A stretch of DNA of 64,000 nt from Clostridium sp. (GTDB lineage: Bacteria > Bacillota > Clostridia > Clostridiales > Clostridiaceae). Below, one piece after another: positions 1 through 64,000 of the stretch. How positions within the stretch are numbered: position 1 is the first letter of the stretch; each line of letters begins with the position of its first letter. The stretch is from the NCBI RefSeq assembly GCF_021372645.1, contig NZ_JAJFUC010000053.1, positions 1 to 64,000 of the forward strand. The letters are read 5' to 3'. The translations under genes were made by a program, and so were the position numbers. The notes below the pieces were generated by a model, which was not told where the DNA came from, did no database searches, and worked only from the letters and a program-made list of their open reading frames with translations.

Positions 1-68
1 CCTTGCTCTGTTACTAATTTTATTATTTCCATCTTGTATTCTACTGAAAATTTCTTTCTTTTAGTCAT
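1..68 (-). CDS. IS3-family transposase OrfA, N-terminal fragment
   Basis: Partial reading frame of 22 codons, cut by the window edge. It begins MTKRKKFSVEYKMEIIKLV followed by TEQG. This matches the start of the HTH (Transposase_8 / InsE-like) domain of IS3-family OrfA, which binds the IS ends; OrfB would supply the DDE catalytic domain. The start is ATG at 68, preceded by AAGGATG about 10 nt upstream. Seen directly: start, SD and N-terminal sequence. Known of the family: OrfA and OrfB are normally joined by -1 frameshifting. Whether the element is intact cannot be judged here. Confidence 0.75.
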   Translation of the reverse strand, partial: MTKRKKFSVEYKMEIIKLVTEQ

Positions 69-145
69 TTGATTAACACATCCTTATCTGTACTTATTAT
101 ACATACTTTTCTATGTGTCTATCAAATAGGGTATACTCCACCTCA
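1..145 (-). mobile_element. Left-edge fragment of an IS3-family insertion sequence
   Basis: The window opens inside an insertion sequence whose transposase OrfA begins at 68 and runs off the edge. Upstream of OrfA the minus strand reads TGAGGTGGAGTATACC (revcomp of about 130-145). Its position and its TG start are what one expects of an IS3-type terminal inverted repeat, so I place the element end near 145. That boundary is inferred: the other terminus and any target duplication lie outside the window. Confidence 0.55.
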
Positions 146-223
146 ATAATCTTACTAAATTATAATTATTAATATAGTAGTAACTAATACGTTAGTAACC
201 AAAACAGAATATTAATTACTACA

Positions 224-651
224 CTATCTTATTCGTAAATTTCCTACAGTATTTCCCGCACTAATATATGCATTGATTATTTTAATACATACACTCGAAA
301 TAACATAATTAAATGCCATATAGACAATTGCACATGAAATTATAAGCATTATCTTTAATTTTATATCATTATCAATACATTTCTTTTCAACTTTATAAAC
401 TAAAGATGATGTTACTAATGTTGCTAATATACTTATCACTCTAAGTGCCATAAATCCAATATTTGAACTATCTACTCCATAATAAAAATACTTAAATGCC
501 CATACTATATCTATTGCGGTAAGAACTTGTCCTATTATTGGAGTATTTGATAATACTCCTGATACCATATCGGAAATAACTGGTATGTTACTTATCATTC
601 CTATGCTTACTAATATCAATGTTAATATTATAAGAATTATTTTTTTTTCAT
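224..651 (-). CDS. Small multi-pass membrane protein, start separated from body by an A9 tract
   Basis: Unrecognised protein of about 130-142 aa with three to four hydrophobic segments, so probably an integral membrane protein. The open frame starts at a TTG at 619 with no usable SD. A strong SD (AAAGGAG) and an ATG sit at 651-649, but that ATG is followed by nine A and then TAA. One extra A would join the ATG to the body and give MKKKIILIILTLILVSIG, a textbook positively charged signal or membrane start. The gene is therefore a recent frameshift mutant, a phase-variable gene, or one expressed by slippage on A9. No homologue is recognised and the function is unknown. It lies between the IS end and the helicase operon. 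Confidence 0.55.
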
Positions 652-766
652 TTTAATATCTCCTTTATAAAAATTATGCATAATCATTCTTTTAATATTA
701 TCTTTTAGTAAATGAAGTAAAACATCTACATCATACTTTATCACGCTAAAAATGAGATTTTATTAA

Positions 767-801
767 ATACTTATAAATAAGCACTAATTATCTATAAGTA
801 T
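767..801 (-). terminator. Possible terminator of the helicase operon
   Basis: ATACTTATA at 767-775 pairs with TATAAGTAT at 793-801 across a 17-nt loop, 24 bases past the helicase stop. The following minus-strand sequence is T-rich but has no long T run, so this is a weak terminator candidate. Confidence 0.35.
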
Positions 802-824
802 AACATTTTTCATAATACTAAATT

Positions 825-3344
825 TTATAGCATGCTAAGTTTTTCCATTATTTTTTTCTTTATATAACTATTAATTTTTAAAGATTTAATATCTAGTGCT
901 TTAAGCTCACTTCTTATTTTATCAGGCTCCTCGCTGAATATGTAATTTGATAAACTTATTGCACCTTCTCTAAATATTCCCAAATACATTAATTCTAATG
1001 TCGTCTTTTTTGATGCTCCAAATTCTAGATATAAGGAGTAATTACATAACTTTTCTATATATAACTCCCCACCATTCAATTTAAGAACTTCCTTTAATAT
1101 TTCTTGGTATGCATAAAGATATTTATTTATAGTAAATCGTATCTCTTCATTTAAAAATCCCAATCTATCTTGTATCTTTTCATTTATCTCACTGGATGTA
1201 TACTCACTTGGACTAAAATCATAAAATATTATCTCTCTAATATTCTTTTCCCTCATCCACTTGAGGCCTGTTATCTTTATTGCATTTAATTGTTTATCTG
1301 TATATTTACCATTAAAAAATATTTTATTTATTCCTCCTAGAATAATTCCAAATCTTTTATCAGCTTCTTCAAAAAATGGATTTAGCAAGAAATATAATTC
1401 TATACTATTATAATTTTTTATAAATGTATTCCATAATATATTTATTGCTACAATATCAATTCCAACTAGTCTTTTTAATAATTCTTTCGGAGCTTCATTA
1501 TTATTAATTTTTTCTGCTAAAATAGAATCTATCTCTAGAATATCATTGCTTTTATCTAAATATTTTTCCACTATATTTTGTCCATCAATTTTTTCTAAAA
1601 GTAAGATACTTTCAAGATTTTCATTACATACTATTACCTCTTTATTATTTCTATTAACTTTTATAGTCTCTTTATTTTCTATATACGACTTAAATTGGTT
1701 CAATTCTTCACTTATCATTTTATTTTTTTTAAATTCTATGTCTTCTATCTTTCTTCTTGCATAATTTGAATTATACCAATCAGATTTAAAATTAATACAA
1801 ATTATATTTCCACATAAGTCATTATTCATTCTTCCTGCCCTACCAGAAAGATTCCAAAATTCCAAATTTGATAAAAATTCCGTATTTTTCTTAGGATTAT
1901 ATATGTATATATTATTTGCTTGTACATTAATACCCTCCAGCAGAGTAGATGTACATGATATTATTTTTAATTTTCCATCCTTAGCTAAATCCTCCACTCC
2001 ATTTTTTATTATACTTGGAAGCTTGCTATAATGATATGCTACCCCACGTTGTATTAAATCAGCCAAATCGTATTCTTCACATATATATTTCTTTAAGAAG
2101 TCACTAAACTCATCTAATTCTATAATGTTTAATTTAGGAAAATTTTTCTGCTTAGCTAATTTATTTGATATTTTCCTTGTACTACTTGGTATATTACAAT
2201 ATATAATAGAATTTTCATCATTGTTAAATTTATTTATTACATATGCTATTCTATCTTCTAAACGACGAAAGCTTTTACTTCTATATTCAAAGCTGCTTAT
2301 AGTCTTATCTTTATATTTTATCTTGATATCAGAATCTTTACTATCTTCTTCTAGTGTTATTACATTCTGATTTACTGTTGATAGTTTTTCATGTCTGTAA
2401 TACGTATTTTCCAACTCAAATCTTTTAATAAATACTTCTGGATTTTCAATTAACGGACTTACAAAAAATATTTTTATATTTCTCCATAATTGTTTAGCTC
2501 TTTTTATTGTATATTCTAACAATATTCCCCTAGCACCTTCTGCTATCTGTTGAGCTTCATCAACTATTAATAAATCTAAAATCAAGTTAAACTCACTAGC
2601 ATTACTGCATAATTGATTTAATCTTTCTTGAGTCAAAATAAATATCACTTTATTTTCTACCATTTCATCATTTAGTTCAGATGAGCACGTTACAAATATT
2701 CTCTCATCTAAATTTAGGCTTACTATCTCATTTTGTATATCATTCATAACCTCATTAATTAATGCTCGTGTTGGAACTATGTACACTATTTTTCTAGTTT
2801 GTGTATTAACTAGTTGGTCTATAATTATTTTTTTCATCAAAAATGATTTTCCTATTGATGTGGGGGCTGATATACTGATATTTTTTACATTCTTTAGTGC
2901 ATTACTTGTTGATAATTGGAACCTATTTAATATTTCTTTTTTCCCCGCAAAATTCTTCGAAAAAAACTCTTTTTTATATAATTCTTCAAATAAAGAAATT
3001 CCCTTATAATGTACTAAATTTTTATCATATCCTTTTCTTTTTCTTAAAACATTTTCAAATGTAAATATAGTTAAATTTGATAATATATTATTACATTTTA
3101 TTAATATCTTATTATCTTCACTAACGCTTGATATTATAGTAGCATATCTTAAAGCCAGCTTTTGATATAAAAACTTTTCAGAAAATGACATTATATTAGC
3201 TAGCCCAAGCCCTATCTTCATTTCATCCGCATTAATTTCAGAATTAACATTTAACTTTAAAAATTCTTTCTTTATATATACTCTTGTATACTTATCTACT
3301 AACATATTGACTAATAACAAGTCTGATTCTTTTAATATAATCAT
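825..3344 (-). CDS. Ski2-like superfamily 2 helicase, putative defence protein
   Basis: 839-aa DExH/D-box ATPase expected to translocate on or unwind nucleic acid. Visible motifs: Walker A SAPTSIGKS (159-167), Ia YIVPTRALI (188-196), Walker B with DEAQ (262-265), a Ski2-type AYHYSKLP (436-443), motif V STLLEGINVQA (466-476) and motif VI NLSGRAGR (498-505). Residues 510-839 match no domain I recognise. The start overlaps the 19-bp gap after the protease gene, so the two are translationally close. It is the last gene of a three-gene unit with an MBL-fold protein and a trypsin-like protease. Known: Hachiman HamB is a helicase of this broad class, and Avs1 pairs MBL and trypsin-like proteins with a STAND ATPase. 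Inference: the helicase is the sensor or motor of a defence system. A lone repair helicase is the alternative. Confidence 0.75.
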   Translation of the reverse strand: MIILKESDLLLVNMLVDKYTRVYIKKEFLKLNVNSEINADEMKIGLGLANIMSFSEKFLYQKLALRYATIISSVSEDNKILIKCNNILSNLTIFTFENVLRKRKGYDKNLVHYKGISLFEELYKKEFFSKNFAGKKEILNRFQLSTSNALKNVKNISISAPTSIGKSFLMKKIIIDQLVNTQTRKIVYIVPTRALINEVMNDIQNEIVSLNLDERIFVTCSSELNDEMVENKVIFILTQERLNQLCSNASEFNLILDLLIVDEAQQIAEGARGILLEYTIKRAKQLWRNIKIFFVSPLIENPEVFIKRFELENTYYRHEKLSTVNQNVITLEEDSKDSDIKIKYKDKTISSFEYRSKSFRRLEDRIAYVINKFNNDENSIIYCNIPSSTRKISNKLAKQKNFPKLNIIELDEFSDFLKKYICEEYDLADLIQRGVAYHYSKLPSIIKNGVEDLAKDGKLKIISCTSTLLEGINVQANNIYIYNPKKNTEFLSNLEFWNLSGRAGRMNNDLCGNIICINFKSDWYNSNYARRKIEDIEFKKNKMISEELNQFKSYIENKETIKVNRNNKEVIVCNENLESILLLEKIDGQNIVEKYLDKSNDILEIDSILAEKINNNEAPKELLKRLVGIDIVAINILWNTFIKNYNSIELYFLLNPFFEEADKRFGIILGGINKIFFNGKYTDKQLNAIKITGLKWMREKNIREIIFYDFSPSEYTSSEINEKIQDRLGFLNEEIRFTINKYLYAYQEILKEVLKLNGGELYIEKLCNYSLYLEFGASKKTTLELMYLGIFREGAISLSNYIFSEEPDKIRSELKALDIKSLKINSYIKKKIMEKLSML

Positions 3345-3363
3345 TATATAACACCCATTATTT

Positions 3364-4848
3364 CTAAATATTTTCTATAGTTCTTATATCTGATATTGGC
3401 AATACAAATAAATTTACATTTATATCTCCTATGTTATTACTTAATCTTACTAATCCATTATATTTATTCTCATCATCAGTGATTTTTTTCGTAAACGTAT
3501 CTGTAAAATATTTAATTATTCTTTTTTCATTATTTATTATACAAGGAATATTTTCATATATTTTGCTATTATATACAACTAATGCAGTTATATCAATATC
3601 AACATTCCCCTTATACTCATTTCTAGTTATCCTCCCAATTTCTACTTGTGATTTGTAATCTAAACACTCAACTGCTTTTCCATCCCATTCTATTCCTGTG
3701 AGTTCCACAAAGTTATTCTTGTCTCTTATCCCTATGGAATTTATTAAATTTTCTAAAGAGAGAAATAAATCTTCATAAACTGAGATGATTGGAATTAATA
3801 ACTTAATTCCTTTTTCACCTTTTTTAAAATATATATCCTCTTCATAATATTGGCACTCCTTTTCTACTAAAACTTTTCCTATTTTAGGAGCATTAATAAT
3901 TCCTTCTGATAACATCCACAATATAATATAAGCACTATTAAAATTGCAATTCATTCTGGCTTTAACTTTCTCTATTCTTTTATGCATATTTTCTATATAC
4001 TTTATACTAGGTAACTCATTATTTTCTAAAGAATATCTTTCATCATAAGTCAAAGCATATTCTCCTATTGCATTGTTTATCTCATCTAAATATTTTTTTG
4101 TATTTATAGTTCCATGTCCTTCCACCTTAAAAAAACTTATCCTAAAATCTATATTTTCATTTTCAAACTCATGGAATGAATGATAATATAGTTCATTACA
4201 TAGCTTCTCATTTTCTATCAATCTTTTACTCAATTGTAACGAAAACTGTTTTTGAGGAATGTTTTCTATCAGCTCCATTCTATTGTGTTCTACTAGATAA
4301 TTTATTATTTTATTAAACGAAATGACCTTGATTCTTGTTTTCACACCATCTCCACCATAATTTCTTATAGCCATCCCAAGTATATATTTTCCCGAATAAA
4401 CCGCTCCACCCGATACTCCATTCCATTTAGCTCTATCCTCCTGATTTTCAATCATGAATAGATTATCTCCAATCTCCCCGTTTAAATCATCATATTTTTC
4501 AAGTTTAAGTTGAACTCCTACTACCTCCCCCGTCTCTTTATTGTATTTATATCCATAGGCAAATAATTTTTCCTCTGTTATACACTCTGTTGATATTTCT
4601 GGTATGTAGCTTATAGGAATTTCCTCTGTTAATATAATTTCTGCTAAATCCAAATCTGGGATTCTATTAACCGATTCAAAAAAGTATTTTTTCCCAAAAT
4701 CATTCCTATATTCTACATAGCAATCATCATAGCTAGTTAGCTCTTTAAAATTGTGATTTGCTGTATATAATATATTTTTTTTAATAAGAAATGCCGTTCC
4801 TAAAACTTTTTCAGCCTTGAACAACTTACATACAAATGAATAATCCAT
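3364..4848 (-). CDS. Trypsin-like serine protease with large unassigned C-terminal region
   Basis: 494 aa. The N-terminal ~190 residues look like a chymotrypsin-fold protease: His32 in TANHNF, Asp67 in DLDLA, and Ser146 in GVSGGAV form a complete catalytic triad in the right order and spacing. There is no signal peptide, so it should act in the cytoplasm. Residues ~200-490 are unassigned: an alpha-helical stretch (~215-375) followed by a beta-rich end. It sits 12 bp after the MBL gene and 19 bp before the helicase. In Avs1-type systems a cytoplasmic trypsin-like protein pairs with an MBL protein, which supports an effector role. The C-terminal part could be an adaptor to the helicase, in the position HamA has in Hachiman. 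That is inference; I see no convincing HamA nuclease motif. Confidence 0.72.
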   Translation of the reverse strand: MDYSFVCKLFKAEKVLGTAFLIKKNILYTANHNFKELTSYDDCYVEYRNDFGKKYFFESVNRIPDLDLAEIILTEEIPISYIPEISTECITEEKLFAYGYKYNKETGEVVGVQLKLEKYDDLNGEIGDNLFMIENQEDRAKWNGVSGGAVYSGKYILGMAIRNYGGDGVKTRIKVISFNKIINYLVEHNRMELIENIPQKQFSLQLSKRLIENEKLCNELYYHSFHEFENENIDFRISFFKVEGHGTINTKKYLDEINNAIGEYALTYDERYSLENNELPSIKYIENMHKRIEKVKARMNCNFNSAYIILWMLSEGIINAPKIGKVLVEKECQYYEEDIYFKKGEKGIKLLIPIISVYEDLFLSLENLINSIGIRDKNNFVELTGIEWDGKAVECLDYKSQVEIGRITRNEYKGNVDIDITALVVYNSKIYENIPCIINNEKRIIKYFTDTFTKKITDDENKYNGLVRLSNNIGDINVNLFVLPISDIRTIENI

Positions 4849-4860
4849 ATCTTGTCCTTC

Positions 4861-6039
4861 CTATATGTTTATATTGAGTATTTCTTCGCTTTCCGCAGAA
4901 GCTGGCATATTAATGATATATTTATACTTTTCTTTAAGTTGAATTTTATCTAGCTCTCGTAATATTTCACAATTTCTATAATTAAATAAAATTTCTTTCA
5001 TACTAGTTTGCTTAACTATTACTTTGCATAAGCATTCTAGGTTTGGATGATTATACCTATCTCCATTAGTAGATATAACATATTTTTTCGAACTAAATAA
5101 ATCAAAAAATTTTGAAGAAATATTGTATTTGCTACCATGATGACTTAATTTAACCAAATCAAAATCAATCTTTTTCAACTCATTATCTTCTACATATTTC
5201 CCAAGGCTCTTCTTAATATCGCTCGAATTAGAATCTCCTAAAAATAACATTTTCTTTCCTCCCACTTCTATAAAAAAAGCTATTGAAGCATTATTAGCTG
5301 GATTTGACTTGTTAAATTCTAGTTTTGCTAACTCTTCTATTTGTATTTCTCCTATACAACAATCTTCATCAAAAACCTCACTACTATCTTCGCTATTTAT
5401 ATAGTAATTGTAGAATTTATTCATTGTTTTATTATCAATAACTAGACCATCACTCTCTATTTCTAACTCATCACACCACTCTTCAAAAAGTTTGTTTATT
5501 CTTTGGGACTTAGGAGATAATAGCACAAACTTTATTGAATCATTAATAGGATACACTTCTTTGTAGAGCTGTTTTTCACATTGTACAACAACTTCATCCT
5601 TATTCCAAACATCTCGGTGCTTACTTTTTAAGATGTAATTCGCTAAAATCTTTGCGCTCTCATATGATACTTCTTCATCAAAAATGCTCTTATTAGACTC
5701 TTCTTTTTCGTTTGACTCTAAGACTATATCATGTTTATATTTTCCTTCAGTAATTTTATATAAATCATTAAACCATATATTACCAATATCGATTTTTTGC
5801 ATAATCTCTTTATCTTTAAACAGCTCTACCGCTCCACCTATATGGTCATCATCTATATGAGTAAGTACTATCAAATCAATCTTTTTAATAGACTCTAACT
5901 CTTTCTTTATAAAATTTTTATATGTATCTACTAACCCACAGTCAATCAGGATATTATACTCTTCCTTATCTTGTGATATTGTTAATAAAAAACTTTCCCC
6001 ATAACTCGCTGGAAAACACTTAATTGCAACACTACACAT
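4861..6039 (-). CDS. Metallo-beta-lactamase-fold hydrolase (ComEC/Rec2-like)
   Basis: 392 aa, first gene of the operon. Metal-binding motifs are intact: THIDDDHIGG (60-69), a later Asp in FLGDSN, and SHHGS. These match the MBL branch related to the ComEC C-terminal domain, which acts on nucleic acid or phosphoester substrates. There are no membrane segments, unlike ComEC itself. The SD AGGAAGG lies just before the ATG. MBL proteins of this type head the Avs1 defence operons, so the likely role is as effector nuclease or hydrolase. A substrate cannot be named from sequence. The insert between the HxDDDH and GDS motifs is unusually long and acidic. Confidence 0.75.
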   Translation of the reverse strand: MCSVAIKCFPASYGESFLLTISQDKEEYNILIDCGLVDTYKNFIKKELESIKKIDLIVLTHIDDDHIGGAVELFKDKEIMQKIDIGNIWFNDLYKITEGKYKHDIVLESNEKEESNKSIFDEEVSYESAKILANYILKSKHRDVWNKDEVVVQCEKQLYKEVYPINDSIKFVLLSPKSQRINKLFEEWCDELEIESDGLVIDNKTMNKFYNYYINSEDSSEVFDEDCCIGEIQIEELAKLEFNKSNPANNASIAFFIEVGGKKMLFLGDSNSSDIKKSLGKYVEDNELKKIDFDLVKLSHHGSKYNISSKFFDLFSSKKYVISTNGDRYNHPNLECLCKVIVKQTSMKEILFNYRNCEILRELDKIQLKEKYKYIINMPASAESEEILNINI

Positions 6040-6077
6040 TTTTACTACCTTCCTACAATTCTTATATTTTTATATTT

Positions 6078-6105
6078 ATTATAGCATAAATAGTATATTA
6101 TTGAA
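6078..6105 (-). promoter_or_regulatory. Candidate promoter of the MBL-protease-helicase operon
   Basis: On the minus strand TGCTATAAT (6086-6078) is an extended -10 element. TTCAAT (6105-6100) lies 16 bp upstream as a weak -35. It sits about 40 bp before the MBL start codon. This is a pattern match only. Confidence 0.45.
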
Positions 6106-6258
6106 TTATTTTGTAACTACTTAAAACTTTTCCAATAAAAATACTTCACTATTCCACCTATTAATAATTACTAAATACCTCGTTGCAATTCTTACTAAAA
6201 ATTTAATCACTAAAAAATATAATTATTATATAACTTTCTAGTTGTTTAGAAACAAAAT

Positions 6259-6317
6259 ATTAGCACCAAATTTAACTATATAACTATTACTGTTATATAC
6301 CTAAAATTGGTGCTAAT
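6259..6317 (-). terminator. Long hairpin, probable terminator of the 334-aa gene
   Basis: ATTAGCACCAA (6259-6269) pairs perfectly with TTGGTGCTAAT (6307-6317). A second inner stem, TATATAAC with GTTATATA, extends it. A T-rich run follows on both strands, so it may end transcription in either direction. It lies ~95 bases past the stop of the 6411-7415 gene and insulates it from the MBL operon. The remaining ~150 bases on the MBL side show nothing beyond the promoter. Confidence 0.6.
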
Positions 6318-6410
6318 CTATAATTTTTCATCTCAAAATTTATTATATATTTTCTAAAAATACATTACATTTATTATTTTGCACTAGCTACAATGACCTT
6401 AAAACATAAA

Positions 6411-7415
6411 TTAATTACTAACTTTTTTAGGTGCTTCTTTAATTTGTTTTCTAGTCTTAGATGAAATAACAGTTTTAGCAACTTCTTTTCCATCTTCAAT
6501 ATAATTGTCTTTTGCTCTAGTTCCTTCTTTAATTTTCTCTTTTTCTATTAAATCATCATATAAGGGAATTACTAATTCATCCAATTCATCTAAAAACTTA
6601 GCATCCACATCAATTGCTTTTATCTCTATTTTAGAATAAATACTATCTAAGATAGATTGATTTAAATTTGATTTTAACTCCATTGCCCTACGTTTTCCTA
6701 ATTCCTTAATAACAAATTCCTTAGATGAAGTAATGTTATACGCAAAAAAGCTTGAATATATTCCATGCATTTTAAACTTATAGTTTAAATTTTTATAGAA
6801 TGCCATTCTTAGAGTTGTATTTTTCAGCTTATATAAATCTTTAAGATTATCTATCTTCATTCCTTCCATGGTTTGGTTTTGCAATTCTATGAATAAAGCT
6901 TTTTCTTCTTGAGTTGCTTCTCTTGTTTCTATATCATATAAACCTTCTTTTTTAGGTGTTCCATCTTCATTATTCTCAAGAAATACTTGTACATTTATAA
7001 ATAAAATATATTCTAACAATATTAATCCTTTACTTTTCAAACCATTTAATGCTCTTTTTATATATCCAGAATTAGTATTATTAGTTAAAGATAATATCTC
7101 CGACACAATATCTTCTTCAATATTCAATGTATAGGCAATGTCTTCAATGTTGTAGAAATAATTATTATTAACCATTCCGCAATCCCCCATTAAATTACGC
7201 GTAGTAATTATTATATTATTCCTATTAGCTCTAGCTAATTTATCTAACACCAATAACTGAATATCATTTTGTAATTGACTCTGTGATAGTTGGTTAATTA
7301 TTTGCATTTGTGTATATATTTCTTTTATTATATATTTGCCTCGAGATTTTCGTAGCTTAGAATATTTGCAATATACAGCTAATTCCTCAAATTGCCCCTT
7401 TTTGCCATTCGACAT
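6411..7415 (-). CDS. Unrecognised 334-aa protein, plasmid- or phage-like
   Basis: I do not recognise this protein. It is soluble, lysine-rich and mostly helical, with a basic N-terminus and a very charged C-terminal ~60 residues. The segment around residues 100-140 (NIEEDIVSEILSL followed by SGYIKRALNGLKSKGLI) resembles a winged-helix-like stretch as found in plasmid or phage replication and partition proteins, but no diagnostic motif is present. The SD is weak. It is preceded by two mini-ORFs (7455-7520 and 7616-7678) and, divergently, by a promoter-terminator pair, a layout reminiscent of plasmid replication control. DNA-binding or replication function is a guess. Confidence 0.55.
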   Translation of the reverse strand: MSNGKKGQFEELAVYCKYSKLRKSRGKYIIKEIYTQMQIINQLSQSQLQNDIQLLVLDKLARANRNNIIITTRNLMGDCGMVNNNYFYNIEDIAYTLNIEEDIVSEILSLTNNTNSGYIKRALNGLKSKGLILLEYILFINVQVFLENNEDGTPKKEGLYDIETREATQEEKALFIELQNQTMEGMKIDNLKDLYKLKNTTLRMAFYKNLNYKFKMHGIYSSFFAYNITSSKEFVIKELGKRRAMELKSNLNQSILDSIYSKIEIKAIDVDAKFLDELDELVIPLYDDLIEKEKIKEGTRAKDNYIEDGKEVAKTVISSKTRKQIKEAPKKVSN

Positions 7416-7454
7416 TCCAGAATAGTATTTGTTAAATAACCTTAAATCACATAG

Positions 7455-7520
7455 CTATTTATACGTATATTCCTTATTTAATTCTAATTTCTTTAATACT
7501 TCTAAATTAATCTTATCCAT
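7455..7520 (-). CDS. 21-aa mini-ORF with strong SD
   Basis: MDKINLEVLKKLELNKEY followed by TYK and a stop. A strong SD, GAAGGAG, sits 9 nt before the ATG. It ends 39 bases upstream of the 334-aa gene on the same strand. It may be a leader peptide for that gene or the surviving 5' end of a truncated gene. The SD and spacing are seen directly; the function is unknown. Confidence 0.4.
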   Translation of the reverse strand: MDKINLEVLKKLELNKEYTYK

Positions 7521-7615
7521 TTTTATTTCTCCTTCGTAAATTTAATAATTTTATCTTTTGTAAATATTAGTTTTGAAGAGAGTATATAACTCATCATCAA
7601 CTTCTTGACTTAATT

Positions 7616-7678
7616 TTAACTACTATCCATATAACTCCACGGCCTTAGTCTTTCTTTGTAAATCACTTGTTTCCCCAT
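7616..7678 (-). CDS. 20-aa mini-ORF with SD, probable remnant
   Basis: MGKQVIYKERLRPWSYMDSS then stop, with AGAAAGGA about 9 nt before the ATG. In the next frame the reading continues as LKLSQEVDDELYTLF, then KTNIYKR and stop. The pair therefore looks like a short gene broken by a one-base frameshift. It lies upstream of the other mini-ORF and the 334-aa gene, in the same direction. Confidence 0.35.
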   Translation of the reverse strand: MGKQVIYKERLRPWSYMDSS

Positions 7679-7725
7679 TATCTTATTTCCTTTCTAAAAT
7701 AATTCTTAACGTTAAATAATTTTAC

Positions 7726-7754
7726 TTGACAGTAAGTTAGTATTAACTTATTAT
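7726..7754 (+). promoter_or_regulatory. Near-consensus plus-strand promoter with operator-like dyad
   Basis: TTGACA (7726-7731), 17-bp spacer, TATTAT (7749-7754). The spacer contains AAGTTA (7734-7739) and TAACTT (7744-7749), a dyad that would suit a repressor. It points away from the mini-ORFs into a stretch with no protein gene, where a terminator hairpin follows ~120 bases on. Confidence 0.6.
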
Positions 7755-7760
7755 ATATAA

Positions 7761-7905
7761 TATAGGATATAATTGAGATATCGTATGAACTAGCCAAGTA
7801 AAATCTAATATAACATAATTTAAAGCATTACTCAAAGTTCAAATATGGTTAAATTTAGATATTATTCACGTTTAGATATAAACATCTTTTTATATCTATT
7901 TTTTT
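7761..7905 (+). ncRNA. Candidate ~145-nt small RNA
   Basis: The segment runs from the expected start of the 7726-7754 promoter to a Rho-independent terminator: TAGATATAAA (7873-7882), 6-nt loop, TTTATATCTA (7889-7898), then seven T. The only ATG frame (7845) lacks an SD and runs through the terminator, so a non-coding transcript is the simplest reading. If the minus-strand unit starts far enough upstream, this RNA would be antisense to its leader, as in plasmid copy-number control. The existence of the RNA is inferred from promoter and terminator only. Confidence 0.4.
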
Positions 7906-8307
7906 GTTCTATTTACTTCCATTTTCTCCAGAATAACATATCTATTGATATACATTTTTCAATATAAAATCTTGGTTTTAAGATATCTTCGTTTACGATA
8001 AATCGCTAGTATTTACTTAACTATTTCAATTATTCAAAATGTATGTAATAGTAACTTTTTTTTACAATTTGTGTATGTTTATGTACTCAACCATAAAATT
8101 TGAACAATATATTTTTATCGTCAATAAATTTTCAATGGTGTAATTATCAAGGTGTGAACGCCTCATATCAACTACGTAGAACTTTTCAAAACGTAACCAA
8201 GAGCCCCTATAAGCTTTTAACAGACCAAAAACTAGTCAAATTATAAATGTTCTTATATACTATCTTAAAACGAAAACAATAGTAATTTTAAGTTTTAAAA
8301 CAAAAGA
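7906..8307. other. Gene-free stretch
   Basis: About 400 bases with no supported gene on either strand. It holds only small dyads such as CTACGTAG near 8174 and GGTG-TGAA-CGCC near 8151. AT content is like that of the neighbours. I see no repeat array or origin-like iterons. Confidence 0.5.
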
Positions 8308-8333
8308 GAAGAGGATAAACACTACTCCTCTTC
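8308..8333 (-). terminator. Terminator of the Ntn-hydrolase / membrane-protein unit
   Basis: GAAGAGGA (8308-8315) pairs with TCCTCTTC (8326-8333). The minus strand continues TCTTTTGTTTT. It lies 9 bases past the stop of the membrane protein. Confidence 0.7.
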
Positions 8334-8341
8334 AATATTAC

Positions 8342-9271
8342 TTATACACTTATTCTATTGTTTTCTCTGTCAATACTAAATGACTTATAATTATGAATCA
8401 ATTCTTGTACCTCTTTCTTATTTCTTACATAACTTCTCATTATATTACTACGTTCAATAAAGCAATTTATCCTTTTAATATTTATATTGCAAAAAATTAT
8501 AATTCTCACTTTTAAAAAGAATCTAATTCTATCATCAATTGTTTTTTTCAAACTTACTCTAGCAAATAGTTGTTCATAACTTGCATAAATACATGATAAG
8601 TAAATATATAGCATAAACATACATGAAAGTATTACAGGTAATGAAATATCTTTAATTTTATCTTTTACTATAATGCTACTTATGTTTATAACAATTTCTC
8701 TAATTGAATAGAATAACATGTACAATCCTATAAAACTCTGAATTATAGTTAAGAGTTTCTTTAACTTTTTACTATTTTGGTTCTGAAGCTCTTCATTTTT
8801 ATCAAGAAAGACTATAAATAATGTTAAAATTGTCATGCCTATCATTAAAACAACTTCTACAATAAATGAAAAAGTATATAAATTTAATATAAATTGAAGA
8901 ATTATCATTAACCTTATATTACTTTTAAGGTGCTTTTTAAAGTAACTAAAATCTTTTGCTGTTCCAATAGCTTTACCGCACCAAATTAATCCAATGGTAA
9001 CGAACCATACAATTGTATCTTTTAAAAGCCTCTTTTCCCAATATCCACATTTAATTAATATAAATACTATTCCCAAATAATATACTACCATTGTTATATA
9101 CCAAATAATTAATTTTTTCTCTAATGCACACTTAATAATATTAAACAGCGATACTCTAGTATCTTTTTTTAATAAAATATAGATAAGAAACATCGAAATC
9201 CAAAAAGCAGTTGCAAGCTCCCTATTATTAAATGTTTCATTTAAATAAACAAAGACATTACTAATATTCAT
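8342..9271 (-). CDS. Multi-pass membrane protein paired with Ntn-hydrolase
   Basis: 309 aa, unrecognised. About seven hydrophobic segments are spread over residues 15-235 (near 18-35, 52-75, 82-100, 118-135, 137-157, 172-200 and 208-230), followed by a basic cytoplasmic tail of ~75 residues. The SD GAGGAG lies before the ATG. It is the second gene after the Ntn-hydrolase, with a 142-bp gap and a shared terminator, so co-transcription is likely. By analogy with defence pairs, a membrane effector released or modified by a cytoplasmic enzyme is possible, but that is speculation. A plain transport or polymer function cannot be excluded. Confidence 0.55.
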   Translation of the reverse strand: MNISNVFVYLNETFNNRELATAFWISMFLIYILLKKDTRVSLFNIIKCALEKKLIIWYITMVVYYLGIVFILIKCGYWEKRLLKDTIVWFVTIGLIWCGKAIGTAKDFSYFKKHLKSNIRLMIILQFILNLYTFSFIVEVVLMIGMTILTLFIVFLDKNEELQNQNSKKLKKLLTIIQSFIGLYMLFYSIREIVINISSIIVKDKIKDISLPVILSCMFMLYIYLSCIYASYEQLFARVSLKKTIDDRIRFFLKVRIIIFCNINIKRINCFIERSNIMRSYVRNKKEVQELIHNYKSFSIDRENNRISV

Positions 9272-9366
9272 AACTCTCTTCTCCTCTTGTAATGTTAGCT
9301 TATATTCAATTTTTTCCGCTACACACTTATGATACCATATTTTATTAAAATAAAAGAAGATTATTT

Positions 9367-9471
9367 CTAACCTTCTACAAGAACTTTTATATATTTATCT
9401 AAAGTTGGCCTGCTTATATTGCACATTTTGGCATAGTCTGTTTTGCTAATAATGTTCCATAGAAACCATTT
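9367..9471 (-). other. HTH-like tail in the -1 frame of the Ntn-hydrolase gene
   Basis: In the -1 frame at the 3' end of the Ntn-hydrolase gene, 34 codons (9471 down to 9370, stop TAG at 9367-9369) encode KWFLWNIISKTDYAKM then CNISRPTLDKYIKVLVEG. The core AKMCNISRPTLDKYI is a typical helix-turn-helix of the Hin/resolvase type. The switch point is T_TTA_AAA (9477-9471) in the zero frame, a canonical -1 slippery heptamer. Either the tail is added by programmed frameshifting or the gene carries a frameshift. The alternative is a leftover of another gene. Confidence 0.5.
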
Positions 9472-10946
9472 TTTAAATCAGAAACATTAATTATAAATGC
9501 ATTATTATATTTATCAAAGAAATCATCCATATTATAACCTGAAATTACTTTTTTATAATTATTTTGTTTCACCACACAAAATAAATATTTTTCAAACTCA
9601 TCTGGAATCATTTGTTTCATGAAATTATTTACTATTGCTTCTAAATTTAAATTTTCCATCTTAAAAGCCCTAAATGGTTCATATAGATTTATTTTTTCTT
9701 CAACAGCATCACAGAAATACTGATAATCTATCAACACTAAATTGTGGTATTCATTTATTACTTTTTTTATTGGAGTTATAAGTGAAATATCATAACCAGG
9801 ATATTGTCCAATACTAAAATCAAAATCCATATCCTCATGTTTAGCTTGTTGTAAAATATCCTCTTCATTACACTGTTCTAGAATTTCTTTATGAGAAATA
9901 TATTTAGTTGGTATAACTTGCATTTCCGATAATGCTGGTATTCTTTCATTATGACTATCAAATTGTATAAAATGTTTTTTAAAGTCAGGACGAAATGTAT
10001 ATGCATAATCTGTTTCTTCATTACCACGTCTTATATATCTTCTAAAATGGATATTATGTACACAACTATTAACATTCATAAAATAAATCACATTATATTT
10101 TCTACTATAAAAAACATAATAAAAAGCATTCTTTGTATCAAGTGACTTTATAATTCCTTTTCTTAAATATAGATCCTCCCAAATTTTTGTATCAGTTATA
10201 CTATTAAGCATATATCTTTTTTTACCATCTATATCAGATGATGAAAAAACACTATTATTTCTAACTATAACCGATATTGCTTTACATTGACTTATGTCAT
10301 CATCAACTAAATAATATTCAATATCTCTAAACCATTTTAATGTATTATTAAGCAAAATCCCTGATAGCGTACCTCCAACTCCATATTTAAAAATATCATT
10401 TTTTAGAATATAACATTGACTACAGGCAATTATCATTGATAGATAGTATTCCTTTTCAAACTTACTAGAATATAACCCATTTACTATTCCCTTCATATCA
10501 TCCGACAAGAAATGTATACTTTTTCCACTACCAATTTCAGCATAATCACACTCACTAAAACTCCCCTCCGAAAATAAGTATATATGATTATCATCTTGAC
10601 CTTTCGAAAAAATAAAAATCATTTCTACATCGTATTTATCATAACTGTTTTCAATACTTTTCAATATAGTATCTATTTCAGATATATTCATTTCATAAAT
10701 ACATTGATATACTCTTTGTATGATTTCAAGAGCAGCATCAACATTTCCCGAATATGATATAGCCAAATTCGGAGATACTTTATAAATTTTTAACACCCCT
10801 TCTTGTATGTAGTGTTTTCCATACAATCCTTGTACCTCTCCAAATGAATTAGTAGTAGATTCTAATTCATTTGTCTTTTCAGATACTGCTGTATCAGCAA
10901 TCATATATACACTCTTTTCTTTTTTCCAAGCTAAACAATAAGTCAT
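9414..10946 (-). CDS. Proteasome-like Ntn-hydrolase with long C-terminal domain
   Basis: 510 aa. After removal of Met1 the N-terminal residue is Thr2, and the start TYCLAWKKEKSVYMIADTAV has the pattern of proteasome beta / HslV subunits: nucleophile Thr2, Asp18 in IADTAVS, Lys53 in VLKIYKV, then SYSGNVDAA and later AEIGSGKS. These match the catalytic Thr/Asp/Lys and the Gly-rich core of the family. Residues ~250-510 are an unassigned extra region, so it is more than twice the length of HslV. The SD is AGAGGGGTGG. It is first in a two-gene unit with a membrane protein. Proteolytic or amidase activity is inferred from fold motifs. The zero-frame C-terminus replaces an HTH-like tail found in the -1 frame. 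Confidence 0.6.
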   Translation of the reverse strand: MTYCLAWKKEKSVYMIADTAVSEKTNELESTTNSFGEVQGLYGKHYIQEGVLKIYKVSPNLAISYSGNVDAALEIIQRVYQCIYEMNISEIDTILKSIENSYDKYDVEMIFIFSKGQDDNHIYLFSEGSFSECDYAEIGSGKSIHFLSDDMKGIVNGLYSSKFEKEYYLSMIIACSQCYILKNDIFKYGVGGTLSGILLNNTLKWFRDIEYYLVDDDISQCKAISVIVRNNSVFSSSDIDGKKRYMLNSITDTKIWEDLYLRKGIIKSLDTKNAFYYVFYSRKYNVIYFMNVNSCVHNIHFRRYIRRGNEETDYAYTFRPDFKKHFIQFDSHNERIPALSEMQVIPTKYISHKEILEQCNEEDILQQAKHEDMDFDFSIGQYPGYDISLITPIKKVINEYHNLVLIDYQYFCDAVEEKINLYEPFRAFKMENLNLEAIVNNFMKQMIPDEFEKYLFCVVKQNNYKKVISGYNMDDFFDKYNNAFIINVSDLKNGFYGTLLAKQTMPKCAI

Positions 10947-11503
10947 TTTACCACCCCTCTAATCATCACTTTGTTAATAATTTAAAGCATAATATCTCAT
11001 AGCTTCAATATTATAACATATTTATGTTTTACCATATCATTAATAAATTGAAAAGGCAATAGTTTAAATATTTATAAACATCATGGCACCAAATGTTTTT
11101 CATGTAGTGTCGCTTTATCACTCAATTTTTAATTAATATCTCCACTAACTCTAATCCTCTACCACCTCACCATAACTCCACAAACATGCTCTACATAAAG
11201 AACATAACAAATTCATGATTTTTCAAATTTTTAATTATTCTTCAAAAACATTTAGAATTTTTGCACTACTGCAATATATTATAATTAGCTCTTAACACGT
11301 ATTCTTTAGCATTTCTTGCCCGCTTTTAATTATATTGTAATTAAAAATCGCAATATACGTAAAATGATATTGTTATGATGCATAGCAATTAGTAAATATT
11401 CCAAATATTGTCTACCGTTCAACACCAATTTGAGATGAATATAAAATATATAAATCAATAATAATAAACTCTTCCTGCATATATTTATTAACACATTATG
11501 TAT
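10947..11503. other. Gene-free stretch between Ntn-hydrolase and recombinase
   Basis: About 560 bases with no supported gene. A minus-strand fragment near 11270-11320 reads KRARNAKEYVLRANYNILQ then stop, but it has an in-frame stop just upstream and no start. It is probably a relic or chance. The promoter of the Ntn-hydrolase unit should lie near 10970-11030, but I cannot pick a convincing one. Confidence 0.5.
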
Positions 11504-12514
11504 TTACCACTTCTTTATATTCTCTAAAGGACTATACTTCTGATATGCATTTCTCAAATCTTCATCAGACAAATCTAAATAAGCTTTCTCAGTAACAGTT
11601 ACAGAACTATGACCTAATAATCTTGATAATGTATAGATATCACCCTTAGAAGCTATTAGAAATCGTCTAGCAAAATTATTTCTTAGTGAGTGTGGTGTTA
11701 TATTCTTATTTAATCCTATTCTTAGCATATAACTCCTAAAGTTCCTTTCAAAATTAGATGCAGTAAGTATTCCATTTGTTCTTTGAGTTAGAAATAGTAA
11801 TTCAGTGCTTTGCATACTATCTTTAAATCTAAGCCATTTTTGTAGTATCTTGGCCATTAGTGGACTATAGAAAACTACTCTATCTTTTTTACCTTTATTA
11901 ATTTCCGCTGGTATTAGTATACTTCTTCTGTCTAAATCAACATCATTTATGGTTAAATTAATACATTCTGTCAATCTCATTCCTGTATCCAAAATTAGAT
12001 TTGTTATTACATAATCTCTATATTCATGGAATTTTGTTAAATCCATAGCTTTTATAAGAGCTTTCCATTCATCATCTGTTATTTGGTCTTTAGCTTTTCT
12101 TTTTACTTTTAAAAATTTTGCTTTTGATACAGTATTTGATTTTATAATTTGATTTTCTTCTAGCCAATTGAAAAATACTTTTATATTTCGTAGATAACAA
12201 TTTATAGTAACTGGACTAATCTCTTTCCCTAAATCTCTTCTATTTTGCTGAAAATTAATCTCTAAACTTTTGTCATTTGCAACATATGAATATTTTCCTC
12301 TTTCTTTAGTAAATTCCAAATATTCCTCTACAATGTTTTTATTAACTTCATCTACTTTCGATATTTGTTTTTCTTCTTCCAAATACTTAGCAAATAAAGC
12401 TAATGTTTGATAATAACTTTTTATAGTTTTAATTGACAGATTTTTAAGTTTACAATAATCTATAAAATCCTTAATATGAATTGTAAACTCCTTTTTGGTT
12501 TTAATTTTTGGCAT
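11504..12514 (-). CDS. Tyrosine recombinase / integrase
   Basis: 336-aa site-specific recombinase of the XerC/D-like class. An N-terminal SAM-like core-binding domain (about 10-125) is followed by the catalytic domain with all active residues: Arg180 (TGMRLTE), the Lys209/210 region, His275-x-x-Arg278 (HSLRNN), His302 (LLGHSS) and Tyr312. A strong SD, TAGGAGG, precedes the ATG. It stands alone, 170 bases past the 3' end of spo0A, at the border of the accessory island. It is probably the integrase that brought the island in, or a mobile-element relic that is still intact. It is not the chromosomal XerC/D pair, which would not normally sit beside spo0A. Confidence 0.85.
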   Translation of the reverse strand: MPKIKTKKEFTIHIKDFIDYCKLKNLSIKTIKSYYQTLALFAKYLEEEKQISKVDEVNKNIVEEYLEFTKERGKYSYVANDKSLEINFQQNRRDLGKEISPVTINCYLRNIKVFFNWLEENQIIKSNTVSKAKFLKVKRKAKDQITDDEWKALIKAMDLTKFHEYRDYVITNLILDTGMRLTECINLTINDVDLDRRSILIPAEINKGKKDRVVFYSPLMAKILQKWLRFKDSMQSTELLFLTQRTNGILTASNFERNFRSYMLRIGLNKNITPHSLRNNFARRFLIASKGDIYTLSRLLGHSSVTVTEKAYLDLSDEDLRNAYQKYSPLENIKKW

Positions 12515-12527
12515 AAAAATAACCTCC

Positions 12528-12557
12528 TATTAGTTAGATTGTTACACCCAACTAATA
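12528..12557. repeat. Inverted repeat overlapping the integrase translation start region
   Basis: TATTAGTT (12528-12535) and AACTAATA (12550-12557) form an 8-bp dyad immediately upstream of, and touching, the integrase SD. Further ATTAG/CTATTA motifs follow at ~12570-12620. It could be an autoregulatory operator or a recombinase arm or core site. Confidence 0.4.
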
Positions 12558-12685
12558 AAAGGTATTAGTCTTACATAATTTTGTAATATTAATTGCTATG
12601 AAAAACTATTAGTTGCTATTAATATATGGATGGAAATTATTTTCCACAACTTTCAACTTAGCTTTTCATCTTGCTTTAAGGCTTA

Positions 12686-13507
12686 TTAAGACACTTTATT
12701 CTTAAGTCTTAATTTATCTGCAATAATTGCGATAAATTCTGAATTTGTAGGCTTGCCCTTCTCATTATGAACTGTATATCCAAATAGTCTATTAATAGCT
12801 TCTATTTGACCTCTGCCCCATGCAACTTCTATTGCATGTCTTATAGCTCTTTCAACTCTTGAAGCTGTTGTGTTGTACTTCTTAGCTATTGAAGGGTATA
12901 ATTCCTTTGTTACTGCTGATAATAATTCCATATCGTTTACTACCATAGTAATAGCTTCTCTTAAATACATATATCCTTTTATGTGAGCTGGAACACCAAC
13001 TTCGTGTATTATATTAGTTATTTCTGTTTCTAAATCCATAGGCACCTTTGTTCTATTATCATTTGATGAAGATATCATTAATGATGTTTGATATGAAGCT
13101 CTTACATTTGTTGTTTGTGAAGAAACACCATTAAACATTTCTCTTATTCTTTTAGTGAATACTTCCATGTCAAAAGGTTTTACAGTATAATAATCTGCTC
13201 CAAGTGTTATAGCTTGTTGAGTGATTTTATCTTGCCCAACTGCTGATAAGATTATTACTCTTGGAACCTTTTCTAATTCCATAGTGTTTAATTTTTCAAG
13301 AACATCTAATCCATCTAAATGTGGCATAATAATGTCTAAAATAACTAAATCAGGCTTTCTTTCTACTATTAATTCTAAAGCCTCTCTACCATCTTTTGCA
13401 ATCCCAGTTACAACTATATCTCTTTGATTTAATAGGTAGTCATTTAAAATGCTACAAAATTCTTTATTATCGTCAGCAATAAGTACAGATATTTTTGAAT
13501 CTTCCAT
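12686..13507 (-). CDS. spo0A: Master sporulation response regulator Spo0A
   Basis: 273 aa. An N-terminal receiver domain carries acidic residues DD (12-13), phospho-acceptor Asp58 in VILDIIMP and the conserved Lys in VKPFD. A variable linker (~130-155) leads to the C-terminal Spo0A DNA-binding domain, which ends in the usual [15 protein letters not shown]. Phosphorylated Spo0A binds 0A boxes and switches on sporulation and, in solventogenic clostridia, solvent genes. The order after spoIVB is the conserved clostridial one. SD GGAGAGGG. A sigma-H-like promoter lies upstream. All key residues are intact despite the integrase immediately downstream. Confidence 0.98.
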
Positions 13508-13552
13508 ATTTTTCCCTCTCCTTTAGTCCATTATTAAATTATATGTTGTATT

Positions 13553-13581
13553 ATATTCGTTTACCCTTATAACCATATCCT
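13553..13581 (-). promoter_or_regulatory. Sigma-H-like promoter of spo0A
   Basis: Minus strand AGGATAT (13581-13575) as -35 and ACGAATAT (ending at 13553) as -10, separated by about 13-14 bp and placed ~50 bp before the ATG. This fits the known sigma-H control of spo0A. No full TGTCGAA 0A box was found in the leader by eye. Confidence 0.55.
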
Positions 13582-14046
13582 ATCTAATAATTATGTTATT
13601 ATAAAATACCATATGAAATACTATTTTTACAAATTTTTGTAAAATACTTTTTATTATTAGGGTATGTACACTAGTCTTAATGGATATTATAATTTATATT
13701 AAAATATTTACTTTTACCTAAATATTTTATATGTTTAATTGTTATAATGTATTTCTATTCCACTATTTGTAAATTATACACTTATATTCTTAAGAAGTAA
13801 ATAGTTTCTTAAAAAATACTTTAAAGTATTTTTTTAAATAAAAATGTAACTATATATTTCCTAAATTCTCAATTATTAATCGAATATATATATATTATAT
13901 AATTATATCTCTTTTTCTACAATGTATATACCCTATCTTCAAAAAAAGAATTATTTTTTAATTTCTTATTGTTATATATTAATATATAATTACGGATTTC
14001 TAAAAATTGTATTTTTATTAAATCACTCAGTAAAAAATCAAGCTGC
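13582..14046. other. Long gene-free leader between spoIVB and spo0A
   Basis: About 465 bases, extremely AT-rich, with no open frame worth reporting. It holds a dyad TTTACAAA-TTTT-TGTAAAA near 13625-13645. A long regulatory leader here is usual in clostridia. Confidence 0.5.
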
Positions 14047-14090
14047 AAAAGTTCTGCTAACCAAATTTTATATTTAGTATCAGAACTTTT
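14047..14090 (-). terminator. Terminator of spoIVB
   Basis: AAAAGTTCTG (14047-14056) pairs perfectly with CAGAACTTTT (14081-14090), and the minus strand continues to a run of six T within 15 bases. It is 42 bases past the spoIVB stop. Confidence 0.65.
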
Positions 14091-14131
14091 ACTCTAGACT
14101 TCCTCTTTAATTATGAATTATTTATTTGTTC

Positions 14132-15322
14132 CTATTTTATTATACCTGCATCTTGAAGCATCCATTCTATATATATTCCGTATCCTGTGTCAGGTTTATT
14201 AATTAGTACATGAGTTACAGCTCCTATAATTTTATTATTTTGAATAATTGGACTTCCACTCATTCCTTGAACTATTCCACCTGTTTTCTCTAATAATCTA
14301 GGATCTGTAATTTTAATTACCATACTCTTAGAACCTGCAGTAGATTGATTTAAAAGCTTTTCAATTTCAATATCAAATTCTTGTGGACCATTTTCATCAA
14401 TAGTTGTAATTATTTTTGCTTTCCCTATAATTATTTCATCTCTAAATCCTACTTTAAGTGGTTTTCTTTCTTGATTTAATGCTTCAATATTTTTAATTTC
14501 TCCAAAAATCCCACTTTGAGTATTTTTTTGAATATCACCGCTTGGTGTTTGTTCATTTATAAAAATTCCTCTTAATTCCCCAGGTGAGCCTTTTTCTCCT
14601 TTTCTAACACTTATTATAGATGATTGTAATACATCTCCTTTTTTAATTATGAAAGGTTCATTGGTATCACAATCTGTAATTGGATGTCCTAATGCTCCAA
14701 ATTTCTTTGTATTATCATCAAAGAATGTCATTGTTCCAACTCCAGCTGCAGAATCTCTAATCCATAATCCAATTTTATAATCCTTATCATTTTCTTTTTT
14801 TAAATGAATAATTTTTGTAAGATTTTCGCCATTTCTTAGAATATCAACGTTTATATCTTCTTTCTCACATGTTTTAATTGTTTTTAACAAATCAATAGAA
14901 TTTTCCATATCGATGCCATTAACTTTTAATATTATATCTCCAATTTCAAGACCACATAACTTCCCAGGACTTTCTTCTTTTTTATTATTAACTTCTATAT
15001 CAGAATATCCTACAATTAGTACACCTTCACTATTTACCCTTACACCAATAGAATTTCCTCCTGGATAAACTTCTAAATCCTTAATTTTTTGAACCTCTAA
15101 AGATTTAAGTGGAATCATACCTAAAAATTTTATTTGATACTTGTTTTCATTATTACTAATTTTATTTATTGTATTTCCTATAGGTGAAATTGACTGTACC
15201 GCTTTTTCATTTCTAGTATAAATTTTATTCGGCAAATTATTTATACTTATCATGGTAATTAAAACTAGAATCAGGATTGGAGCTATAAGTAGACTAGTTG
15301 TACATAAAAATTTCTTCTTCAT
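14132..15322 (-). CDS. spoIVB: SpoIVB intramembrane-signalling serine peptidase
   Basis: 396-aa S55 peptidase secreted from the forespore into the intermembrane space, where it triggers sigma-K activation in Bacillus. An N-terminal membrane anchor (5-27) is followed by a PDZ domain (~90-175) and the peptidase domain with His213 (GALGHPITD) and Ser355 (GMSGSP); Asp340 in TDPRLL is the likely third residue. It sits between recN and spo0A as in other Firmicutes. The usual length and all catalytic residues are present. Expression in the forespore (sigma-G/F) is expected from the family; I did not identify the promoter. Confidence 0.97.
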   Translation of the reverse strand: MKKKFLCTTSLLIAPILILVLITMISINNLPNKIYTRNEKAVQSISPIGNTINKISNNENKYQIKFLGMIPLKSLEVQKIKDLEVYPGGNSIGVRVNSEGVLIVGYSDIEVNNKKEESPGKLCGLEIGDIILKVNGIDMENSIDLLKTIKTCEKEDINVDILRNGENLTKIIHLKKENDKDYKIGLWIRDSAAGVGTMTFFDDNTKKFGALGHPITDCDTNEPFIIKKGDVLQSSIISVRKGEKGSPGELRGIFINEQTPSGDIQKNTQSGIFGEIKNIEALNQERKPLKVGFRDEIIIGKAKIITTIDENGPQEFDIEIEKLLNQSTAGSKSMVIKITDPRLLEKTGGIVQGMSGSPIIQNNKIIGAVTHVLINKPDTGYGIYIEWMLQDAGIIK

Positions 15323-15613
15323 ATTTCTCTCCTCCTTTACTTCTTACTTTTAATTTTCCCACTATACAATATTCTTATCCTATAAGAACTTTGTTATTCG
15401 AGACAAAAAATTTAGCATATACTAAATTTTAATAATTCTATAATTTTATTTCTTATATGAAAGAAATCTTTAAAATCTAATCAAAGCATAAAAATCATTC
15501 AGATCTTATTTTGCAAATTTGTATTTTCAATTGCAAATATAAGCCTTATGAGCTTCATAAAAATATACAATAGAGTTTTATTTTAATTTTAAGATAGATC
15601 AATATTTCATAAA
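15323..15613. other. Gene-free gap between recN and spoIVB
   Basis: About 290 bases with no gene. It should carry the forespore promoter of spoIVB. No convincing -35/-10 pair could be chosen by eye. Confidence 0.45.
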
Positions 15614-15648
15614 AAAAATAAAACCACGATACCCATGATTTTATTTTT
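15614..15648 (-). terminator. Terminator of recN
   Basis: AAAAATAAAA (15614-15623) pairs with TTTTATTTTT (15639-15648), flanked by A/T runs on both sides, 24 bases past the recN stop. It ends the ispA-to-recN unit before spoIVB. Confidence 0.6.
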
Positions 15649-15672
15649 ACCAATTTTTATTTGTATATGTAT

Positions 15673-17361
15673 TTATTTTTTAATTTCTATTTTTTTTAAT
15701 TCACTTAATTTTATCATTTCTTTAACATTATTTAATGTAGCTTCTGTTACATCATCACCAGCTAGCATTTTGCTTATTTCAAATTCTTTTTCTTCTTTTA
15801 ATAAAGTTCTTACTTGGGTAAATGTTTTATTATCTATTACCTTTTTCGTAACAAAATAATGATAATCTGACAATACTGCAATTTGCGGTAAGTGAGTTAT
15901 ACATAAAACTTGATGTATTTTCGATAATTGATACATTTTTTCTCCAACTCTTTGCGCAACAGCTCCACTTATACCTGTATCTATTTCATCAAAAATCAAA
16001 GTAGGTATTTCATCTTTTTCAGCAAAAACACATTTTAAAGCCAACATTATTCTTGAAAGCTCTCCACCAGACAATACTTTTTCTAGTGGCATAAGCGGCT
16101 CTCCAGGATTAGTAGATATAAAAAAGCATACATCATCAAAGCCTTTTTCATTAAAATCCTCTTGCCTAGATACTCTTATTTCCATTCTTGATTTTTCAAG
16201 TCCTACAAACGTAAGTTCTTTTAAAATTTTCTCTTCTAAATGCCAACTTTTATTTACTCTAAGCTCATGAATCACTAACGCTTCTTCTTCCATTTTAGAT
16301 AAAATTTCTTTTTCTTTTTTCTTAAGTTCTTCAATTATTTTTTCTGAATTTACTATCTCATCATATTCTCTTTTTATTTTTCTATGATAATCTAATATTT
16401 CAGGAATAGTTGGTGCATATTTTTTCTTATACGTATTTATTTCATAAATTCTAGCATTTACTTTATCTAAAACATTTTGATCAAAAACAATTTCTTCAGC
16501 CATATCGCGAAGTTCATGACTTACTTCTTCTATAGTATAAAATGCCCCTTCAATAGCTTCTTTATTCTTTTTTATTTTTTCAAAATGATTTTCTACATTG
16601 GATAATTCTTGAATTACTTTTGAAATTGAATCAATTACACTAAATTCTTCATTTCCATTTAATATTATATAAGAAGTAGATAAACTATTATTAATTTTTT
16701 CTGCATTTGCTAAAATATTATATTCTTCTTTTAAGCTTTCTTCTTCATTTTCTTTAAGCTTGGCTTTTTCAATATCTTCAATTTGAAATTTCAAATAATC
16801 AAGTAATTTATTTCTATCTTGATTTCCTGAAATTCTTTTAATATCTTCTTTTATTTGCAATAAGCTTTCTCTTAAAGCACTATACTTACTTAGTGGATTT
16901 ACTATTTCATTATCAATAAAATCATCTAAATATGATATATGACTACTCCTTTGTAGCAAATCTACATTTTGATGCTGCCCATGAATATCTAAAAGTTTTG
17001 CTCTTACTTTCCTTAGCTGAGATGTAATTAAACTTTTTCCGTTAATCTTAATTAAATTTTTTCCACTTGTATGACTTTCTCTTGAAACAATCAATACATC
17101 ATCATACTCTATATCTAGTTCGTCTAAAACTTTAAAAATTTTGGATCCTTCAATGGTAAACGATGCTTCTACATATGTTTTATCTTCACCAGTTCTTATT
17201 ATACTCTTAGAAAATTTTCCGCCAAGAACAAAGTCTATTGCATCTATCATAATAGACTTTCCAGCTCCTGTTTCTCCTGAAAGTATATTGAATCCTTCAC
17301 TAAAGTTTATTGTTATTTCTTCTATTAACGCAAAGTTTTTAATATTTAATTGAATTAACAT
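15673..17361 (-). CDS. recN: DNA repair protein RecN
   Basis: 562-aa SMC-like ATPase acting early in double-strand break repair. Walker A GETGAGKS is near residue 30-37. Two coiled-coil arms span roughly 155-370, and the C-terminal head has the ABC signature LSGGELSR, Walker B LIFDEIDTGISG and the His-loop CITHLPQIA. The start is fixed by SD AAGGATGGGATG before ATG. It is 21 bases after argR in the conserved argR-recN arrangement. Length is normal. Confidence 0.97.
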   Translation of the reverse strand: MLIQLNIKNFALIEEITINFSEGFNILSGETGAGKSIMIDAIDFVLGGKFSKSIIRTGEDKTYVEASFTIEGSKIFKVLDELDIEYDDVLIVSRESHTSGKNLIKINGKSLITSQLRKVRAKLLDIHGQHQNVDLLQRSSHISYLDDFIDNEIVNPLSKYSALRESLLQIKEDIKRISGNQDRNKLLDYLKFQIEDIEKAKLKENEEESLKEEYNILANAEKINNSLSTSYIILNGNEEFSVIDSISKVIQELSNVENHFEKIKKNKEAIEGAFYTIEEVSHELRDMAEEIVFDQNVLDKVNARIYEINTYKKKYAPTIPEILDYHRKIKREYDEIVNSEKIIEELKKKEKEILSKMEEEALVIHELRVNKSWHLEEKILKELTFVGLEKSRMEIRVSRQEDFNEKGFDDVCFFISTNPGEPLMPLEKVLSGGELSRIMLALKCVFAEKDEIPTLIFDEIDTGISGAVAQRVGEKMYQLSKIHQVLCITHLPQIAVLSDYHYFVTKKVIDNKTFTQVRTLLKEEKEFEISKMLAGDDVTEATLNNVKEMIKLSELKKIEIKK

Positions 17362-17382
17362 CTCATCCCATCCTTATACTTA

Positions 17383-17832
17383 TCATGACATTCTTTTTCT
17401 TATTTTATCTACCAAATTTTCAGCACTTTCTATGCTTCTAACTAAAATAAAGATAGTATTGTCTCCAGCCACTGTTCCTGCAATATCTGCACTTTCTAAG
17501 TTATCAATAGCTTCAGCTGCAATTGGTGCTGACCCTGTTATGGTTTTTATAACAACCATCTTATCTACATTTTCTACAGAAATCACTGTATTAACTAATA
17601 TATTACTTAACCTATTAATTATATTTTTTTCTTCTACTGTAGATACAAAATATTTAGACTTACCACTAGACGCTTGCATTTTTATTAATTTTAAATTTTT
17701 AATATCTCTTGATACAGTTGCTTGAGTTACATCAAATCCTTCTTTTTTTAATGCCTCTGCAAGTTCCTCTTGAGTTTCTATTTCTTTAGTTCCTATAATT
17801 TCTAATATTTTCGTATGTCTTTTTGATTTCAA
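17383..17832 (-). CDS. argR: Arginine repressor ArgR/AhrC
   Basis: 149-aa transcription factor. The N-terminal winged helix (1-70) includes [10 protein letters not shown], the ArgR SR motif. The C-terminal arginine-binding hexamerisation domain carries [11 protein letters not shown] and AGDNTIF. It controls arginine synthesis and catabolism and is located before recN as in Bacillus ahrC-recN. It overlaps the end of nadK by 4 bases (ATGA), which indicates translational coupling. Confidence 0.96.
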
Positions 17833-18683
17833 AATTCCTCACCATCGCATTCTTTAGAATTGTTTAAAATCTTACTCCTTAAAACCTTAAAATAATCATA
17901 ATCATCAAATAAAAGTAATTTCACACTTTTTTTATTTTTACTTACTGTTATTGAAGTCTCATGACTAACTTTAATGGCCTTTTGACCATCTACGGTTAAA
18001 TAAACTTTTTCTTCCTCATAATCTGCATGTATTTCTATAATACTATCACCTTTTAATACAATAGTTTGCATACTTTTTGTATGTGGACATATGGGTGTTA
18101 TAGTTATAAGTTCTAAGTCAGGATATACAAATGGTCCACCTGCTGAAAAAGAATATGCAGTAGAGCCTGTAGGGGTCGCTATAATGAGTCCATCGCCTTT
18201 AAATGTTGAATATATTTTACCATCTACGAATATTTTGAATCGTACCATTCTTGATAAGGTTCCTCTTGCTAATACCACATCATTTAAAGCTTTAAGCTCT
18301 TCTTTATTTTCAGTAGACTCAGCTTTGCAATTTAACATCATTCTGTCTACAACTTTATATTTACCTTCTTCAAGCTTTTCAAGTGCATCATCAATGTCGG
18401 AAATATCTACACTTGATAAAAAACCTAAATTTCCTATGTTTATTCCCAAAATAGGTGCATTAAAGCTTTCATTTAAAGATCTTGCTATTCCAAGAAGAGT
18501 TCCATCTCCTCCCAGGACAACAAGCAAATCAATATCTTTTAAGTCTTGCTTTTCTATATCAAAAGAGCTAAAAATAGCAATGTCTTTTAATTTGAATTTT
18601 TCTCTAAATTTATTTATAACCATATTTAATATGTTATTATCTTTGTCCTTTGATTGATTAATTGCAATCCCAATATTATTCAT
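17829..18683 (-). CDS. nadK: NAD kinase
   Basis: 284 aa; phosphorylates NAD to NADP. Diagnostic motifs are present: [11 protein letters not shown], where the GGDG loop binds ATP/PPi, the NE/D-like [10 protein letters not shown], and SAGGP in [14 protein letters not shown]. It is between tlyA (16-bp gap) and argR (4-bp overlap). Length is typical for Firmicutes. Confidence 0.96.
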
Positions 18684-18699
18684 AGCCCCTCCAAAGAAG

Positions 18700-19509
18700 T
18701 TAAATTTCTACATGTGATGCCTCAACCACTGTATCTACATCTTCTCTTTTAAAATTACTTTCTTTATTCTTATCTTTTGAAAAATAAACTAAATATTCTC
18801 TATTTCCTTCCGGTCCCTTAATTGGAGAATATCCTACTCCTAGAACATTTAAATTTTGTTGAATCAAAAAGTCTATAATTCCATAAACTACTTCTTTATG
18901 GGTATCTTTTTCTCTTACAACACCTTTTTTGCCTACTTTTTCACGTCCTGCTTCAAATTGTGGTTTTATAAGTGCTACAACTTCGCCACTATCTTTTAAA
19001 AGATTTAAGGTTGCTGGCATTATTTTTTTTAAAGAGATAAAAGATACATCTATAGATGCAAAATCTAAAGGTTCTCCTATATCTTCTAAAGTAACGTATC
19101 TTATATTTGTTCGTTCCATACAAACTACTCTCTCATCAGTTCTTAGCTTCCACGCAAACTGTCCATATCCAACATCAACAGAAAATACCTTAGATGCTTT
19201 ATTTTGAAGCATACAGTCTGTAAAGCCCCCTGTAGATGCTCCTATGTCCATACACACCTTATCTTCTAATGAAATATTATAAGTTTTCATTGCTTTTTCT
19301 AATTTGAGTCCACCGCGACTAACATATTTAAGAGTATCTCCTCTATATTCTATATTAGCACTTTGACTTACTTTTTCTCCAGCTTTATCTACTTTTTGCC
19401 CATCAACATAAACTTTCCCTCCCATGATGCATGCTTTTGCTCTTTCTCTAGAAGTAATTATGCCCTTTTCTACTAAAAGTAAATCAAGTCTTTCCTTTTT
19501 TTCCGCCAT
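18700..19509 (-). CDS. tlyA: TlyA-family rRNA 2'-O-methyltransferase / FtsJ-like
   Basis: 269 aa. An N-terminal S4 RNA-binding domain (RLDLLLVEKG... around 6-65) is followed by an FtsJ-type SAM methyltransferase with MDIGASTGGFTDCML. The family modifies rRNA in some species; in Firmicutes the exact substrate is not settled. A strong SD, AAAAGGAG, precedes the ATG. It lies between dxs and nadK in the usual clostridial order. Confidence 0.93.
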   Translation of the reverse strand: MAEKKERLDLLLVEKGIITSRERAKACIMGGKVYVDGQKVDKAGEKVSQSANIEYRGDTLKYVSRGGLKLEKAMKTYNISLEDKVCMDIGASTGGFTDCMLQNKASKVFSVDVGYGQFAWKLRTDERVVCMERTNIRYVTLEDIGEPLDFASIDVSFISLKKIMPATLNLLKDSGEVVALIKPQFEAGREKVGKKGVVREKDTHKEVVYGIIDFLIQQNLNVLGVGYSPIKGPEGNREYLVYFSKDKNKESNFKREDVDTVVEASHVEI

Positions 19510-19521
19510 TTATTTCTCCTT

Positions 19522-21387
19522 TTAATCATAAAGCTTTATAACAGCCTTACTTATGTTTTCAGAATCTAACTTATATACTTTATACAAAGTCTCTACATTT
19601 CCTTGAGGAATAAATTCATCATCATATCCAATAGATCTAATAGTTCCTTTATAATCTATACTGCTTAAATAATCCTTAATAGCTGAACCTAATCCTCCTT
19701 TTAAGATATTATCTTCTATTGTTAAAATATTATATCCCTCTTTTTTAATATTTTCTAGTAAATTTTTATCAATTGGTTTAATAAATGTAGCATTTATTAT
19801 AGTTGGATCTAATCCCTTTTCATATAATATGTCTTTTGCGAGCACTGCATATTGTACCATTTTACCAGTAGCAATAATACATACCTTAGAGCCTTTATTT
19901 ATTATTTCCCATTTACCTTCCTCTACTTTTGTAATTGGAGAAAGTGTATTTATTATGTTTCCACCTCTTGGATATCTAATTGCAACAGGTGCATTTTGGT
20001 CTATTGCCCATTTTAATAAAATTTCAACTTCTTCTAAACACTTTGGTGCAACTATATGTATGTTCGGCATCATAGATAAATAAGATAAATCATTAATGCC
20101 TTGATGTGTTTCTCCATCTTCTCCAACTATTCCAGCTCTGTCTATTGCAAATACTACTGGAAGATTTTGAAGACAAACATCATGCAACAATTGATCGAAT
20201 GCTCTTTGCAGAAACGTAGAATAAACTGCAAAAACAGGTTTTAATCCATTACTTGCCATTCCAGCAGCTAAAGTAACTGCATGGTCTTCTGATATTCCTA
20301 CATCAAAAAATCTATTTTTAAATTTTTCAGAAAAACATTTGAGCCCTGTTCCTTCTGGCATTGCTGCTGTAATTGCTACAACTTTTTCATCTTTTGAGGC
20401 AATATTTATTAATGCTTTCCCAAAAGCTTTTGAGTAACTATTCTTTGGTGATACATTTAATTCTCCACTTTCTAAATTAAAAGGACCTACAGCATGATAC
20501 TTACTTGGACTTTTTTCAGCTAATATATGTCCTTTCCCCTTTTGAGTTATAACATGTATTATAACTGGCCCTTCAACTTCCTTAGCCTTTATGAAAACCT
20601 CAGTCATTCCCTTTATATCATGACCATCAATAGGCCCAATATACTTAACTCCCATATTCTCAAAAAGCATAGATGGTACTACTAATTGCTTTATGCTATC
20701 TTTAACTTTAGATATTTTCCCTGCAATATTTTTCCCTAAATCTGATTGATTTAGGGAAGCGTATATATCCATTTTTAACTTATTATACCTAGGTTCTATT
20801 CTAAGCTTATTTAAATACCTTGAAAGTGCTCCAACATTTTTTGAAATCGACATTTGATTATCATTTAAAATAACAATAAGATTTGTTTTTCTAAAACCCA
20901 CATCATTTAGCGCCTCAAGTGCCATTCCACCAGTTAATGCACCATCACCTATAACAGCAATTACATTATAATCTTCTTTATTTAAATCTCTTGCCCTTGC
21001 AATTCCAAGTGCTGCTGATATAGAAGTACTGCTATGACCTGTATCAAAATAATCATATTTACTTTCATTTCTTTTTGGAAATCCACTCATTCCATTAAAT
21101 TGTCTAAGTTTTTTAAAGCCATCTTTTCTTCCAGTTAAAATTTTATAAACATAACTTTGATGTCCTACATCCCATACTATCTTATCTTTATCAAAGTCAA
21201 AGGCTTTAAATAAACTTAAAGTAAGATCAACAACACCTAAATTAGATGCTAAATGCCCTCCTGTTTTAGACACACTATTTATTAAAAACTCTCTAAGCTC
21301 ATCACTTAAGAGTTTACTGTCATTTTCATTAAGTTTTTTTAAATCTTTTGGGAAATTCAATTTATCCAATAATTTCACAACAATCAT
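19522..21387 (-). CDS. dxs: 1-deoxy-D-xylulose-5-phosphate synthase
   Basis: About 620-aa thiamine-diphosphate enzyme condensing pyruvate and glyceraldehyde-3-phosphate, the entry to the MEP isoprenoid pathway. The ThDP motif is [15 protein letters not shown]; the N-terminal HIS is in [13 protein letters not shown], and the transketolase central and C-terminal domains follow. The ATG at 21387 has its SD (AGAGGG) only one base away. The GTG at codon 4 (21378), giving [10 protein letters not shown], has correct SD spacing and matches family starts, so it is the likelier start. It is 8 bases after ispA, in line with joint isoprenoid control. Confidence 0.97.
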
Positions 21388-21395
21388 TCCCTCTA

Positions 21396-22265
21396 TTAAT
21401 TTTCTCTATTTAGAAGAGTATATGTTAGCTCAATCAAGCAATCTGCATTAACAGTTAATTGTCTAAGAATCTGAGTACATTCTTCACTTAAGGTAGTACA
21501 TAATTCATTACATTTCTCTAATCCATAAACTGATATAAAATTAACCTTATCATGTTCTGCATCAGAATTTATATTTTTCCCTAATACTTCTGCATCTCCA
21601 ACTACATCTAATATATCGTCTTTTATTTGAAATACCAGGCCTAGTTTTTCTCCGTATTCTTCTAAAGCCTTTAAATCATCCTCTGGTGCATTAGCTAAAA
21701 TTGCTCCTGCAAGTATTGATGATTTAATTAATGCACCTGTTTTCTTTGAGTGCATATATTGCAATTCATCTTTTGAAATTGTTTTGCCTTCAGAGATAAC
21801 ATCAACAACCTGACCACCTATCATGCCTTCAGCACCTGCAGCAATTGCAACTTCATAGGCTGCTTTTAATGAATTTTCTTTATTTTTCAAAGCATAATCC
21901 ATCATAAGTATCATAGCTTCATTCAATAAAGCATCTCCTGCAAGAACTGCTATATTTTCTTGAAATTTAATATGATTTGTTGGTTTTCCTCTCCTTAAAT
22001 CATCATTATCCATACAAGGAAGATCATCATGAATCAAAGAATAAGTGTGAATCATTTCTACTGCAGCTGCCATTGGCATAACTTTTTTATAATCTTCTTT
22101 GTATATATAATAAGACAATGCAAGTAATGTCGGACGAATTCTCTTTCCACCTATATTTAAACTATAGCTACATGAATCATATATAATTTTATTATATGTA
22201 CCTTTTTCCTTAAAATAATTTTCTAAATAATCATTAATGTCTTGTTTTAAATTACTTATCTCCAT
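21396..22265 (-). CDS. ispA: Farnesyl/geranyl diphosphate synthase
   Basis: 289-aa trans-prenyltransferase. First aspartate-rich motif [12 protein letters not shown] and second [10 protein letters not shown] are intact, with GGKRIRP at the IPP site. It makes C15 diphosphate for undecaprenyl and other isoprenoids. It overlaps xseB by 14 bases and precedes dxs by 8, an operon arrangement shared by most Firmicutes. Confidence 0.97.
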
Positions 22266-22476
22266 AACTATCAGTAAACTCCACTTCTTTTTCGTCTTTA
22301 ATTATAGAAATTTTTGCTTCATATGAATCTAAAATCTTATAAATTTTATTCACAAGTTTAACACCATCTTCATAAGATTTCATAGAATTTTCAAGATTTA
22401 GATCATCTGTTTCTAAATTGTTTAATATATCTTGAAGCTTAGTTAACATTTCTTCATAACTTTCTTTTTTAGCCAT
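22252..22476 (-). CDS. xseB: Exodeoxyribonuclease VII small subunit
   Basis: 74 aa, all helical. [17 protein letters not shown] is the typical XseB core, which binds the large subunit XseA to form the single-strand exonuclease. It overlaps ispA. A 146-bp gap holding a dispersed repeat separates it from xseA, which is unusual for this pair. Confidence 0.95.
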
Positions 22477-22501
22477 TTTTTTAACTCCTTATCTGTGTCA
22501 T

Positions 22502-22529
22502 ATTCAAAAAATAACAAGTCAGTATGCTA
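22502..22529. repeat. Dispersed repeat, copy A (partial)
   Basis: 28 bases starting ATTCAAAAAATAACAAG match 42149-42176 with one difference (C for T). Here only this end of the element is recognisable. It lies in the xseA-xseB gap. Confidence 0.7.
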
Positions 22530-22622
22530 TGTAAGTTGCGATAATGAACTTATATTGCAGTTAATGGCACAGAACTAACACTTAAGTATGCACTGTAAAA
22601 TCTTTAACTCAACTTATATAGT

Positions 22623-23834
22623 CTATTTTATTTCATGTGTCTTGGGCACAAATTTTCCTTCTATGTTTCCATCTTTAAGACAAATCTTTAAATTTATTGT
22701 TTCCTTTAATTGTTCTTTTGATGTAATGAGATTTTTTTCATTATCCTCTATTATAGCATATCCTTTGCATATAACCCTAATTGGATTATGAGCAGAAAGT
22801 AAATTATTAAAATTTTCTATTTGATTTTTTTCTCTTTTAAGTTTGGTCTTTATTACGAAATTTAATCTATCTTTTAATTGATCTAATTCTAAATACGAAT
22901 TAGATATTTTAGCTATTGGAGAATGAATATTTAATATTCTTTCAATTCCAACTAGATTACTTTTACACATTTTTAATTTATCTTCCATTTTTTTATCTAA
23001 GCACCTTGTAATATCATAAATTTTTGACTCTATATCACCGATTAATGGAACTGATATTTCAGCCCCTTGTGATGGCGTTGCTGCTCTAAAATCTGCTACA
23101 AAATCTGAAATAGTAAAATCTATTTCATGACCTACGGCTGAAATTATAGGTATCTTAGAATTAAAAATAGACTTAGCTAATTCTTCTTCATTAAAATTCC
23201 ATAATTCTTCTATAGAGCCACCACCTCTACCTACTATTATTATATCCACAGACTTTGTTTTGTTAAAATAATTAATTCCATTAATTATTTCTTTATAGGC
23301 ACCTATTCCTTGCACCTTTGCTGGATATAATACCAAGTCAACTAAAGTACTTCTTCTAGTTGAAACATTTATAATGTCTTTAATTGCTGCTCCAGTAGGT
23401 GATGTTACTATTCCTATTTTTTCAGGGTACCTAGGCAATGGTTTTTTATTAGCTTCATCAAAGTATCCTTCTTTAGACAATTTTTCTTTAAGCTTCTCAA
23501 ATTTAACAAATAAATCTCCTAGCCCTTCTTTTTTTATTTCATCACAATAAAGTTGAAAACTTCCAGTTGCAGGGTATATAGATGCTCTTCCCTTAACTAC
23601 AACTTCCATGCCTTCTTCTAAAGCAAAGTCTAGTAAAACTGCATTACCTTTAAACATAACACAATTTACTTTTCCATTGCTATCTTTCAGAGTGAAATAA
23701 ATATGCCCGCTACCATGATATTTTAAATTAGAAATCTCCCCTTTTACAGAGAGATTGCTTAAAATAAAGTCACTGTCTAACATTCTTTTTATGTAATTCG
23801 TAACCTCAGAAACAGTTAACGTCTTAATATTCAT
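22623..23834 (-). CDS. xseA: Exodeoxyribonuclease VII large subunit
   Basis: 403 aa. An N-terminal OB-fold (about 1-100) with [20 protein letters not shown] binds DNA. The catalytic domain carries [26 protein letters not shown] and the [14 protein letters not shown]-type motif. It is a single-strand-specific exonuclease with XseB. The start overlaps folD by 11 bases, with its SD inside the folD end. Confidence 0.97.
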
Positions 23835-24672
23835 TTTCCTTTAAAGCCTCACATGCATTTTTTATTAAAAGAGTTGTTGTAAGTGCTCCTACTCCACCTG
23901 GAACTGGAGTTAAGAATTTACACTTATCTATGACCTTATCAAAATCTACATCACCAGTTATCTTACCTTCAAAAGATGATGTTCCTACATCAATTACTAT
24001 AGCATCTTCATTTACATAAGATTCATCAATAAACTTTGGTCTTCCAATAGCAACTACCAATATATCTGCACCCTTGCAAATTGCTTTTAAGTTCTTTGTT
24101 TTAGAGTGACATACAGTAACTGTAGCATTTTCATTTAATAAAAGCTGTGCCACTGGCTTTCCGACTATGTTACTTCTTCCAAGGACTACTACATTCTTAC
24201 CTGTAATATCAAAATTTAAACTTTTAATTAAAGTAACTACAGAATTAGGAGTACAAGGCAAAAATTTCGGTTCACCCATATATAGCTTTCCTTGGCTTTC
24301 AAATGTAAGACAATCAATATCCTTACTTGGAGATATTTCTTTAATTATTTTCTTTTCATCAAAATTACTTGGAAGTGGTAATTGCAAAATAATCCCTTGA
24401 ACATCATTATCTTCATTTAATTTATGTATTTCAGCTATTATATCCTCCTCTTTTAAAGTTTCAGCTAGCGTCACTTTTAAAAATCCAGCACCAAGAGACA
24501 CTGCAACCTTTTCTTGACTTGCCATATAATAAATAGACCCACCATCATTTCCAACTAATATAGATGCAATTTTAGGGACTTTAAGATTTTTTTCTTTTCT
24601 GTCATTAACAAAATTCTTAATATCTTCTTTTACTTTTAACGCTACTTCTTTACCATTTATAATTTGCCCCAT
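23824..24672 (-). CDS. folD: Bifunctional methylene-THF dehydrogenase / cyclohydrolase
   Basis: 282 aa. Interconverts 5,10-methylene- and 10-formyl-tetrahydrofolate. Catalytic region [10 protein letters not shown] with the essential Lys; [13 protein letters not shown] site [19 protein letters not shown]-terminal [11 protein letters not shown]. It lies between nusB and xseA in the conserved nusB-folD-xseA order. Confidence 0.97.
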
Positions 24673-24708
24673 TTTAATGTATACCTACTTTCATTCTTTT
24701 ATAGTTAA

Positions 24709-25110
24709 TTAATTCTCTTTAATTTTATCTAACACTCCATTAATAAAGCTTACACTTTTTTCATCAGAATATCTTCTTGTAATTTCCAATGCTTCGTTAA
24801 TAACAACTGGTCTTGGAACTTGTTCATCATATAATAACTCATATGTTGCAAGTCTCAATATACTTAAATTTACCTTAGATATTCTATCTATTTTCCAATT
24901 ATGTAGATTCTCCGAAATAACTGTATCAATTGCTTCTTTATTGTTTTCTATTCCAATTAATGCTTGTTTAACATAAGTTAAATCAATTTCTTTTATATCA
25001 CCTTCATAATTTTCTATAAATCCTTCTATTGCCTCTTCAGTTGTATCTTTACTTAAAGTCATCCCAAATAATAACTCCATAGTTTTATCCCTTGATAATT
25101 TTCTATTCAT
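24709..25110 (-). CDS. nusB: Transcription antitermination factor NusB
   Basis: 133-aa all-helical RNA-binding protein acting with NusE (S10) in rRNA antitermination. It begins [17 protein letters not shown], and the conserved C-terminal block [28 protein letters not shown] is split over residues ~100-130. SD AGGAGG. A strong terminator lies between it and the Asp23 gene upstream, so it likely has its own promoter at 25111-25212. Confidence 0.95.
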
Positions 25111-25212
25111 ATTGTCCTCCTAAATTTGTATCATAATTAATTATGTACATTTATCATTATATACATTTTTTCTTTCTTTTAAACCTAATACCTTTCCTAA
25201 CTTACATGGAAA

Positions 25213-25237
25213 CACCCTCTGAAAGCTTCAGAGGGTG
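25213..25237 (-). terminator. Strong hairpin after the Asp23 gene
   Basis: CACCCTCTGAA (25213-25223), loop AGC, TTCAGAGGGTG (25227-25237): 11 perfect pairs, GC-richer than its surroundings. It is 10 bases past the Asp23-family stop, with a short T run on the minus strand. Confidence 0.8.
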
Positions 25238-25246
25238 AAAATCAAA

Positions 25247-25627
25247 CTAGTTAGATTCACTTTCTTCCTTTTTAGGCAAATAAATATTTTGAACATAAAT
25301 GTTAACTGCTTCTACATATAATCCAGTCATAGCTTCAACAGTTTTTTTAACATTGTCTTGCACCTGTGCTACAACATCCATGATTTTTCTTCCGTACTCC
25401 ACTGATACATTCATATCTATTATTGCTTTATCTTCTTCTAGTGTTACTTTACTTGCTTTAACAGTGCTCTTCTTCCCTTTAAATATGTTTGTTAAATTGC
25501 TTGCAACACCCATTTGAGCATCTAAAATTCCATCTATTTCTTGAGCAGCAATTCCAGCAATAACGCTTACTACTTCATCAGAAATTTTAATAATTCCAAT
25601 ATTTTCTTCTCTAACTAAATCTTCCAT
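25247..25627 (-). CDS. Asp23/Gls24 family envelope-stress protein (YqhY-like)
   Basis: 126 aa with the Asp23 core: IKISDEVVSVIAGIAAQE, then DGILDA, and VSVEYGRKIMDVVAQVQDNVKK. The family is membrane-associated via partners and found near fatty-acid or sporulation genes; Bacillus YqhY lies next to spoIIIAH and nusB, as here. The precise role is unknown. A short gap to spoIIIAH suggests partial co-transcription. Confidence 0.93.
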   Translation of the reverse strand: MEDLVREENIGIIKISDEVVSVIAGIAAQEIDGILDAQMGVASNLTNIFKGKKSTVKASKVTLEEDKAIIDMNVSVEYGRKIMDVVAQVQDNVKKTVEAMTGLYVEAVNIYVQNIYLPKKEESESN

Positions 25628-25727
25628 GTTACTTAACCTCCTAGGTTTTGTAATAACAAAACATGATAATCTTGTGTTTATTATATCAAATATATTTTAA
25701 CATTACAATTATATTATGGTTTTTCTA

Positions 25728-26240
25728 CTATTTTTGAACTTCTATTATTACATCTTTTATTTTTGATACATCTTGAACTAGTTCTTGTATTGCTACAGTT
25801 TCATTTTCTTGAAGCCCATTTGCTGATTTAACTATTACTGTTGCTTTATTTGAGTCTAATCTGCATAAAGCATCTTCATAACCTTTATTTTTTATACTTA
25901 ATTCTATTCTACTTTCATTATCTTTTACCATTGTTTTTTGAGTTAATTCTTTTGTTGCTGCATCCTTTTGCTCTTTTGATGTATTGGCATCTGAAATTAT
26001 AGAATTTAAAGTTTGAATGGTTGCTGAATCTTGTTGTTCTCTTGAACTTCTTGAATCATAAAAATAATTTTTTTGACTTAATGCTTCTGCATCTTGATCA
26101 TTTACTTTTTCAGTGGATAAAACTTGGCTTAAATCTGTTGGGTCATTTAACCCTCCATTATTAAGTTTTGCAGCTAGCACTCCTACACATAATATTAATG
26201 CTAACAATGTAAAAATAATACCACATTGTTTCTTTGTCAT
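25728..26240 (-). CDS. spoIIIAH: Stage III sporulation protein AH
   Basis: 170 aa. One N-terminal membrane segment (6-26) and an extracytoplasmic ring-building/YscJ-like domain at the C-terminus. In Bacillus it binds SpoIIQ across the two forespore membranes and forms the channel ring. It is shorter than the 218-aa Bacillus protein, as in other clostridia. Last gene of the spoIIIA operon. Confidence 0.95.
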   Translation of the reverse strand: MTKKQCGIIFTLLALILCVGVLAAKLNNGGLNDPTDLSQVLSTEKVNDQDAEALSQKNYFYDSRSSREQQDSATIQTLNSIISDANTSKEQKDAATKELTQKTMVKDNESRIELSIKNKGYEDALCRLDSNKATVIVKSANGLQENETVAIQELVQDVSKIKDVIIEVQK

Positions 26241-26279
26241 AATAAACTTCCTCCAATCATTTTTCTATAAAATTATATG

Positions 26280-26891
26280 CTACTTCTTCATACTATATAC
26301 ATTAACCTTATCTAAACTTAAGTTATATAGTTTAGATACAGCTTGTTCGATTTCATACTTTGTTTTGCTATTTTCAGCTCCTTCTGCTAGTATTATGACT
26401 CCATTAATTTTAGGCTTGTATGTTGTTAATATAAATGGCTCATTATTTCCATCTGATGTTGTCATTACAATCTTTGATGAATCTGTATTTTGATTATTAA
26501 CTCGTTTCCCTCCCTGATTATCAGTTTCTTCAGTAGTTGATTTTTGTGCATTTGTATCGTAAGCTGGTACTTTCTTCTCTCCATTATCAAAAGACATCAT
26601 TACTTCAACATCACCAACTCCATTCATTTTTTTTAATATATTTTTTAAATCTATTTTTTGTTGGTCTTCATAACTTTTTTCATCTGTTTCATTAGAAATT
26701 GGAGTATTTTTCACATTTTCTTGAGCTGTTACTTCTGATATCTTATTACTAGTCAAACTTTTACTGCTTGGTAACAATACATTCATAGCAATTAAAATAA
26801 ATCCTAAAACTATACATACAGCTACTAGATTTTTTAATTGCTTTTGAGCAAATATTTTTTTTATTTCTTTTATAATTTTGTCCTTATCCAT
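26280..26891 (-). CDS. spoIIIAG: Stage III sporulation protein AG
   Basis: 203 aa. Membrane segment ~20-38, then a linker and a ring-building domain with GVDVEVMMSF-like GVGDVEVMMSFDNG and GVIILAEGAENSK. It forms the large ring of the mother-cell side of the SpoIIIA-SpoIIQ complex. The insert between ring strands (~105-150) is polar and low complexity. Confidence 0.95.
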   Translation of the reverse strand: MDKDKIIKEIKKIFAQKQLKNLVAVCIVLGFILIAMNVLLPSSKSLTSNKISEVTAQENVKNTPISNETDEKSYEDQQKIDLKNILKKMNGVGDVEVMMSFDNGEKKVPAYDTNAQKSTTEETDNQGGKRVNNQNTDSSKIVMTTSDGNNEPFILTTYKPKINGVIILAEGAENSKTKYEIEQAVSKLYNLSLDKVNVYSMKK

Positions 26892-26903
26892 AATTTATAC
26901 CTC

Positions 26904-27509
26904 CTATTCATCTAATTTATATACTTCTATTTTTTCCTTTGGTATATTCAATTCACTAGATACGAAATCAATTATTTCTGTATATTCTTTATTTTCTTCT
27001 TTTGTGCTACTTTGTGTTTCGTCATTAATTACTATCTTTTTTATCTTATTTATTTTATTTTCACCTACACCTATTTTTAACTTTTTTACATTCAAAGTTA
27101 TATCGGTGAAATTTACATCACAATCAATTTCACTCTTAAATCTCATATTTTTAAATTGATTTTTGAGTACGTTATCGCAATTTTTGTTAAAATTACTCAC
27201 AAATGCATTTTTTCTGCTTTCTCCCTTATCCTGATTTTCTTTTAATGTATTTATATTATCTAAATCGACTTTATCTTTGCTTTGTGAGAATACTTGCTCA
27301 TAACTTTCAATGCCATCAACAACACTTTTTTCTCCATTTGATATAAATTGCAAAATTGGATTTAAAATCACGCTTATTAATATTAATCCCAATATGAATT
27401 TAATATACTTCTTCATTTTATTATTAGGAGATATAAGCTCTACGGCACTTATAAATATAAGCACTGTTACAAGTGTTATTACAATATTCTTAAGAGTTTC
27501 TATAAACAT
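26904..27509 (-). CDS. spoIIIAF: Stage III sporulation protein AF
   Basis: About 201 aa with two membrane segments (near 5-25 and 32-52 of the mature start) and a soluble ring-like domain. The true start is ATG at 27509, 11 bases after SD GGAGG. An upstream in-frame TTG at 27527 lies inside the SD and is rejected. With this start it no longer overlaps spoIIIAE. Confidence 0.93.
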   Translation of the reverse strand: MFIETLKNIVITLVTVLIFISAVELISPNNKMKKYIKFILGLILISVILNPILQFISNGEKSVVDGIESYEQVFSQSKDKVDLDNINTLKENQDKGESRKNAFVSNFNKNCDNVLKNQFKNMRFKSEIDCDVNFTDITLNVKKLKIGVGENKINKIKKIVINDETQSSTKEENKEYTEIIDFVSSELNIPKEKIEVYKLDE

Positions 27510-27516
27510 AAGACTT

Positions 27517-28797
27517 CTATCCTCCAACTATAAACCTTCCTGATGATGCTATAATACCAATTAATATAAAAAATATTAAACTTACAGTTAAAACACATGA
27601 TGTTATTAGTGTCATAGAATTTCCTGCTGCTTCTAATGATTTTGTTATCCTTGAATCGCTTATTGGTTCAACTAATGCTGCTGATAATTTATATATAAAC
27701 GTAATGAGTATAAGCTTAATAAGTGGATGCAACAGAATTAAAATAATTACAACTAGCCCTATAGAGCTTATTGCATTCTTTATTATAAGCGAGTATCCAG
27801 CAACAGATGTAATTGCATCTGAGAAGGCCTTTCCAACTATAGGAATAAAATTATCTACTGCAAACTTTGCTGTTTTAAGTGTTACTGCATCAATTGTAGT
27901 TGATGTAATTCCACGAATTGTTAAAAGGCCTATAAAGACTGTTATTATAATCCCTTGAAACCATATAGTGGCTTGCTTGAATAATTTGCATAAATTTGTT
28001 ATTTTATGATCTGTAGAAAGATTATTTGCAAATTCTAATACAAAGCCCATTAATATCATTGGAATTATAAAATTAGAATAGATTTTTGGTATAAATACAA
28101 CTGCACCAAGCACAATTGGATCTAAAGTGGCAGCCGATGTAATTCCTCCCGCAAGGGAAATCATAGTAATAAGTATAGGCAGAAGAGCGCTCATAAAATC
28201 TGAAATATTAGTTATTACTTCCTTTGCAACTGAAATTGAGATTATAAAACTTTTTGATAGCACCATTATGATTAAGGCATAACAGGCATAAAAAGCAACT
28301 TGTGATATGCTCTCATCTGAGAATGCATCTTGTAAATTTTTTAGTAATGAACATATTATTGCTATTGTAACTATTGATAATACAAGTTTTAAAACACTTT
28401 TAACTTCTTTAAAGACAATACTTAGAACTGCATTTAGAATGGTATCAAAAGAAAGATTACCTCTTCCATCTTTAATATATGCTTTTATATATTCTACTGG
28501 ATCAAGGCTATCCATAAGTTCCACATCTGTTTTCATTTTCCTTATATATTCATATAAAGAATTAAGTTCTTCCTTTGTGCTTCCCCCTAAATCATCTATA
28601 TTAATTTGCTTTTCTACAGTTTGTTTAGTTTCTATTTTCTTGCTATCATTTATGTTACTGTCTATACTTATATTATTAATTTCTGTAGCACAAACATGAT
28701 TTAATTTTAAAAATGTACAACTAGGTATTACTGCTATAATTATATTAATTGTAAAACTCATTATTAATATTAATGTAACTCTTCTTATCATCTTCAT
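27517..28797 (-). CDS. spoIIIAE: Stage III sporulation protein AE
   Basis: About 426 aa: a signal-like N-terminus (10-25), a charged extracytoplasmic stretch (40-100), then roughly seven to eight membrane segments. It is a polytopic core protein of the SpoIIIA channel. ATG at 28797 with SD TAGGTG is preferred over the GTG at 28806 that forms part of the SD. It follows spoIIIAD directly. Confidence 0.95.
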   Translation of the reverse strand: MKMIRRVTLILIMSFTINIIIAVIPSCTFLKLNHVCATEINNISIDSNINDSKKIETKQTVEKQINIDDLGGSTKEELNSLYEYIRKMKTDVELMDSLDPVEYIKAYIKDGRGNLSFDTILNAVLSIVFKEVKSVLKLVLSIVTIAIICSLLKNLQDAFSDESISQVAFYACYALIIMVLSKSFIISISVAKEVITNISDFMSALLPILITMISLAGGITSAATLDPIVLGAVVFIPKIYSNFIIPMILMGFVLEFANNLSTDHKITNLCKLFKQATIWFQGIIITVFIGLLTIRGITSTTIDAVTLKTAKFAVDNFIPIVGKAFSDAITSVAGYSLIIKNAISSIGLVVIILILLHPLIKLILITFIYKLSAALVEPISDSRITKSLEAAGNSMTLITSCVLTVSLIFFILIGIIASSGRFIVGG

Positions 28798-28806
28798 AAT
28801 AAACAC

Positions 28807-29190
28807 CTACATTATCTGTAATATAGAATTTAATACCGCCATTAGTATTGGAATAGCGAGTACTAAAATCATTATTTTGCCAGAAAGATCTATTTGAGCT
28901 GCAAGACTATCTGCATTTGCATCCTTGCATAGTGCACTAGAAAATGAAGCTATATATGCTATTGCTAAAATTTTCAGTACAATTCCAATATAAACTGTAT
29001 CGATATTTGCTTTATCAGAAATTTGTTTTAAAAAATCAATTATTTGTTTGAGTGGTTCTATCATAATAAGGAGAATTAATGCTCCTGCTGTTAACGTAAG
29101 AAATGTATTTAATTCACTTTTAGATTGTCTGAATAGTAACATAATAAATAATGTTATATATGCTATTCCTACAATTTTTACTATTAACAT
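28807..29190 (-). CDS. spoIIIAD: Stage III sporulation protein AD
   Basis: 127-aa polytopic membrane protein with hydrophobic segments near 3-20, 30-52, 66-90 and 103-125. It matches the AC/AD membrane-protein pair of the operon by size, order and the KILAIAYIASFSSALCKDA block. It abuts spoIIIAE. Confidence 0.95.
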   Translation of the reverse strand: MLIVKIVGIAYITLFIMLLFRQSKSELNTFLTLTAGALILLIMIEPLKQIIDFLKQISDKANIDTVYIGIVLKILAIAYIASFSSALCKDANADSLAAQIDLSGKIMILVLAIPILMAVLNSILQIM

Positions 29191-29198
29191 AACTACAC

Positions 29199-29396
29199 CT
29201 ACATCATAAACATTGTCTTAACGGTACTAAATAAATCTCCTATAATGGAAACTATCATAAGAAGAATTATTACAACTCCTGCAATATTTGTAATAGCTGC
29301 AATCTCACCTTTTCCACTACTAGTTAATACCTTATCTAAAACCACCAAGAGTATTCCAGCTCCACCAATTTTAAAAAGAATACTTATATCATGCAT
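29199..29396 (-). CDS. spoIIIAC: Stage III sporulation protein AC
   Basis: 65 aa, two membrane segments, starting MHDISILFKIGGAGILL, typical of SpoIIIAC. Eight bases before spoIIIAD. A 133-bp gap with a palindromic repeat precedes it, which interrupts an otherwise packed operon. Confidence 0.95.
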   Translation of the reverse strand: MHDISILFKIGGAGILLVVLDKVLTSSGKGEIAAITNIAGVVIILLMIVSIIGDLFSTVKTMFMM

Positions 29397-29422
29397 TTAT
29401 CTTCCCCCAATCTATATTAAAT

Positions 29423-29505
29423 TCAATTGACAATTGTCAATTGAGGAACAAACCCCTACGGAGTTTGGAAAATTATCTATGTTAAAAAATCCTAAAGAGG
29501 ATTTT
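29423..29505. repeat. Palindromic repeat element inside the spoIIIA operon
   Basis: A perfect 22-nt palindrome (29423-29444, core GACAATTGTC) is followed by a second hairpin AAAATCCT/AGGATTTT (29486-29505). AATTGGCAATTT near 29519-29530 mirrors the left end. Element-like insertion between spoIIIAB and spoIIIAC; it may attenuate or process the operon mRNA. Confidence 0.6.
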
Positions 29506-29529
29506 ATTATTAATTAATAATTGGCAATT

Positions 29530-30048
29530 TTATATTATAAATATGATTATCATTGCTCCAAAACATACTCCAAGATATCTATAGAGCTTTATGTTTTTCT
29601 TTGCACTTTCATCAGCATCCTTTAAATTCATTTTTATACCTTCAATTGCTAAAGAGAATATTTTCTCTTGACCATAAACTCCTGATTCTCCAAGGGACTT
29701 GAAAAAATCCTCCATTATTTTTTTATCCTCATCACATAAGTAAAATTTATCTTCTAATACTAAAAATTCTTCTAAAGCTCCTCCATATACACTTTCTACA
29801 TCTCCTTTTATTAACCTATCTGTGATAGCTTTAACAAAATAATTTATAGGTTCACATACCTTATGAGAAAGATTCTCTAAAGCTTCTGGCAAAGGTGTTG
29901 TTCCACATACAATATCATTCTCAAGAATTGTTAGGGCTTTTAATATTTCCTTAAGCTCATCTCGTCTTTTTCTAAAAGTATCTCCATATGCAAAACCTAT
30001 ATAAGTGCTTATAAGAACTATACTAATTATAAAAATTAATTTAAGCAC
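29530..30048 (-). CDS. spoIIIAB: Stage III sporulation protein AB
   Basis: 172 aa. N-terminal membrane segment (1-20), a helical cytoplasmic-type domain resembling GspF, and a C-terminal hydrophobic segment. The GFAYGDTFRKRRDELKEI start is typical. It overlaps spoIIIAA by 13 bases and is thought to recruit the AA ATPase. Confidence 0.94.
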   Translation of the reverse strand: MLKLIFIISIVLISTYIGFAYGDTFRKRRDELKEILKALTILENDIVCGTTPLPEALENLSHKVCEPINYFVKAITDRLIKGDVESVYGGALEEFLVLEDKFYLCDEDKKIMEDFFKSLGESGVYGQEKIFSLAIEGIKMNLKDADESAKKNIKLYRYLGVCFGAMIIIFII

Positions 30049-30965
30049 ATGTTTTCACCGCCCTTTAAACTATGCACATTTTCAATCGTTCCAACACCAC
30101 GTCTATTACTTAAGATTATTGCTCTTTCTAGAATTTCATTATCAAGCAAATCAGAGAAAACTTTTCTTTTGTATAAATCTTCAACTGTAAAACCATGAAT
30201 TGTAGTAATTATGTTTACTCCAGAATTAAAAGCCATCATAAGCGCTTCAATATCACCCTTACTTCCAATTTCATCACAAATCAAAACTTCAGGAGAAAGA
30301 CTTCTAATTGCCATAATAAGACCTTCTCTTTTTAAGCAATTATCCAAAATATCCGTTCTTATGCCCAAATCACTTTGAGGAATTCCAAAATGGCAAGCTC
30401 CTATTTCGCTTCTTTCATCTATTACTACCACCTTTCTTCCGTTAATCCCCAAGGAAGATATTCCATTTGATATATTTCTAGCTATATCTCTTAAAATTGT
30501 TGTCTTACCGCATTTAGGTGGTGAAATTATTATGGTGTTATAAACTCTACTCCCCGAAACTATATATTTCATAACTTTCTCTGAACATCCTATAATTTCT
30601 CTGCAAATTCTTATGTTTATAGATGAAATATTTCTTATAGTCTTAACTTCTCCCTTTTCCATAACACACTCTCCAGCTATGCCTATTCTATGCCCACCTT
30701 TAATTGTGAGAAAACCTTGACGTATATCTTCTTCATAAGCATATAATGAATAATTAGAAATCTTCTGCATAATACTTTTAATATCTTCTTTTGTAGGCTT
30801 ATAATTTATAATACTTTCTCCATGCTTTGAATACACTAAAATTGGTTTTCCAATCTTAATTCTTACCTCATATATTTGTTCTTTAATGAATCTATCCTTG
30901 AGCAAATTTCCCATTGTAAGTGGAAAAATCCCTATAATATCCTCTTCACATTTCAAAATTCTCAC
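30036..30965 (-). CDS. spoIIIAA: Stage III sporulation protein AA, ATPase
   Basis: 309-aa secretion-type ATPase of the SpoIIIA complex. Walker A SPPKCGKTTILRDIA, then VVIDERSEIG, and Walker B VLICDEIG. It powers the mother-cell-to-forespore feeding channel. The start is GTG at 30965 with a very close SD (GGAGGGA); a TTG three codons later has better spacing, so either is possible. First gene of the eight-gene operon. Confidence 0.96.
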   Translation of the reverse strand: MRILKCEEDIIGIFPLTMGNLLKDRFIKEQIYEVRIKIGKPILVYSKHGESIINYKPTKEDIKSIMQKISNYSLYAYEEDIRQGFLTIKGGHRIGIAGECVMEKGEVKTIRNISSINIRICREIIGCSEKVMKYIVSGSRVYNTIIISPPKCGKTTILRDIARNISNGISSLGINGRKVVVIDERSEIGACHFGIPQSDLGIRTDILDNCLKREGLIMAIRSLSPEVLICDEIGSKGDIEALMMAFNSGVNIITTIHGFTVEDLYKRKVFSDLLDNEILERAIILSNRRGVGTIENVHSLKGGENMCLN

Positions 30966-30991
30966 TCCCTCCTCTCCCGTTCTCTTTTTTA

Positions 30992-31021
30992 ATTAATATG
31001 TAATGTTAACCTAAAATATTA
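30992..31021 (-). promoter_or_regulatory. Sigma-E-like promoter of spoIIIA operon
   Basis: Minus strand TAATATT (31021-31015), 14-bp spacer, CATATTAAT (31000-30992). The -35 fits the sigma-E pattern well and the -10 only partly (CATA). Position ~25 bp before the SpoIIIAA start is suitable, and sigma-E control of spoIIIA is known in Bacillus. Confidence 0.4.
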
Positions 31022-31051
31022 CTGAAGAAGATTAAAATATGTGAAATAAAA

Positions 31052-31085
31052 AGGACTATCTTAAATCAAACTTTAAGATAGTCCT
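31052..31085 (-). terminator. Terminator before the spoIIIA operon
   Basis: AGGACTATCTTAAA (31052-31065) and TTTAAGATAGTCCT (31072-31085), 14 perfect pairs, followed on the minus strand by TTTTTATTT. It ends the CD1247-like gene and isolates spoIIIAA. Confidence 0.85.
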
Positions 31086-31112
31086 GCATTTCTCTTGTAT
31101 TTATATATTATA

Positions 31113-31481
31113 TTAGTTATCCTTAATATTTTTATTACAATATGGACATGGAATTTCATCATTATTGCTTAGGGTAGATTGCTCAATAAAAATTGATTTA
31201 TGGCAATGAACACAAATAATCTCTTTATACTCATCTTCCATATCATTTAATTCATCTATAGATAATTCTTCAAATAATTCGTCTTGAATGTTTGTCAAAT
31301 CATCATCCATGAATTTAATATTTTCTTGAATAGTTTCTTGATTTACAGTTAACTCTTCAATTTTTTGGTTCATTATTTCTAAAATTGAAAAGACACTGTT
31401 AAAACATTCTTTATATTCTTTATTTTCTATTTTTAATAAATTCCTTTTCAAGCCTTCAATCTCATTTCTAAGCTCTTCCAT
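31113..31481 (-). CDS. CD1247-like coiled-coil protein with zinc-type cysteines
   Basis: 122 aa. The N-terminal ~65 residues are a heptad-like coiled coil. An acidic linker leads to a C-terminal CVHCHKS...CPYCNKN pair that should bind zinc. Such proteins are conserved upstream of spoIIIAA in clostridia, but the function is unknown. It has its own terminator, so it is not part of the spoIIIA transcript. SD AAAAGGAC. Confidence 0.85.
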   Translation of the reverse strand: MEELRNEIEGLKRNLLKIENKEYKECFNSVFSILEIMNQKIEELTVNQETIQENIKFMDDDLTNIQDELFEELSIDELNDMEDEYKEIICVHCHKSIFIEQSTLSNNDEIPCPYCNKNIKDN

Positions 31482-31530
31482 ATCTTTTCACGTCCTTTTC
31501 TCTATTTAAAGATGCCTATATATAAATAAA

Positions 31531-31555
31531 GTTGCTAAGCTTTATGCTTAGCAAC
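31531..31555 (-). terminator. Terminator of efp
   Basis: GTTGCTAAGC (31531-31540), loop TTTAT, GCTTAGCAAC (31546-31555). T-rich minus-strand continuation. 18 bases past the efp stop. Confidence 0.8.
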
Positions 31556-31572
31556 TTAGGCATATGTATAAT

Positions 31573-32130
31573 TTAAACTCTTTCCATATAATCGCCAGTT
31601 CTAGTGTCTATTCTTATAACATCACCTTCATTAACGAACATAGGAACATTTACTATTGCACCTGTTTCAACAGTTGCTGGTTTTAATGTATTACTAGTTG
31701 AATTTCCTTTAGCACCTGGATCAGACTGTGTAATTAGTAATTCAACAAAGTTTGGTGCTTCTACTGAGAATGCTTCGCCTTTGAAGAATTTTATTGTTGC
31801 AAACATGTTTTCCTTTAAGAATTTTATTGCTTCTTCAACCTTTTCATAGTTTAAAGGAATTTGTTCAAATGTTTCTTGATCCATGAAATAGTATAATTCT
31901 CCATCTGAATAAAGATATTGCATTTCTTTTCTTTCGATTACAGCTTCTTGTAATTTTTCAGTTGGATTAAATGTTTTATCTGTAACTCCTCCTGAAATTA
32001 CATTTCTAAGTTTAGTTCTTACAAATGCTGCTCCTTTTCCTGGTTTAACATGTAAAAATTCTGTTACTGTAAATACTGAATGATCATACTCAAATGTTGT
32101 TCCTTTTCTTATATCTCCTGCTGATATCAT
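31573..32130 (-). CDS. efp: Elongation factor P
   Basis: 185 aa, three OB-like domains, relieves ribosome stalling at polyproline. [16 protein letters not shown] is the canonical start, and [10 protein letters not shown] carries the tip lysine. The start is ATG at 32130 with SD GGAGGG 7 nt upstream. An in-frame extension to 32181 exists but lacks an SD and is rejected. C-terminal [13 protein letters not shown] is intact. Confidence 0.97.
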
Positions 32131-32292
32131 TAAATATCCCTCCAAATTTATAATATAATTACAATGTAACCTTAACCTCAAACATTAAGTTTAATACTTA
32201 ATCGTTGACATAATACTCATATTTTATCAAAAGAAAATAATAATTGCAATTATTTCTGATTATTTTTCAGTAAAAATTTATATTTTTATGTT

Positions 32293-32667
32293 TTAAACAC
32301 TTTCTTTAGCACTTATTTCTAATACAATTGAGTTTTCATCTTTGTTTTTATTTATAATGTAATCACTTATCTCATAGTTTTCTAATTTTGATATTTCATT
32401 TAACAATTCTTCCTTATTACCTTGTATCTTCACTTTAATATACCACTTTTTATTGACCTCATTTGCAGATAAAATGTTTTTTTCTTTTAAACAATTTAAC
32501 TCATCATTGAATTCTTTTAAAGTTTTATTATTATTATATATAACCTTTTGTGCATTGTTATATACTTTTTTATTTTTTTCTTTATTAATTTTATTTATAT
32601 AAAAAATTTGTACAAAAACAAATATAATCATTAGTATTATTAATATATATTTAAATAATTTATTCAT
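32293..32667 (-). CDS. PilO-position membrane protein of pilus operon
   Basis: 124 aa. One N-terminal membrane segment (5-24), a short coiled region and an alpha-beta domain. By order, size and topology it takes the place of PilO/GspM in the alignment complex linking the ATPase platform. Sequence identity is too low to be certain. It overlaps the preceding gene by 8 bases; last gene of the operon. Confidence 0.6.
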   Translation of the reverse strand: MNKLFKYILIILMIIFVFVQIFYINKINKEKNKKVYNNAQKVIYNNNKTLKEFNDELNCLKEKNILSANEVNKKWYIKVKIQGNKEELLNEISKLENYEISDYIINKNKDENSIVLEISAKESV

Positions 32668-33076
32668 TTAAGCTTACTCCTAGCGTATATTTACCACTAC
32701 TATTTAGATTCACATCATTAATCTCAATTGAACTATTTAAACTAAGCTCATCAATTTCTTCTAAATCTTTAACTACAACTTCTCCATTATTGTTAGTTAT
32801 ATATGCCTCTTCAATGTCATTTTTAATTATACTTTCTATCCATATATTAATATCATTTGAATTAATATTACTGTATTTATTATCATATATATCATTTTTA
32901 TTAGCTATAGATTTTTCTTTAACTTCATCCATATTTTTTGTTGTAAATGGAATTAACAGCAAATTTATTATTAAAAATAATGTAAATAATTTATTTTCTG
33001 TTTTATTCTTATTTAATTCTATTTTATTATAAAATTTTTCTGGAATGAAATCTTTGTTTTTCATATATTTTTGCAT
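32660..33076 (-). CDS. PilN-like membrane protein
   Basis: 138 aa with a membrane segment near 30-47 after a basic, conserved-looking N-terminus (KDFIPEKFYNK is a PilN-style cytoplasmic peptide that binds PilM). The C-terminal half is a small extracytoplasmic domain. SD AGGAGAG before ATG at 33076. Overlaps the PilM-position gene by 50 bases. Confidence 0.65.
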   Translation of the reverse strand: MQKYMKNKDFIPEKFYNKIELNKNKTENKLFTLFLIINLLLIPFTTKNMDEVKEKSIANKNDIYDNKYSNINSNDINIWIESIIKNDIEEAYITNNNGEVVVKDLEEIDELSLNSSIEINDVNLNSSGKYTLGVSLNE

Positions 33077-33689
33077 TGATTAACTCTCCTATATTCATTT
33101 TTATTATATTTAGTTTATTTGTAATAGGTAAATCACATAGTGAATTATCAACGTATATTTCTCCAAAATCATCATTTTGACTTATTTTATCCCAAACTAT
33201 TTCTTTATCTTTTTCAACTAAGCCATAATAAAATAATCCTTCTTTAAATGATATGTAATAATAATATTCATTGAATTTTATAAAAACTTTACAATTAAAA
33301 ATATTAGTCTTTAAAATTTTCATCATTACGTCTTTAACTATAAATTGAATTGGTTTGACTTCTATATTTTTTGCTGTCTCACATATCTTTTCTATTCTTT
33401 TAGCACCCTTAATATAATATATAGAAATAATATTATTATTTCTCTCAAAATCATATAATATATCTCCATTTTGTGGAAACTCATTATTAATCTTATAATC
33501 TATAAATTCATACATTTTGTTTCTTTTTATTTCACTTGTAAATTGTTTTACATAAAGCTCTTCTTCAAGTATTATTATTTTAAGATTAGATTTTAACAAA
33601 TTGTTCATTTCATCAACTTTATCAAAATCATATTCCTCTTCATTATATATAAATAAATTTTTCTTTATAATAATTATAGATTTTTTCAT
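33027..33689 (-). CDS. PilM/GspL-position cytoplasmic protein
   Basis: 220 aa, soluble, no membrane segment. It is in the position of PilM before PilN and PilO, but is shorter than typical PilM (~350 aa), and I see no clear actin-like nucleotide-binding motifs, so it may be a reduced version. Function by context only: linking the PilB/PilC motor to PilN/O. Confidence 0.5.
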   Translation of the reverse strand: MKKSIIIIKKNLFIYNEEEYDFDKVDEMNNLLKSNLKIIILEEELYVKQFTSEIKRNKMYEFIDYKINNEFPQNGDILYDFERNNNIISIYYIKGAKRIEKICETAKNIEVKPIQFIVKDVMMKILKTNIFNCKVFIKFNEYYYYISFKEGLFYYGLVEKDKEIVWDKISQNDDFGEIYVDNSLCDLPITNKLNIIKMNIGELINAKIYEKQRFHSRKIL

Positions 33690-33735
33690 TTTATTTTCTC
33701 CTTAAATGAAAGTGCATTTTTTATTATTTACTTTT

Positions 33736-34179
33736 TTATATATTTTTATTCGGAATCTTTTCAAATTTATATGTTGGAACTAATATTATTTTTTCATCTC
33801 TTAAAATATATATGATTTCTCTTTTTCTTTTTATTTTCTTTTGCCTATCTTTATGGGTTGTTAAAAAAAAATTATCCTTGTTTTTATCATACTCAAGACT
33901 ATTATCTTCTATCTTATTCTCAAAACTTTCTGAAAATATATCTTCTTTATCTTGATTACTTAACTTATCTGCTCGATTTTTATTAAGTTCTTTCATAAAT
34001 TCATTAAGAATTTCCTCTTCATCTTTATCGAAATCATATATATCTTTATCAAATTTATATAGAGCGGCCATTTCATTATTATTTTTCATCATTTTATACA
34101 AAAAACATCCAAGCATACTAATTAAAGATAATATTATTACTGTACTTATTAAAACTGTAGCTCTCTTCTTTAAATACAT
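33736..34179 (-). CDS. Single-pass protein of the pilus operon
   Basis: 147 aa, N-terminal membrane helix (9-29) preceded by KKRA, then a highly charged Lys/Asp/Glu domain. There is no GFxxxE prepilin cleavage site, so it is not a standard pilin, though it sits where PilX-like minor components are coded. Overlaps the previous gene by 10 bases. Unrecognised. Confidence 0.5.
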   Translation of the reverse strand: MYLKKRATVLISTVIILSLISMLGCFLYKMMKNNNEMAALYKFDKDIYDFDKDEEEILNEFMKELNKNRADKLSNQDKEDIFSESFENKIEDNSLEYDKNKDNFFLTTHKDRQKKIKRKREIIYILRDEKIILVPTYKFEKIPNKNI

Positions 34180-34625
34180 TTAATAAAATCCTTTCCTTCT
34201 TTATCATGTATTATTAAATAAATTAGTTTTCCTTTTTTCTTAACTTCAAGATAATCTATATCTTGAATCATATGAGGCATTGGACCAGATTCCGTATATT
34301 TTGCAACAATGTTACCATCATAAGATTTTATCAATATGTCTGAATTACCTGATTTATTGTCCATTGAAAATAAAATATATTTATCATCTACTACTATGTT
34401 TTCAAGTCCTATATCTGGCATAATATTATCTAAATTTATATAGAAATTTTGGAAATCATTATACTCAATGGTTAAATTTACCGCTTCCATATACGACTTA
34501 TACATTAATACATATAAATTTATCCCTTCTACTAAAATTATAGTTGTCAAAAAAATATACACCAAAGATTCAATAATCGTAAATCCTCTTTTTTTCTTTG
34601 AAGTAACATAATTTTTATATTTCAT
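34170..34625 (-). CDS. Prepilin-like protein (minor pseudopilin)
   Basis: About 151 aa. Basic leader KKKRG followed by FTIIESLVYIFLTTIILVEG, the class III prepilin signal with Glu at +5. The mature N-terminal helix would polymerise after cleavage and methylation by PilD, which is not encoded here. ATG at 34625 is preferred; the upstream in-frame extension to 34652 adds nine residues before a normal leader. It overlaps the previous gene by 11 bases. Confidence 0.75.
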   Translation of the reverse strand: MKYKNYVTSKKKRGFTIIESLVYIFLTTIILVEGINLYVLMYKSYMEAVNLTIEYNDFQNFYINLDNIMPDIGLENIVVDDKYILFSMDNKSGNSDILIKSYDGNIVAKYTESGPMPHMIQDIDYLEVKKKGKLIYLIIHDKEGKDFIKCI

Positions 34626-35043
34626 CCATCCACCAACTCTTGGTAAATTCATTTTCTACATTAACCTCATTTTTCTCAACTTTAACATTGGCTACAATCT
34701 TTAATTTTAACCCCACACTATCCACTCCAATTTTGCTTACCTGAATATCTTCCCCTTGTTCAAGATCTTTAATATCAGTATTAAGTAATCTTTTTGAGAA
34801 ATCACCATCATACTTAAATCCAATATTCTCATCACTTAACAATTCTTCTATTTCTTCCTTTGAGATATTATATTTAAATTCATTAGTCAAATTATATACG
34901 CACCTACTAACTTCTTCTTCTAAAATTCTTTTTTTTATAATATCTGCATTCTGTATGCTAGCACTCATAATAAATGTTGTAGTCAATGTCAAAATCATAA
35001 TTGAAGCTATAACCTCAATCAAAATACTTCCCTGCTTTTTCAT
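34615..35043 (-). CDS. Prepilin-like protein (minor pseudopilin)
   Basis: 142 aa. Leader MKKQG then SILIEVIASIMILTLTTT, a prepilin signal with Ser instead of Phe at +1 and Glu at +5. Probably a PulI/GspI-type minor pseudopilin. ATG overlaps the stop of the preceding gene by 4 bases. Confidence 0.75.
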   Translation of the reverse strand: MKKQGSILIEVIASIMILTLTTTFIMSASIQNADIIKKRILEEEVSRCVYNLTNEFKYNISKEEIEELLSDENIGFKYDGDFSKRLLNTDIKDLEQGEDIQVSKIGVDSVGLKLKIVANVKVEKNEVNVENEFTKSWWMDEI

Positions 35044-35486
35044 ACAAATTCACCATCTTTAATAACAATTAAATCTACTCCAACTCTAATTGTTATATCT
35101 TGCCTTTGTCCATATTTATCTATAAGTTTTATTGTATCCCCTTGGGATATTTTCCCATCAGAGGTTATTATCACACTTATATCATTATTAATTATTTTAA
35201 TTTCTTTAGGTAAGTTTATTATCTTTTCTATATTGTCCCATCCTTCTATAAAATGAATTTCATTTTCACTAGATTTTACAGTGATTTTTCCATTTTTATT
35301 TTTCTCTTTGCAAACTGCTTTCCCATAAGAAAGTAAATTTTGTATTTCATAAATATACGCCGTATTTTCTATATCATGTGATAAACTACTTCCTAATTTA
35401 CTTAGAGATACACCTACACTAAATAGAATGGTTAATATAAATATACTTACTACAGTTTCTATTAACGTAAATCCATAGCTCTTCAT
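35040..35486 (-). CDS. Prepilin-like protein (pseudopilin)
   Basis: 148 aa. MKSYG/FTLIETVVSIFILTI is a full class III prepilin signal; the C-terminal part is beta-rich, GspH-like. It starts at the last base of the PilC gene stop, indicating tight coupling. Confidence 0.8.
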   Translation of the reverse strand: MKSYGFTLIETVVSIFILTILFSVGVSLSKLGSSLSHDIENTAYIYEIQNLLSYGKAVCKEKNKNGKITVKSSENEIHFIEGWDNIEKIINLPKEIKIINNDISVIITSDGKISQGDTIKLIDKYGQRQDITIRVGVDLIVIKDGEFV

Positions 35487-36628
35487 TATCGCATTCCACT
35501 TTTCAAATTATCAAATAATGGAAGTACAAATTCCAATAAAAAAGTAACAATAAAAATAGCCATTATAACCACAAAAATCGGACTAATGAATCTAAGATAC
35601 TTTTTTATTTGTTCAAATAATTTAAATTCTAAGTTATTCGATAATTCTTTAAAGCCTTCTTCTATCGTTCCGCTTTCTTCCCGTATTTTTACAATTGCCA
35701 ATGTACATTTTGAGAATAATCCTGTTTTTTCCAAAGCTTCTGTAAGTGTTCTGCCATTTAAAATACTAAAATTTATCTCTTTTATTTTCTTTCTTAAATA
35801 ATCAAAACTCATACTATCTTCGCAATATTCAAGAGCTTGTGAAATATTTATTCCTGTACTTGTTATTATTGAAAAAAGTAAAACCATAATATACTCAAAA
35901 AATGATTTCACTATATTTATTCTTGTAAATTTCTCAATATTAATTTTCTTAAATAAACACCTAAAAAGTATTATTAATATTAATCCCCACGAACTCATAG
36001 TTATCATTGTTAAAAATGGATTATTTTTAAATGTACTATTTATATCATATAAAAACTTACAGTTTGCAGGCAATTCAATATCCATAGCCTTATAAATTTC
36101 ACAAAAATTTGGAATTACTTTATTTATTAAAAATATAATAAGTATTATCATTGATGCAAACACAAATAACGGGTAAGCACTTGCATTTTTAATGTCTCTT
36201 TTTATAAAAAGAGATTTATCATAATAAACATTCAAGCCTTTTAATACCTCATATAATTTACCAGTATTTTCGCCTATATTAATTATTCCTATAAAAAATT
36301 CAGGGTATAAGTTTTTAAATTGTGCAAATCCTTCTGATAAACTTTTTCCTTGTTTTATAAGCACCAAAACTTTTAGTAAACTATTTTTATATGTTTTATT
36401 AGGTAAAATATCAGCAACCAATTCTAACGCTGCAGTTATTGATATTCCATCCTTATAAAGTTGCGCTAAATTACTTGCAATTAATGATAATTGTTCTTCA
36501 TTTACTTTAGTTTTAAATAGTAGTCCTAATCTTATATTATAAAAATTTAAATTCCCAAATACTTTACTGATATCCAAGTTTAATTTGGATTTTTCATTAA
36601 TTTTATTTCTAGCATTACTACTATTCAC
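35486..36628 (-). CDS. pilC: PilC/GspF inner-membrane platform protein
   Basis: 380 aa. Two repeated GspF domains (about 35-160 and 245-370), with membrane segments near 150-170, 205-225 and 350-372. SNLAQLYKDGISITAALELVADI and FSIITSTGINISQALEYC are the paired family motifs. It anchors the PilB motor in the membrane. Overlaps pilB by 8 bases. Confidence 0.9.
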   Translation of the reverse strand: MNSSNARNKINEKSKLNLDISKVFGNLNFYNIRLGLLFKTKVNEEQLSLIASNLAQLYKDGISITAALELVADILPNKTYKNSLLKVLVLIKQGKSLSEGFAQFKNLYPEFFIGIINIGENTGKLYEVLKGLNVYYDKSLFIKRDIKNASAYPLFVFASMIILIIFLINKVIPNFCEIYKAMDIELPANCKFLYDINSTFKNNPFLTMITMSSWGLILIILFRCLFKKINIEKFTRINIVKSFFEYIMVLLFSIITSTGINISQALEYCEDSMSFDYLRKKIKEINFSILNGRTLTEALEKTGLFSKCTLAIVKIREESGTIEEGFKELSNNLEFKLFEQIKKYLRFISPIFVVIMAIFIVTFLLEFVLPLFDNLKSGMR

Positions 36629-37976
36629 TTAATCTTTCTCCTTCTATAAACTCTAAATAATCACTGTTGGATATTTTCCCTTGGACTAACAATTTTTCTA
36701 AATCATATTTCATATTCTTATTTGATAGATAATTATTGTCTTCATGTAATTCTTCTATATTTTTCTTATTTTCATCTTGCAAAAAGTAAACTGCACTAAC
36801 AATTTGTCTGCCAGCATAACCAGAGAAGTTACAAGCCTTGCATCCACATTTCTTATATATTATTCTTTCATTCAATGAATTTCCATAATCTATTTCTTTA
36901 CATTTATCACATAAAGTTTTTATTAATCTTTGTGATATTATCCCAACTAATGCATCACTTAACAAATAAGGTTTAATACCCATGTTCTCTAACCTTATGT
37001 AAACTTCTCTTGCAGATTTACAGTGAATTGTGCTATATACCTTGTGACCTGTAATTGATGCACGTACAGACATATTTGCAGTCTCCTCATCTCTTATCTC
37101 ACCAATCATAATAACATCAGGGTCTTGCCGTAAAATACTCTTAAGTCCATTTGAGAATGTTATACCTAATTTTTTATTTAAACTCATCTGGTTAATATTT
37201 TGCATAACAATTTCAACAGGATCTTCCACGGTTGTGACATTCAAGGATTTTGAATCAATTTCCTTTAACATTGTATATAAAGTTGTACTTTTACCAGAAC
37301 CAGTTGGACCATTTACCAAAACTAATCCATTATTTAATGATATTATCTTTCTAATAAGTTTAATTTGCTCTTCTGAAAACCCTAAATCTTCAAGGTTATA
37401 ATCAAAATTATCACAATATAATATTCTTATAACTAGTTTCTCTCCATATACTAAAGGGATAGATGATACTCTTAAATCATATTTTGCTTCATTATATTCA
37501 ATCATTATTTTTCCATCTTGAGGTCTTCGTTTTTCTGTTATATCCATATTAGCCTTCAGTTTTATCTTTGATGCAAGCGTTATATATTCACTTGAATCTA
37601 TTTTATGAACCAAAACTAAGGTACCATTTATTCTATACCTGACATAAACACAATTCTTTTGAGGCTCTAAGTGAATATCACTAACTTTATCTTTTATTGC
37701 ATTGAATATTAAAACATCTTCTAACGTTCTGTCTTCCATTCCAAAAATTATGTTCTTTAAATTTTCATAGTTTTTTTCTTCTATCTCCTTTATAACTATA
37801 TCTTTATTATATATAAATCTTAAATATTCTTTAGCTTCTTCGGTTGCTTCATATGTCAAAACTATAATTTCATCTGATTTTTCTTTTATTGGAATAACCT
37901 TATATTTTTCACATATTTCTTTTTTTAGGTTCTTTGCAGTTTTTAAATCGACATCTTTGATTTCATATTCTCTAAT
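36621..37976 (-). CDS. pilB: PilB/GspE-type assembly ATPase, apparently starting at ATT
   Basis: About 451 aa. Walker A GPTGSGKSTTLYTML, Asp box and Walker B VIMIGEIRDEETA, His box TGHKVYSTIHCKSA, and a tetracysteine zinc site (CDKC...CGCKAC). The N-terminal T2SSE_N domain is readable only if translation begins before the first TTG (37859): upstream codons give REYEIKDVDLKTAKNLKKEI and later KYKVIPIKEKSDEIIVLTY. In-frame stops bound it at ~37990, and no ATG, GTG or TTG lies between. ATT at 37976 has SD AGGTGG 7 nt upstream, so an ATT start is proposed. Initiation at TTG 37859 would lose 39 residues of the domain. Confidence 0.85.
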   Translation of the reverse strand: MREYEIKDVDLKTAKNLKKEICEKYKVIPIKEKSDEIIVLTYEATEEAKEYLRFIYNKDIVIKEIEEKNYENLKNIIFGMEDRTLEDVLIFNAIKDKVSDIHLEPQKNCVYVRYRINGTLVLVHKIDSSEYITLASKIKLKANMDITEKRRPQDGKIMIEYNEAKYDLRVSSIPLVYGEKLVIRILYCDNFDYNLEDLGFSEEQIKLIRKIISLNNGLVLVNGPTGSGKSTTLYTMLKEIDSKSLNVTTVEDPVEIVMQNINQMSLNKKLGITFSNGLKSILRQDPDVIMIGEIRDEETANMSVRASITGHKVYSTIHCKSAREVYIRLENMGIKPYLLSDALVGIISQRLIKTLCDKCKEIDYGNSLNERIIYKKCGCKACNFSGYAGRQIVSAVYFLQDENKKNIEELHEDNNYLSNKNMKYDLEKLLVQGKISNSDYLEFIEGERLSE

Positions 37977-38200
37977 CTTAATTCCACCTATCTATTATAT
38001 TTTTTACATATTATGTTTTAATTGAATTAATATAACATATGTAAAATTTTAGACTAAAATTTAAATTAATATACATATTTTTCTAATAATTTCATTTTGT
38101 TGATAGCTTAAATTATGAAAATGTTTTAAACTAAACTTATTCCTATATAGATACCTAAAACATAGAATTAAACTACTCTATCATTTCTAATTAAAAAATC

Positions 38201-38227
38201 CTCGACAACACATAACATATTGTCGAG
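38201..38227 (-). terminator. Terminator after the 51-aa gene
   Basis: CTCGACAA (38201-38208) and TTGTCGAG (38220-38227), minus strand continuing GATTTTTTAATT. Lies 4 bases past the small ORF stop. Confidence 0.8.
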
Positions 38228-38231
38228 AATT

Positions 38232-38387
38232 TTAATTTAAGTTAATTCTTTCTATTTTGGTTTTAGGTGCCTCTTGTCCAGCTCTAAACTCTTCATTTAT
38301 TGTAATATCTACCTTATAACCTGATACCATTTTAATAACATCTTCGCGTACTTCCATAGGATTATATTTTAAGTAATATTTTCCCAT
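38232..38387 (-). CDS. 51-aa small protein of unknown function
   Basis: A short frame starting MGKYYLKYNPMEVREDVIKM and ending KIERINLN. It is bounded by one terminator just upstream (38446-38472) and another just downstream (38201-38227), so a dedicated short transcript is likely. Charged and soluble, with no membrane segment. The SD is poor. It could be a real small protein or the conserved tail of a lost gene; not recognised. Confidence 0.45.
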   Translation of the reverse strand: MGKYYLKYNPMEVREDVIKMVSGYKVDITINEEFRAGQEAPKTKIERINLN

Positions 38388-38445
38388 ATATAATGTTTTA
38401 TCATGTAATATTTTTACAATTAAATTCTATTAAATAATAAAAATG

Positions 38446-38472
38446 CCACATATTCATTACTGAATATTGTGG
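38446..38472 (-). terminator. Terminator of the GNAT gene
   Basis: CCACATATTCA (38446-38456) with TGAATATTGTGG (38461-38472), near-perfect, followed on the minus strand by CATTTTTATT. 18 bases past the acetyltransferase stop. Confidence 0.8.
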
Positions 38473-38490
38473 TATTCTACTGATCAATAT

Positions 38491-38913
38491 TTATTCTATA
38501 AAGCCTCTATTCTTCATTTTTTCTTTGTTAAGAAATAATGCCATCCCTGTTTTCATTTTTCTTAAATTCATTTTTTCATAAAATTTTTCTTTTCCAGGTG
38601 AAGCATATAATATAACATTACATGTAGGCACAGATTTTAATATACTATTAATAATTGTTTTTCCTATATTTTTCCCTTGATATTCAGGTAATACTGCTAC
38701 ATCATATATTGCAGCTTGATATATTCCATCTGAAATAGCCCGTCCAAAACCAATCATCTTATTATTGTCCAACACAAATACAACAGTATAGCTATTCTCA
38801 AAAGCTTTTTTATGTACTTCACCTCCATAATAAGACATTCCAACTGTTTTTAATATTGTAGATACACAATTCCAATCTATATTTTTACAATCATATTGAA
38901 TTTTTAAATTCAT
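38491..38913 (-). CDS. GNAT-family N-acetyltransferase
   Basis: 140 aa. The acetyl-CoA loop is VLPEYQGKNIGKTII, with preceding beta strand AAIYDVAV and C-terminal FYEKMNLRKMKTGMALFL. Substrate unknown. The start is ATG at 38913 with SD AAAGGAG. A longer frame to 39036 would run through the rubrerythrin terminator and has no SD, so it is rejected. Confidence 0.88.
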   Translation of the reverse strand: MNLKIQYDCKNIDWNCVSTILKTVGMSYYGGEVHKKAFENSYTVVFVLDNNKMIGFGRAISDGIYQAAIYDVAVLPEYQGKNIGKTIINSILKSVPTCNVILYASPGKEKFYEKMNLRKMKTGMALFLNKEKMKNRGFIE

Positions 38914-39022
38914 CTCGTTCTCCTTTGCCAATTTACTTTTTATAGATTTTAGTATACACTCTGACGTAAGGTAAGAGTCAATTGTTTTATAAATTTGCTT
39001 TTTTTCATTGCTAAATTTAAAA

Positions 39023-39054
39023 ATACCACAACTCATTTCTGAAATTGTGGTATA
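39023..39054 (-). terminator. Terminator of rubrerythrin gene
   Basis: ATACCACAA at about 39023-39031 pairs with TTGTGGTAT at about 39046-39054, minus strand continuing TTTTTAAATTT. About 40 bases past the rubrerythrin stop. Confidence 0.75.
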
Positions 39055-39095
39055 TTAATTCTAGGTTCAAATTATGATTTAATTCATTCATTAGA

Positions 39096-39644
39096 TTATT
39101 CTGGATTACACTTCGGCATAAAATAAGCTTTTGAAAAACCACAACATGGGCAATTATTAGGAGCCATCTCCCCCTCATGTATATATCCACAATTCATACA
39201 TACCCAATTAATAGGATAATTTGATGAAAATATCCCTTTTTTAAATCTATTAAATAAATTAGTAAAGATTTCGGCATGAGATTCTTCCGCCTCACTTAAT
39301 TCTTTATAAAAACGAGCTATTTCATCTAGCCCTTCATCTAAAGCTATTTTTTCATATTTCTTGTAAAGTTCAACGACATTATCCTCTCTCTCCACACCAA
39401 ATTTTAGATTATCTTCTGTATTTTGGATTAACCCCAGGAATTTTTTATAGGCTGCTCTAGAGTGTGCTAATTCATTACCTGCAATCCTTTCAAAAATATC
39501 TGCTATCCATAAGTAACCTTCATTCCTAGCCTTTTCGGCAAACATTATATAAATATTATTAGTTCTACATTCAACGGCAAAGGTTCTATAAAGATTTTTT
39601 TCAGTTTCAGTACCATTTAAATTATTGATATTTAACACTCCCAT
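39096..39644 (-). CDS. Rubrerythrin
   Basis: 182 aa. An N-terminal ferritin-like four-helix domain carries the diiron ligands (ELAHSRA and EAEESHAEIF with ExxH motifs). A C-terminal rubredoxin-like domain has CMNCGY and CPCCGF. It reduces hydrogen peroxide in the cytoplasm of anaerobes using rubredoxin-type electron donors. SD is weak. Monocistronic by its terminators. Confidence 0.93.
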   Translation of the reverse strand: MGVLNINNLNGTETEKNLYRTFAVECRTNNIYIMFAEKARNEGYLWIADIFERIAGNELAHSRAAYKKFLGLIQNTEDNLKFGVEREDNVVELYKKYEKIALDEGLDEIARFYKELSEAEESHAEIFTNLFNRFKKGIFSSNYPINWVCMNCGYIHEGEMAPNNCPCCGFSKAYFMPKCNPE

Positions 39645-39814
39645 AAATCACTACAATTAATCTTATGCTGAATACCATTAACTAATTACTAGTTCTTTTA
39701 AACCATTATTTCATCAAGTTTTATCAAATATACATTTGTATTCCATCCCAAATAATATTATAATATTCCTAAATTTAGAATTCCACTTCTACTTCGCTTA
39801 CATATATCAATCTA

Positions 39815-39893
39815 GAAATAAAGGGGGCTTGCTTTTGAGGAGTGTTACATCAAAATCTTTAGTAATGGGAGTAAATGCATGCCCCCTTATTTC
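39815..39893. repeat. Hairpin-ended dispersed repeat, copy 1
   Basis: GAAATAAAGGGGGC (39815-39828) and GCCCCCTTATTTC (39881-39893) are inverted ends. The interior CTTTTG...TTACATCA is shared with the copy at 44113-44164. It lies after the lipoprotein stop and may act as its terminator. Confidence 0.65.
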
Positions 39894-39934
39894 GGTAGGA
39901 TATATGACAAAGTACAGTTTCCACGCTAAATATC

Positions 39935-40942
39935 TTAACTCTTATAATCTAAAAACCTATAATCTACAGAGTCTTTAGATACTGCACTTATACTACCATC
40001 TTGTGTATATGTATAAATTTGTTCCTCATTAGTATTTCCACTATTACATCCAATAAATAAAACATTTCCATTTTCATCTATTTTTAATCCCTTTTTTGTT
40101 TTTACCACAGTTGGGAAATCATAAACTAATCTTTTTGCTTTGTTATTTTTTAATTCATACAATGAACTGATATTATCAGAAATTTTTCCAGTAAAATATA
40201 TTTTTTCTTTATTTATAATTATATCTGAAAGTTCTTCTATCTTATCTGTTAAAAGCTTAACATCCTTTGTTTTCTTATCTATCATTACTAATTCTTTCTT
40301 GTTTTCTAATGTTAACTGTAAGAATACCACATTATCTAAAGTTCCCTTTATAAATGCTAAATATCCTCCTTCAATTTTATAAAGTAACTCTTCTTTATTT
40401 TCTTTTATGTTATATGTAAATAATCCATTCAAACCATCATTGCTAACTCCATAATATACCAAAGTATTAACATCATACCAATCATATAAATTTCCCGATA
40501 TTGAAACATTAGATTTCATTTCTATTTCTTTATTTCCATTTGTATCAAATACTTTTAGCTTAAGACCATTATCTTCTATAAAATATGATATATATCCTGC
40601 ATCTTTAGATAATTTAAGGTCACTATAACCTAAATCCTTAATTTCAAACTTATATCCATTACGCACTACATAAGATTTCCCTTCTTCAATGGATATATAA
40701 CTCGAACTGCTTTTATCATAAGCACAAATAATATTGTTACCTTTCATTTGTTCATATTGGTCATTTTGATAATTATATAACTTATAAATTCCTTCTTCAT
40801 TTTTTAATACAGCTCCTGAATTCAATTTAATATCCTCTGCTACATTAGGTACTTTTTCTTTTTGAGATGAACATCCTAGTGTAAACAGAGGAAGAACAAT
40901 GAAAGCTAAAATACTCAAGCACTTTCTTTTTAATGATTTCAT
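39935..40942 (-). CDS. Lipoprotein with beta-propeller-like domain
   Basis: 335 aa. Signal peptide with lipobox FTLGCSS: lipidation at Cys24, anchored on the outer face of the membrane. The rest consists of repeated beta strands (YNYQNDQYEQM, DTNGNKEIEM, TYNIKENKEELLY and similar), like TolB/DPP-type propellers. No catalytic motif. Function unknown. SD AGAGGGAGAG. Confidence 0.75.
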   Translation of the reverse strand: MKSLKRKCLSILAFIVLPLFTLGCSSQKEKVPNVAEDIKLNSGAVLKNEEGIYKLYNYQNDQYEQMKGNNIICAYDKSSSSYISIEEGKSYVVRNGYKFEIKDLGYSDLKLSKDAGYISYFIEDNGLKLKVFDTNGNKEIEMKSNVSISGNLYDWYDVNTLVYYGVSNDGLNGLFTYNIKENKEELLYKIEGGYLAFIKGTLDNVVFLQLTLENKKELVMIDKKTKDVKLLTDKIEELSDIIINKEKIYFTGKISDNISSLYELKNNKAKRLVYDFPTVVKTKKGLKIDENGNVLFIGCNSGNTNEEQIYTYTQDGSISAVSKDSVDYRFLDYKS

Positions 40943-40985
40943 TTCTCTCCCTCTTCTTCAATGATTTTGACTCAAAAGTTTCACT

Positions 40986-41813
40986 TTACAAAGAAATCTT
41001 ACCTTCAAAAGACACTTCTGCTGGTCCTTTCATATATACATTTTTCTCCAGAACTTCTATAATTAGTTCACCACCTGGTGCCTTAACAAAAATCTCTTTT
41101 TCCTTATCTACAAGTCCTAATTTCTTAGCTACTACTACGGATGCACAGCATCCAGTTCCACAAGCAAGAGTTGCGCCAGCACCTCTCTCCCATGTATTAA
41201 CTCTTATATGGGTTTCATCAATTATTTTTACAAAATTAATATTACTTCCTTCTTTAAATAAATCAAGTTTTTCTATTTTAGAACCTTCTTCTACTACATT
41301 GTATTCTTTATCTTCTTCAAAAATAATTGTATGAGGAACTCCTACTAATACTGTAGTCATTTTATAAGTCTTATTATCTACAGTAATTTCACGTTCTATA
41401 AGACTTTCTATATTGTTTAATGGTATATCAAGTCCATCATAAGATGGATTTCCCATATATACTCTTACATATTTAACTTTGTCATTTTCTAATATTATCT
41501 CAATTTCTTTAACTCCATCACCAGTTTCAACTGAAAATTTATTACCATTTGCTATTTGATGTTCATAAACATACTTTCCAAAACACCTTATAGCATTTCC
41601 GCACATATTAGCCCTTGATCCATCTGCATTTATTATGACCATCTTGGCATTAGCTACTTCTGATTTTCTAACAATAACTAATCCATCTGCCCCAATTCCA
41701 AAATGTCTATCACAAAGTTTTTTAGCAAGTAAACATTCCTCCTTAATCTCATAATTAAAATCTTCAATAAATATAAAATCATTTCCAGCCCCTTGCATTT
41801 TATAGAAATTCAT
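40986..41813 (-). CDS. dapF: Diaminopimelate epimerase
   Basis: 275 aa. Converts LL-DAP to meso-DAP for lysine and peptidoglycan. Both catalytic cysteines are present: ANMCGNAIRCFG and ACGTGCCAS. The start MNFYKMQGAGNDFIF is canonical. It supplies the residue that the DNPR-type MurE in this window adds. Confidence 0.97.
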   Translation of the reverse strand: MNFYKMQGAGNDFIFIEDFNYEIKEECLLAKKLCDRHFGIGADGLVIVRKSEVANAKMVIINADGSRANMCGNAIRCFGKYVYEHQIANGNKFSVETGDGVKEIEIILENDKVKYVRVYMGNPSYDGLDIPLNNIESLIEREITVDNKTYKMTTVLVGVPHTIIFEEDKEYNVVEEGSKIEKLDLFKEGSNINFVKIIDETHIRVNTWERGAGATLACGTGCCASVVVAKKLGLVDKEKEIFVKAPGGELIIEVLEKNVYMKGPAEVSFEGKISL

Positions 41814-42102
41814 TTAAATTCCTCCCACTCTATAGTTTAACTATTTATATTACATATATTGAAAAAAATACTTATAATTATATCAATAATTATTTCTTTC
41901 TATAATCTAGTGATGAATAATATCCATAAGCTTAAATTATAACTTATTTGATAAGTTTTTCATATATTTTCTATAATTTTTTTCTTAATTTCAGCAATTT
42001 TTACTATATATTTTTTTATTCTTTATTATATACGCATATTAATATACTTTTATAAACTTATTAAATCTTAATATCCATTTCTTCTTCATACCTTGCTAAT
42101 AA
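41814..42102. other. Gene-free divergent gap before rqcH
   Basis: Divergent intergenic region between dapF (minus) and rqcH (plus). Very AT-rich; no gene. It should hold the dapF promoter; I cannot single out a convincing one. Confidence 0.4.
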
Positions 42103-42132
42103 TTGATAATCATATAGCTATAATGTTATAAT
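42103..42132 (+). promoter_or_regulatory. Candidate promoter of rqcH
   Basis: TTGATA (42103-42108), 18-bp spacer, TATAAT (42127-42132), ~120 bp before the rqcH ATG. The dispersed repeat at 42144-42227 would then be at the very start of the mRNA leader. Confidence 0.5.
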
Positions 42133-42143
42133 ATTCTTAGCCA

Positions 42144-42227
42144 GGCACATTCAAAAAATAATAAGTCAGTATGCTAGTGTATTTTTCTTATAAGAAAGCT
42201 CGACTCATTATTTTCTTTTCACGTGCC
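42144..42227. repeat. Small inverted-repeat (MITE-like) element, copy B
   Basis: 84 bp bounded by GGCAC (42144-42148) and GTGCC (42223-42227). The ends extend as imperfect inverted repeats: CAAAAAATAATAAGTC against the complement of GACTCATTATTTTCTTTT. A central palindrome TTTCTTATAAGAAA lies inside (~42183-42197). The left half recurs at 22502-22529. It lies in the rqcH leader. Confidence 0.7.
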
Positions 42228-42252
42228 TTACACCAAGAAAGGATGACATAAA

Positions 42253-43986
42253 ATGGCATTAGATGGTATCTACTTATATAGTTTAGTCGATGATTTAAAG
42301 AAATCAATATTAAATTCAAAAATAGATAAAATAAATCAACCTGAAAAAGATGAAATTATTTTAACTATACGAAAAGACCGTAGTAACATAAAACTTTTAA
42401 TTTCTGCATCTCCTAGATTTGCTAGAATTCATTTAACAAATTCAATTAAAGCAAATCCAATAAAAGCTCCTATGTATTTAATGGTTCTTAGAAAATACAT
42501 ATTAGGAGGCAGGATTATTAGCCTTACTCAAAAAGATAATGATAGAATTTTAATAATAGAAATTGAAAATAGAGATGAATTAGGTTTTGATAGTATATAC
42601 TCCCTTATTGTTGAAATAATGGGACGTCACTCTAACATTACTTTAGTTAGAAATAGAGACAACAAAGTCATGGAATCCATAAAACACATTACACCCGATA
42701 TAAATAGCTTTAGAGTATTGTACCCTGGAGTGAATTATGTTTATCCTCCATCATCTACTAAATTAAATCCCTTTTCTATTTCTTATGAAGAATTAAATTC
42801 TTTTATAAGTAATAATTCTATTATTTTTGATATTAATTTTTACTCTAATTGTTTTACTGGAGTAAGTAAATTATTATCTAGCGATTTATATTATAACATT
42901 ATTAAAGCTAATAATTCACCTACTAGACATGAAATTTATGAAAAATTTAATGAATTTATAAATAATTTACATAAAAATATATCATATAATATATTTACAA
43001 ACAAATTCGGCATTTTAAAGGACTTTTATTCATTAAAATTAAATTCCTTAGAAGATAATTTTTTATTAATTCCTTATAATGACCCTAATACTTTAATGGA
43101 TGCTTTTTATGAAAGAAAAGATAAACAAGATAGGCTACAAAATAAATCTATTGATTTACAAAAGCTTATACATACAAACATTGAAAGATGTAATAAAAAA
43201 TCACGAATACTTAATGAAAATCTTAATGAATGTGCAGAAAAAGATTCTTTAAGAATAAAAGGAGATCTTCTAACTTCTTATATCTATAGTATTAAAAAGG
43301 GAGATAGTGATTGTACTGTATTAAATTTTTATAATGAGAATGAAGAAGAATATCTAAAGATCTCTTTAGATAAAACAAAAACTCCTTCTGAAAATGTTCA
43401 GCGTTATTATAAAAAGTATAACAAACTCAAATCATCAGAAGAATATGCTAAAGTTCAGCTTGAAAAAAATATTGAAGAAATAGAATATTTAAATTCTGTT
43501 CTTACTAACATTATAAATGCTGAAAGTTATGATGAAATTGACGAAATAAAAAACGAGTTAATTGAAACTAAATATATAAGATTCAGAAAGAATAATAAAA
43601 GTTCAAGGAAATCAAAAACTTCTAAGCCGCATCATTTTGTTTCAAGTGATGGAATTGATATCTATGTAGGAAAAAATAACTTACAAAATGATTATTTAAG
43701 TTTAAAATTTGCAAACAAAAATTATCTTTGGCTACATGCAAAAGATATTCCAGGTTCACATGTTATTATTTGTTCTTTTGATATTCCTAATAAAACTCTT
43801 GAAGAAGCTGCAATAATTGCAGGGTTTTATAGCAAGGGAAAAGATTCTTTAAAATTACCTATTGATTATACAAAAGTTAAAGAATTAAAAAAACCAAGCG
43901 GATCAAAGCCTGGTATGGTTATTTATCATACTAACAAGACTTTAATTATAAATCCAAATGATTTTAATACTTTATTTAATGTATAA
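42253..43986 (+). CDS. rqcH: RqcH, NFACT-family ribosome quality-control factor
   Basis: 577 aa, the only plus-strand protein gene here. NFACT-N (1-~180) starts MALDGIYLYSLVDDLKKSIL; a long coiled coil lies near 280-420, and the NFACT-R domain (~450-570) carries WLHAKDIPGSHVII. In Bacillus RqcH binds stalled 50S subunits with peptidyl-tRNA and adds alanine tails. It is often annotated as fibronectin-binding protein. SD AAAGGATGA. Its leader carries a repeat hairpin. Confidence 0.94.
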   Translation: MALDGIYLYSLVDDLKKSILNSKIDKINQPEKDEIILTIRKDRSNIKLLISASPRFARIHLTNSIKANPIKAPMYLMVLRKYILGGRIISLTQKDNDRILIIEIENRDELGFDSIYSLIVEIMGRHSNITLVRNRDNKVMESIKHITPDINSFRVLYPGVNYVYPPSSTKLNPFSISYEELNSFISNNSIIFDINFYSNCFTGVSKLLSSDLYYNIIKANNSPTRHEIYEKFNEFINNLHKNISYNIFTNKFGILKDFYSLKLNSLEDNFLLIPYNDPNTLMDAFYERKDKQDRLQNKSIDLQKLIHTNIERCNKKSRILNENLNECAEKDSLRIKGDLLTSYIYSIKKGDSDCTVLNFYNENEEEYLKISLDKTKTPSENVQRYYKKYNKLKSSEEYAKVQLEKNIEEIEYLNSVLTNIINAESYDEIDEIKNELIETKYIRFRKNNKSSRKSKTSKPHHFVSSDGIDIYVGKNNLQNDYLSLKFANKNYLWLHAKDIPGSHVIICSFDIPNKTLEEAAIIAGFYSKGKDSLKLPIDYTKVKELKKPSGSKPGMVIYHTNKTLIINPNDFNTLFNV

Positions 43987-44112
43987 TTTACATTAGCGGT
44001 TATTAACTTAAAATTTACAAGCATTAAATTCATATCTATATGCTTTATAAATATTAATAGATATATACAAATTTGAATTTACTCTTATACTATAAATGTA
44101 TATCTAAGACTA

Positions 44113-44164
44113 GAAATAAAGGGCACTCTTTTGTGAATTATTACATCAGAGTACACTTTATTTC
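44113..44164. repeat. Hairpin-ended dispersed repeat, copy 2
   Basis: GAAATAAAGGGCACTC (from 44113) pairs with GAGTACACTTTATTTC (to 44164). It shares ends, interior TTACATCA and flanking TATATC/GATATA with the 39815-39893 copy. It lies between the convergent rqcH and RpiR-family genes, so it may terminate both. Confidence 0.6.
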
Positions 44165-44213
44165 GATATATATGATATATGCATAAACTTTAAATGAATA
44201 AATCAAATTTTTT

Positions 44214-45035
44214 TCACGCTTCTTCTAATAATTCTACATTACTATTAAAGAAATCTTTCTTTTCTTTTTCAACATATACAATTAAAACATTAATTAAACT
44301 TAGTGGAGCTACAAAAGATTCTATAAATGTAGAACCTTTGCTTACAGCTGTTAATGTAACATCTGAATATGGTACAAGTGGAGATAACATATTATCTGTA
44401 ATTGCTATAGTTGTAGCTCCATTTCTCTTTAAATGTGTAAAAATTTCTACTGTGCTTCTAGCATATTTCCCAAAACTAATTCCAATAATTACATCTTCAT
44501 CACTAAATTCATTAATTTGTTTTGGTATTTGTTCTATATTTTCAATTAAATTAACTTTGCTAAACATTAAATCAAGATAATATTTAAGAAAAATGCCAAG
44601 TATAGAAGAATTTTTTCTTACAACAATATATATTCTTTTTGCATTTAATAATAAATCAACTGCTTTTTTTAATTCATATAAATTTAAATCCTCCATAGTT
44701 AATTTAATATTATTTACATCATCTTCAAATATTTTATAAATTTCTTTTTCTTCATCACATTTTTTTTCAGAATCTATTTTTATACGTTCTATATTAGTTA
44801 CTTGCTCCTTAATAGATTCTTGAGTATCTTTTAAAAATTCAGAATAACCTTTATATCCTAGAAAGATTACAAATCTTGTAACAGTTGCAATACTAACACC
44901 AGATAGCTTTGCTAATTTTTCTACAGTTAAAAAAGGTGCACTATTGGGATATGATAATATGTATTTTGCTATTTTTTCTTGTGCTTTGCTCATATTAGGT
45001 ATCTTTTCTTCTATGTTTTGATATACTTCTGCCAT
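44214..45035 (-). CDS. MurR/RpiR-family transcriptional regulator
   Basis: 273 aa. N-terminal RpiR helix-turn-helix (1-~80) with LAKLSGVSIATVTRFVIFLGYKG-type motif. C-terminal SIS sugar-phosphate-binding domain (~125-265) with DVIIGISFGKYARSTVEI. It probably senses a phosphosugar, but no sugar operon adjoins, so the target is unknown. Confidence 0.92.
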   Translation of the reverse strand: MAEVYQNIEEKIPNMSKAQEKIAKYILSYPNSAPFLTVEKLAKLSGVSIATVTRFVIFLGYKGYSEFLKDTQESIKEQVTNIERIKIDSEKKCDEEKEIYKIFEDDVNNIKLTMEDLNLYELKKAVDLLLNAKRIYIVVRKNSSILGIFLKYYLDLMFSKVNLIENIEQIPKQINEFSDEDVIIGISFGKYARSTVEIFTHLKRNGATTIAITDNMLSPLVPYSDVTLTAVSKGSTFIESFVAPLSLINVLIVYVEKEKKDFFNSNVELLEEA

Positions 45036-45180
45036 TATTTGAACTCATTCCTTTTTTATTTAAGATTATATATTGAATTAATAAATATATAACTGCCTTA
45101 ATCTCTACTATAATTTTTTCTTAAGTTGTTAACTTACAAAAATTTTACACATTTAGAATAATTTTATATTCCAAAACAAA

Positions 45181-45218
45181 AAAGATGCCAATAACTTTAA
45201 TCGTTTATTAGCATCTTT
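45181..45218 (-). terminator. Terminator of the methyltransferase gene
   Basis: AAAGATGCCAATAA (45181-45194) pairs with TTATTAGCATCTTT (45205-45218) apart from one mismatch, and TTTTTGTTTT follows on the minus strand. The nearest upstream stop is that of the THUMP methyltransferase, 100 bases away. Confidence 0.75.
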
Positions 45219-45318
45219 GCTTTCAAAATTCACTTATATTTATTTTACCATGTAAGTAAAGCTTTGTAAATATATTTTCAATTCTTTATTTATATAATGG
45301 AATAAAATACATTAGTCT

Positions 45319-46479
45319 TTAATCCATTAATTCATTTATTAATGTATCTCCAAAATTTTTAATCTTACCATTATCAAAATATTGATAATAATAACATTTG
45401 ATTTTACCATTATACAATTTTCTATTTTTAGTTGACTTTAATCCAAATATTTTTTCAAAAGTTTCAAATGAAGTTAATATATTAAAATCCCAACTTTCTA
45501 ACTTTTTCTTAGTATTGCCCATATGTTTATAAAGACTATTTAATATTTGTTCTTCTCCTAGTCTTTCTCCATATGGAGGATTAGAGATTATAAAACCATA
45601 TTTTCTAGAAGTTGAAAACTCCATGAAATCTCTTTTTTGAAATGCTATGTATTTATCTACTCCAGCTCTTTTAGCATTTTCCATAGCAAATTTAATTACG
45701 TTATAATCAATATCATATCCTATTAATTTTATATCCTTATTTTTTTCAGACTTTTTAGCACCTTCTCTAACACTATTAAATATATCGCCTTCCATAGATG
45801 GCCATGTTTCACATACAAAGCTTCTATTTACTCCTGGTGCGATATTTTGAGCTATCATAGCAGCTTCAATTAATATTGTCCCCGATCCACAAAATGGATC
45901 AATAAGTTCAAACTCATCATTCCATCTTGAAATTAAAAGCATTGATGCAGCTAATGTTTCTTTTATTGGAGCAATTCCAGAAAGTACTCTATAGCCTCTC
46001 TTATGTAACCCTGGACCTGTTGTATCTATTGTCAGTGTAACTATATCTTTTAATATAGCAACTTCTATTTTATAAACAGGACCACTTTCACTAAACTGCT
46101 CTATTCCATAGCTTTCACTCATACTCGTAATAACAGCTTTTTTAACTATAGCTTGGCAATCTGGAACGCTATGAAGTGCCGATTTAATACTTTTCCCAAC
46201 AACATGCATAACCCCATCCTTTGGGATTAGTTTGCTCCACTCTACTTTTTTTGTTCCTTGGAATAATTCTTCAAAAGATTTTGCTTCAAACTCAGCCATT
46301 TTTATAAGAACTCTATCTGCAGTTCTTAAATGAATATTAGCAATAGCTATATCCATTTCATCTCCTTCAAAGGTTACCTTTCCATTTTCAATTTTCAAAT
46401 CTTCATATCCAAGTGCTCTTAATTCTTTTGCTGTTATACTCTCTATTCCAAAGGTACTTGTTGCAATTAAATCATACAT
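45319..46479 (-). CDS. THUMP-domain 23S rRNA guanine-N2 methyltransferase (RlmL N-part/YpsC-like)
   Basis: 386 aa. N-terminal THUMP RNA-binding domain (~1-160), then a Rossmann methyltransferase: DPFCGSGTILIEAA (SAM loop), GYDIDYNVI, and catalytic NPPYGERLG. The family makes m2G in 23S rRNA. Separate from the RlmK part, as usual in Firmicutes (YpsC). 33 bases after pyrR, probably co-transcribed. Confidence 0.93.
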   Translation of the reverse strand: MYDLIATSTFGIESITAKELRALGYEDLKIENGKVTFEGDEMDIAIANIHLRTADRVLIKMAEFEAKSFEELFQGTKKVEWSKLIPKDGVMHVVGKSIKSALHSVPDCQAIVKKAVITSMSESYGIEQFSESGPVYKIEVAILKDIVTLTIDTTGPGLHKRGYRVLSGIAPIKETLAASMLLISRWNDEFELIDPFCGSGTILIEAAMIAQNIAPGVNRSFVCETWPSMEGDIFNSVREGAKKSEKNKDIKLIGYDIDYNVIKFAMENAKRAGVDKYIAFQKRDFMEFSTSRKYGFIISNPPYGERLGEEQILNSLYKHMGNTKKKLESWDFNILTSFETFEKIFGLKSTKNRKLYNGKIKCYYYQYFDNGKIKNFGDTLINELMD

Positions 46480-46512
46480 AATTTTACATTCTCCCTCTGT
46501 TCAAATTAACTT

Positions 46513-47061
46513 CTATTCTTCGCAATTTGAATCATATATTTTAACTGAATCTACTTCATCAGTTTCTTTCAGTGAAACTGCTATAATTTCACTTTTAGAA
46601 GTAGGAATATTCTTACCTACATAGTCTGCTCTAATGGGTAATTCCTTATGTCCTCTATCAATAAGAACTGCTAATTGAATTGCTGTAGGTCTGCTCACGT
46701 CTATAATAGCATCTATTGCAGCTCTTACTGTTCTACATGTATATAAAACATCATCTATTATAACTATTTTCTTGTCTTTTATTTCAAGGCCTAAATCTAA
46801 ATTTCTAACCTCTATATTCCCATTTAAAATAGTTAGATCATCTCTATATAATGTTATATCTACAGAACCAACTGGAACTTCTTTCCCTTCAATCTCTTTA
46901 ATATAATTTGCAATTCTCTTTGCAAGTGGATAACCTCGAGTCTTAATTCCAAGCAAAACTAAATCCTCTACCCCTTTATTTCTTTCTATTATTTCATGAG
47001 AAACTCTTATTAATGTTCTATTTATAGCTTTCTCATCTAATAGAAGTGCTTTTAATTTCAT
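46513..47061 (-). CDS. pyrR: PyrR bifunctional regulator / uracil phosphoribosyltransferase
   Basis: 182 aa. PRPP motif [18 protein letters not shown], start [17 protein letters not shown]. PyrR senses UMP and binds pyr mRNA; it also has UPRTase activity. SD GGAGGG. Here it is not followed by pyr genes but by an rRNA methyltransferase, so it must act on targets elsewhere. No PyrR-type attenuator is evident in the 82-bp leader. Confidence 0.96.
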
Positions 47062-47143
47062 ATTATCCCTCCACTTTTAAATTCAAAAAATCATAATTCT
47101 ATTCCTATATAATTACATATTCATTTATACTATAATAATATAA

Positions 47144-48061
47144 TCATCTAGTTTCATTTCTTAGTTTATCTATTATAACATTAAAATATTCTGGTAATTC
47201 TGTAGTAAATTCAACATATTTGTTTTTTGTTGGATGAACAAATCCTAAAGTCTTAGCATGTAACATCTGACCTTTTAACTTAAATTTTTGCTTTTTAAAA
47301 CCATAAAGAGGATCTCCAACCAAAGGGAAACCAATTGATGCCATATGTACTCTTATTTGATGAGTTCTACCTGTTTCTAATATACATTTTATTAAGGTAT
47401 AACCATTATATCTTTCAATAACTTCATAATGTGTTACTGCTTTCTTTCCACCTTCTACAATTCCTATCTTTAATCTGTCCCTTTTATTTCTTGCTAACGG
47501 TTTATCAATAGTACCCTTTTCATTTTTAATTCGTCCTTCAACTAAGGCATAATATTCTCTTTTCATGGAATGATCTTTCAATTGTTCTGAAAGTTTGTTA
47601 TGAGCCTCATCGTTTTTAGCAACTACTAAAACACCTGATGTATCTTTATCAATTCTATGAACTATTCCAGGTCTTATAACTCCATTTATACTAGATAAAT
47701 CTTTGCAATAAAAAAGCAAAGCATTAACTAATGTACCATTGTAGTTACCTGGTGCAGGATGCACAACCATTCCCTGCACTTTGTTAACAACTATTACATC
47801 TTTATCTTCATATAATATTTCTAAAGGTATTTCTTCTGCATCCACCTTTAATATTTCTGGTTCTATAAATATTATCTCAATTTCATCAAAGGGCTTTAAT
47901 TTATAATTACATTTCTGAATTTTGTTATTAACTTTAATGCTATCCTTTTCAATAAGTCCTTGAATAAAAGATCTTGATTTATCAACAAAAACTTTACATA
48001 AATATTTATCAATTCTTGTTCCTTGATCTTCTTCTGAAACTATAAAAACACTTTTCTCCAT
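47144..48061 (-). CDS. RluD-family pseudouridine synthase (YlyB-like)
   Basis: 305 aa. N-terminal S4 domain (TRIDKYLCKVF... to ~75), catalytic domain with the aspartate in IVHRIDKDTSGVLVVAK, and GRTHQIRVHMAS. Modifies uridines in 23S rRNA; the exact site is not predictable. Usually follows lspA; here lspA is absent and a strong terminator separates it from divIVA. Confidence 0.94.
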   Translation of the reverse strand: MEKSVFIVSEEDQGTRIDKYLCKVFVDKSRSFIQGLIEKDSIKVNNKIQKCNYKLKPFDEIEIIFIEPEILKVDAEEIPLEILYEDKDVIVVNKVQGMVVHPAPGNYNGTLVNALLFYCKDLSSINGVIRPGIVHRIDKDTSGVLVVAKNDEAHNKLSEQLKDHSMKREYYALVEGRIKNEKGTIDKPLARNKRDRLKIGIVEGGKKAVTHYEVIERYNGYTLIKCILETGRTHQIRVHMASIGFPLVGDPLYGFKKQKFKLKGQMLHAKTLGFVHPTKNKYVEFTTELPEYFNVIIDKLRNETR

Positions 48062-48170
48062 AAACCAATATCCCTTTCTTTCAAGCGTATTCCTTCAATA
48101 TTATAATATAATAACTTATACTTTACAATTGAAAACTTAATAATTCAGAAACTTCAAAACAATAAGGAAT

Positions 48171-48216
48171 AAAGAGTATAAAAGAACCACTTATTGGTGG
48201 TTTTTTTATACTCTTT
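48171..48216. terminator. Long bidirectional terminator between divIVA and the pseudouridine synthase
   Basis: 20-base arms 48171-48190 and 48197-48216 pair with a single mismatch around loop TTATTG. GTGGTTTTTTT on the plus strand and TCTTTTATAC on the minus strand give T runs both ways. It ends the division-gene unit after divIVA. Confidence 0.85.
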
Positions 48217-48233
48217 ATTTTTTTGAATATATA

Positions 48234-48875
48234 TTATTCGCCTTGAACAAAAAAATTTTTTATTTCATTTAATTCATTATTTAATAAATTACACTCCTGT
48301 AAGTCTTGAGCCTTTTCTTGTTTTTCATCTATCCTATTATTTATAAACTTTATTTCTTTTTCTATTATTTCTTCTTGAACTACATCATCATCATCTATTG
48401 GATCTGAAACATTATAATTTTTAATAAAGCCCTTCTCTAAATCATCAAATGTTTCTAATTGGGTATTCATAAAATTTCTATATTTTGCTCTGAATTTAAT
48501 AAATTCTTGTTTAACTTTTTCATATTCATCATTTATTTGTATAACATCACTATGAGCTTTATCCATAATCTTTTGAGCAGATTCATTTGCATTTCTTAAC
48601 ATTAATTCTGCTTCTTTCTGAGCTGAATTTTTCGCTTGCTCTGCAGCATTTTGTGCAAGTATTAAAGTATTCTGTATAGTAGTTTCAATTTTTGAATAAT
48701 GATCTACTTTTTCATTTAAATTAGCAAGCTTTTCTTTCAAACTTGTATTTTCTTTATACAATTCTTCATAATTTTCTACTACTTCATCTAAAAACTCATC
48801 AACTTGTCCTGAATGATATCCTCTCAATCCTTTTTTAAATTCCTTATTGTTTATGTCTATTGGTGTTAATTTCAT
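48234..48875 (-). CDS. divIVA: DivIVA cell-division/polarity protein
   Basis: 213 aa. Conserved lipid-binding start LTPIDINNKEFKKGLRGYHSGQVDEFLDEV, split by the G-Y turn, then coiled coil (~35-165) and an acidic C-terminus. It marks curved membrane at septa and poles and recruits partners. SD GAGGTG. It follows ylmH in the ylm-divIVA order. Confidence 0.96.
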   Translation of the reverse strand: MKLTPIDINNKEFKKGLRGYHSGQVDEFLDEVVENYEELYKENTSLKEKLANLNEKVDHYSKIETTIQNTLILAQNAAEQAKNSAQKEAELMLRNANESAQKIMDKAHSDVIQINDEYEKVKQEFIKFRAKYRNFMNTQLETFDDLEKGFIKNYNVSDPIDDDDVVQEEIIEKEIKFINNRIDEKQEKAQDLQECNLLNNELNEIKNFFVQGE

Positions 48876-48888
48876 ACTTTCACCTCAA

Positions 48889-49653
48889 TTATGTATATTT
48901 TTTAATAATAATTTTTTTTCTTCCGCTTTTACTATTTCCAATAGAATTACCTAAAATAAATTTTCCAAATCCTCTTATAGTAATTCTTTCTTCACCTTTA
49001 AGTTCATAACTTTTATCTTTTATCTTAACATAATTCATAAGCACTTGGCCTTGTTCTATCATTGCTGTAGCTTTTGATCTAGATACATTTATAATTTTAG
49101 AAACAACTCCATCAATTCTTAAAGAAGAAACTAAAATAATCTCTTCTTTAAAATTAACTTTAGGAAGAAGTTTAAAATCATCAATAACTTCTGCACTACA
49201 AACAACTTTAGAAATTTTATCTATGTTATATATAATGAAATTTTCTATTTCCTCATATACTGGTACATAACAAATATTTTTATCTACTAATAAATCACCA
49301 ATTTTATTTCTTTCTATACCAAGAGATAAGATTCCACCTAAAAAATCTCTATGGGTAAGGCTTGAAAACTTTGATGTATTCTGAATTTTTATTAATTTCA
49401 TAGGAAATGGATTTTCATATACATTATTAAAAGAAATCATTCTTCTTTCAGCATCTTCAAAAACTCCATTAGTTTCAACTTTAAAATCCTTATTACACAA
49501 ATTTTTTTCAAACCATGACCATATATTAGGTGTATAGAAATTCTTTCCAAACATTGGTATATCCTTCTCTTTAGATAACAAATATCTTTCATACAAATTT
49601 AATGCTTCACTTCTATCATCATCTGTAAAATACTTACTTATTTTATCTTTCAT
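48889..49653 (-). CDS. ylmH: YlmH S4-domain RNA-binding protein
   Basis: 254 aa. N-terminal YlmH domains (~1-175) and C-terminal S4 domain with RIDGVVSKIINVSRSKA. YlmH binds the ribosome and has been linked to rescue of stalled ribosomes in Bacillus, which fits with rqcH in the same genome. 5 bases after ylmG. Confidence 0.93.
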   Translation of the reverse strand: MKDKISKYFTDDDRSEALNLYERYLLSKEKDIPMFGKNFYTPNIWSWFEKNLCNKDFKVETNGVFEDAERRMISFNNVYENPFPMKLIKIQNTSKFSSLTHRDFLGGILSLGIERNKIGDLLVDKNICYVPVYEEIENFIIYNIDKISKVVCSAEVIDDFKLLPKVNFKEEIILVSSLRIDGVVSKIINVSRSKATAMIEQGQVLMNYVKIKDKSYELKGEERITIRGFGKFILGNSIGNSKSGRKKIIIKKYT

Positions 49654-49658
49654 AATTA

Positions 49659-49910
49659 TTATAAAAGCCTTTTAAATAAGTCTATTACTAATAATGCAAT
49701 TATAGGTGAAAAGTCCATTGGTAATCCAGAAATAAATTTATCCTGCAATTTTCTAAATGGTTCTAAAAGAGGATAAATGAAATTGTGTATTATACTTATA
49801 AACTTGTTTCCTTGAATTTGTGGAATCCACGAAGCTATACACTCTATGAATATAGCTAGTTCTAATAAGTTAAGTAACGTATTAAGAACCATAACAATAC
49901 TATATATCAA
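49659..49910 (-). CDS. ylmG: YggT-family membrane protein YlmG
   Basis: 83 aa, two membrane segments around a conserved loop with PFRKLQDKFISGLP. Conserved next to sepF; needed for normal division or nucleoid layout in other groups, mechanism unclear. 12 bases after sepF. Confidence 0.93.
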   Translation of the reverse strand: MIYSIVMVLNTLLNLLELAIFIECIASWIPQIQGNKFISIIHNFIYPLLEPFRKLQDKFISGLPMDFSPIIALLVIDLFKRLL

Positions 49911-49922
49911 ATCTTATTCCCC

Positions 49923-50375
49923 CTATTTTGACCAATTAAATATAGCTTTTGAACTAAGCTCATTTTTCAATTCATTTGTTACTTCAACATTTGAAGGTGA
50001 AAGAATATATACACCTTTTTCAATTTGTTGTAATTCTCCACCTAATGCATAACAAGAACCACTTATAAAATCTAATAATCTTTGTGCTATTTTTAATTCT
50101 AACATAGTTGTATTTACTAAAACTATTCTTCTATTCTTTAGTGCTTCACAAATTTCAGTTGCTTCTTCATAGTCTACTGGTTTAGTTATTGTTACCTTTG
50201 CAGTTGAAGATGTGTGGATGTTTACAACCTTGCTATTTTTCTTATTTGTAATAACTGGTTCTATTTCTTCTTCATCTTTCATCTCATTTTCATATTCTTC
50301 ATCCTCATAGTCCTCATAGTCCTCATAGTCCTCAAATCCTAATAAAGATTTAACCTTTGATAATATCTTACTCAT
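49923..50375 (-). CDS. sepF: SepF, FtsZ-associated division protein
   Basis: 150 aa. N-terminal amphipathic helix [14 protein letters not shown], a linker, and the C-terminal SepF domain (ending KAIFNWSK). Start at ATG 50375 with SD AGGAGGCGG; the extension to 50411 is rejected. The linker begins with repeated EDY units encoded by 9-bp tandem repeats. SepF rings tether FtsZ to the membrane. Overlaps ylmE by 8 bases. Confidence 0.95.
50303..50334. repeat. 9-bp tandem repeat within sepF
   Basis: TCATAGTCC is repeated about three and a half times in frame, encoding successive EDY triplets just after the membrane helix of SepF. Repeat-number change would lengthen or shorten the acidic linker without frameshift. 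Confidence 0.8.
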
Positions 50376-51048
50376 TTTTTCCGCCTCCTGTATTATAATT
50401 TCTTTCTCCAAATATTCCTGTTCCTATTCTAACTAAATTAGAACCTTCTTCTATAGCTGTCATAAAATCATGAGTCATTCCCATGGATAATATGTTCATA
50501 TTGATATTTTTGTATTTTTTTTCTTTAAGTTCTTCGAATATTTTTTTTGTTTTTTTAAAATAAATTCTATTACTCTCCTCATTTCCTTTTGGAATAATAA
50601 CCATTATACCTTTGATTGAAACATAATTACATTTTTCAATTGTTTCTATAAATTCATATAAATTTTCTTCCAAAATACCGCTTTTGCTTTCTTCTCTTCC
50701 AATATTAATTTGAATTAATGCATTGGCCACTTTATTAGCTTTTCCAAAAACTTTTTCTATTTCATTTAGCAAACTAACGCTAGCTAAAGAATGAATCAAG
50801 TAAACTGTATCCACTAAATATTTAACCTTATTACTTTGAAGTTGTCCTATGAAATGCCATCTTACATCATCATGAAAGTTTTCTGATTTTTTCACTAATT
50901 CTTGAACTTTATTTTCTCCAAAATCTCTCAGACCTGCAATATATGCTTCTTCTAATTCTTCTAATGGCTTTGTTTTGGAAACAGCTAAAAGCCTTACCTC
51001 TTTTGGAATTTTAAATTTTAGTTCTTCTATATTTCGCTTAATTTCCAT
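50368..51048 (-). CDS. ylmE: YggS/YlmE-family PLP-binding protein
   Basis: 226 aa TIM-barrel. PLP lysine in LLAVSKTKP, and [26 protein letters not shown] and GTGIFGER are family motifs. It keeps vitamin B6 and amino/keto-acid pools balanced. Lies at the head of the sepF-ylmG-ylmH-divIVA group. Confidence 0.95.
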
Positions 51049-51140
51049 AATATAACACCATAAAACTATTCCTTTCTATACTTCACTTAGTTTATATTCT
51101 ATATAATTTTGAGATTTCCTTTAAAAATATAAATTTAATT

Positions 51141-51878
51141 TTATTTTTTATTCTCATCTCTCTTCATATATTTAACATTACAGTTTTCTGTTGTTGGCGG
51201 CATAGTTATTTTATCTATTTTTTCAATATCTACATAAAGCTTTCTAAATATAAGCTGTTTAACATGGCTTCCATCTTCTAAAAGGGCGGCCTTTAATTTT
51301 TCCGGATCTCCTATAGCATAAATATTAAAAGGAGCATATTCCATTTCACCATCATCAAATCCTATAAATGCCCAGTTACAAATTACACCAGACCAAGGAA
51401 CAACTCTATGACTATTAACACTAATAGCTTGCGCCCCAGCAACTCGAAGTTCATTTAAAATTAATCCCATATCATTATCATGTAAAAGCTTATTATTAAT
51501 TTCATCTGTATTCTCTACAAGTGCATTAGTCTTCCCGTCATTTATCTTTAATATAATTCCTGGACCTTCTACCTTATTTAATCCAATAAACATTTCATAA
51601 TCACTAATTTGAGTTTTCATATCATCAAGAATCTTATCATTTTTCTTATAATTATTTTCATAATTCCTTATTTTATCATGTTTCTCAATATTGTCCTCTT
51701 TTAAATTTCCTATTGATTTATATAAATTAGCTCTTTCTTCAATTGCATTTTGATATTCGGTTGCATTTAATTGACTATAAGATCGAATACCTTCAAAATT
51801 AAAATTCATTGATATTAAAGCACCTAATATTATGGTTGCAATGAAAACAAAGAAAAAACCTTTATTATTTTTCATCAC
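51141..51878 (-). CDS. DUF881 (YlxW/X-like) membrane protein
   Basis: About 244 aa. Single N-terminal membrane helix (6-22), coiled coil (~35-85) and DUF881 domain with GPGIILKINDGK, GAQAISVNSHRVVPWSGVICN. Found with sbp in division clusters; function unknown. Second ATG with SD GAGGTG is the likely start. Confidence 0.9.
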   Translation of the reverse strand: MMKNNKGFFFVFIATIILGALISMNFNFEGIRSYSQLNATEYQNAIEERANLYKSIGNLKEDNIEKHDKIRNYENNYKKNDKILDDMKTQISDYEMFIGLNKVEGPGIILKINDGKTNALVENTDEINNKLLHDNDMGLILNELRVAGAQAISVNSHRVVPWSGVICNWAFIGFDDGEMEYAPFNIYAIGDPEKLKAALLEDGSHVKQLIFRKLYVDIEKIDKITMPPTTENCNVKYMKRDENKK

Positions 51879-51887
51879 ATCACCTCT

Positions 51888-52280
51888 TTATTTAATATCA
51901 TTATTTTCTTTTTCTATAGAATTTTTTTTAGATGACTTTTTCCTCCTAATTTTAAACTCTTCTAATAAAAGTCTTCTTATAATTGCAAAATTATCAAATA
52001 TTCTCCCTCCAAATACTATTACTGCTGCTATATATATTGGTATTCCAAGTTTATCGCCTAAATACGCAAGTCCTGCTGCAAGTAATGCATTACCAAAAAA
52101 TCCTGATATAAATATATCTGCTTGAAAATTCCTTGAAAGATTTCCTCTAATTGCACCAAAAACTGAATCTAAACATGCAAGTATTGCTACAGACATGTAT
52201 GGTGACAGTTTATCTGATATGTTAACATCTAGTACAAATCCAAGTATTATTCCAATTAATAGTCCTATTACTGCGATCAA
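51888..52280 (-). CDS. sbp: Small basic protein Sbp (DUF1290)
   Basis: 130 aa, three to four membrane segments and a very basic tail (RRKKSSKK). ACLDSVFGAIRGNLSRNF is the family signature. Placed between two DUF881 genes, as in Bacillus ylxW-sbp-ylxX. Function unknown. Confidence 0.93.
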   Translation of the reverse strand: MIAVIGLLIGIILGFVLDVNISDKLSPYMSVAILACLDSVFGAIRGNLSRNFQADIFISGFFGNALLAAGLAYLGDKLGIPIYIAAVIVFGGRIFDNFAIIRRLLLEEFKIRRKKSSKKNSIEKENNDIK

Positions 52281-52292
52281 ACTAATTCTCTC

Positions 52293-53021
52293 CTATTCCT
52301 TCACTAATTTAATAAATTCGCTTTTCAATGACTGTGTTGTCTTTCCTATAATTATATCATCTTCCGATTTTATTTCATTATTATAGTTAGGAAGAACACC
52401 ATATTCTAAAGATCCTGGAAACGAAATTCCTACATTAAGTCTACCCTTTTCTCCAATTGCTTTAATTACAATTTTATCTCTTGGATATACTTTTCCAGTG
52501 GACCCTATTGCAATTCCATTTCCTGCTGTCTTAATTCCTGTCTGTGGAGTTATTCTAATGTCATTTATGCTTATAGCCTCTGCCCCAGAATACCAAATTA
52601 AATTTACTATATGAACTAATTCATCTTCACCTAAATCTCTATTACTATCACTTGAATTAGATCCAAATATAGATGTTTTAGGTGTTATGGTAAGTGTTAT
52701 TCCTGGCCCCTTAACATCAACCACTCCTAAATGCATTCTAGCATTATCAAGTTGATTTTTTATATCTGCGCCTAAATTACCATCCTTTGCTGCTGTTTCT
52801 TCCATTTGTTTAAGTTCTTCTGATATCTTAGAATTTGTTGCTAACAACTCCACTTTTTCCTTCTTCAATGTTTCAATTTCTGAAATTATATCATTTTTAT
52901 CATAATTACTAATGTTTGATTCAATATTTTTGTTGGCTAAAACTTTAAATTGATATGCTAATAAAAAGCCTAAAAGTCCACAAACAATAGCCACAAATAT
53001 TTGAGATCTAGATATCTTCAT
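52293..53021 (-). CDS. DUF881 (YlxW/X-like) membrane protein
   Basis: About 242 aa. Membrane helix (~5-23), coiled coil (~35-75), DUF881 domain with KGPGITLTITPK, GAEAISINDIRITPQTGI. Start MKISRSQIF at 53021, 7 bases after the ftsQ stop; the extension to 53066 overlaps ftsQ and is rejected. Paralogue of the 51141-51878 gene. Confidence 0.9.
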   Translation of the reverse strand: MKISRSQIFVAIVCGLLGFLLAYQFKVLANKNIESNISNYDKNDIISEIETLKKEKVELLATNSKISEELKQMEETAAKDGNLGADIKNQLDNARMHLGVVDVKGPGITLTITPKTSIFGSNSSDSNRDLGEDELVHIVNLIWYSGAEAISINDIRITPQTGIKTAGNGIAIGSTGKVYPRDKIVIKAIGEKGRLNVGISFPGSLEYGVLPNYNNEIKSEDDIIIGKTTQSLKSEFIKLVKE

Positions 53022-53028
53022 TCCTACC

Positions 53029-53793
53029 TTACCTTTCTTCTTTATAATATATAGGTGCACCATCAAATCCTACATCCACATATCCTTTAGTAATCCCAAT
53101 ATTTGGATTTTCGATTATGTGTAGTAATTTATTCATTTTATCTGGTATGTTTTCGTCATTTCCAATTCTTCCTTCTACTTTACCAATATACACCTTTATA
53201 TTCATCAAATCACTTACATCTATAACATTTATATTATAATTAGTTGGATTATTTTTTATAATTTTATAAAAAATATCTAAAAATTCTAACATTCTGCTAT
53301 TATCCAAAGTTTTATTCCCTAATTCAACATCTTTCAAATTTATTCCTATAACATTTACTAAATTTCTATTATCAATATTATCTGTTTTTTCTAGTAAATT
53401 TGATTGACTGTCTAAAACATATTTATATCCATCTTTATCTACATAATATACCCCTTGCTTCTCTGAAACTTTTATATTAATTTGTTTTGGATATACCTTA
53501 CTAATTTCAACATTTTCTACATAGGGATTTTTCTTAGCTTCGTTTATTATATTATGTTTATTTATAAAGAAAATATTCTGACCAATTAGGTTCTCTGTTC
53601 TTTTTTTTACATCCTCTCCACTCATAATTGGATTTCCTAAAATAGCAACCTTTTTAATAATAAAGATACTTGATTTAGTTGCAAAAATTGTTCCTCCAAT
53701 AATCAAAATTATAGTCATCATAACTATTCTTTTTACTAGTCTTCTACGTTGTGCTTTTAAAATAAATTTCTTATTTGCTTTTACCATAAACAT
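53029..53793 (-). CDS. ftsQ: FtsQ/DivIB cell-division protein
   Basis: 254 aa. Short basic cytoplasmic N-terminus, membrane helix (~20-45), POTRA domain starting IFIIKKVAILGNPIMSGEDV (~45-115) and beta domain after. Scaffold in the septal synthase complex. The 340-bp gap and terminator upstream suggest its own promoter. Confidence 0.92.
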   Translation of the reverse strand: MFMVKANKKFILKAQRRRLVKRIVMMTIILIIGGTIFATKSSIFIIKKVAILGNPIMSGEDVKKRTENLIGQNIFFINKHNIINEAKKNPYVENVEISKVYPKQINIKVSEKQGVYYVDKDGYKYVLDSQSNLLEKTDNIDNRNLVNVIGINLKDVELGNKTLDNSRMLEFLDIFYKIIKNNPTNYNINVIDVSDLMNIKVYIGKVEGRIGNDENIPDKMNKLLHIIENPNIGITKGYVDVGFDGAPIYYKEER

Positions 53794-54070
53794 CCCTACT
53801 CTTTACATGTCACTAATATAATAACATGAATTTTTATATAATATTGCTAAAAATTTCATATAATAATAATACCACTTTAAGAAGATATTTTCATTAAATT
53901 TTACAATAGATTTTTATAATAACCAAAAATTAACATACGCTTTCATATAATAATTATATTATCAAAAGATTCTATAGTAATTCTCAAACTAAATATACTG
54001 CTTACTTTAAATATAATATGTAATTAAATTTGTTTACAGATTTTATAATTCGTTTAGACCTCACAAAATA
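53794..54070. other. Gene-free gap between ftsW/spoVE and ftsQ
   Basis: About 280 bases with no gene. In many Bacilli murG, murB or murD genes occupy this place; none is present here. It should hold the ftsQ promoter. Confidence 0.5.
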
Positions 54071-54106
54071 CAGGACAAAGAAGTTATATTTTAGTTCTTT
54101 GCCCTG
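54071..54106 (-). terminator. Terminator of the spoVD-mur-ftsW unit
   Basis: CAGGACAAAGAA (54071-54082) with TTCTTTGCCCTG (54095-54106), one mismatch, T-rich minus-strand continuation. 31 bases past the ftsW stop. Confidence 0.65.
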
Positions 54107-54136
54107 CCTTAATACCTAAAATTATTATTTTTTATT

Positions 54137-55273
54137 TTATCTTTCTTTAAGCACTTCTTTCCCTTCAATCTGCCGTGATATATTTAAAAGTATTCCAACT
54201 GCCGTCATATTCATTAAAAGCGCTGACCCTCCATAACTAATAAAGGGCAAAGGAACTCCTGTAACTGGCATTGAGCCTGTTACAACTGCAATATTTATTA
54301 AGGATTGCACTGCTATAACTGAAGTTATTCCTATGGCAAGAAGTGTACCATAAGTATCTCTTGCTTTCATAGCCACACTAATACCCCTCCAAATAAATAT
54401 TATGAAAAGAAGTATTATACATATGCACCCTATAAGCCCTAATTCTTCACCTATTATAGAAAATATAAAATCATTATGTGGTTCAGGCATATATAATGTT
54501 TTTTGTCTCGACTGACCAAGACCAAGACCTGTGACGCCTCCTGCACCTAGTGCATAAAAGGATTGAATTAATTGATATCCATTACCAGTGGCATCCTTCC
54601 ATGGATTTATAAAATTAAGCATTCTTGCTCTTCTATAGTCTGTTGATACTGTGAAGAAAAGTGCTGCTGCTACCAAAACAGGAGCTACGATTCCAAATAA
54701 ATGTTTTATCCTCCCCCCTGCTGAAAAAAGCATAATAAATGTAACAATCATTATAACTGATGCAATACTTAAGTTTTTCTCCGCTAGAACAAAGGCAGCA
54801 TAAAATCCTGATACTGCTAGATATGGTAGTATGCCACTTTTAAAATTTTTAACACCTTCTCCTTTAACTTCAAGACTCATAGCTAAAAATAGTACTACAA
54901 CATATTTTACAAGATCGGATGGTTGAAAGCTAAATGGTCCCATTTGAATCCATCTTTGTGCTCCATTAACACCCGAAAAAAAGAATACAGATATCAATAA
55001 AGGTATACTTACAATCATTATCCCTACTGTATATTTTTTTATTTTATGATAATCAAAGCACATTGTAAATGCCATTGCACCTACCCCTATAATTGCTGAT
55101 ATCAATTGTCTTTTTAAATAATACATACTATCTTTATTTATAAACATTGCATAATACGAGCTTGCAGAGTATACCATAACTACTCCAATTACCAAAAGCA
55201 AGGCTACAGTATAAAATATTACATAGTCAATTTCCCCCATTTTCTTTTTTCTTTTGGACCTAATAACATTCAT
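54137..55273 (-). CDS. spoVE: SEDS peptidoglycan polymerase FtsW/SpoVE
   Basis: About 378 aa, ten membrane segments. The SEDS glycosyltransferase polymerises lipid II with its class B PBP partner; the likely partners are the two SpoVD-like proteins upstream. GAQRWIQMGPFSFQPSD (with the catalytic Asp region nearby) and PVTGVPLPFISYGGS are SEDS signatures. Start ATG 55273 with SD GGAGG; the TTG at 55288 lies in the SD. Whether it serves vegetative division, sporulation or both cannot be told. Confidence 0.93.
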   Translation of the reverse strand: MNVIRSKRKKKMGEIDYVIFYTVALLLVIGVVMVYSASSYYAMFINKDSMYYLKRQLISAIIGVGAMAFTMCFDYHKIKKYTVGIMIVSIPLLISVFFFSGVNGAQRWIQMGPFSFQPSDLVKYVVVLFLAMSLEVKGEGVKNFKSGILPYLAVSGFYAAFVLAEKNLSIASVIMIVTFIMLFSAGGRIKHLFGIVAPVLVAAALFFTVSTDYRRARMLNFINPWKDATGNGYQLIQSFYALGAGGVTGLGLGQSRQKTLYMPEPHNDFIFSIIGEELGLIGCICIILLFIIFIWRGISVAMKARDTYGTLLAIGITSVIAVQSLINIAVVTGSMPVTGVPLPFISYGGSALLMNMTAVGILLNISRQIEGKEVLKER

Positions 55274-55294
55274 ATATAAATCCTCCAAACCTAC

Positions 55295-56275
55295 TTAAAG
55301 TGCTATAAAACCTATAATACATAAAATTGCTGTAATGCTAGAAAATACTGTTACTATCTTTACTTCGCTCCAGCCTACCTGTTCAAAATGGTGATGTATA
55401 GGAGACATTTTAAATACTCTTTTGCCTGTTAATTTAAATGAAGTAACTTGAATTATAACAGATAAAGTTTCAATTAGATAGATACCTCCAACTATAACTA
55501 CAAACCACTCCATTTTTAGCATTAAAGCAATTGTGCCTATAACTCCACCAAGAGCTAATGAGCCTGTATCGCCCATAAATATCTTTGCAGGGAAAGCATT
55601 AAATTTTAAGAATCCAAGTAATGCTCCAGCTAATGCTATTGCAAAAATTGCCACTTCATAATTTCCTGTTCTAAAACCAACTATCGCAAAAAAAGTTAGT
55701 ACTATTACGGTAACTGAAGTTGCAAGACCATCTATTCCATCTGTTAAATTAACTGCATTTGTTACAGCTGCATAAAAAATAACTATAAATGGTATGTATA
55801 GCATACCTAAATCCATTCTAAAACCTTTATTTGCAAACGGAATTAAGATATCTGTTCCTATATATTTATATCCATACCAAGCAAAAGCTACTGAAAACAA
55901 AATTAATAATATCATTTTTTGTGCTGATTTTAATCCTAAATTGTCTCTATGGATTATCTTTAACATATCATCTAAAAATCCAATAAATCCAAATGCAAGA
56001 AATGAATATAAAATGATCATTTCTTTATCCATAAGTTTATGTCCCATAATTAATATAGTCGTTGCTACAGAAATGAAAAAAATAAGTCCACCCATTGTTG
56101 GAGTTCCAGATTTCTTTTGATGACTTTTAGGTCCTTCTTCTCTTATATTTTGACCAAATTTTAATTTGTGTAATATTGGTATGACTATTGGTCCAAGTAT
56201 TATTGAAAATAGAAATCCCATTATTAATGGTGCTAAAATTTTTGAGTTAATTAATAGTCTTATTGTATCCCCCAT
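55295..56275 (-). CDS. mraY: Phospho-N-acetylmuramoyl-pentapeptide transferase
   Basis: 326 aa, ten membrane segments. Makes lipid I on undecaprenyl phosphate. [19 protein letters not shown] with the DD pair, [10 protein letters not shown], and [11 protein letters not shown] are complete. Between murF and ftsW. Confidence 0.97.
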
Positions 56276-56315
56276 CTAGTGCTGCCTAATTTTAAGGCAA
56301 GTCACCTCCTTCGTT

Positions 56316-57680
56316 TTATTTTTCTATATATTTAATTATTTCTTCAAACTTTTCACTTCTTGATGCTTTAACTAAAATCGTATCATTGGTTTTAATGATA
56401 TTAGACAATTTTTCCATTAGTTCTTGTTTTGTATTAAATAGCATAGTACCTTCTTTAAAACCTTCTTCATAGAATTCTTTATAATCTCCTGTGGTTAATA
56501 AAATGTCAGCTTTTCCTTTTGCAAATTTTCCAACTTCAGTATGAGCTTCTTTTGCATAATCTCCAAGTTCACCCATAGTCCCAATTACTGCTATCTTTCG
56601 CGTACCAGAATAATTTTCAAGTACTTTAAGTGCTGCTTTCATAGAATCAGGATTAGCATTATATGAATCATTTATAATTGTAAAATTATTCTTATTTATA
56701 AATTCAAGTCTCATAGAAGTAGCATTAAAATTTTCAAGACCTTTTTCCATTTCATCAAATGTAAGCCCAAAGTCTTTTGCTATTTGTATTCCTATAAGTG
56801 CATTTAATACATTATGTTCTCCGACCATATTTAACTTAAATCTATGACTTTCGTTATTATTAGCAATTGCATCAAAGGCTGTAGTTTCACATGTTAATTC
56901 TATATTTTTAGCATAAAGATTATAATTTTCATCATAACCTATTTTCTCTAAGTTAAACTTATCACCTTTATTAACTGTTTTTAACATATCATTTTCACAG
57001 TTTACTATTAATGAGTTTTTATCCTCAAAAAAATCAGATATACACATCTTCTCTTTAAGTATATTTTCCCTACTCTTTAAATATTCTATATGTGCTACTC
57101 CAATATTAGTTATTGCTGAAATATTTGGACATGCAATACTTGCAAGCCTATTTATTTCTCCAAAATTGCTAGTCCCCATTTCAAGGACAGCTATATCATA
57201 CTCTTTTGAAAGCTCAAATATCATAAGAGGTAAGCCAATTTCATTATTAAAATTGCCTTGTGTTTTGAATACCTTGTATTTTCCGCTTAAAAACGCAGCT
57301 ACTAAATCTTTAGTTGACGTTTTACCAGTGGATCCTGTTATTCCAACAACCTTTATTCCAATTTTTTTTCTGTAAAATCTAGCTAGGTCTCCTAGCGCTG
57401 TTTTAGTATTTTCAACTTTGATAATAGTTACTCTATTATTTACTTCTTCAACTTTGAATTTAATTTCATCAACTATTATTATAGATGCACCATTCCCAAT
57501 AGCATGCATAACATAGTCATTTCCATTAAAATTTTCTCCCTTTAAGGCAATAAACAAATTATCTTTTTCAATTTTTCTCGTATCTGTAGAAATTTTATTA
57601 AAATTCCCTTCATTATTATTGATTAAGATTTCTCCACTTATTGCTTCAACTATTTCCGATAAACTTAAATCCAACTTCAT
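56316..57680 (-). CDS. murF: UDP-MurNAc-tripeptide D-Ala-D-Ala ligase
   Basis: 454 aa Mur ligase. ATP loop VVGITGSTGKTSTKD, then ITNIGVAHIEYLKSRENI and central INDSYNANPDSMKAAL. Adds D-Ala-D-Ala to the UDP-tripeptide. SD AAGGGGTGG. 70 bases after murE, in which a small palindromic repeat lies. Confidence 0.96.
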   Translation of the reverse strand: MKLDLSLSEIVEAISGEILINNNEGNFNKISTDTRKIEKDNLFIALKGENFNGNDYVMHAIGNGASIIIVDEIKFKVEEVNNRVTIIKVENTKTALGDLARFYRKKIGIKVVGITGSTGKTSTKDLVAAFLSGKYKVFKTQGNFNNEIGLPLMIFELSKEYDIAVLEMGTSNFGEINRLASIACPNISAITNIGVAHIEYLKSRENILKEKMCISDFFEDKNSLIVNCENDMLKTVNKGDKFNLEKIGYDENYNLYAKNIELTCETTAFDAIANNNESHRFKLNMVGEHNVLNALIGIQIAKDFGLTFDEMEKGLENFNATSMRLEFINKNNFTIINDSYNANPDSMKAALKVLENYSGTRKIAVIGTMGELGDYAKEAHTEVGKFAKGKADILLTTGDYKEFYEEGFKEGTMLFNTKQELMEKLSNIIKTNDTILVKASRSEKFEEIIKYIEK

Positions 57681-57696
57681 CCACCCCTTATTTCTT

Positions 57697-57771
57697 GCAA
57701 TTCACAATTTACAGTTCACAATTATAGCACAATTTCCATTGGAAATTCATTAAATTGTACACTGTGCATTG
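57697..57771. repeat. Small inverted-repeat element at the murE 3' end
   Basis: Ends CAATTCACAATTTACAG and, on the other strand, CAATGCACAGTGTACAATTT are imperfect inverted repeats around hairpin AATTTCC-ATT-GGAAATT (57731-57747). The right end codes the last residues of MurE. Confidence 0.5.
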
Positions 57772-59213
57772 AGTATTTCTTTAACAACTTCTCTTTCATC
57801 AAAATGTATTGTCTCATTCTTTAAGATTTGATAAGTTTCATGGCCTTTTCCAGCAATAACAATTACATCTCCTTCATTTGCAATATTTATAGCCTTTTTT
57901 ATAGCTTCTTTTCTATTTTCTATTACAATATACTTATCTTTATTAAGTCCTACTTCAATATCTTTTATAATAGCCATTGGTTCTTCACTTCTCGGATTAT
58001 CAGAGGTTATTATTGTAATATCTGCAAGATCTATTGATATTTTACCCATTTGTGGCCTTTTTACCTTATCTCTATCTCCACCACAACCAAACAGTGATAT
58101 TAATTTTCCTTTTGTAAATGCCTTTGCAGTTTTTAATATATTATCAAGTCCATCTGGAGTATGAGCATAATCTATAATAATTTCATAAGGTAACTTATAT
58201 TCATTTGCTACTCTTTCACATCTTCCTGGAACAACGACTTTTTCTATACCGTTTTTTATTGCTTCTACTGGAATTCCTAATTTAAAGCATGCTACAATTG
58301 CACCTAATGCATTATAAATATTATATTCACCTGGTATATTTAAAATAAATTGTTCATTTTTTTCAAAATTAAGTTTAAATCTAATATCTCTACTTCCCAT
58401 TTCTTCATCAAATGCTTTAAAATCGGAATGCTCTTTTACTGAGAATGAATATACATTACCTGCCTTTAAGTCATTTAAATCACTAATTACTTGTTTTCCA
58501 TAATTATCGTCAATATTAATAACTTTTATTCTGGATCTCTCAAATAATTTAAATTTAGCTTTATAATAATTTTCAAATGTCTTATGAAAATCTAAATGAT
58601 CTCTAGTCAAATTTGTAAAAATACCAATTTCAAATTCAACACCATAAACTCTATCTAACTCTAATGAATGAGAAGATACCTCCATAACACAATATTCTAC
58701 GCCTTTGCTTACCATTTCAAAAAATAATTCTTGTAGCTCTAAAGATTCTGGTGTTGTTCTTTCAGTGTGAATTTTTTCACTTCCAATATAATTTGCAATA
58801 GTTCCAATTAAACCAACTTTTTTATTATTTGATTCTAAGATATCCTTTATCATAAATGCAGTTGTAGTTTTTCCATTAGTTCCTGTTATACCAATTATCT
58901 TCATCTTACTGCTAGGATTATCATAATAATTTGATCCCATTAGTGCTAATGCTTTTCTTGTATCTGCACATTTAATAACAGAAATATTCTTATCTTTTAT
59001 TTCAACACTATCCTGTATTACTATTACTTTAGCACCATTTTCAATTGCCTTATCAATATATTTATGCCCATCAGTTGCATATCCTTTGATGCATACAAAA
59101 ATATCAAGTTTTTCAACTTTTCTGCTATCATAATTTATTTTGTTAATATCTACATCAACCTCACCTTGAATTACTTTATAATCTATTCCCCTTAAAATAC
59201 TTTTCAAATTCAT
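57750..59213 (-). CDS. murE: UDP-MurNAc-dipeptide meso-DAP ligase
   Basis: 487 aa. ATP loop [36 protein letters not shown] is the DNPR motif that selects meso-diaminopimelate, which agrees with dapF in this window. The last residues (NAQCTI) are coded by a repeat element. Second in the spoVD-murE-murF order. Confidence 0.97.
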
Positions 59214-59401
59214 ATTGAATCCTCCTAACTAATTTATCTTACATTAATATTGTATTTTGAATTTCAAGTCCATAATTGAAATATCTATCCCTATATGGAT
59301 ATACTTTGCATTTATTAAAATTAACAATAAATGATAAATTCCTTTTGAATTTCTAAATCTAGTTTTCTAATAAAGATGTAGAATTTATATTCTAAAAAAT
59401 A
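59214..59401. other. Gene-free gap upstream of murE
   Basis: With the hairpin at 59402-59427, the gap from spoVD-like stop to murE is 316 bases. Apart from that terminator it holds no gene; the murE promoter must lie here. Confidence 0.45.
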
Positions 59402-59427
59402 TAGCATGCGCGCATTCCCACATGCTA
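59402..59427 (-). terminator. Terminator of the downstream SpoVD-like gene
   Basis: TAGCATGCGCG (59402-59412) and CCCACATGCTA (59417-59427), minus strand continuing TATTTTTTAG. It is the counterpart of the hairpin at 61922-61947; inner base pairs differ in a compensatory way. Confidence 0.75.
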
Positions 59428-59529
59428 GTATTTTATCATTTGTATAAACCATTTAAAATTCCTTTCAAATATAACTATTTCAATCTAAATAAACTTAATA
59501 TTTCCCTTTTAAATCTTATCACTTCTTTT

Positions 59530-61791
59530 TTAGTCCTTATAATTTGAACTTAAAGTTAATTTAACAATTGTTCCTTTAGTTATGACTTCCCCTTCTGAAA
59601 TATCTTGCGAAGAAACTGCCCCACTTCCTTCAAAAGTAGGTGTTATTCCAAGATTTTTCAATAAAGAAGTTACATCTTCTTTTGAATATCCCCTAACATT
59701 TGGCATTACAACATTAGTATTATAAGTCTCATCACTACTTGTGTAAAGATTTATTTTTGAACCTTCCTTTACTGAGTTTCCTGGATATGGAGAGAGATTT
59801 ATAACCTTATCTCCGCTACCATCCACATTAAAATCTAATTTTGCATCTTTTAATACCTTTTCAGCATCTGCAATTTTCATATTTCTAACTTCTGGAATAA
59901 CAACATCTTTAGAAATCTGATCACTATTTTGATCAGAAAACTTGTTATTTAAATTGTTAAAAATATCTGTAAATAATGGTTTAACATATGGTACAACTAC
60001 TTGAGCTGCGTAATACGCGCCATTACTGGGTTCATCAACAGTTATCATAACAGTAACTTTCGGATCATTAGCTGGAGCCATTCCAACAAATGAAGATATA
60101 TACTTCCCCTCTCCATATACTCCATTAATAACCTTTTGAGCTGTACCAGTTTTACCACCAATATGATATCCGTCAATAAAAGTCCCTATTCCCGTTCCCC
60201 CTGTTACAACCTCTTCAAGATAATTTCTAAGTTCTGCTGTCTTTTCTTGACTTGCAACAGTAGCAGTTTTAGGGTTAAAAGTTTCATCTACAATATTAAC
60301 ATTATTTTCGTCATTATGAGTCACTTCTTTCATTATATGTGGCTGAATTAGTGTTCCTCCATTAGCAATAGCATTAAATGCAGTCATATATTGAACCGAA
60401 TTTACTGTGTTAGTTTGACCAAATGATATTGTTGCAAGGTCTGCTTCAGAAACTTTATTAACTGGTTTTACAATTCCGGGTGCCTCACCTGGCAAGTCAA
60501 TTCCACTTACTTTTCCAAATCCAAATTTATCAATAGTTTCACATAACTTTTCTTTACCAATCATTTGTCCTAATTTTACAAACCCTACATTGGATGAGTT
60601 TTGAATAATTTTAAGTAAACTTAGAAGTCCGTGTCCTTCTAGTTCCGCATCCCTTACAGTAATGCCTCCTACTGATATTGATCCATTATCTACAAATTGC
60701 GTATCTTTATTAACAACATTATTTTCTAGACCTGATATAGCAGTAATTACTTTAAATATAGATCCAGGTTCAAAGGTATCATTTACTAATCTATTTCTCC
60801 ACATCTTTTGTATTTTTTCACTACTATTTGCTCCTTCAAATTTATCTGCACCATCGTATGGATTATTTGGATCAAAATCAGGTTTATTAACCATAGCTAA
60901 AACTTCTCCTGTTTTCGGATCCATTACTAGTATTGAAACTGCTTTAGCTTTATTATCTTCATAACACTGCTTAGCTATCTTCTCAGCATAACTTTGAATA
61001 TTTTCATCAATAGTAAGAGTAACATCTTTACCATTTATAGGTGCTGTATACTCAGGAACTGTATAAGGCAAGTCCCTATTATTTTTATCAAGTTCTGCAA
61101 TCTTCATTCCAGAAATTCCTGCTAAATATGAATTATATTGAAGTTCTAATCCTGTCAATCCTTTACTGTCAGGATCAGTACTTCCTAGAACATGTGATAG
61201 AAAGTTATTATTTGGATAATATCTTTTTGTATCTGCCGAAACTAAAACTCCACTTATATTAAGTTCTTTTACTTTATCCCCTACATATTTTTCTATTTTC
61301 CTTACAACAGTAACAGACCCTGCATCAGCTCCACTTGGAAGTTTTTTTTCTAAATCAGCCTTTATTTCTGATACGTCCACATCCAATGCCTTTGCAATTA
61401 CAGGCGCAATATCACCAGTTTTCAACCCATCGTCTCCTGTAGGCACTGGAATACCTACACTTTTCATATGATCTACTTCTTTGCTTGGAATAGATTTTAA
61501 TGGTCTTTTTAAATATGTCCTTACAGAATTCAAATCAAAATCTACCCTATAGACATTAGCAGACACAGCAAGTTCATTTCCGTTTCTATCTAGAATTCTT
61601 CCTCTTTTAGCATCTATTTTCACTTCATTTGTCAATTGTTCTTCTGCTCTCCCAGAATAATCTGCCCCATTAACTATCATTATATAAGATATCCTAATTA
61701 TTAATATTGCAAAAACAACCGTTAATGAAAAAGCAGTACTTCTCAGTCTCTGACGCATTTTGGCTTTATCTCTATAATTTCTCTTTCTCAA
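59530..61791 (-). CDS. SpoVD/PBP2B-like transpeptidase, cysteine-less paralogue
   Basis: About 753 aa class B penicillin-binding protein. Membrane helix near 20-42, dimerisation domain, transpeptidase with SIFK (Ser nucleophile), SSN and KTG motifs, and two C-terminal PASTA domains (~625-750). The start is TTG at 61791 with SD GGAGGG 7 nt upstream; the longer frame to 61830 has no SD. It is a tandem duplicate of the gene at 62041. In place of the PKCWKAGGHG and NSCN of that gene it has VRDAELEGHG and NSSN, so it lacks both conserved cysteines. Probably cross-links wall with FtsW/SpoVE. Confidence 0.92.
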   Translation of the reverse strand: MRKRNYRDKAKMRQRLRSTAFSLTVVFAILIIRISYIMIVNGADYSGRAEEQLTNEVKIDAKRGRILDRNGNELAVSANVYRVDFDLNSVRTYLKRPLKSIPSKEVDHMKSVGIPVPTGDDGLKTGDIAPVIAKALDVDVSEIKADLEKKLPSGADAGSVTVVRKIEKYVGDKVKELNISGVLVSADTKRYYPNNNFLSHVLGSTDPDSKGLTGLELQYNSYLAGISGMKIAELDKNNRDLPYTVPEYTAPINGKDVTLTIDENIQSYAEKIAKQCYEDNKAKAVSILVMDPKTGEVLAMVNKPDFDPNNPYDGADKFEGANSSEKIQKMWRNRLVNDTFEPGSIFKVITAISGLENNVVNKDTQFVDNGSISVGGITVRDAELEGHGLLSLLKIIQNSSNVGFVKLGQMIGKEKLCETIDKFGFGKVSGIDLPGEAPGIVKPVNKVSEADLATISFGQTNTVNSVQYMTAFNAIANGGTLIQPHIMKEVTHNDENNVNIVDETFNPKTATVASQEKTAELRNYLEEVVTGGTGIGTFIDGYHIGGKTGTAQKVINGVYGEGKYISSFVGMAPANDPKVTVMITVDEPSNGAYYAAQVVVPYVKPLFTDIFNNLNNKFSDQNSDQISKDVVIPEVRNMKIADAEKVLKDAKLDFNVDGSGDKVINLSPYPGNSVKEGSKINLYTSSDETYNTNVVMPNVRGYSKEDVTSLLKNLGITPTFEGSGAVSSQDISEGEVITKGTIVKLTLSSNYKD

Positions 61792-61921
61792 TGCCTGTCC
61801 CTCCATGTATTTTCTTTTGTATAAAATCATTTAAACTTCAGAAAATTGTTTTCTCTTTTTTAATTAATGATAGTTCCACTAAGACAATTAAAATATATAA
61901 TGAGATCATTACTAAAAAATA

Positions 61922-61947
61922 TAGTATGTGAGCATTCTCACATACTA
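61922..61947 (-). terminator. Terminator between the two SpoVD-like genes
   Basis: TAGTATGTGAG (61922-61932), loop CATT, CTCACATACTA (61937-61947), 11 perfect pairs, then TATATTTTTTAG on the minus strand. It ends the upstream paralogue, so the two copies are not simply one transcript. Confidence 0.8.
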
Positions 61948-62040
61948 ATATTTTTTCATTTGTTTAGTTTATAACAAATTATTTTCAAATCACAACTATT
62001 TGAACCTAAAATATCCATATAAATTTTCATTAGTTCTTTT

Positions 62041-64000
62041 TTAATCTTTATAATCTGATGTTAATGTTAATTTAACAGTTGCTCCTTTAGTTATAACTTC
62101 CCCTTGTGAAATGTCTTGTTTTGATACCATTCCACTTCCTTCAAAGGTAGGTACTATTCCAATATTTTTCAATAAGGTCGTAGCATCTTCTTTTGAATAT
62201 CCTCTAACATCTGGCATTACAACATTATTATTATAAGTCGCATCACTACTTGTGTAAAGATTTATTTTTGAGCCTTCTTTTACTGAATATCCTGGATATG
62301 GCTTCATATCTACTACTGATTCCTCATCTCCATCTATATTAAAATCTAATTTTGAATCTTTTAATACTTTTTTAGCATCTGCAATTTTCATACCCCTAAT
62401 TTCTGGTATTATTACATCCCTAGAAATTTGACCTAAATTTTCATTTGAAAATTCACTATCAAGGTAATTAAAAATATCTGTAAACAAAGTCTTAGCTGGC
62501 GGAACAGCTACTTGTGCTGCATAATATACACCGTTACTCGGTTCATCAATAGTTATCATCACAGTAACTTTAGGATCAGAAACTGGTGCCATTCCAACAA
62601 ATGAAGAAATATATGCTCCCTCTTGGTATCTACCATTAACAACCTTTTGTGCAGTACCTGTCTTACCTCCAATATGGTATCCTTCAATAAAAGTTCCTGT
62701 ACCAGATCCTCCAGTTACAACACGTTCAAGATATGTTCGAAGCTCTGCAGTTTTTTCAGTACTTGCAACTGTAGTAGTTTTGGGCTTAAAAGTTTCATCG
62801 ACTATATTAACTTTATTTCCATCATCATGAGTAACTTCCTTCATAACATGAGGTTGAATTAAAGTTCCTCCATTAGCTATAGCATTAAATGCAGACATAT
62901 ATTGAACCGAATTAACTGTATTTGTTTGACCAAAAGATATTGTTGCAAGATCTGCTTCTGAAATTTTATCAACTGGTTTAACAATTCCTTTAGCTTCTCC
63001 TGGTAAATCTATTCCACTTATTTTTCCAAAACCAAATTTATCAATATATTCACAGAGTTTTTCTTTACCAATCATTTGTCCTAATTGTACAAATGCTACA
63101 TTACATGAGTTTTGGATAATCTCTGGGAAATTTTGAAGTCCATGCCCTCCTGCCTTCCAACACTTAGGATTAATGCCACCAACTGATATTGATCCATTAT
63201 CAATAAATTGTGTATCCTTATTGACAACATTTTCTTCCAATCCAGTAATAGCTGTTACTACTTTAAATATTGATCCTGGTTCAAAAGTATCATTAACCAA
63301 TCTATTTCTCCACATTTTTTGTAATTTTTCAGTTGAATTTGCTCCATCAAAGGATTCCGCTCCTTCATATGGACTATTCGGATCAAAATCTGGTTTATTA
63401 ACCATAGCTAGAACTTCTCCAGTTTTCGGATCCATAACTAAGATGGATACTGCTTTAGCCTTAGTATCTTCATAAGCTTGCTTTGCTGCTTTTTCAGCAA
63501 AATATTGAATATTCTCATCAATAGTAAGAGTAACATCCTTACCATTTACTGGCGATGTAAATTGCGATATAGTATACGGCAAATCTCTATTATTTTTATC
63601 AAGTTCTGCAATCTTCATACCAGGAACTCCTGATAAATAAGAATTGTATTTAAGTTCTACTCCAGTTAATCCCTTACCATCAACATTAGTACTTCCTAGC
63701 ACATGCGCTAAAAAATTATTATTTGGATAATATCGTTTTGTATCTGGCGAAACTAAAATTCCACTTATATTAAGTGCTTTTACTTTATCTGCTTGATCCT
63801 TTTCTATTCTTCTTACTAGAATAGCAGATCCTGCATTTGCTCCACTAGGAAGTTTTGTTTCAAGTTTATCTTTAACCTTAGATGCATCTAAATCTAAAGC
63901 TGTTGCAATTAATGGAGCAATATCATCATTAGTTAAATTCTTTTTACCAGCTATAGAAATACCTATACTTTTCATTTGATCAATTTCTTTACTTGATAAT
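62041..64000 (-). CDS. spoVD: SpoVD sporulation transpeptidase, partial at window edge
   Basis: C-terminal ~653 residues; the frame stays open to base 64000 (codons LSSKEIDQ before the internal Met at 63975), so the N-terminus lies outside. SIFK, SCN and KTG transpeptidase motifs and two PASTA domains are intact. It has the Cys pair in PKCWKAGGHG and NSCN, 19 residues apart, the same spacing as Cys332/Cys351 of Bacillus SpoVD, whose disulfide is opened by StoA. That makes this copy the better SpoVD candidate. Forespore-cortex synthesis with SpoVE is the known role. Confidence 0.93.
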   Translation of the reverse strand, partial: LSSKEIDQMKSIGISIAGKKNLTNDDIAPLIATALDLDASKVKDKLETKLPSGANAGSAILVRRIEKDQADKVKALNISGILVSPDTKRYYPNNNFLAHVLGSTNVDGKGLTGVELKYNSYLSGVPGMKIAELDKNNRDLPYTISQFTSPVNGKDVTLTIDENIQYFAEKAAKQAYEDTKAKAVSILVMDPKTGEVLAMVNKPDFDPNSPYEGAESFDGANSTEKLQKMWRNRLVNDTFEPGSIFKVVTAITGLEENVVNKDTQFIDNGSISVGGINPKCWKAGGHGLQNFPEIIQNSCNVAFVQLGQMIGKEKLCEYIDKFGFGKISGIDLPGEAKGIVKPVDKISEADLATISFGQTNTVNSVQYMSAFNAIANGGTLIQPHVMKEVTHDDGNKVNIVDETFKPKTTTVASTEKTAELRTYLERVVTGGSGTGTFIEGYHIGGKTGTAQKVVNGRYQEGAYISSFVGMAPVSDPKVTVMITIDEPSNGVYYAAQVAVPPAKTLFTDIFNYLDSEFSNENLGQISRDVIIPEIRGMKIADAKKVLKDSKLDFNIDGDEESVVDMKPYPGYSVKEGSKINLYTSSDATYNNNVVMPDVRGYSKEDATTLLKNIGIVPTFEGSGMVSKQDISQGEVITKGATVKLTLTSDYKD

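What the first reader, a model, noticed from the sequence alone, without database searches (positions are those of the whole stretch)
825..6039. MBL + trypsin-like protease + Ski2-like helicase operon: possible undescribed defence system
Three tightly spaced genes (12- and 19-bp gaps) with intact active sites: metal site HIDDDH/GDS/SHHGS, triad His32-Asp67-Ser146, and full helicase motifs. Known: Avs1 uses MBL and trypsin-like proteins with a STAND ATPase, and Hachiman uses a Ski2-like helicase (HamB) with HamA. This operon looks like Avs1 effectors on a Hachiman-like motor. The protease carries a ~290-residue extra region that may be the adaptor. It lies in an island with an IS end and an integrase.
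Basis: partly seen in the sequence, partly recalled or inferred. Interest (0 to 1): 0.85.

Follow-up and report, generated by a model that had tools for sequence, protein, structure and literature searches.

The report
Clostridial HamMAB: protease-unlocked nuclease defence
This three-gene set is a new member of HamMAB, a bacterial virus-defence system published in 2025, in which a protease is predicted to unlock a DNA-cutting enzyme by cutting it at two sites; new here is that the two predicted cut sites within such an enzyme resemble each other, in a form that differs between lineages.

Summary
In detail: three intact minus-strand genes (window 825-6039; gaps 12 and 19 bp) with MBL, trypsin-triad and helicase motifs. 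The helicase is full-length HamB (608.8 bits). The protease's extra ~290 residues are a diverged HamA domain, tied to canonical HamA through an intermediate, without the GExK nuclease motif (kept by 0 of 13 clade fusions). Five of 80 fetched genome loci have the same order; a HamB tree forces at least two changes of the fused state. New here: at the positions of the published cut-site isoleucines the window has Val124 and Cys227 (Cys in 22 of 22 clade proteins). Across 44 pro-nucleases below 50% identity, the two predicted sites of one protein resemble each other from P5 to P1' (0 of 20,000 shuffles), hardly outside. In 19 of 22 clade members both sites fit F-[DNSE]-x-x-[VIC]-[SGAC]; in 0 of 84 others. 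This predicts a lineage-specific recognition motif.

The parts
4861..6039 (-). HamM: MBL-fold predicted pro-nuclease, 392 aa
   Evidence: LmuA 259.6 bits, Avs1a 182.9 bits; NCBIfam Avs1a 242, below its cut-off 420; metal-site residues invariant in 22 of 22
5665..5682 (-). predicted gate 1 site FDEEV|S (residues 120-125, P1 = Val124)
   Evidence: aligned with I125 of L069 and I121 of L048; cleavage itself inferred
5356..5373 (-). predicted gate 2 site FDEDC|C (residues 223-228, P1 = Cys227)
   Evidence: aligned with I224 of L069 and V220 of L048; Cys in 22 of 22 clade MBLs; cleavage inferred
3364..4848 (-). protease-HamA fusion, 494 aa
   Evidence: trypsin-like part and HamA match; 12 other full-length relatives at 39-58% identity
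4249..4848 (-). trypsin-like protease domain (about residues 1-200), triad His32-Asp67-Ser146
   Evidence: RT-Protease_XI model residues 5-184; triad invariant in 13 of 13
3367..4233 (-). HamA-derived domain (residues 206-494)
   Evidence: HamA2 E=3.9e-5 at residues 226-323; linked through L004
3781..3792 (-). PIIS where canonical HamA has GExK
   Evidence: alignment with canonical HamA L112-L116
825..3344 (-). HamB: Ski2-like SF2 helicase, 839 aa
   Evidence: PDLC00186 608.8 bits over residues 14-837
1..140 (.). multi-copy repeat (IS-like) end at the contig edge; setting, not part of the system
11504..12514 (-). Xer-like tyrosine recombinase gene at the edge of the variable region; setting, not part of the system
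   Evidence: Phage_integrase 105.1 bits

Best explanation
[quoted passage not shown] Shown here: gene order, domains, intact catalytic motifs in HamM, protease and HamB, loss of GExK, and recurrence of the trio. Shown by others for the Pseudomonas fluorescens system (PMC12799240): cleavage of HamM after Ile118 and Ile218, DNase activation, phage defence, control by ATP hydrolysis; oligomerisation of the protease is their proposed trigger. Inferred here: that this copy works the same way, and that its cut sites are FDEEV|S and FDEDC|C, with Val and Cys in place of Ile, read by a protease whose recognition reaches back to P5.
For: HamB full length at 608.8 bits, HamA match in the fusion, LmuA/Avs1a-type MBL. 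Same order MBL, protease-HamA, HamB in 5 of 80 loci. GExK absent in 0-of-13-kept clade fusions, as the paper reports for virtually all fusions. Gate positions align with proteobacterial HamM whose Ile pair has the published spacing. The two predicted sites of one protein match each other from P5 to P1' across the family.
Against: No activity was tested. The clade's HamA domain is too diverged for a direct profile match to canonical HamA (hhalign probability 0.3; 3.0 with intermediates). Ile is at neither predicted site of the window, and Cys as P1 is not among the cleavages reported in the text I read. The best PDB match of HamB by sequence is an entry labelled DNA polymerase theta helicase domain (9wh1, 157.8 bits), ahead of AbpB (83.4) and HamB (52.9).
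Confidence: 0.88

Rival explanations
1. An undescribed system that merely resembles Avs1 and Hachiman.
For: PADLOC recognises the HamA part at only 21.3 bits, so its models do not clearly name the fusion as HamA.
Against: Gene order, fusion, MBL type and loss of GExK are as published for HamMAB.
Confidence: 0.03
2. The HamA domain is still the effector nuclease and the MBL-protease pair is accessory.
For: An Asp/Glu-rich stretch remains near the canonical Asp column, and the L004 fusion keeps GEGK.
Against: GExK is kept in 0 of 13 clade fusions; in P. fluorescens HamM and protease activity are both essential.
Confidence: 0.04
3. It is HamMAB, but only gate 1 (Val124) is cut; the conserved Cys227 has another role such as loop structure or metal contact.
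For: In EpiAvs one cut loop seemed enough. Cys227 is invariant in 22 of 22, as a structural residue would be.
Against: In P. fluorescens mutation of either site abolishes defence. P5-P2 of gate 2 match gate 1 in the same protein, and Cys, Ile and Val alternate in this column in 97 of 110 MBLs.
Confidence: 0.25
4. The set serves a mobile element or a general DNA-damage death response rather than phage defence.
For: It lies beside a repeat end and in a variable region; Hachiman responds to DNA damage.
Against: P. fluorescens HamMAB protects against phage. The fusion had no match among plasmid records, phage records or viral contigs at the sensitivities used.
Confidence: 0.07

Closest known systems
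HamMAB (nuclease-protease Hachiman), P. fluorescens, PMC12799240
   [quoted passage not shown] GExK lost; two gating loops.
   Different: Predicted P1 residues Val and Cys instead of Ile and Ile; HamB of a lineage apart from the two proteobacterial fused loci that I placed in the tree (L048, L069). PflHamMAB itself was not in the tree.
Canonical Hachiman (HamAB), PMC12278908 (passages seen)
   Same: HamB sensor helicase; HamA-derived domain.
   Different: Here HamA carries a protease and lacks GExK; an MBL gene is added.
Avs1 (AVAST type 1)
   Same: MBL of the Avs1a type and a trypsin-like protease.
   Different: No STAND NTPase family matched the 494-aa fusion.
Lamassu and DRT nuclease-protease variants
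   Same: The best PADLOC model for the MBL is named LmuA; the protease matches RT-Protease_XI; the RTasMBL model also hits the MBL.
   Different: No LmuA-type C-terminal part or reverse transcriptase was matched in the three genes.
AbpAB (PMC12278908 passage)
   Same: Fusion to an inactive HamA-like domain plus a Ski2-like helicase.
   Different: There the fused part is Cap4-like, here a protease with a separate MBL.

Membership tests
HamMAB | Order MBL, protease-HamA, HamB in one operon | tested here: met
   same order in 5 of 80 loci
HamMAB | HamB helicase with intact motifs | tested here: met
   608.8 bits; motifs
HamMAB | Trypsin-like domain with triad at the N-terminus of a HamA domain | tested here: met
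   HamA part diverged, linked through L004
HamMAB | HamA nuclease motif D-GEXK lost | tested here: met
   GExK kept in 0 of 13 clade fusions; the Asp column is ambiguous by one position
HamMAB | MBL with two extra loops, each holding a conserved candidate cut site | tested here: met
   both loops present where shorter MBLs have gaps; conserved columns
HamMAB | Ile as P1 at both sites (found in the characterised proteins; I do not take it as defining) | tested here: not met
   Val124 and Cys227; in 110 MBLs Ile at gate 1 in 70 and at gate 2 in 32
HamMAB | Proteolytic activation of the DNase and phage defence | not testable with these tools
   needs biochemistry and phage assays
HamMAB | Loops cover the active site in the fold | not tested
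Canonical Hachiman | HamA nuclease motif D-GEXK present | tested here: not met
Avs1 | STAND NTPase on the protease protein | tested here: not met
   no NTPase family matched the 494-aa fusion up to E=1

The most novel reading that the evidence does not exclude
Gated pro-nucleases carry a matched double lock: a six-residue recognition motif (P5 to P1') stands in both gating loops of one protein and changes in both together as lineages diverge. The clostridial clade has its own key, F-[DNSE]-x-x-[VIC]|[SGAC], so nuclease-protease pairs form lineage-specific lock-and-key sets that should not cross-activate.
Probability: 0.55. Interest if true: 0.5.

Novelty: new member of a known kind. Interest (0 to 1): 0.36.

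Why it matters
It places a protease-fused Hachiman in a Firmicutes lineage whose HamA domain is so diverged that PADLOC scores it at only 21 bits, so such systems may be under-counted. The matched-site pattern offers a sequence-only way to predict protease specificity in nuclease-protease defence pairs, and a testable explanation of how related pairs could stay insulated from one another in one cell.

Tried and rejected
The genome-contig scan with the fusion alignment confirmed no relative; the MBL alignment did. The fusion had no match in plasmid records, phage records or viral contigs, nor window 6050-11000 in plasmids. PDB: no match for the fusion at E<=1; the alignment's best was E=0.12, a chain named LPXTG-motif cell wall anchor domain protein; none for the MBL at E<=0.001.

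My first idea that the conserved Phe (F120, F223) was P1 was dropped: in the wider family the conserved pair is [IV][SG], four residues later. I noted at first that the integrase-like gene is not the island's own (note); after I regard this as open. A first hhalign of fused against canonical HamA gave probability 0.4. In the alignment the gate 2 column of L004 is mis-registered (its site as I read it is); left in. Of 204 MBLs collected, 94 shorter than 370 aa were left out of the gate counts, and 4 of the remaining 110 have a gap at gate 2. Representatives below 50% identity still share ancestry, so the shuffles are not strict probabilities. Control windows shifted by -8 and +8 gave 520 and 1,462 of 5,000 shuffles at or above the observed value; shifts of -4 and +4, which overlap the site, gave 0 and 18. 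P9 also showed an excess (z 2.5). The HamB tree has four long canonical branches and two incomplete fused rows (L003, L004).

Full report
What is there. Three minus-strand genes read in the order MBL (6039-4861), protease fusion (4848-3364), helicase (3344-825), with gaps of 12 and 19 bp and intact catalytic motifs. The helicase is HamB over its full length (PADLOC PDLC00186, 608.8 bits). The MBL matches the PADLOC models LmuA (259.6 bits), Avs1a (182.9) and RTasMBL (147.2); NCBIfam's Avs1a model scores 242, below its cut-off of 420. The middle protein has a trypsin-like N-terminal part (RT-Protease_XI, residues 5-184) and, at residues 226-323, a match to HamA2 (E=3.9e-5); HamA1 matches at 227-323 (E=4.7e-4).

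The 'adaptor' is HamA-derived. The clade's domain is far from canonical HamA: hhalign of the clade alone gave probability 0.3, with three intermediate sequences added 3.0. The link runs through the Caldalkalibacillus fusion L004: it matches the canonical model PDLC00163 at 63.9 bits over residues 207-493, canonical L154 at E=3e-7 and the window's domain at E=7e-7 (small subject sets). The clade against L002, L003 and L004 gave probability 99.1. Where five canonical HamA have GE[ASV]K, the 13 clade fusions have P[ILFV][IV][SAE]; L002, L003, L048 and L069 also lack GExK; L004 keeps GEGK. The aspartate column is ambiguous by one position.

It is a published system. Tuck et al. (Science 2025, PMC12799240; I read parts 1-3 and 6 of 6 and passages found by term, not parts 4-5 or the supplements) describe this arrangement: HamM, protease-HamA and HamB. 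About 5% of Hachiman systems carry the fusion; D-GEXK is absent in virtually all fusions; the protease cuts P. fluorescens HamM after I118 and I218, on two insertions, which makes HamM a potent DNase. EpiAvs1a cut-site mutants are I134K and I234K. The main text as held has no occurrence of 'Clostridi', 'Bacillota' or 'cysteine'. Of my four paper searches, the term HamMAB was used in one, which listed this paper alone. Other papers were seen as listings only, except passages of PMC12278908.

Recurrence. The MBL alignment found 107 relatives in genome contigs, of which the best 80 were kept. In 17 of the 80 an ORF next to the MBL matches my protease model, and in 5 the trio stands in the same order: L002 Clostridium aestuarii (full-length frames), L003 Clostridium sp. 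OS1-26 (frames of the fusion and of HamB interrupted), L004 Caldalkalibacillus (HamB cut by the contig end), L048 Chimaeribacter and L069 Psychrobacter. Other neighbours include proteins matching LmuA (L005, L026), protease proteins of about 1,720 aa, Avs1-like in size (L006, L007, L009), a protease-NACHT-pentapeptide protein (L014) and a protease next to an NB-ARC protein (L041). Nine of the 12 non-window fusion proteins have the same longest-contig length as a clade MBL, which suggests shared contigs. Of 147 related genomes searched, only the window's own has the fusion.

Lineages. In a HamB tree of 16 rows the window groups with L002, L003 and L004 (99/99), apart from L048 and L069 (100/100); at least two changes of the fused state are forced, in line with the paper's multiple fusions. 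Two canonical clostridial relatives, L154 and L155, keep GEAK next to a HamB of 846-852 aa.

Cut sites. I did not have the PflHamM sequence. I anchored the gates on proteobacterial HamM: L069 I125/I224 and L048 I121/V220, spacing 99 against 100 in the two published proteins. The window residues there are Val124 and Cys227, spacing 103. In 110 MBLs of at least 370 aa (of 204 collected), gate 1 is I 70, V 34, A 3, T 2, L 1; gate 2 is C 48, I 32, V 17, A 4, S 2, T 1, M 1, L 1, gap 4. P1' is S, G or T in 109 of 110 at gate 1 and 98 of 106 at gate 2. In the window's clade Cys227 is invariant in 22 of 22 and gate 1 is V 16, I 5, T 1.

Matched sites. Both six-residue windows could be read in 106 of the 110. 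With one representative per group below 50% identity (44), the mean BLOSUM62 score between the two sites of the same protein was 9.43 against 3.31 shuffled; leaving out P1 and P1', 5.09 against -0.15 (sd 0.64). No shuffle of 20,000 reached either. The same held for 65 representatives below 70% and 23 below 40%, and, for P5-P1', for 37 without the window's clade. By position the excess lies at P5 (z 4.7), P4 (5.8), P3 (4.3), P2 (2.6), P1 (3.0) and P1' (2.2). Outside, z runs from -1.1 to 1.8, except P9 (2.5). Without the clade the pattern is weaker: P4 3.5, P3 3.5, P1 2.9, P2 2.3, P5 2.2, P1' 1.9, and P9 3.2. In the clade both sites have F at P5 in 20 of 22 and fit F-[DNSE]-x-x-[VIC]-[SGAC] in 19 of 22; among the 84 others none does either. 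I read this as the footprint of one protease recognising both sites, with specificity differing between lineages. That is inferred; shared ancestry and the choice of columns by alignment are its limits.

Setting. The window starts at a contig end in a repeat whose six other near-exact copies also lie at contig ends. DNA likeness to three related genomes stops at window 11325, 11511 and 11550, at or just past the 3' end of the integrase-like gene. A near-full-length homologue of that gene at 51% identity or more is present in 14 of 59 genomes of the genus, own included; in the 13 others I listed the ORFs downstream and they differ widely. Of 80 ORFs chosen from these 13 regions some match PADLOC methylases and others (132 families at E<=1e-5; matches per ORF not returned). 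So the spot is variable and in places holds defence-like genes; enrichment was not measured. The names Spo0A and SpoIVB for the genes beyond the integrase are recalled, not from a call.

Verdict. An intact-looking member of a known system, with one pattern worth testing.

Noticed in passing
window 11325-12514; L123-L125, L141-L150: A Xer-like recombinase gene sits at the edge of a region whose ORFs differ among 13 related genomes, some with methylase, HNH or other PADLOC-matching genes: a candidate integration hotspot.
   Followed up: partly
window 1-140: Repeat end with six other near-exact copies, all at contig ends; it probably broke the assembly, so the far side of the island is not seen.
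   Followed up: partly
L014:8022-12465: Brevibacillus dissolubilis: gated-type MBL followed by a 1,094-aa protein with trypsin-like, NACHT-like (below Pfam's cut-off) and pentapeptide-repeat parts, perhaps a further nuclease-protease partner.
   Followed up: partly
L041:7977-12353: Leptospiraceae MAG: MBL, a 300-aa protease and an NB-ARC protein as three adjacent genes, so the protease looks unfused.
   Followed up: partly
L003:9213-13162: Clostridium sp. OS1-26: the trio is present but the frames of the fusion and of HamB are interrupted.
   Followed up: partly
window 9414-10946: 510-aa protein with a weak proteasome-beta-like match (18.1 bits, cut-off 224); weak relatives in 5 of 67 other genus genomes, best 32% identity. 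Function unknown.
   Followed up: partly
window 825-3344: The best PDB sequence match of HamB (157.8 bits) is an 853-residue chain labelled DNA polymerase theta helicase domain (9wh1, 9whk, 9whu), far above the other polymerase theta entries (about 50 bits); the label may hide a closer relative.
   Followed up: no
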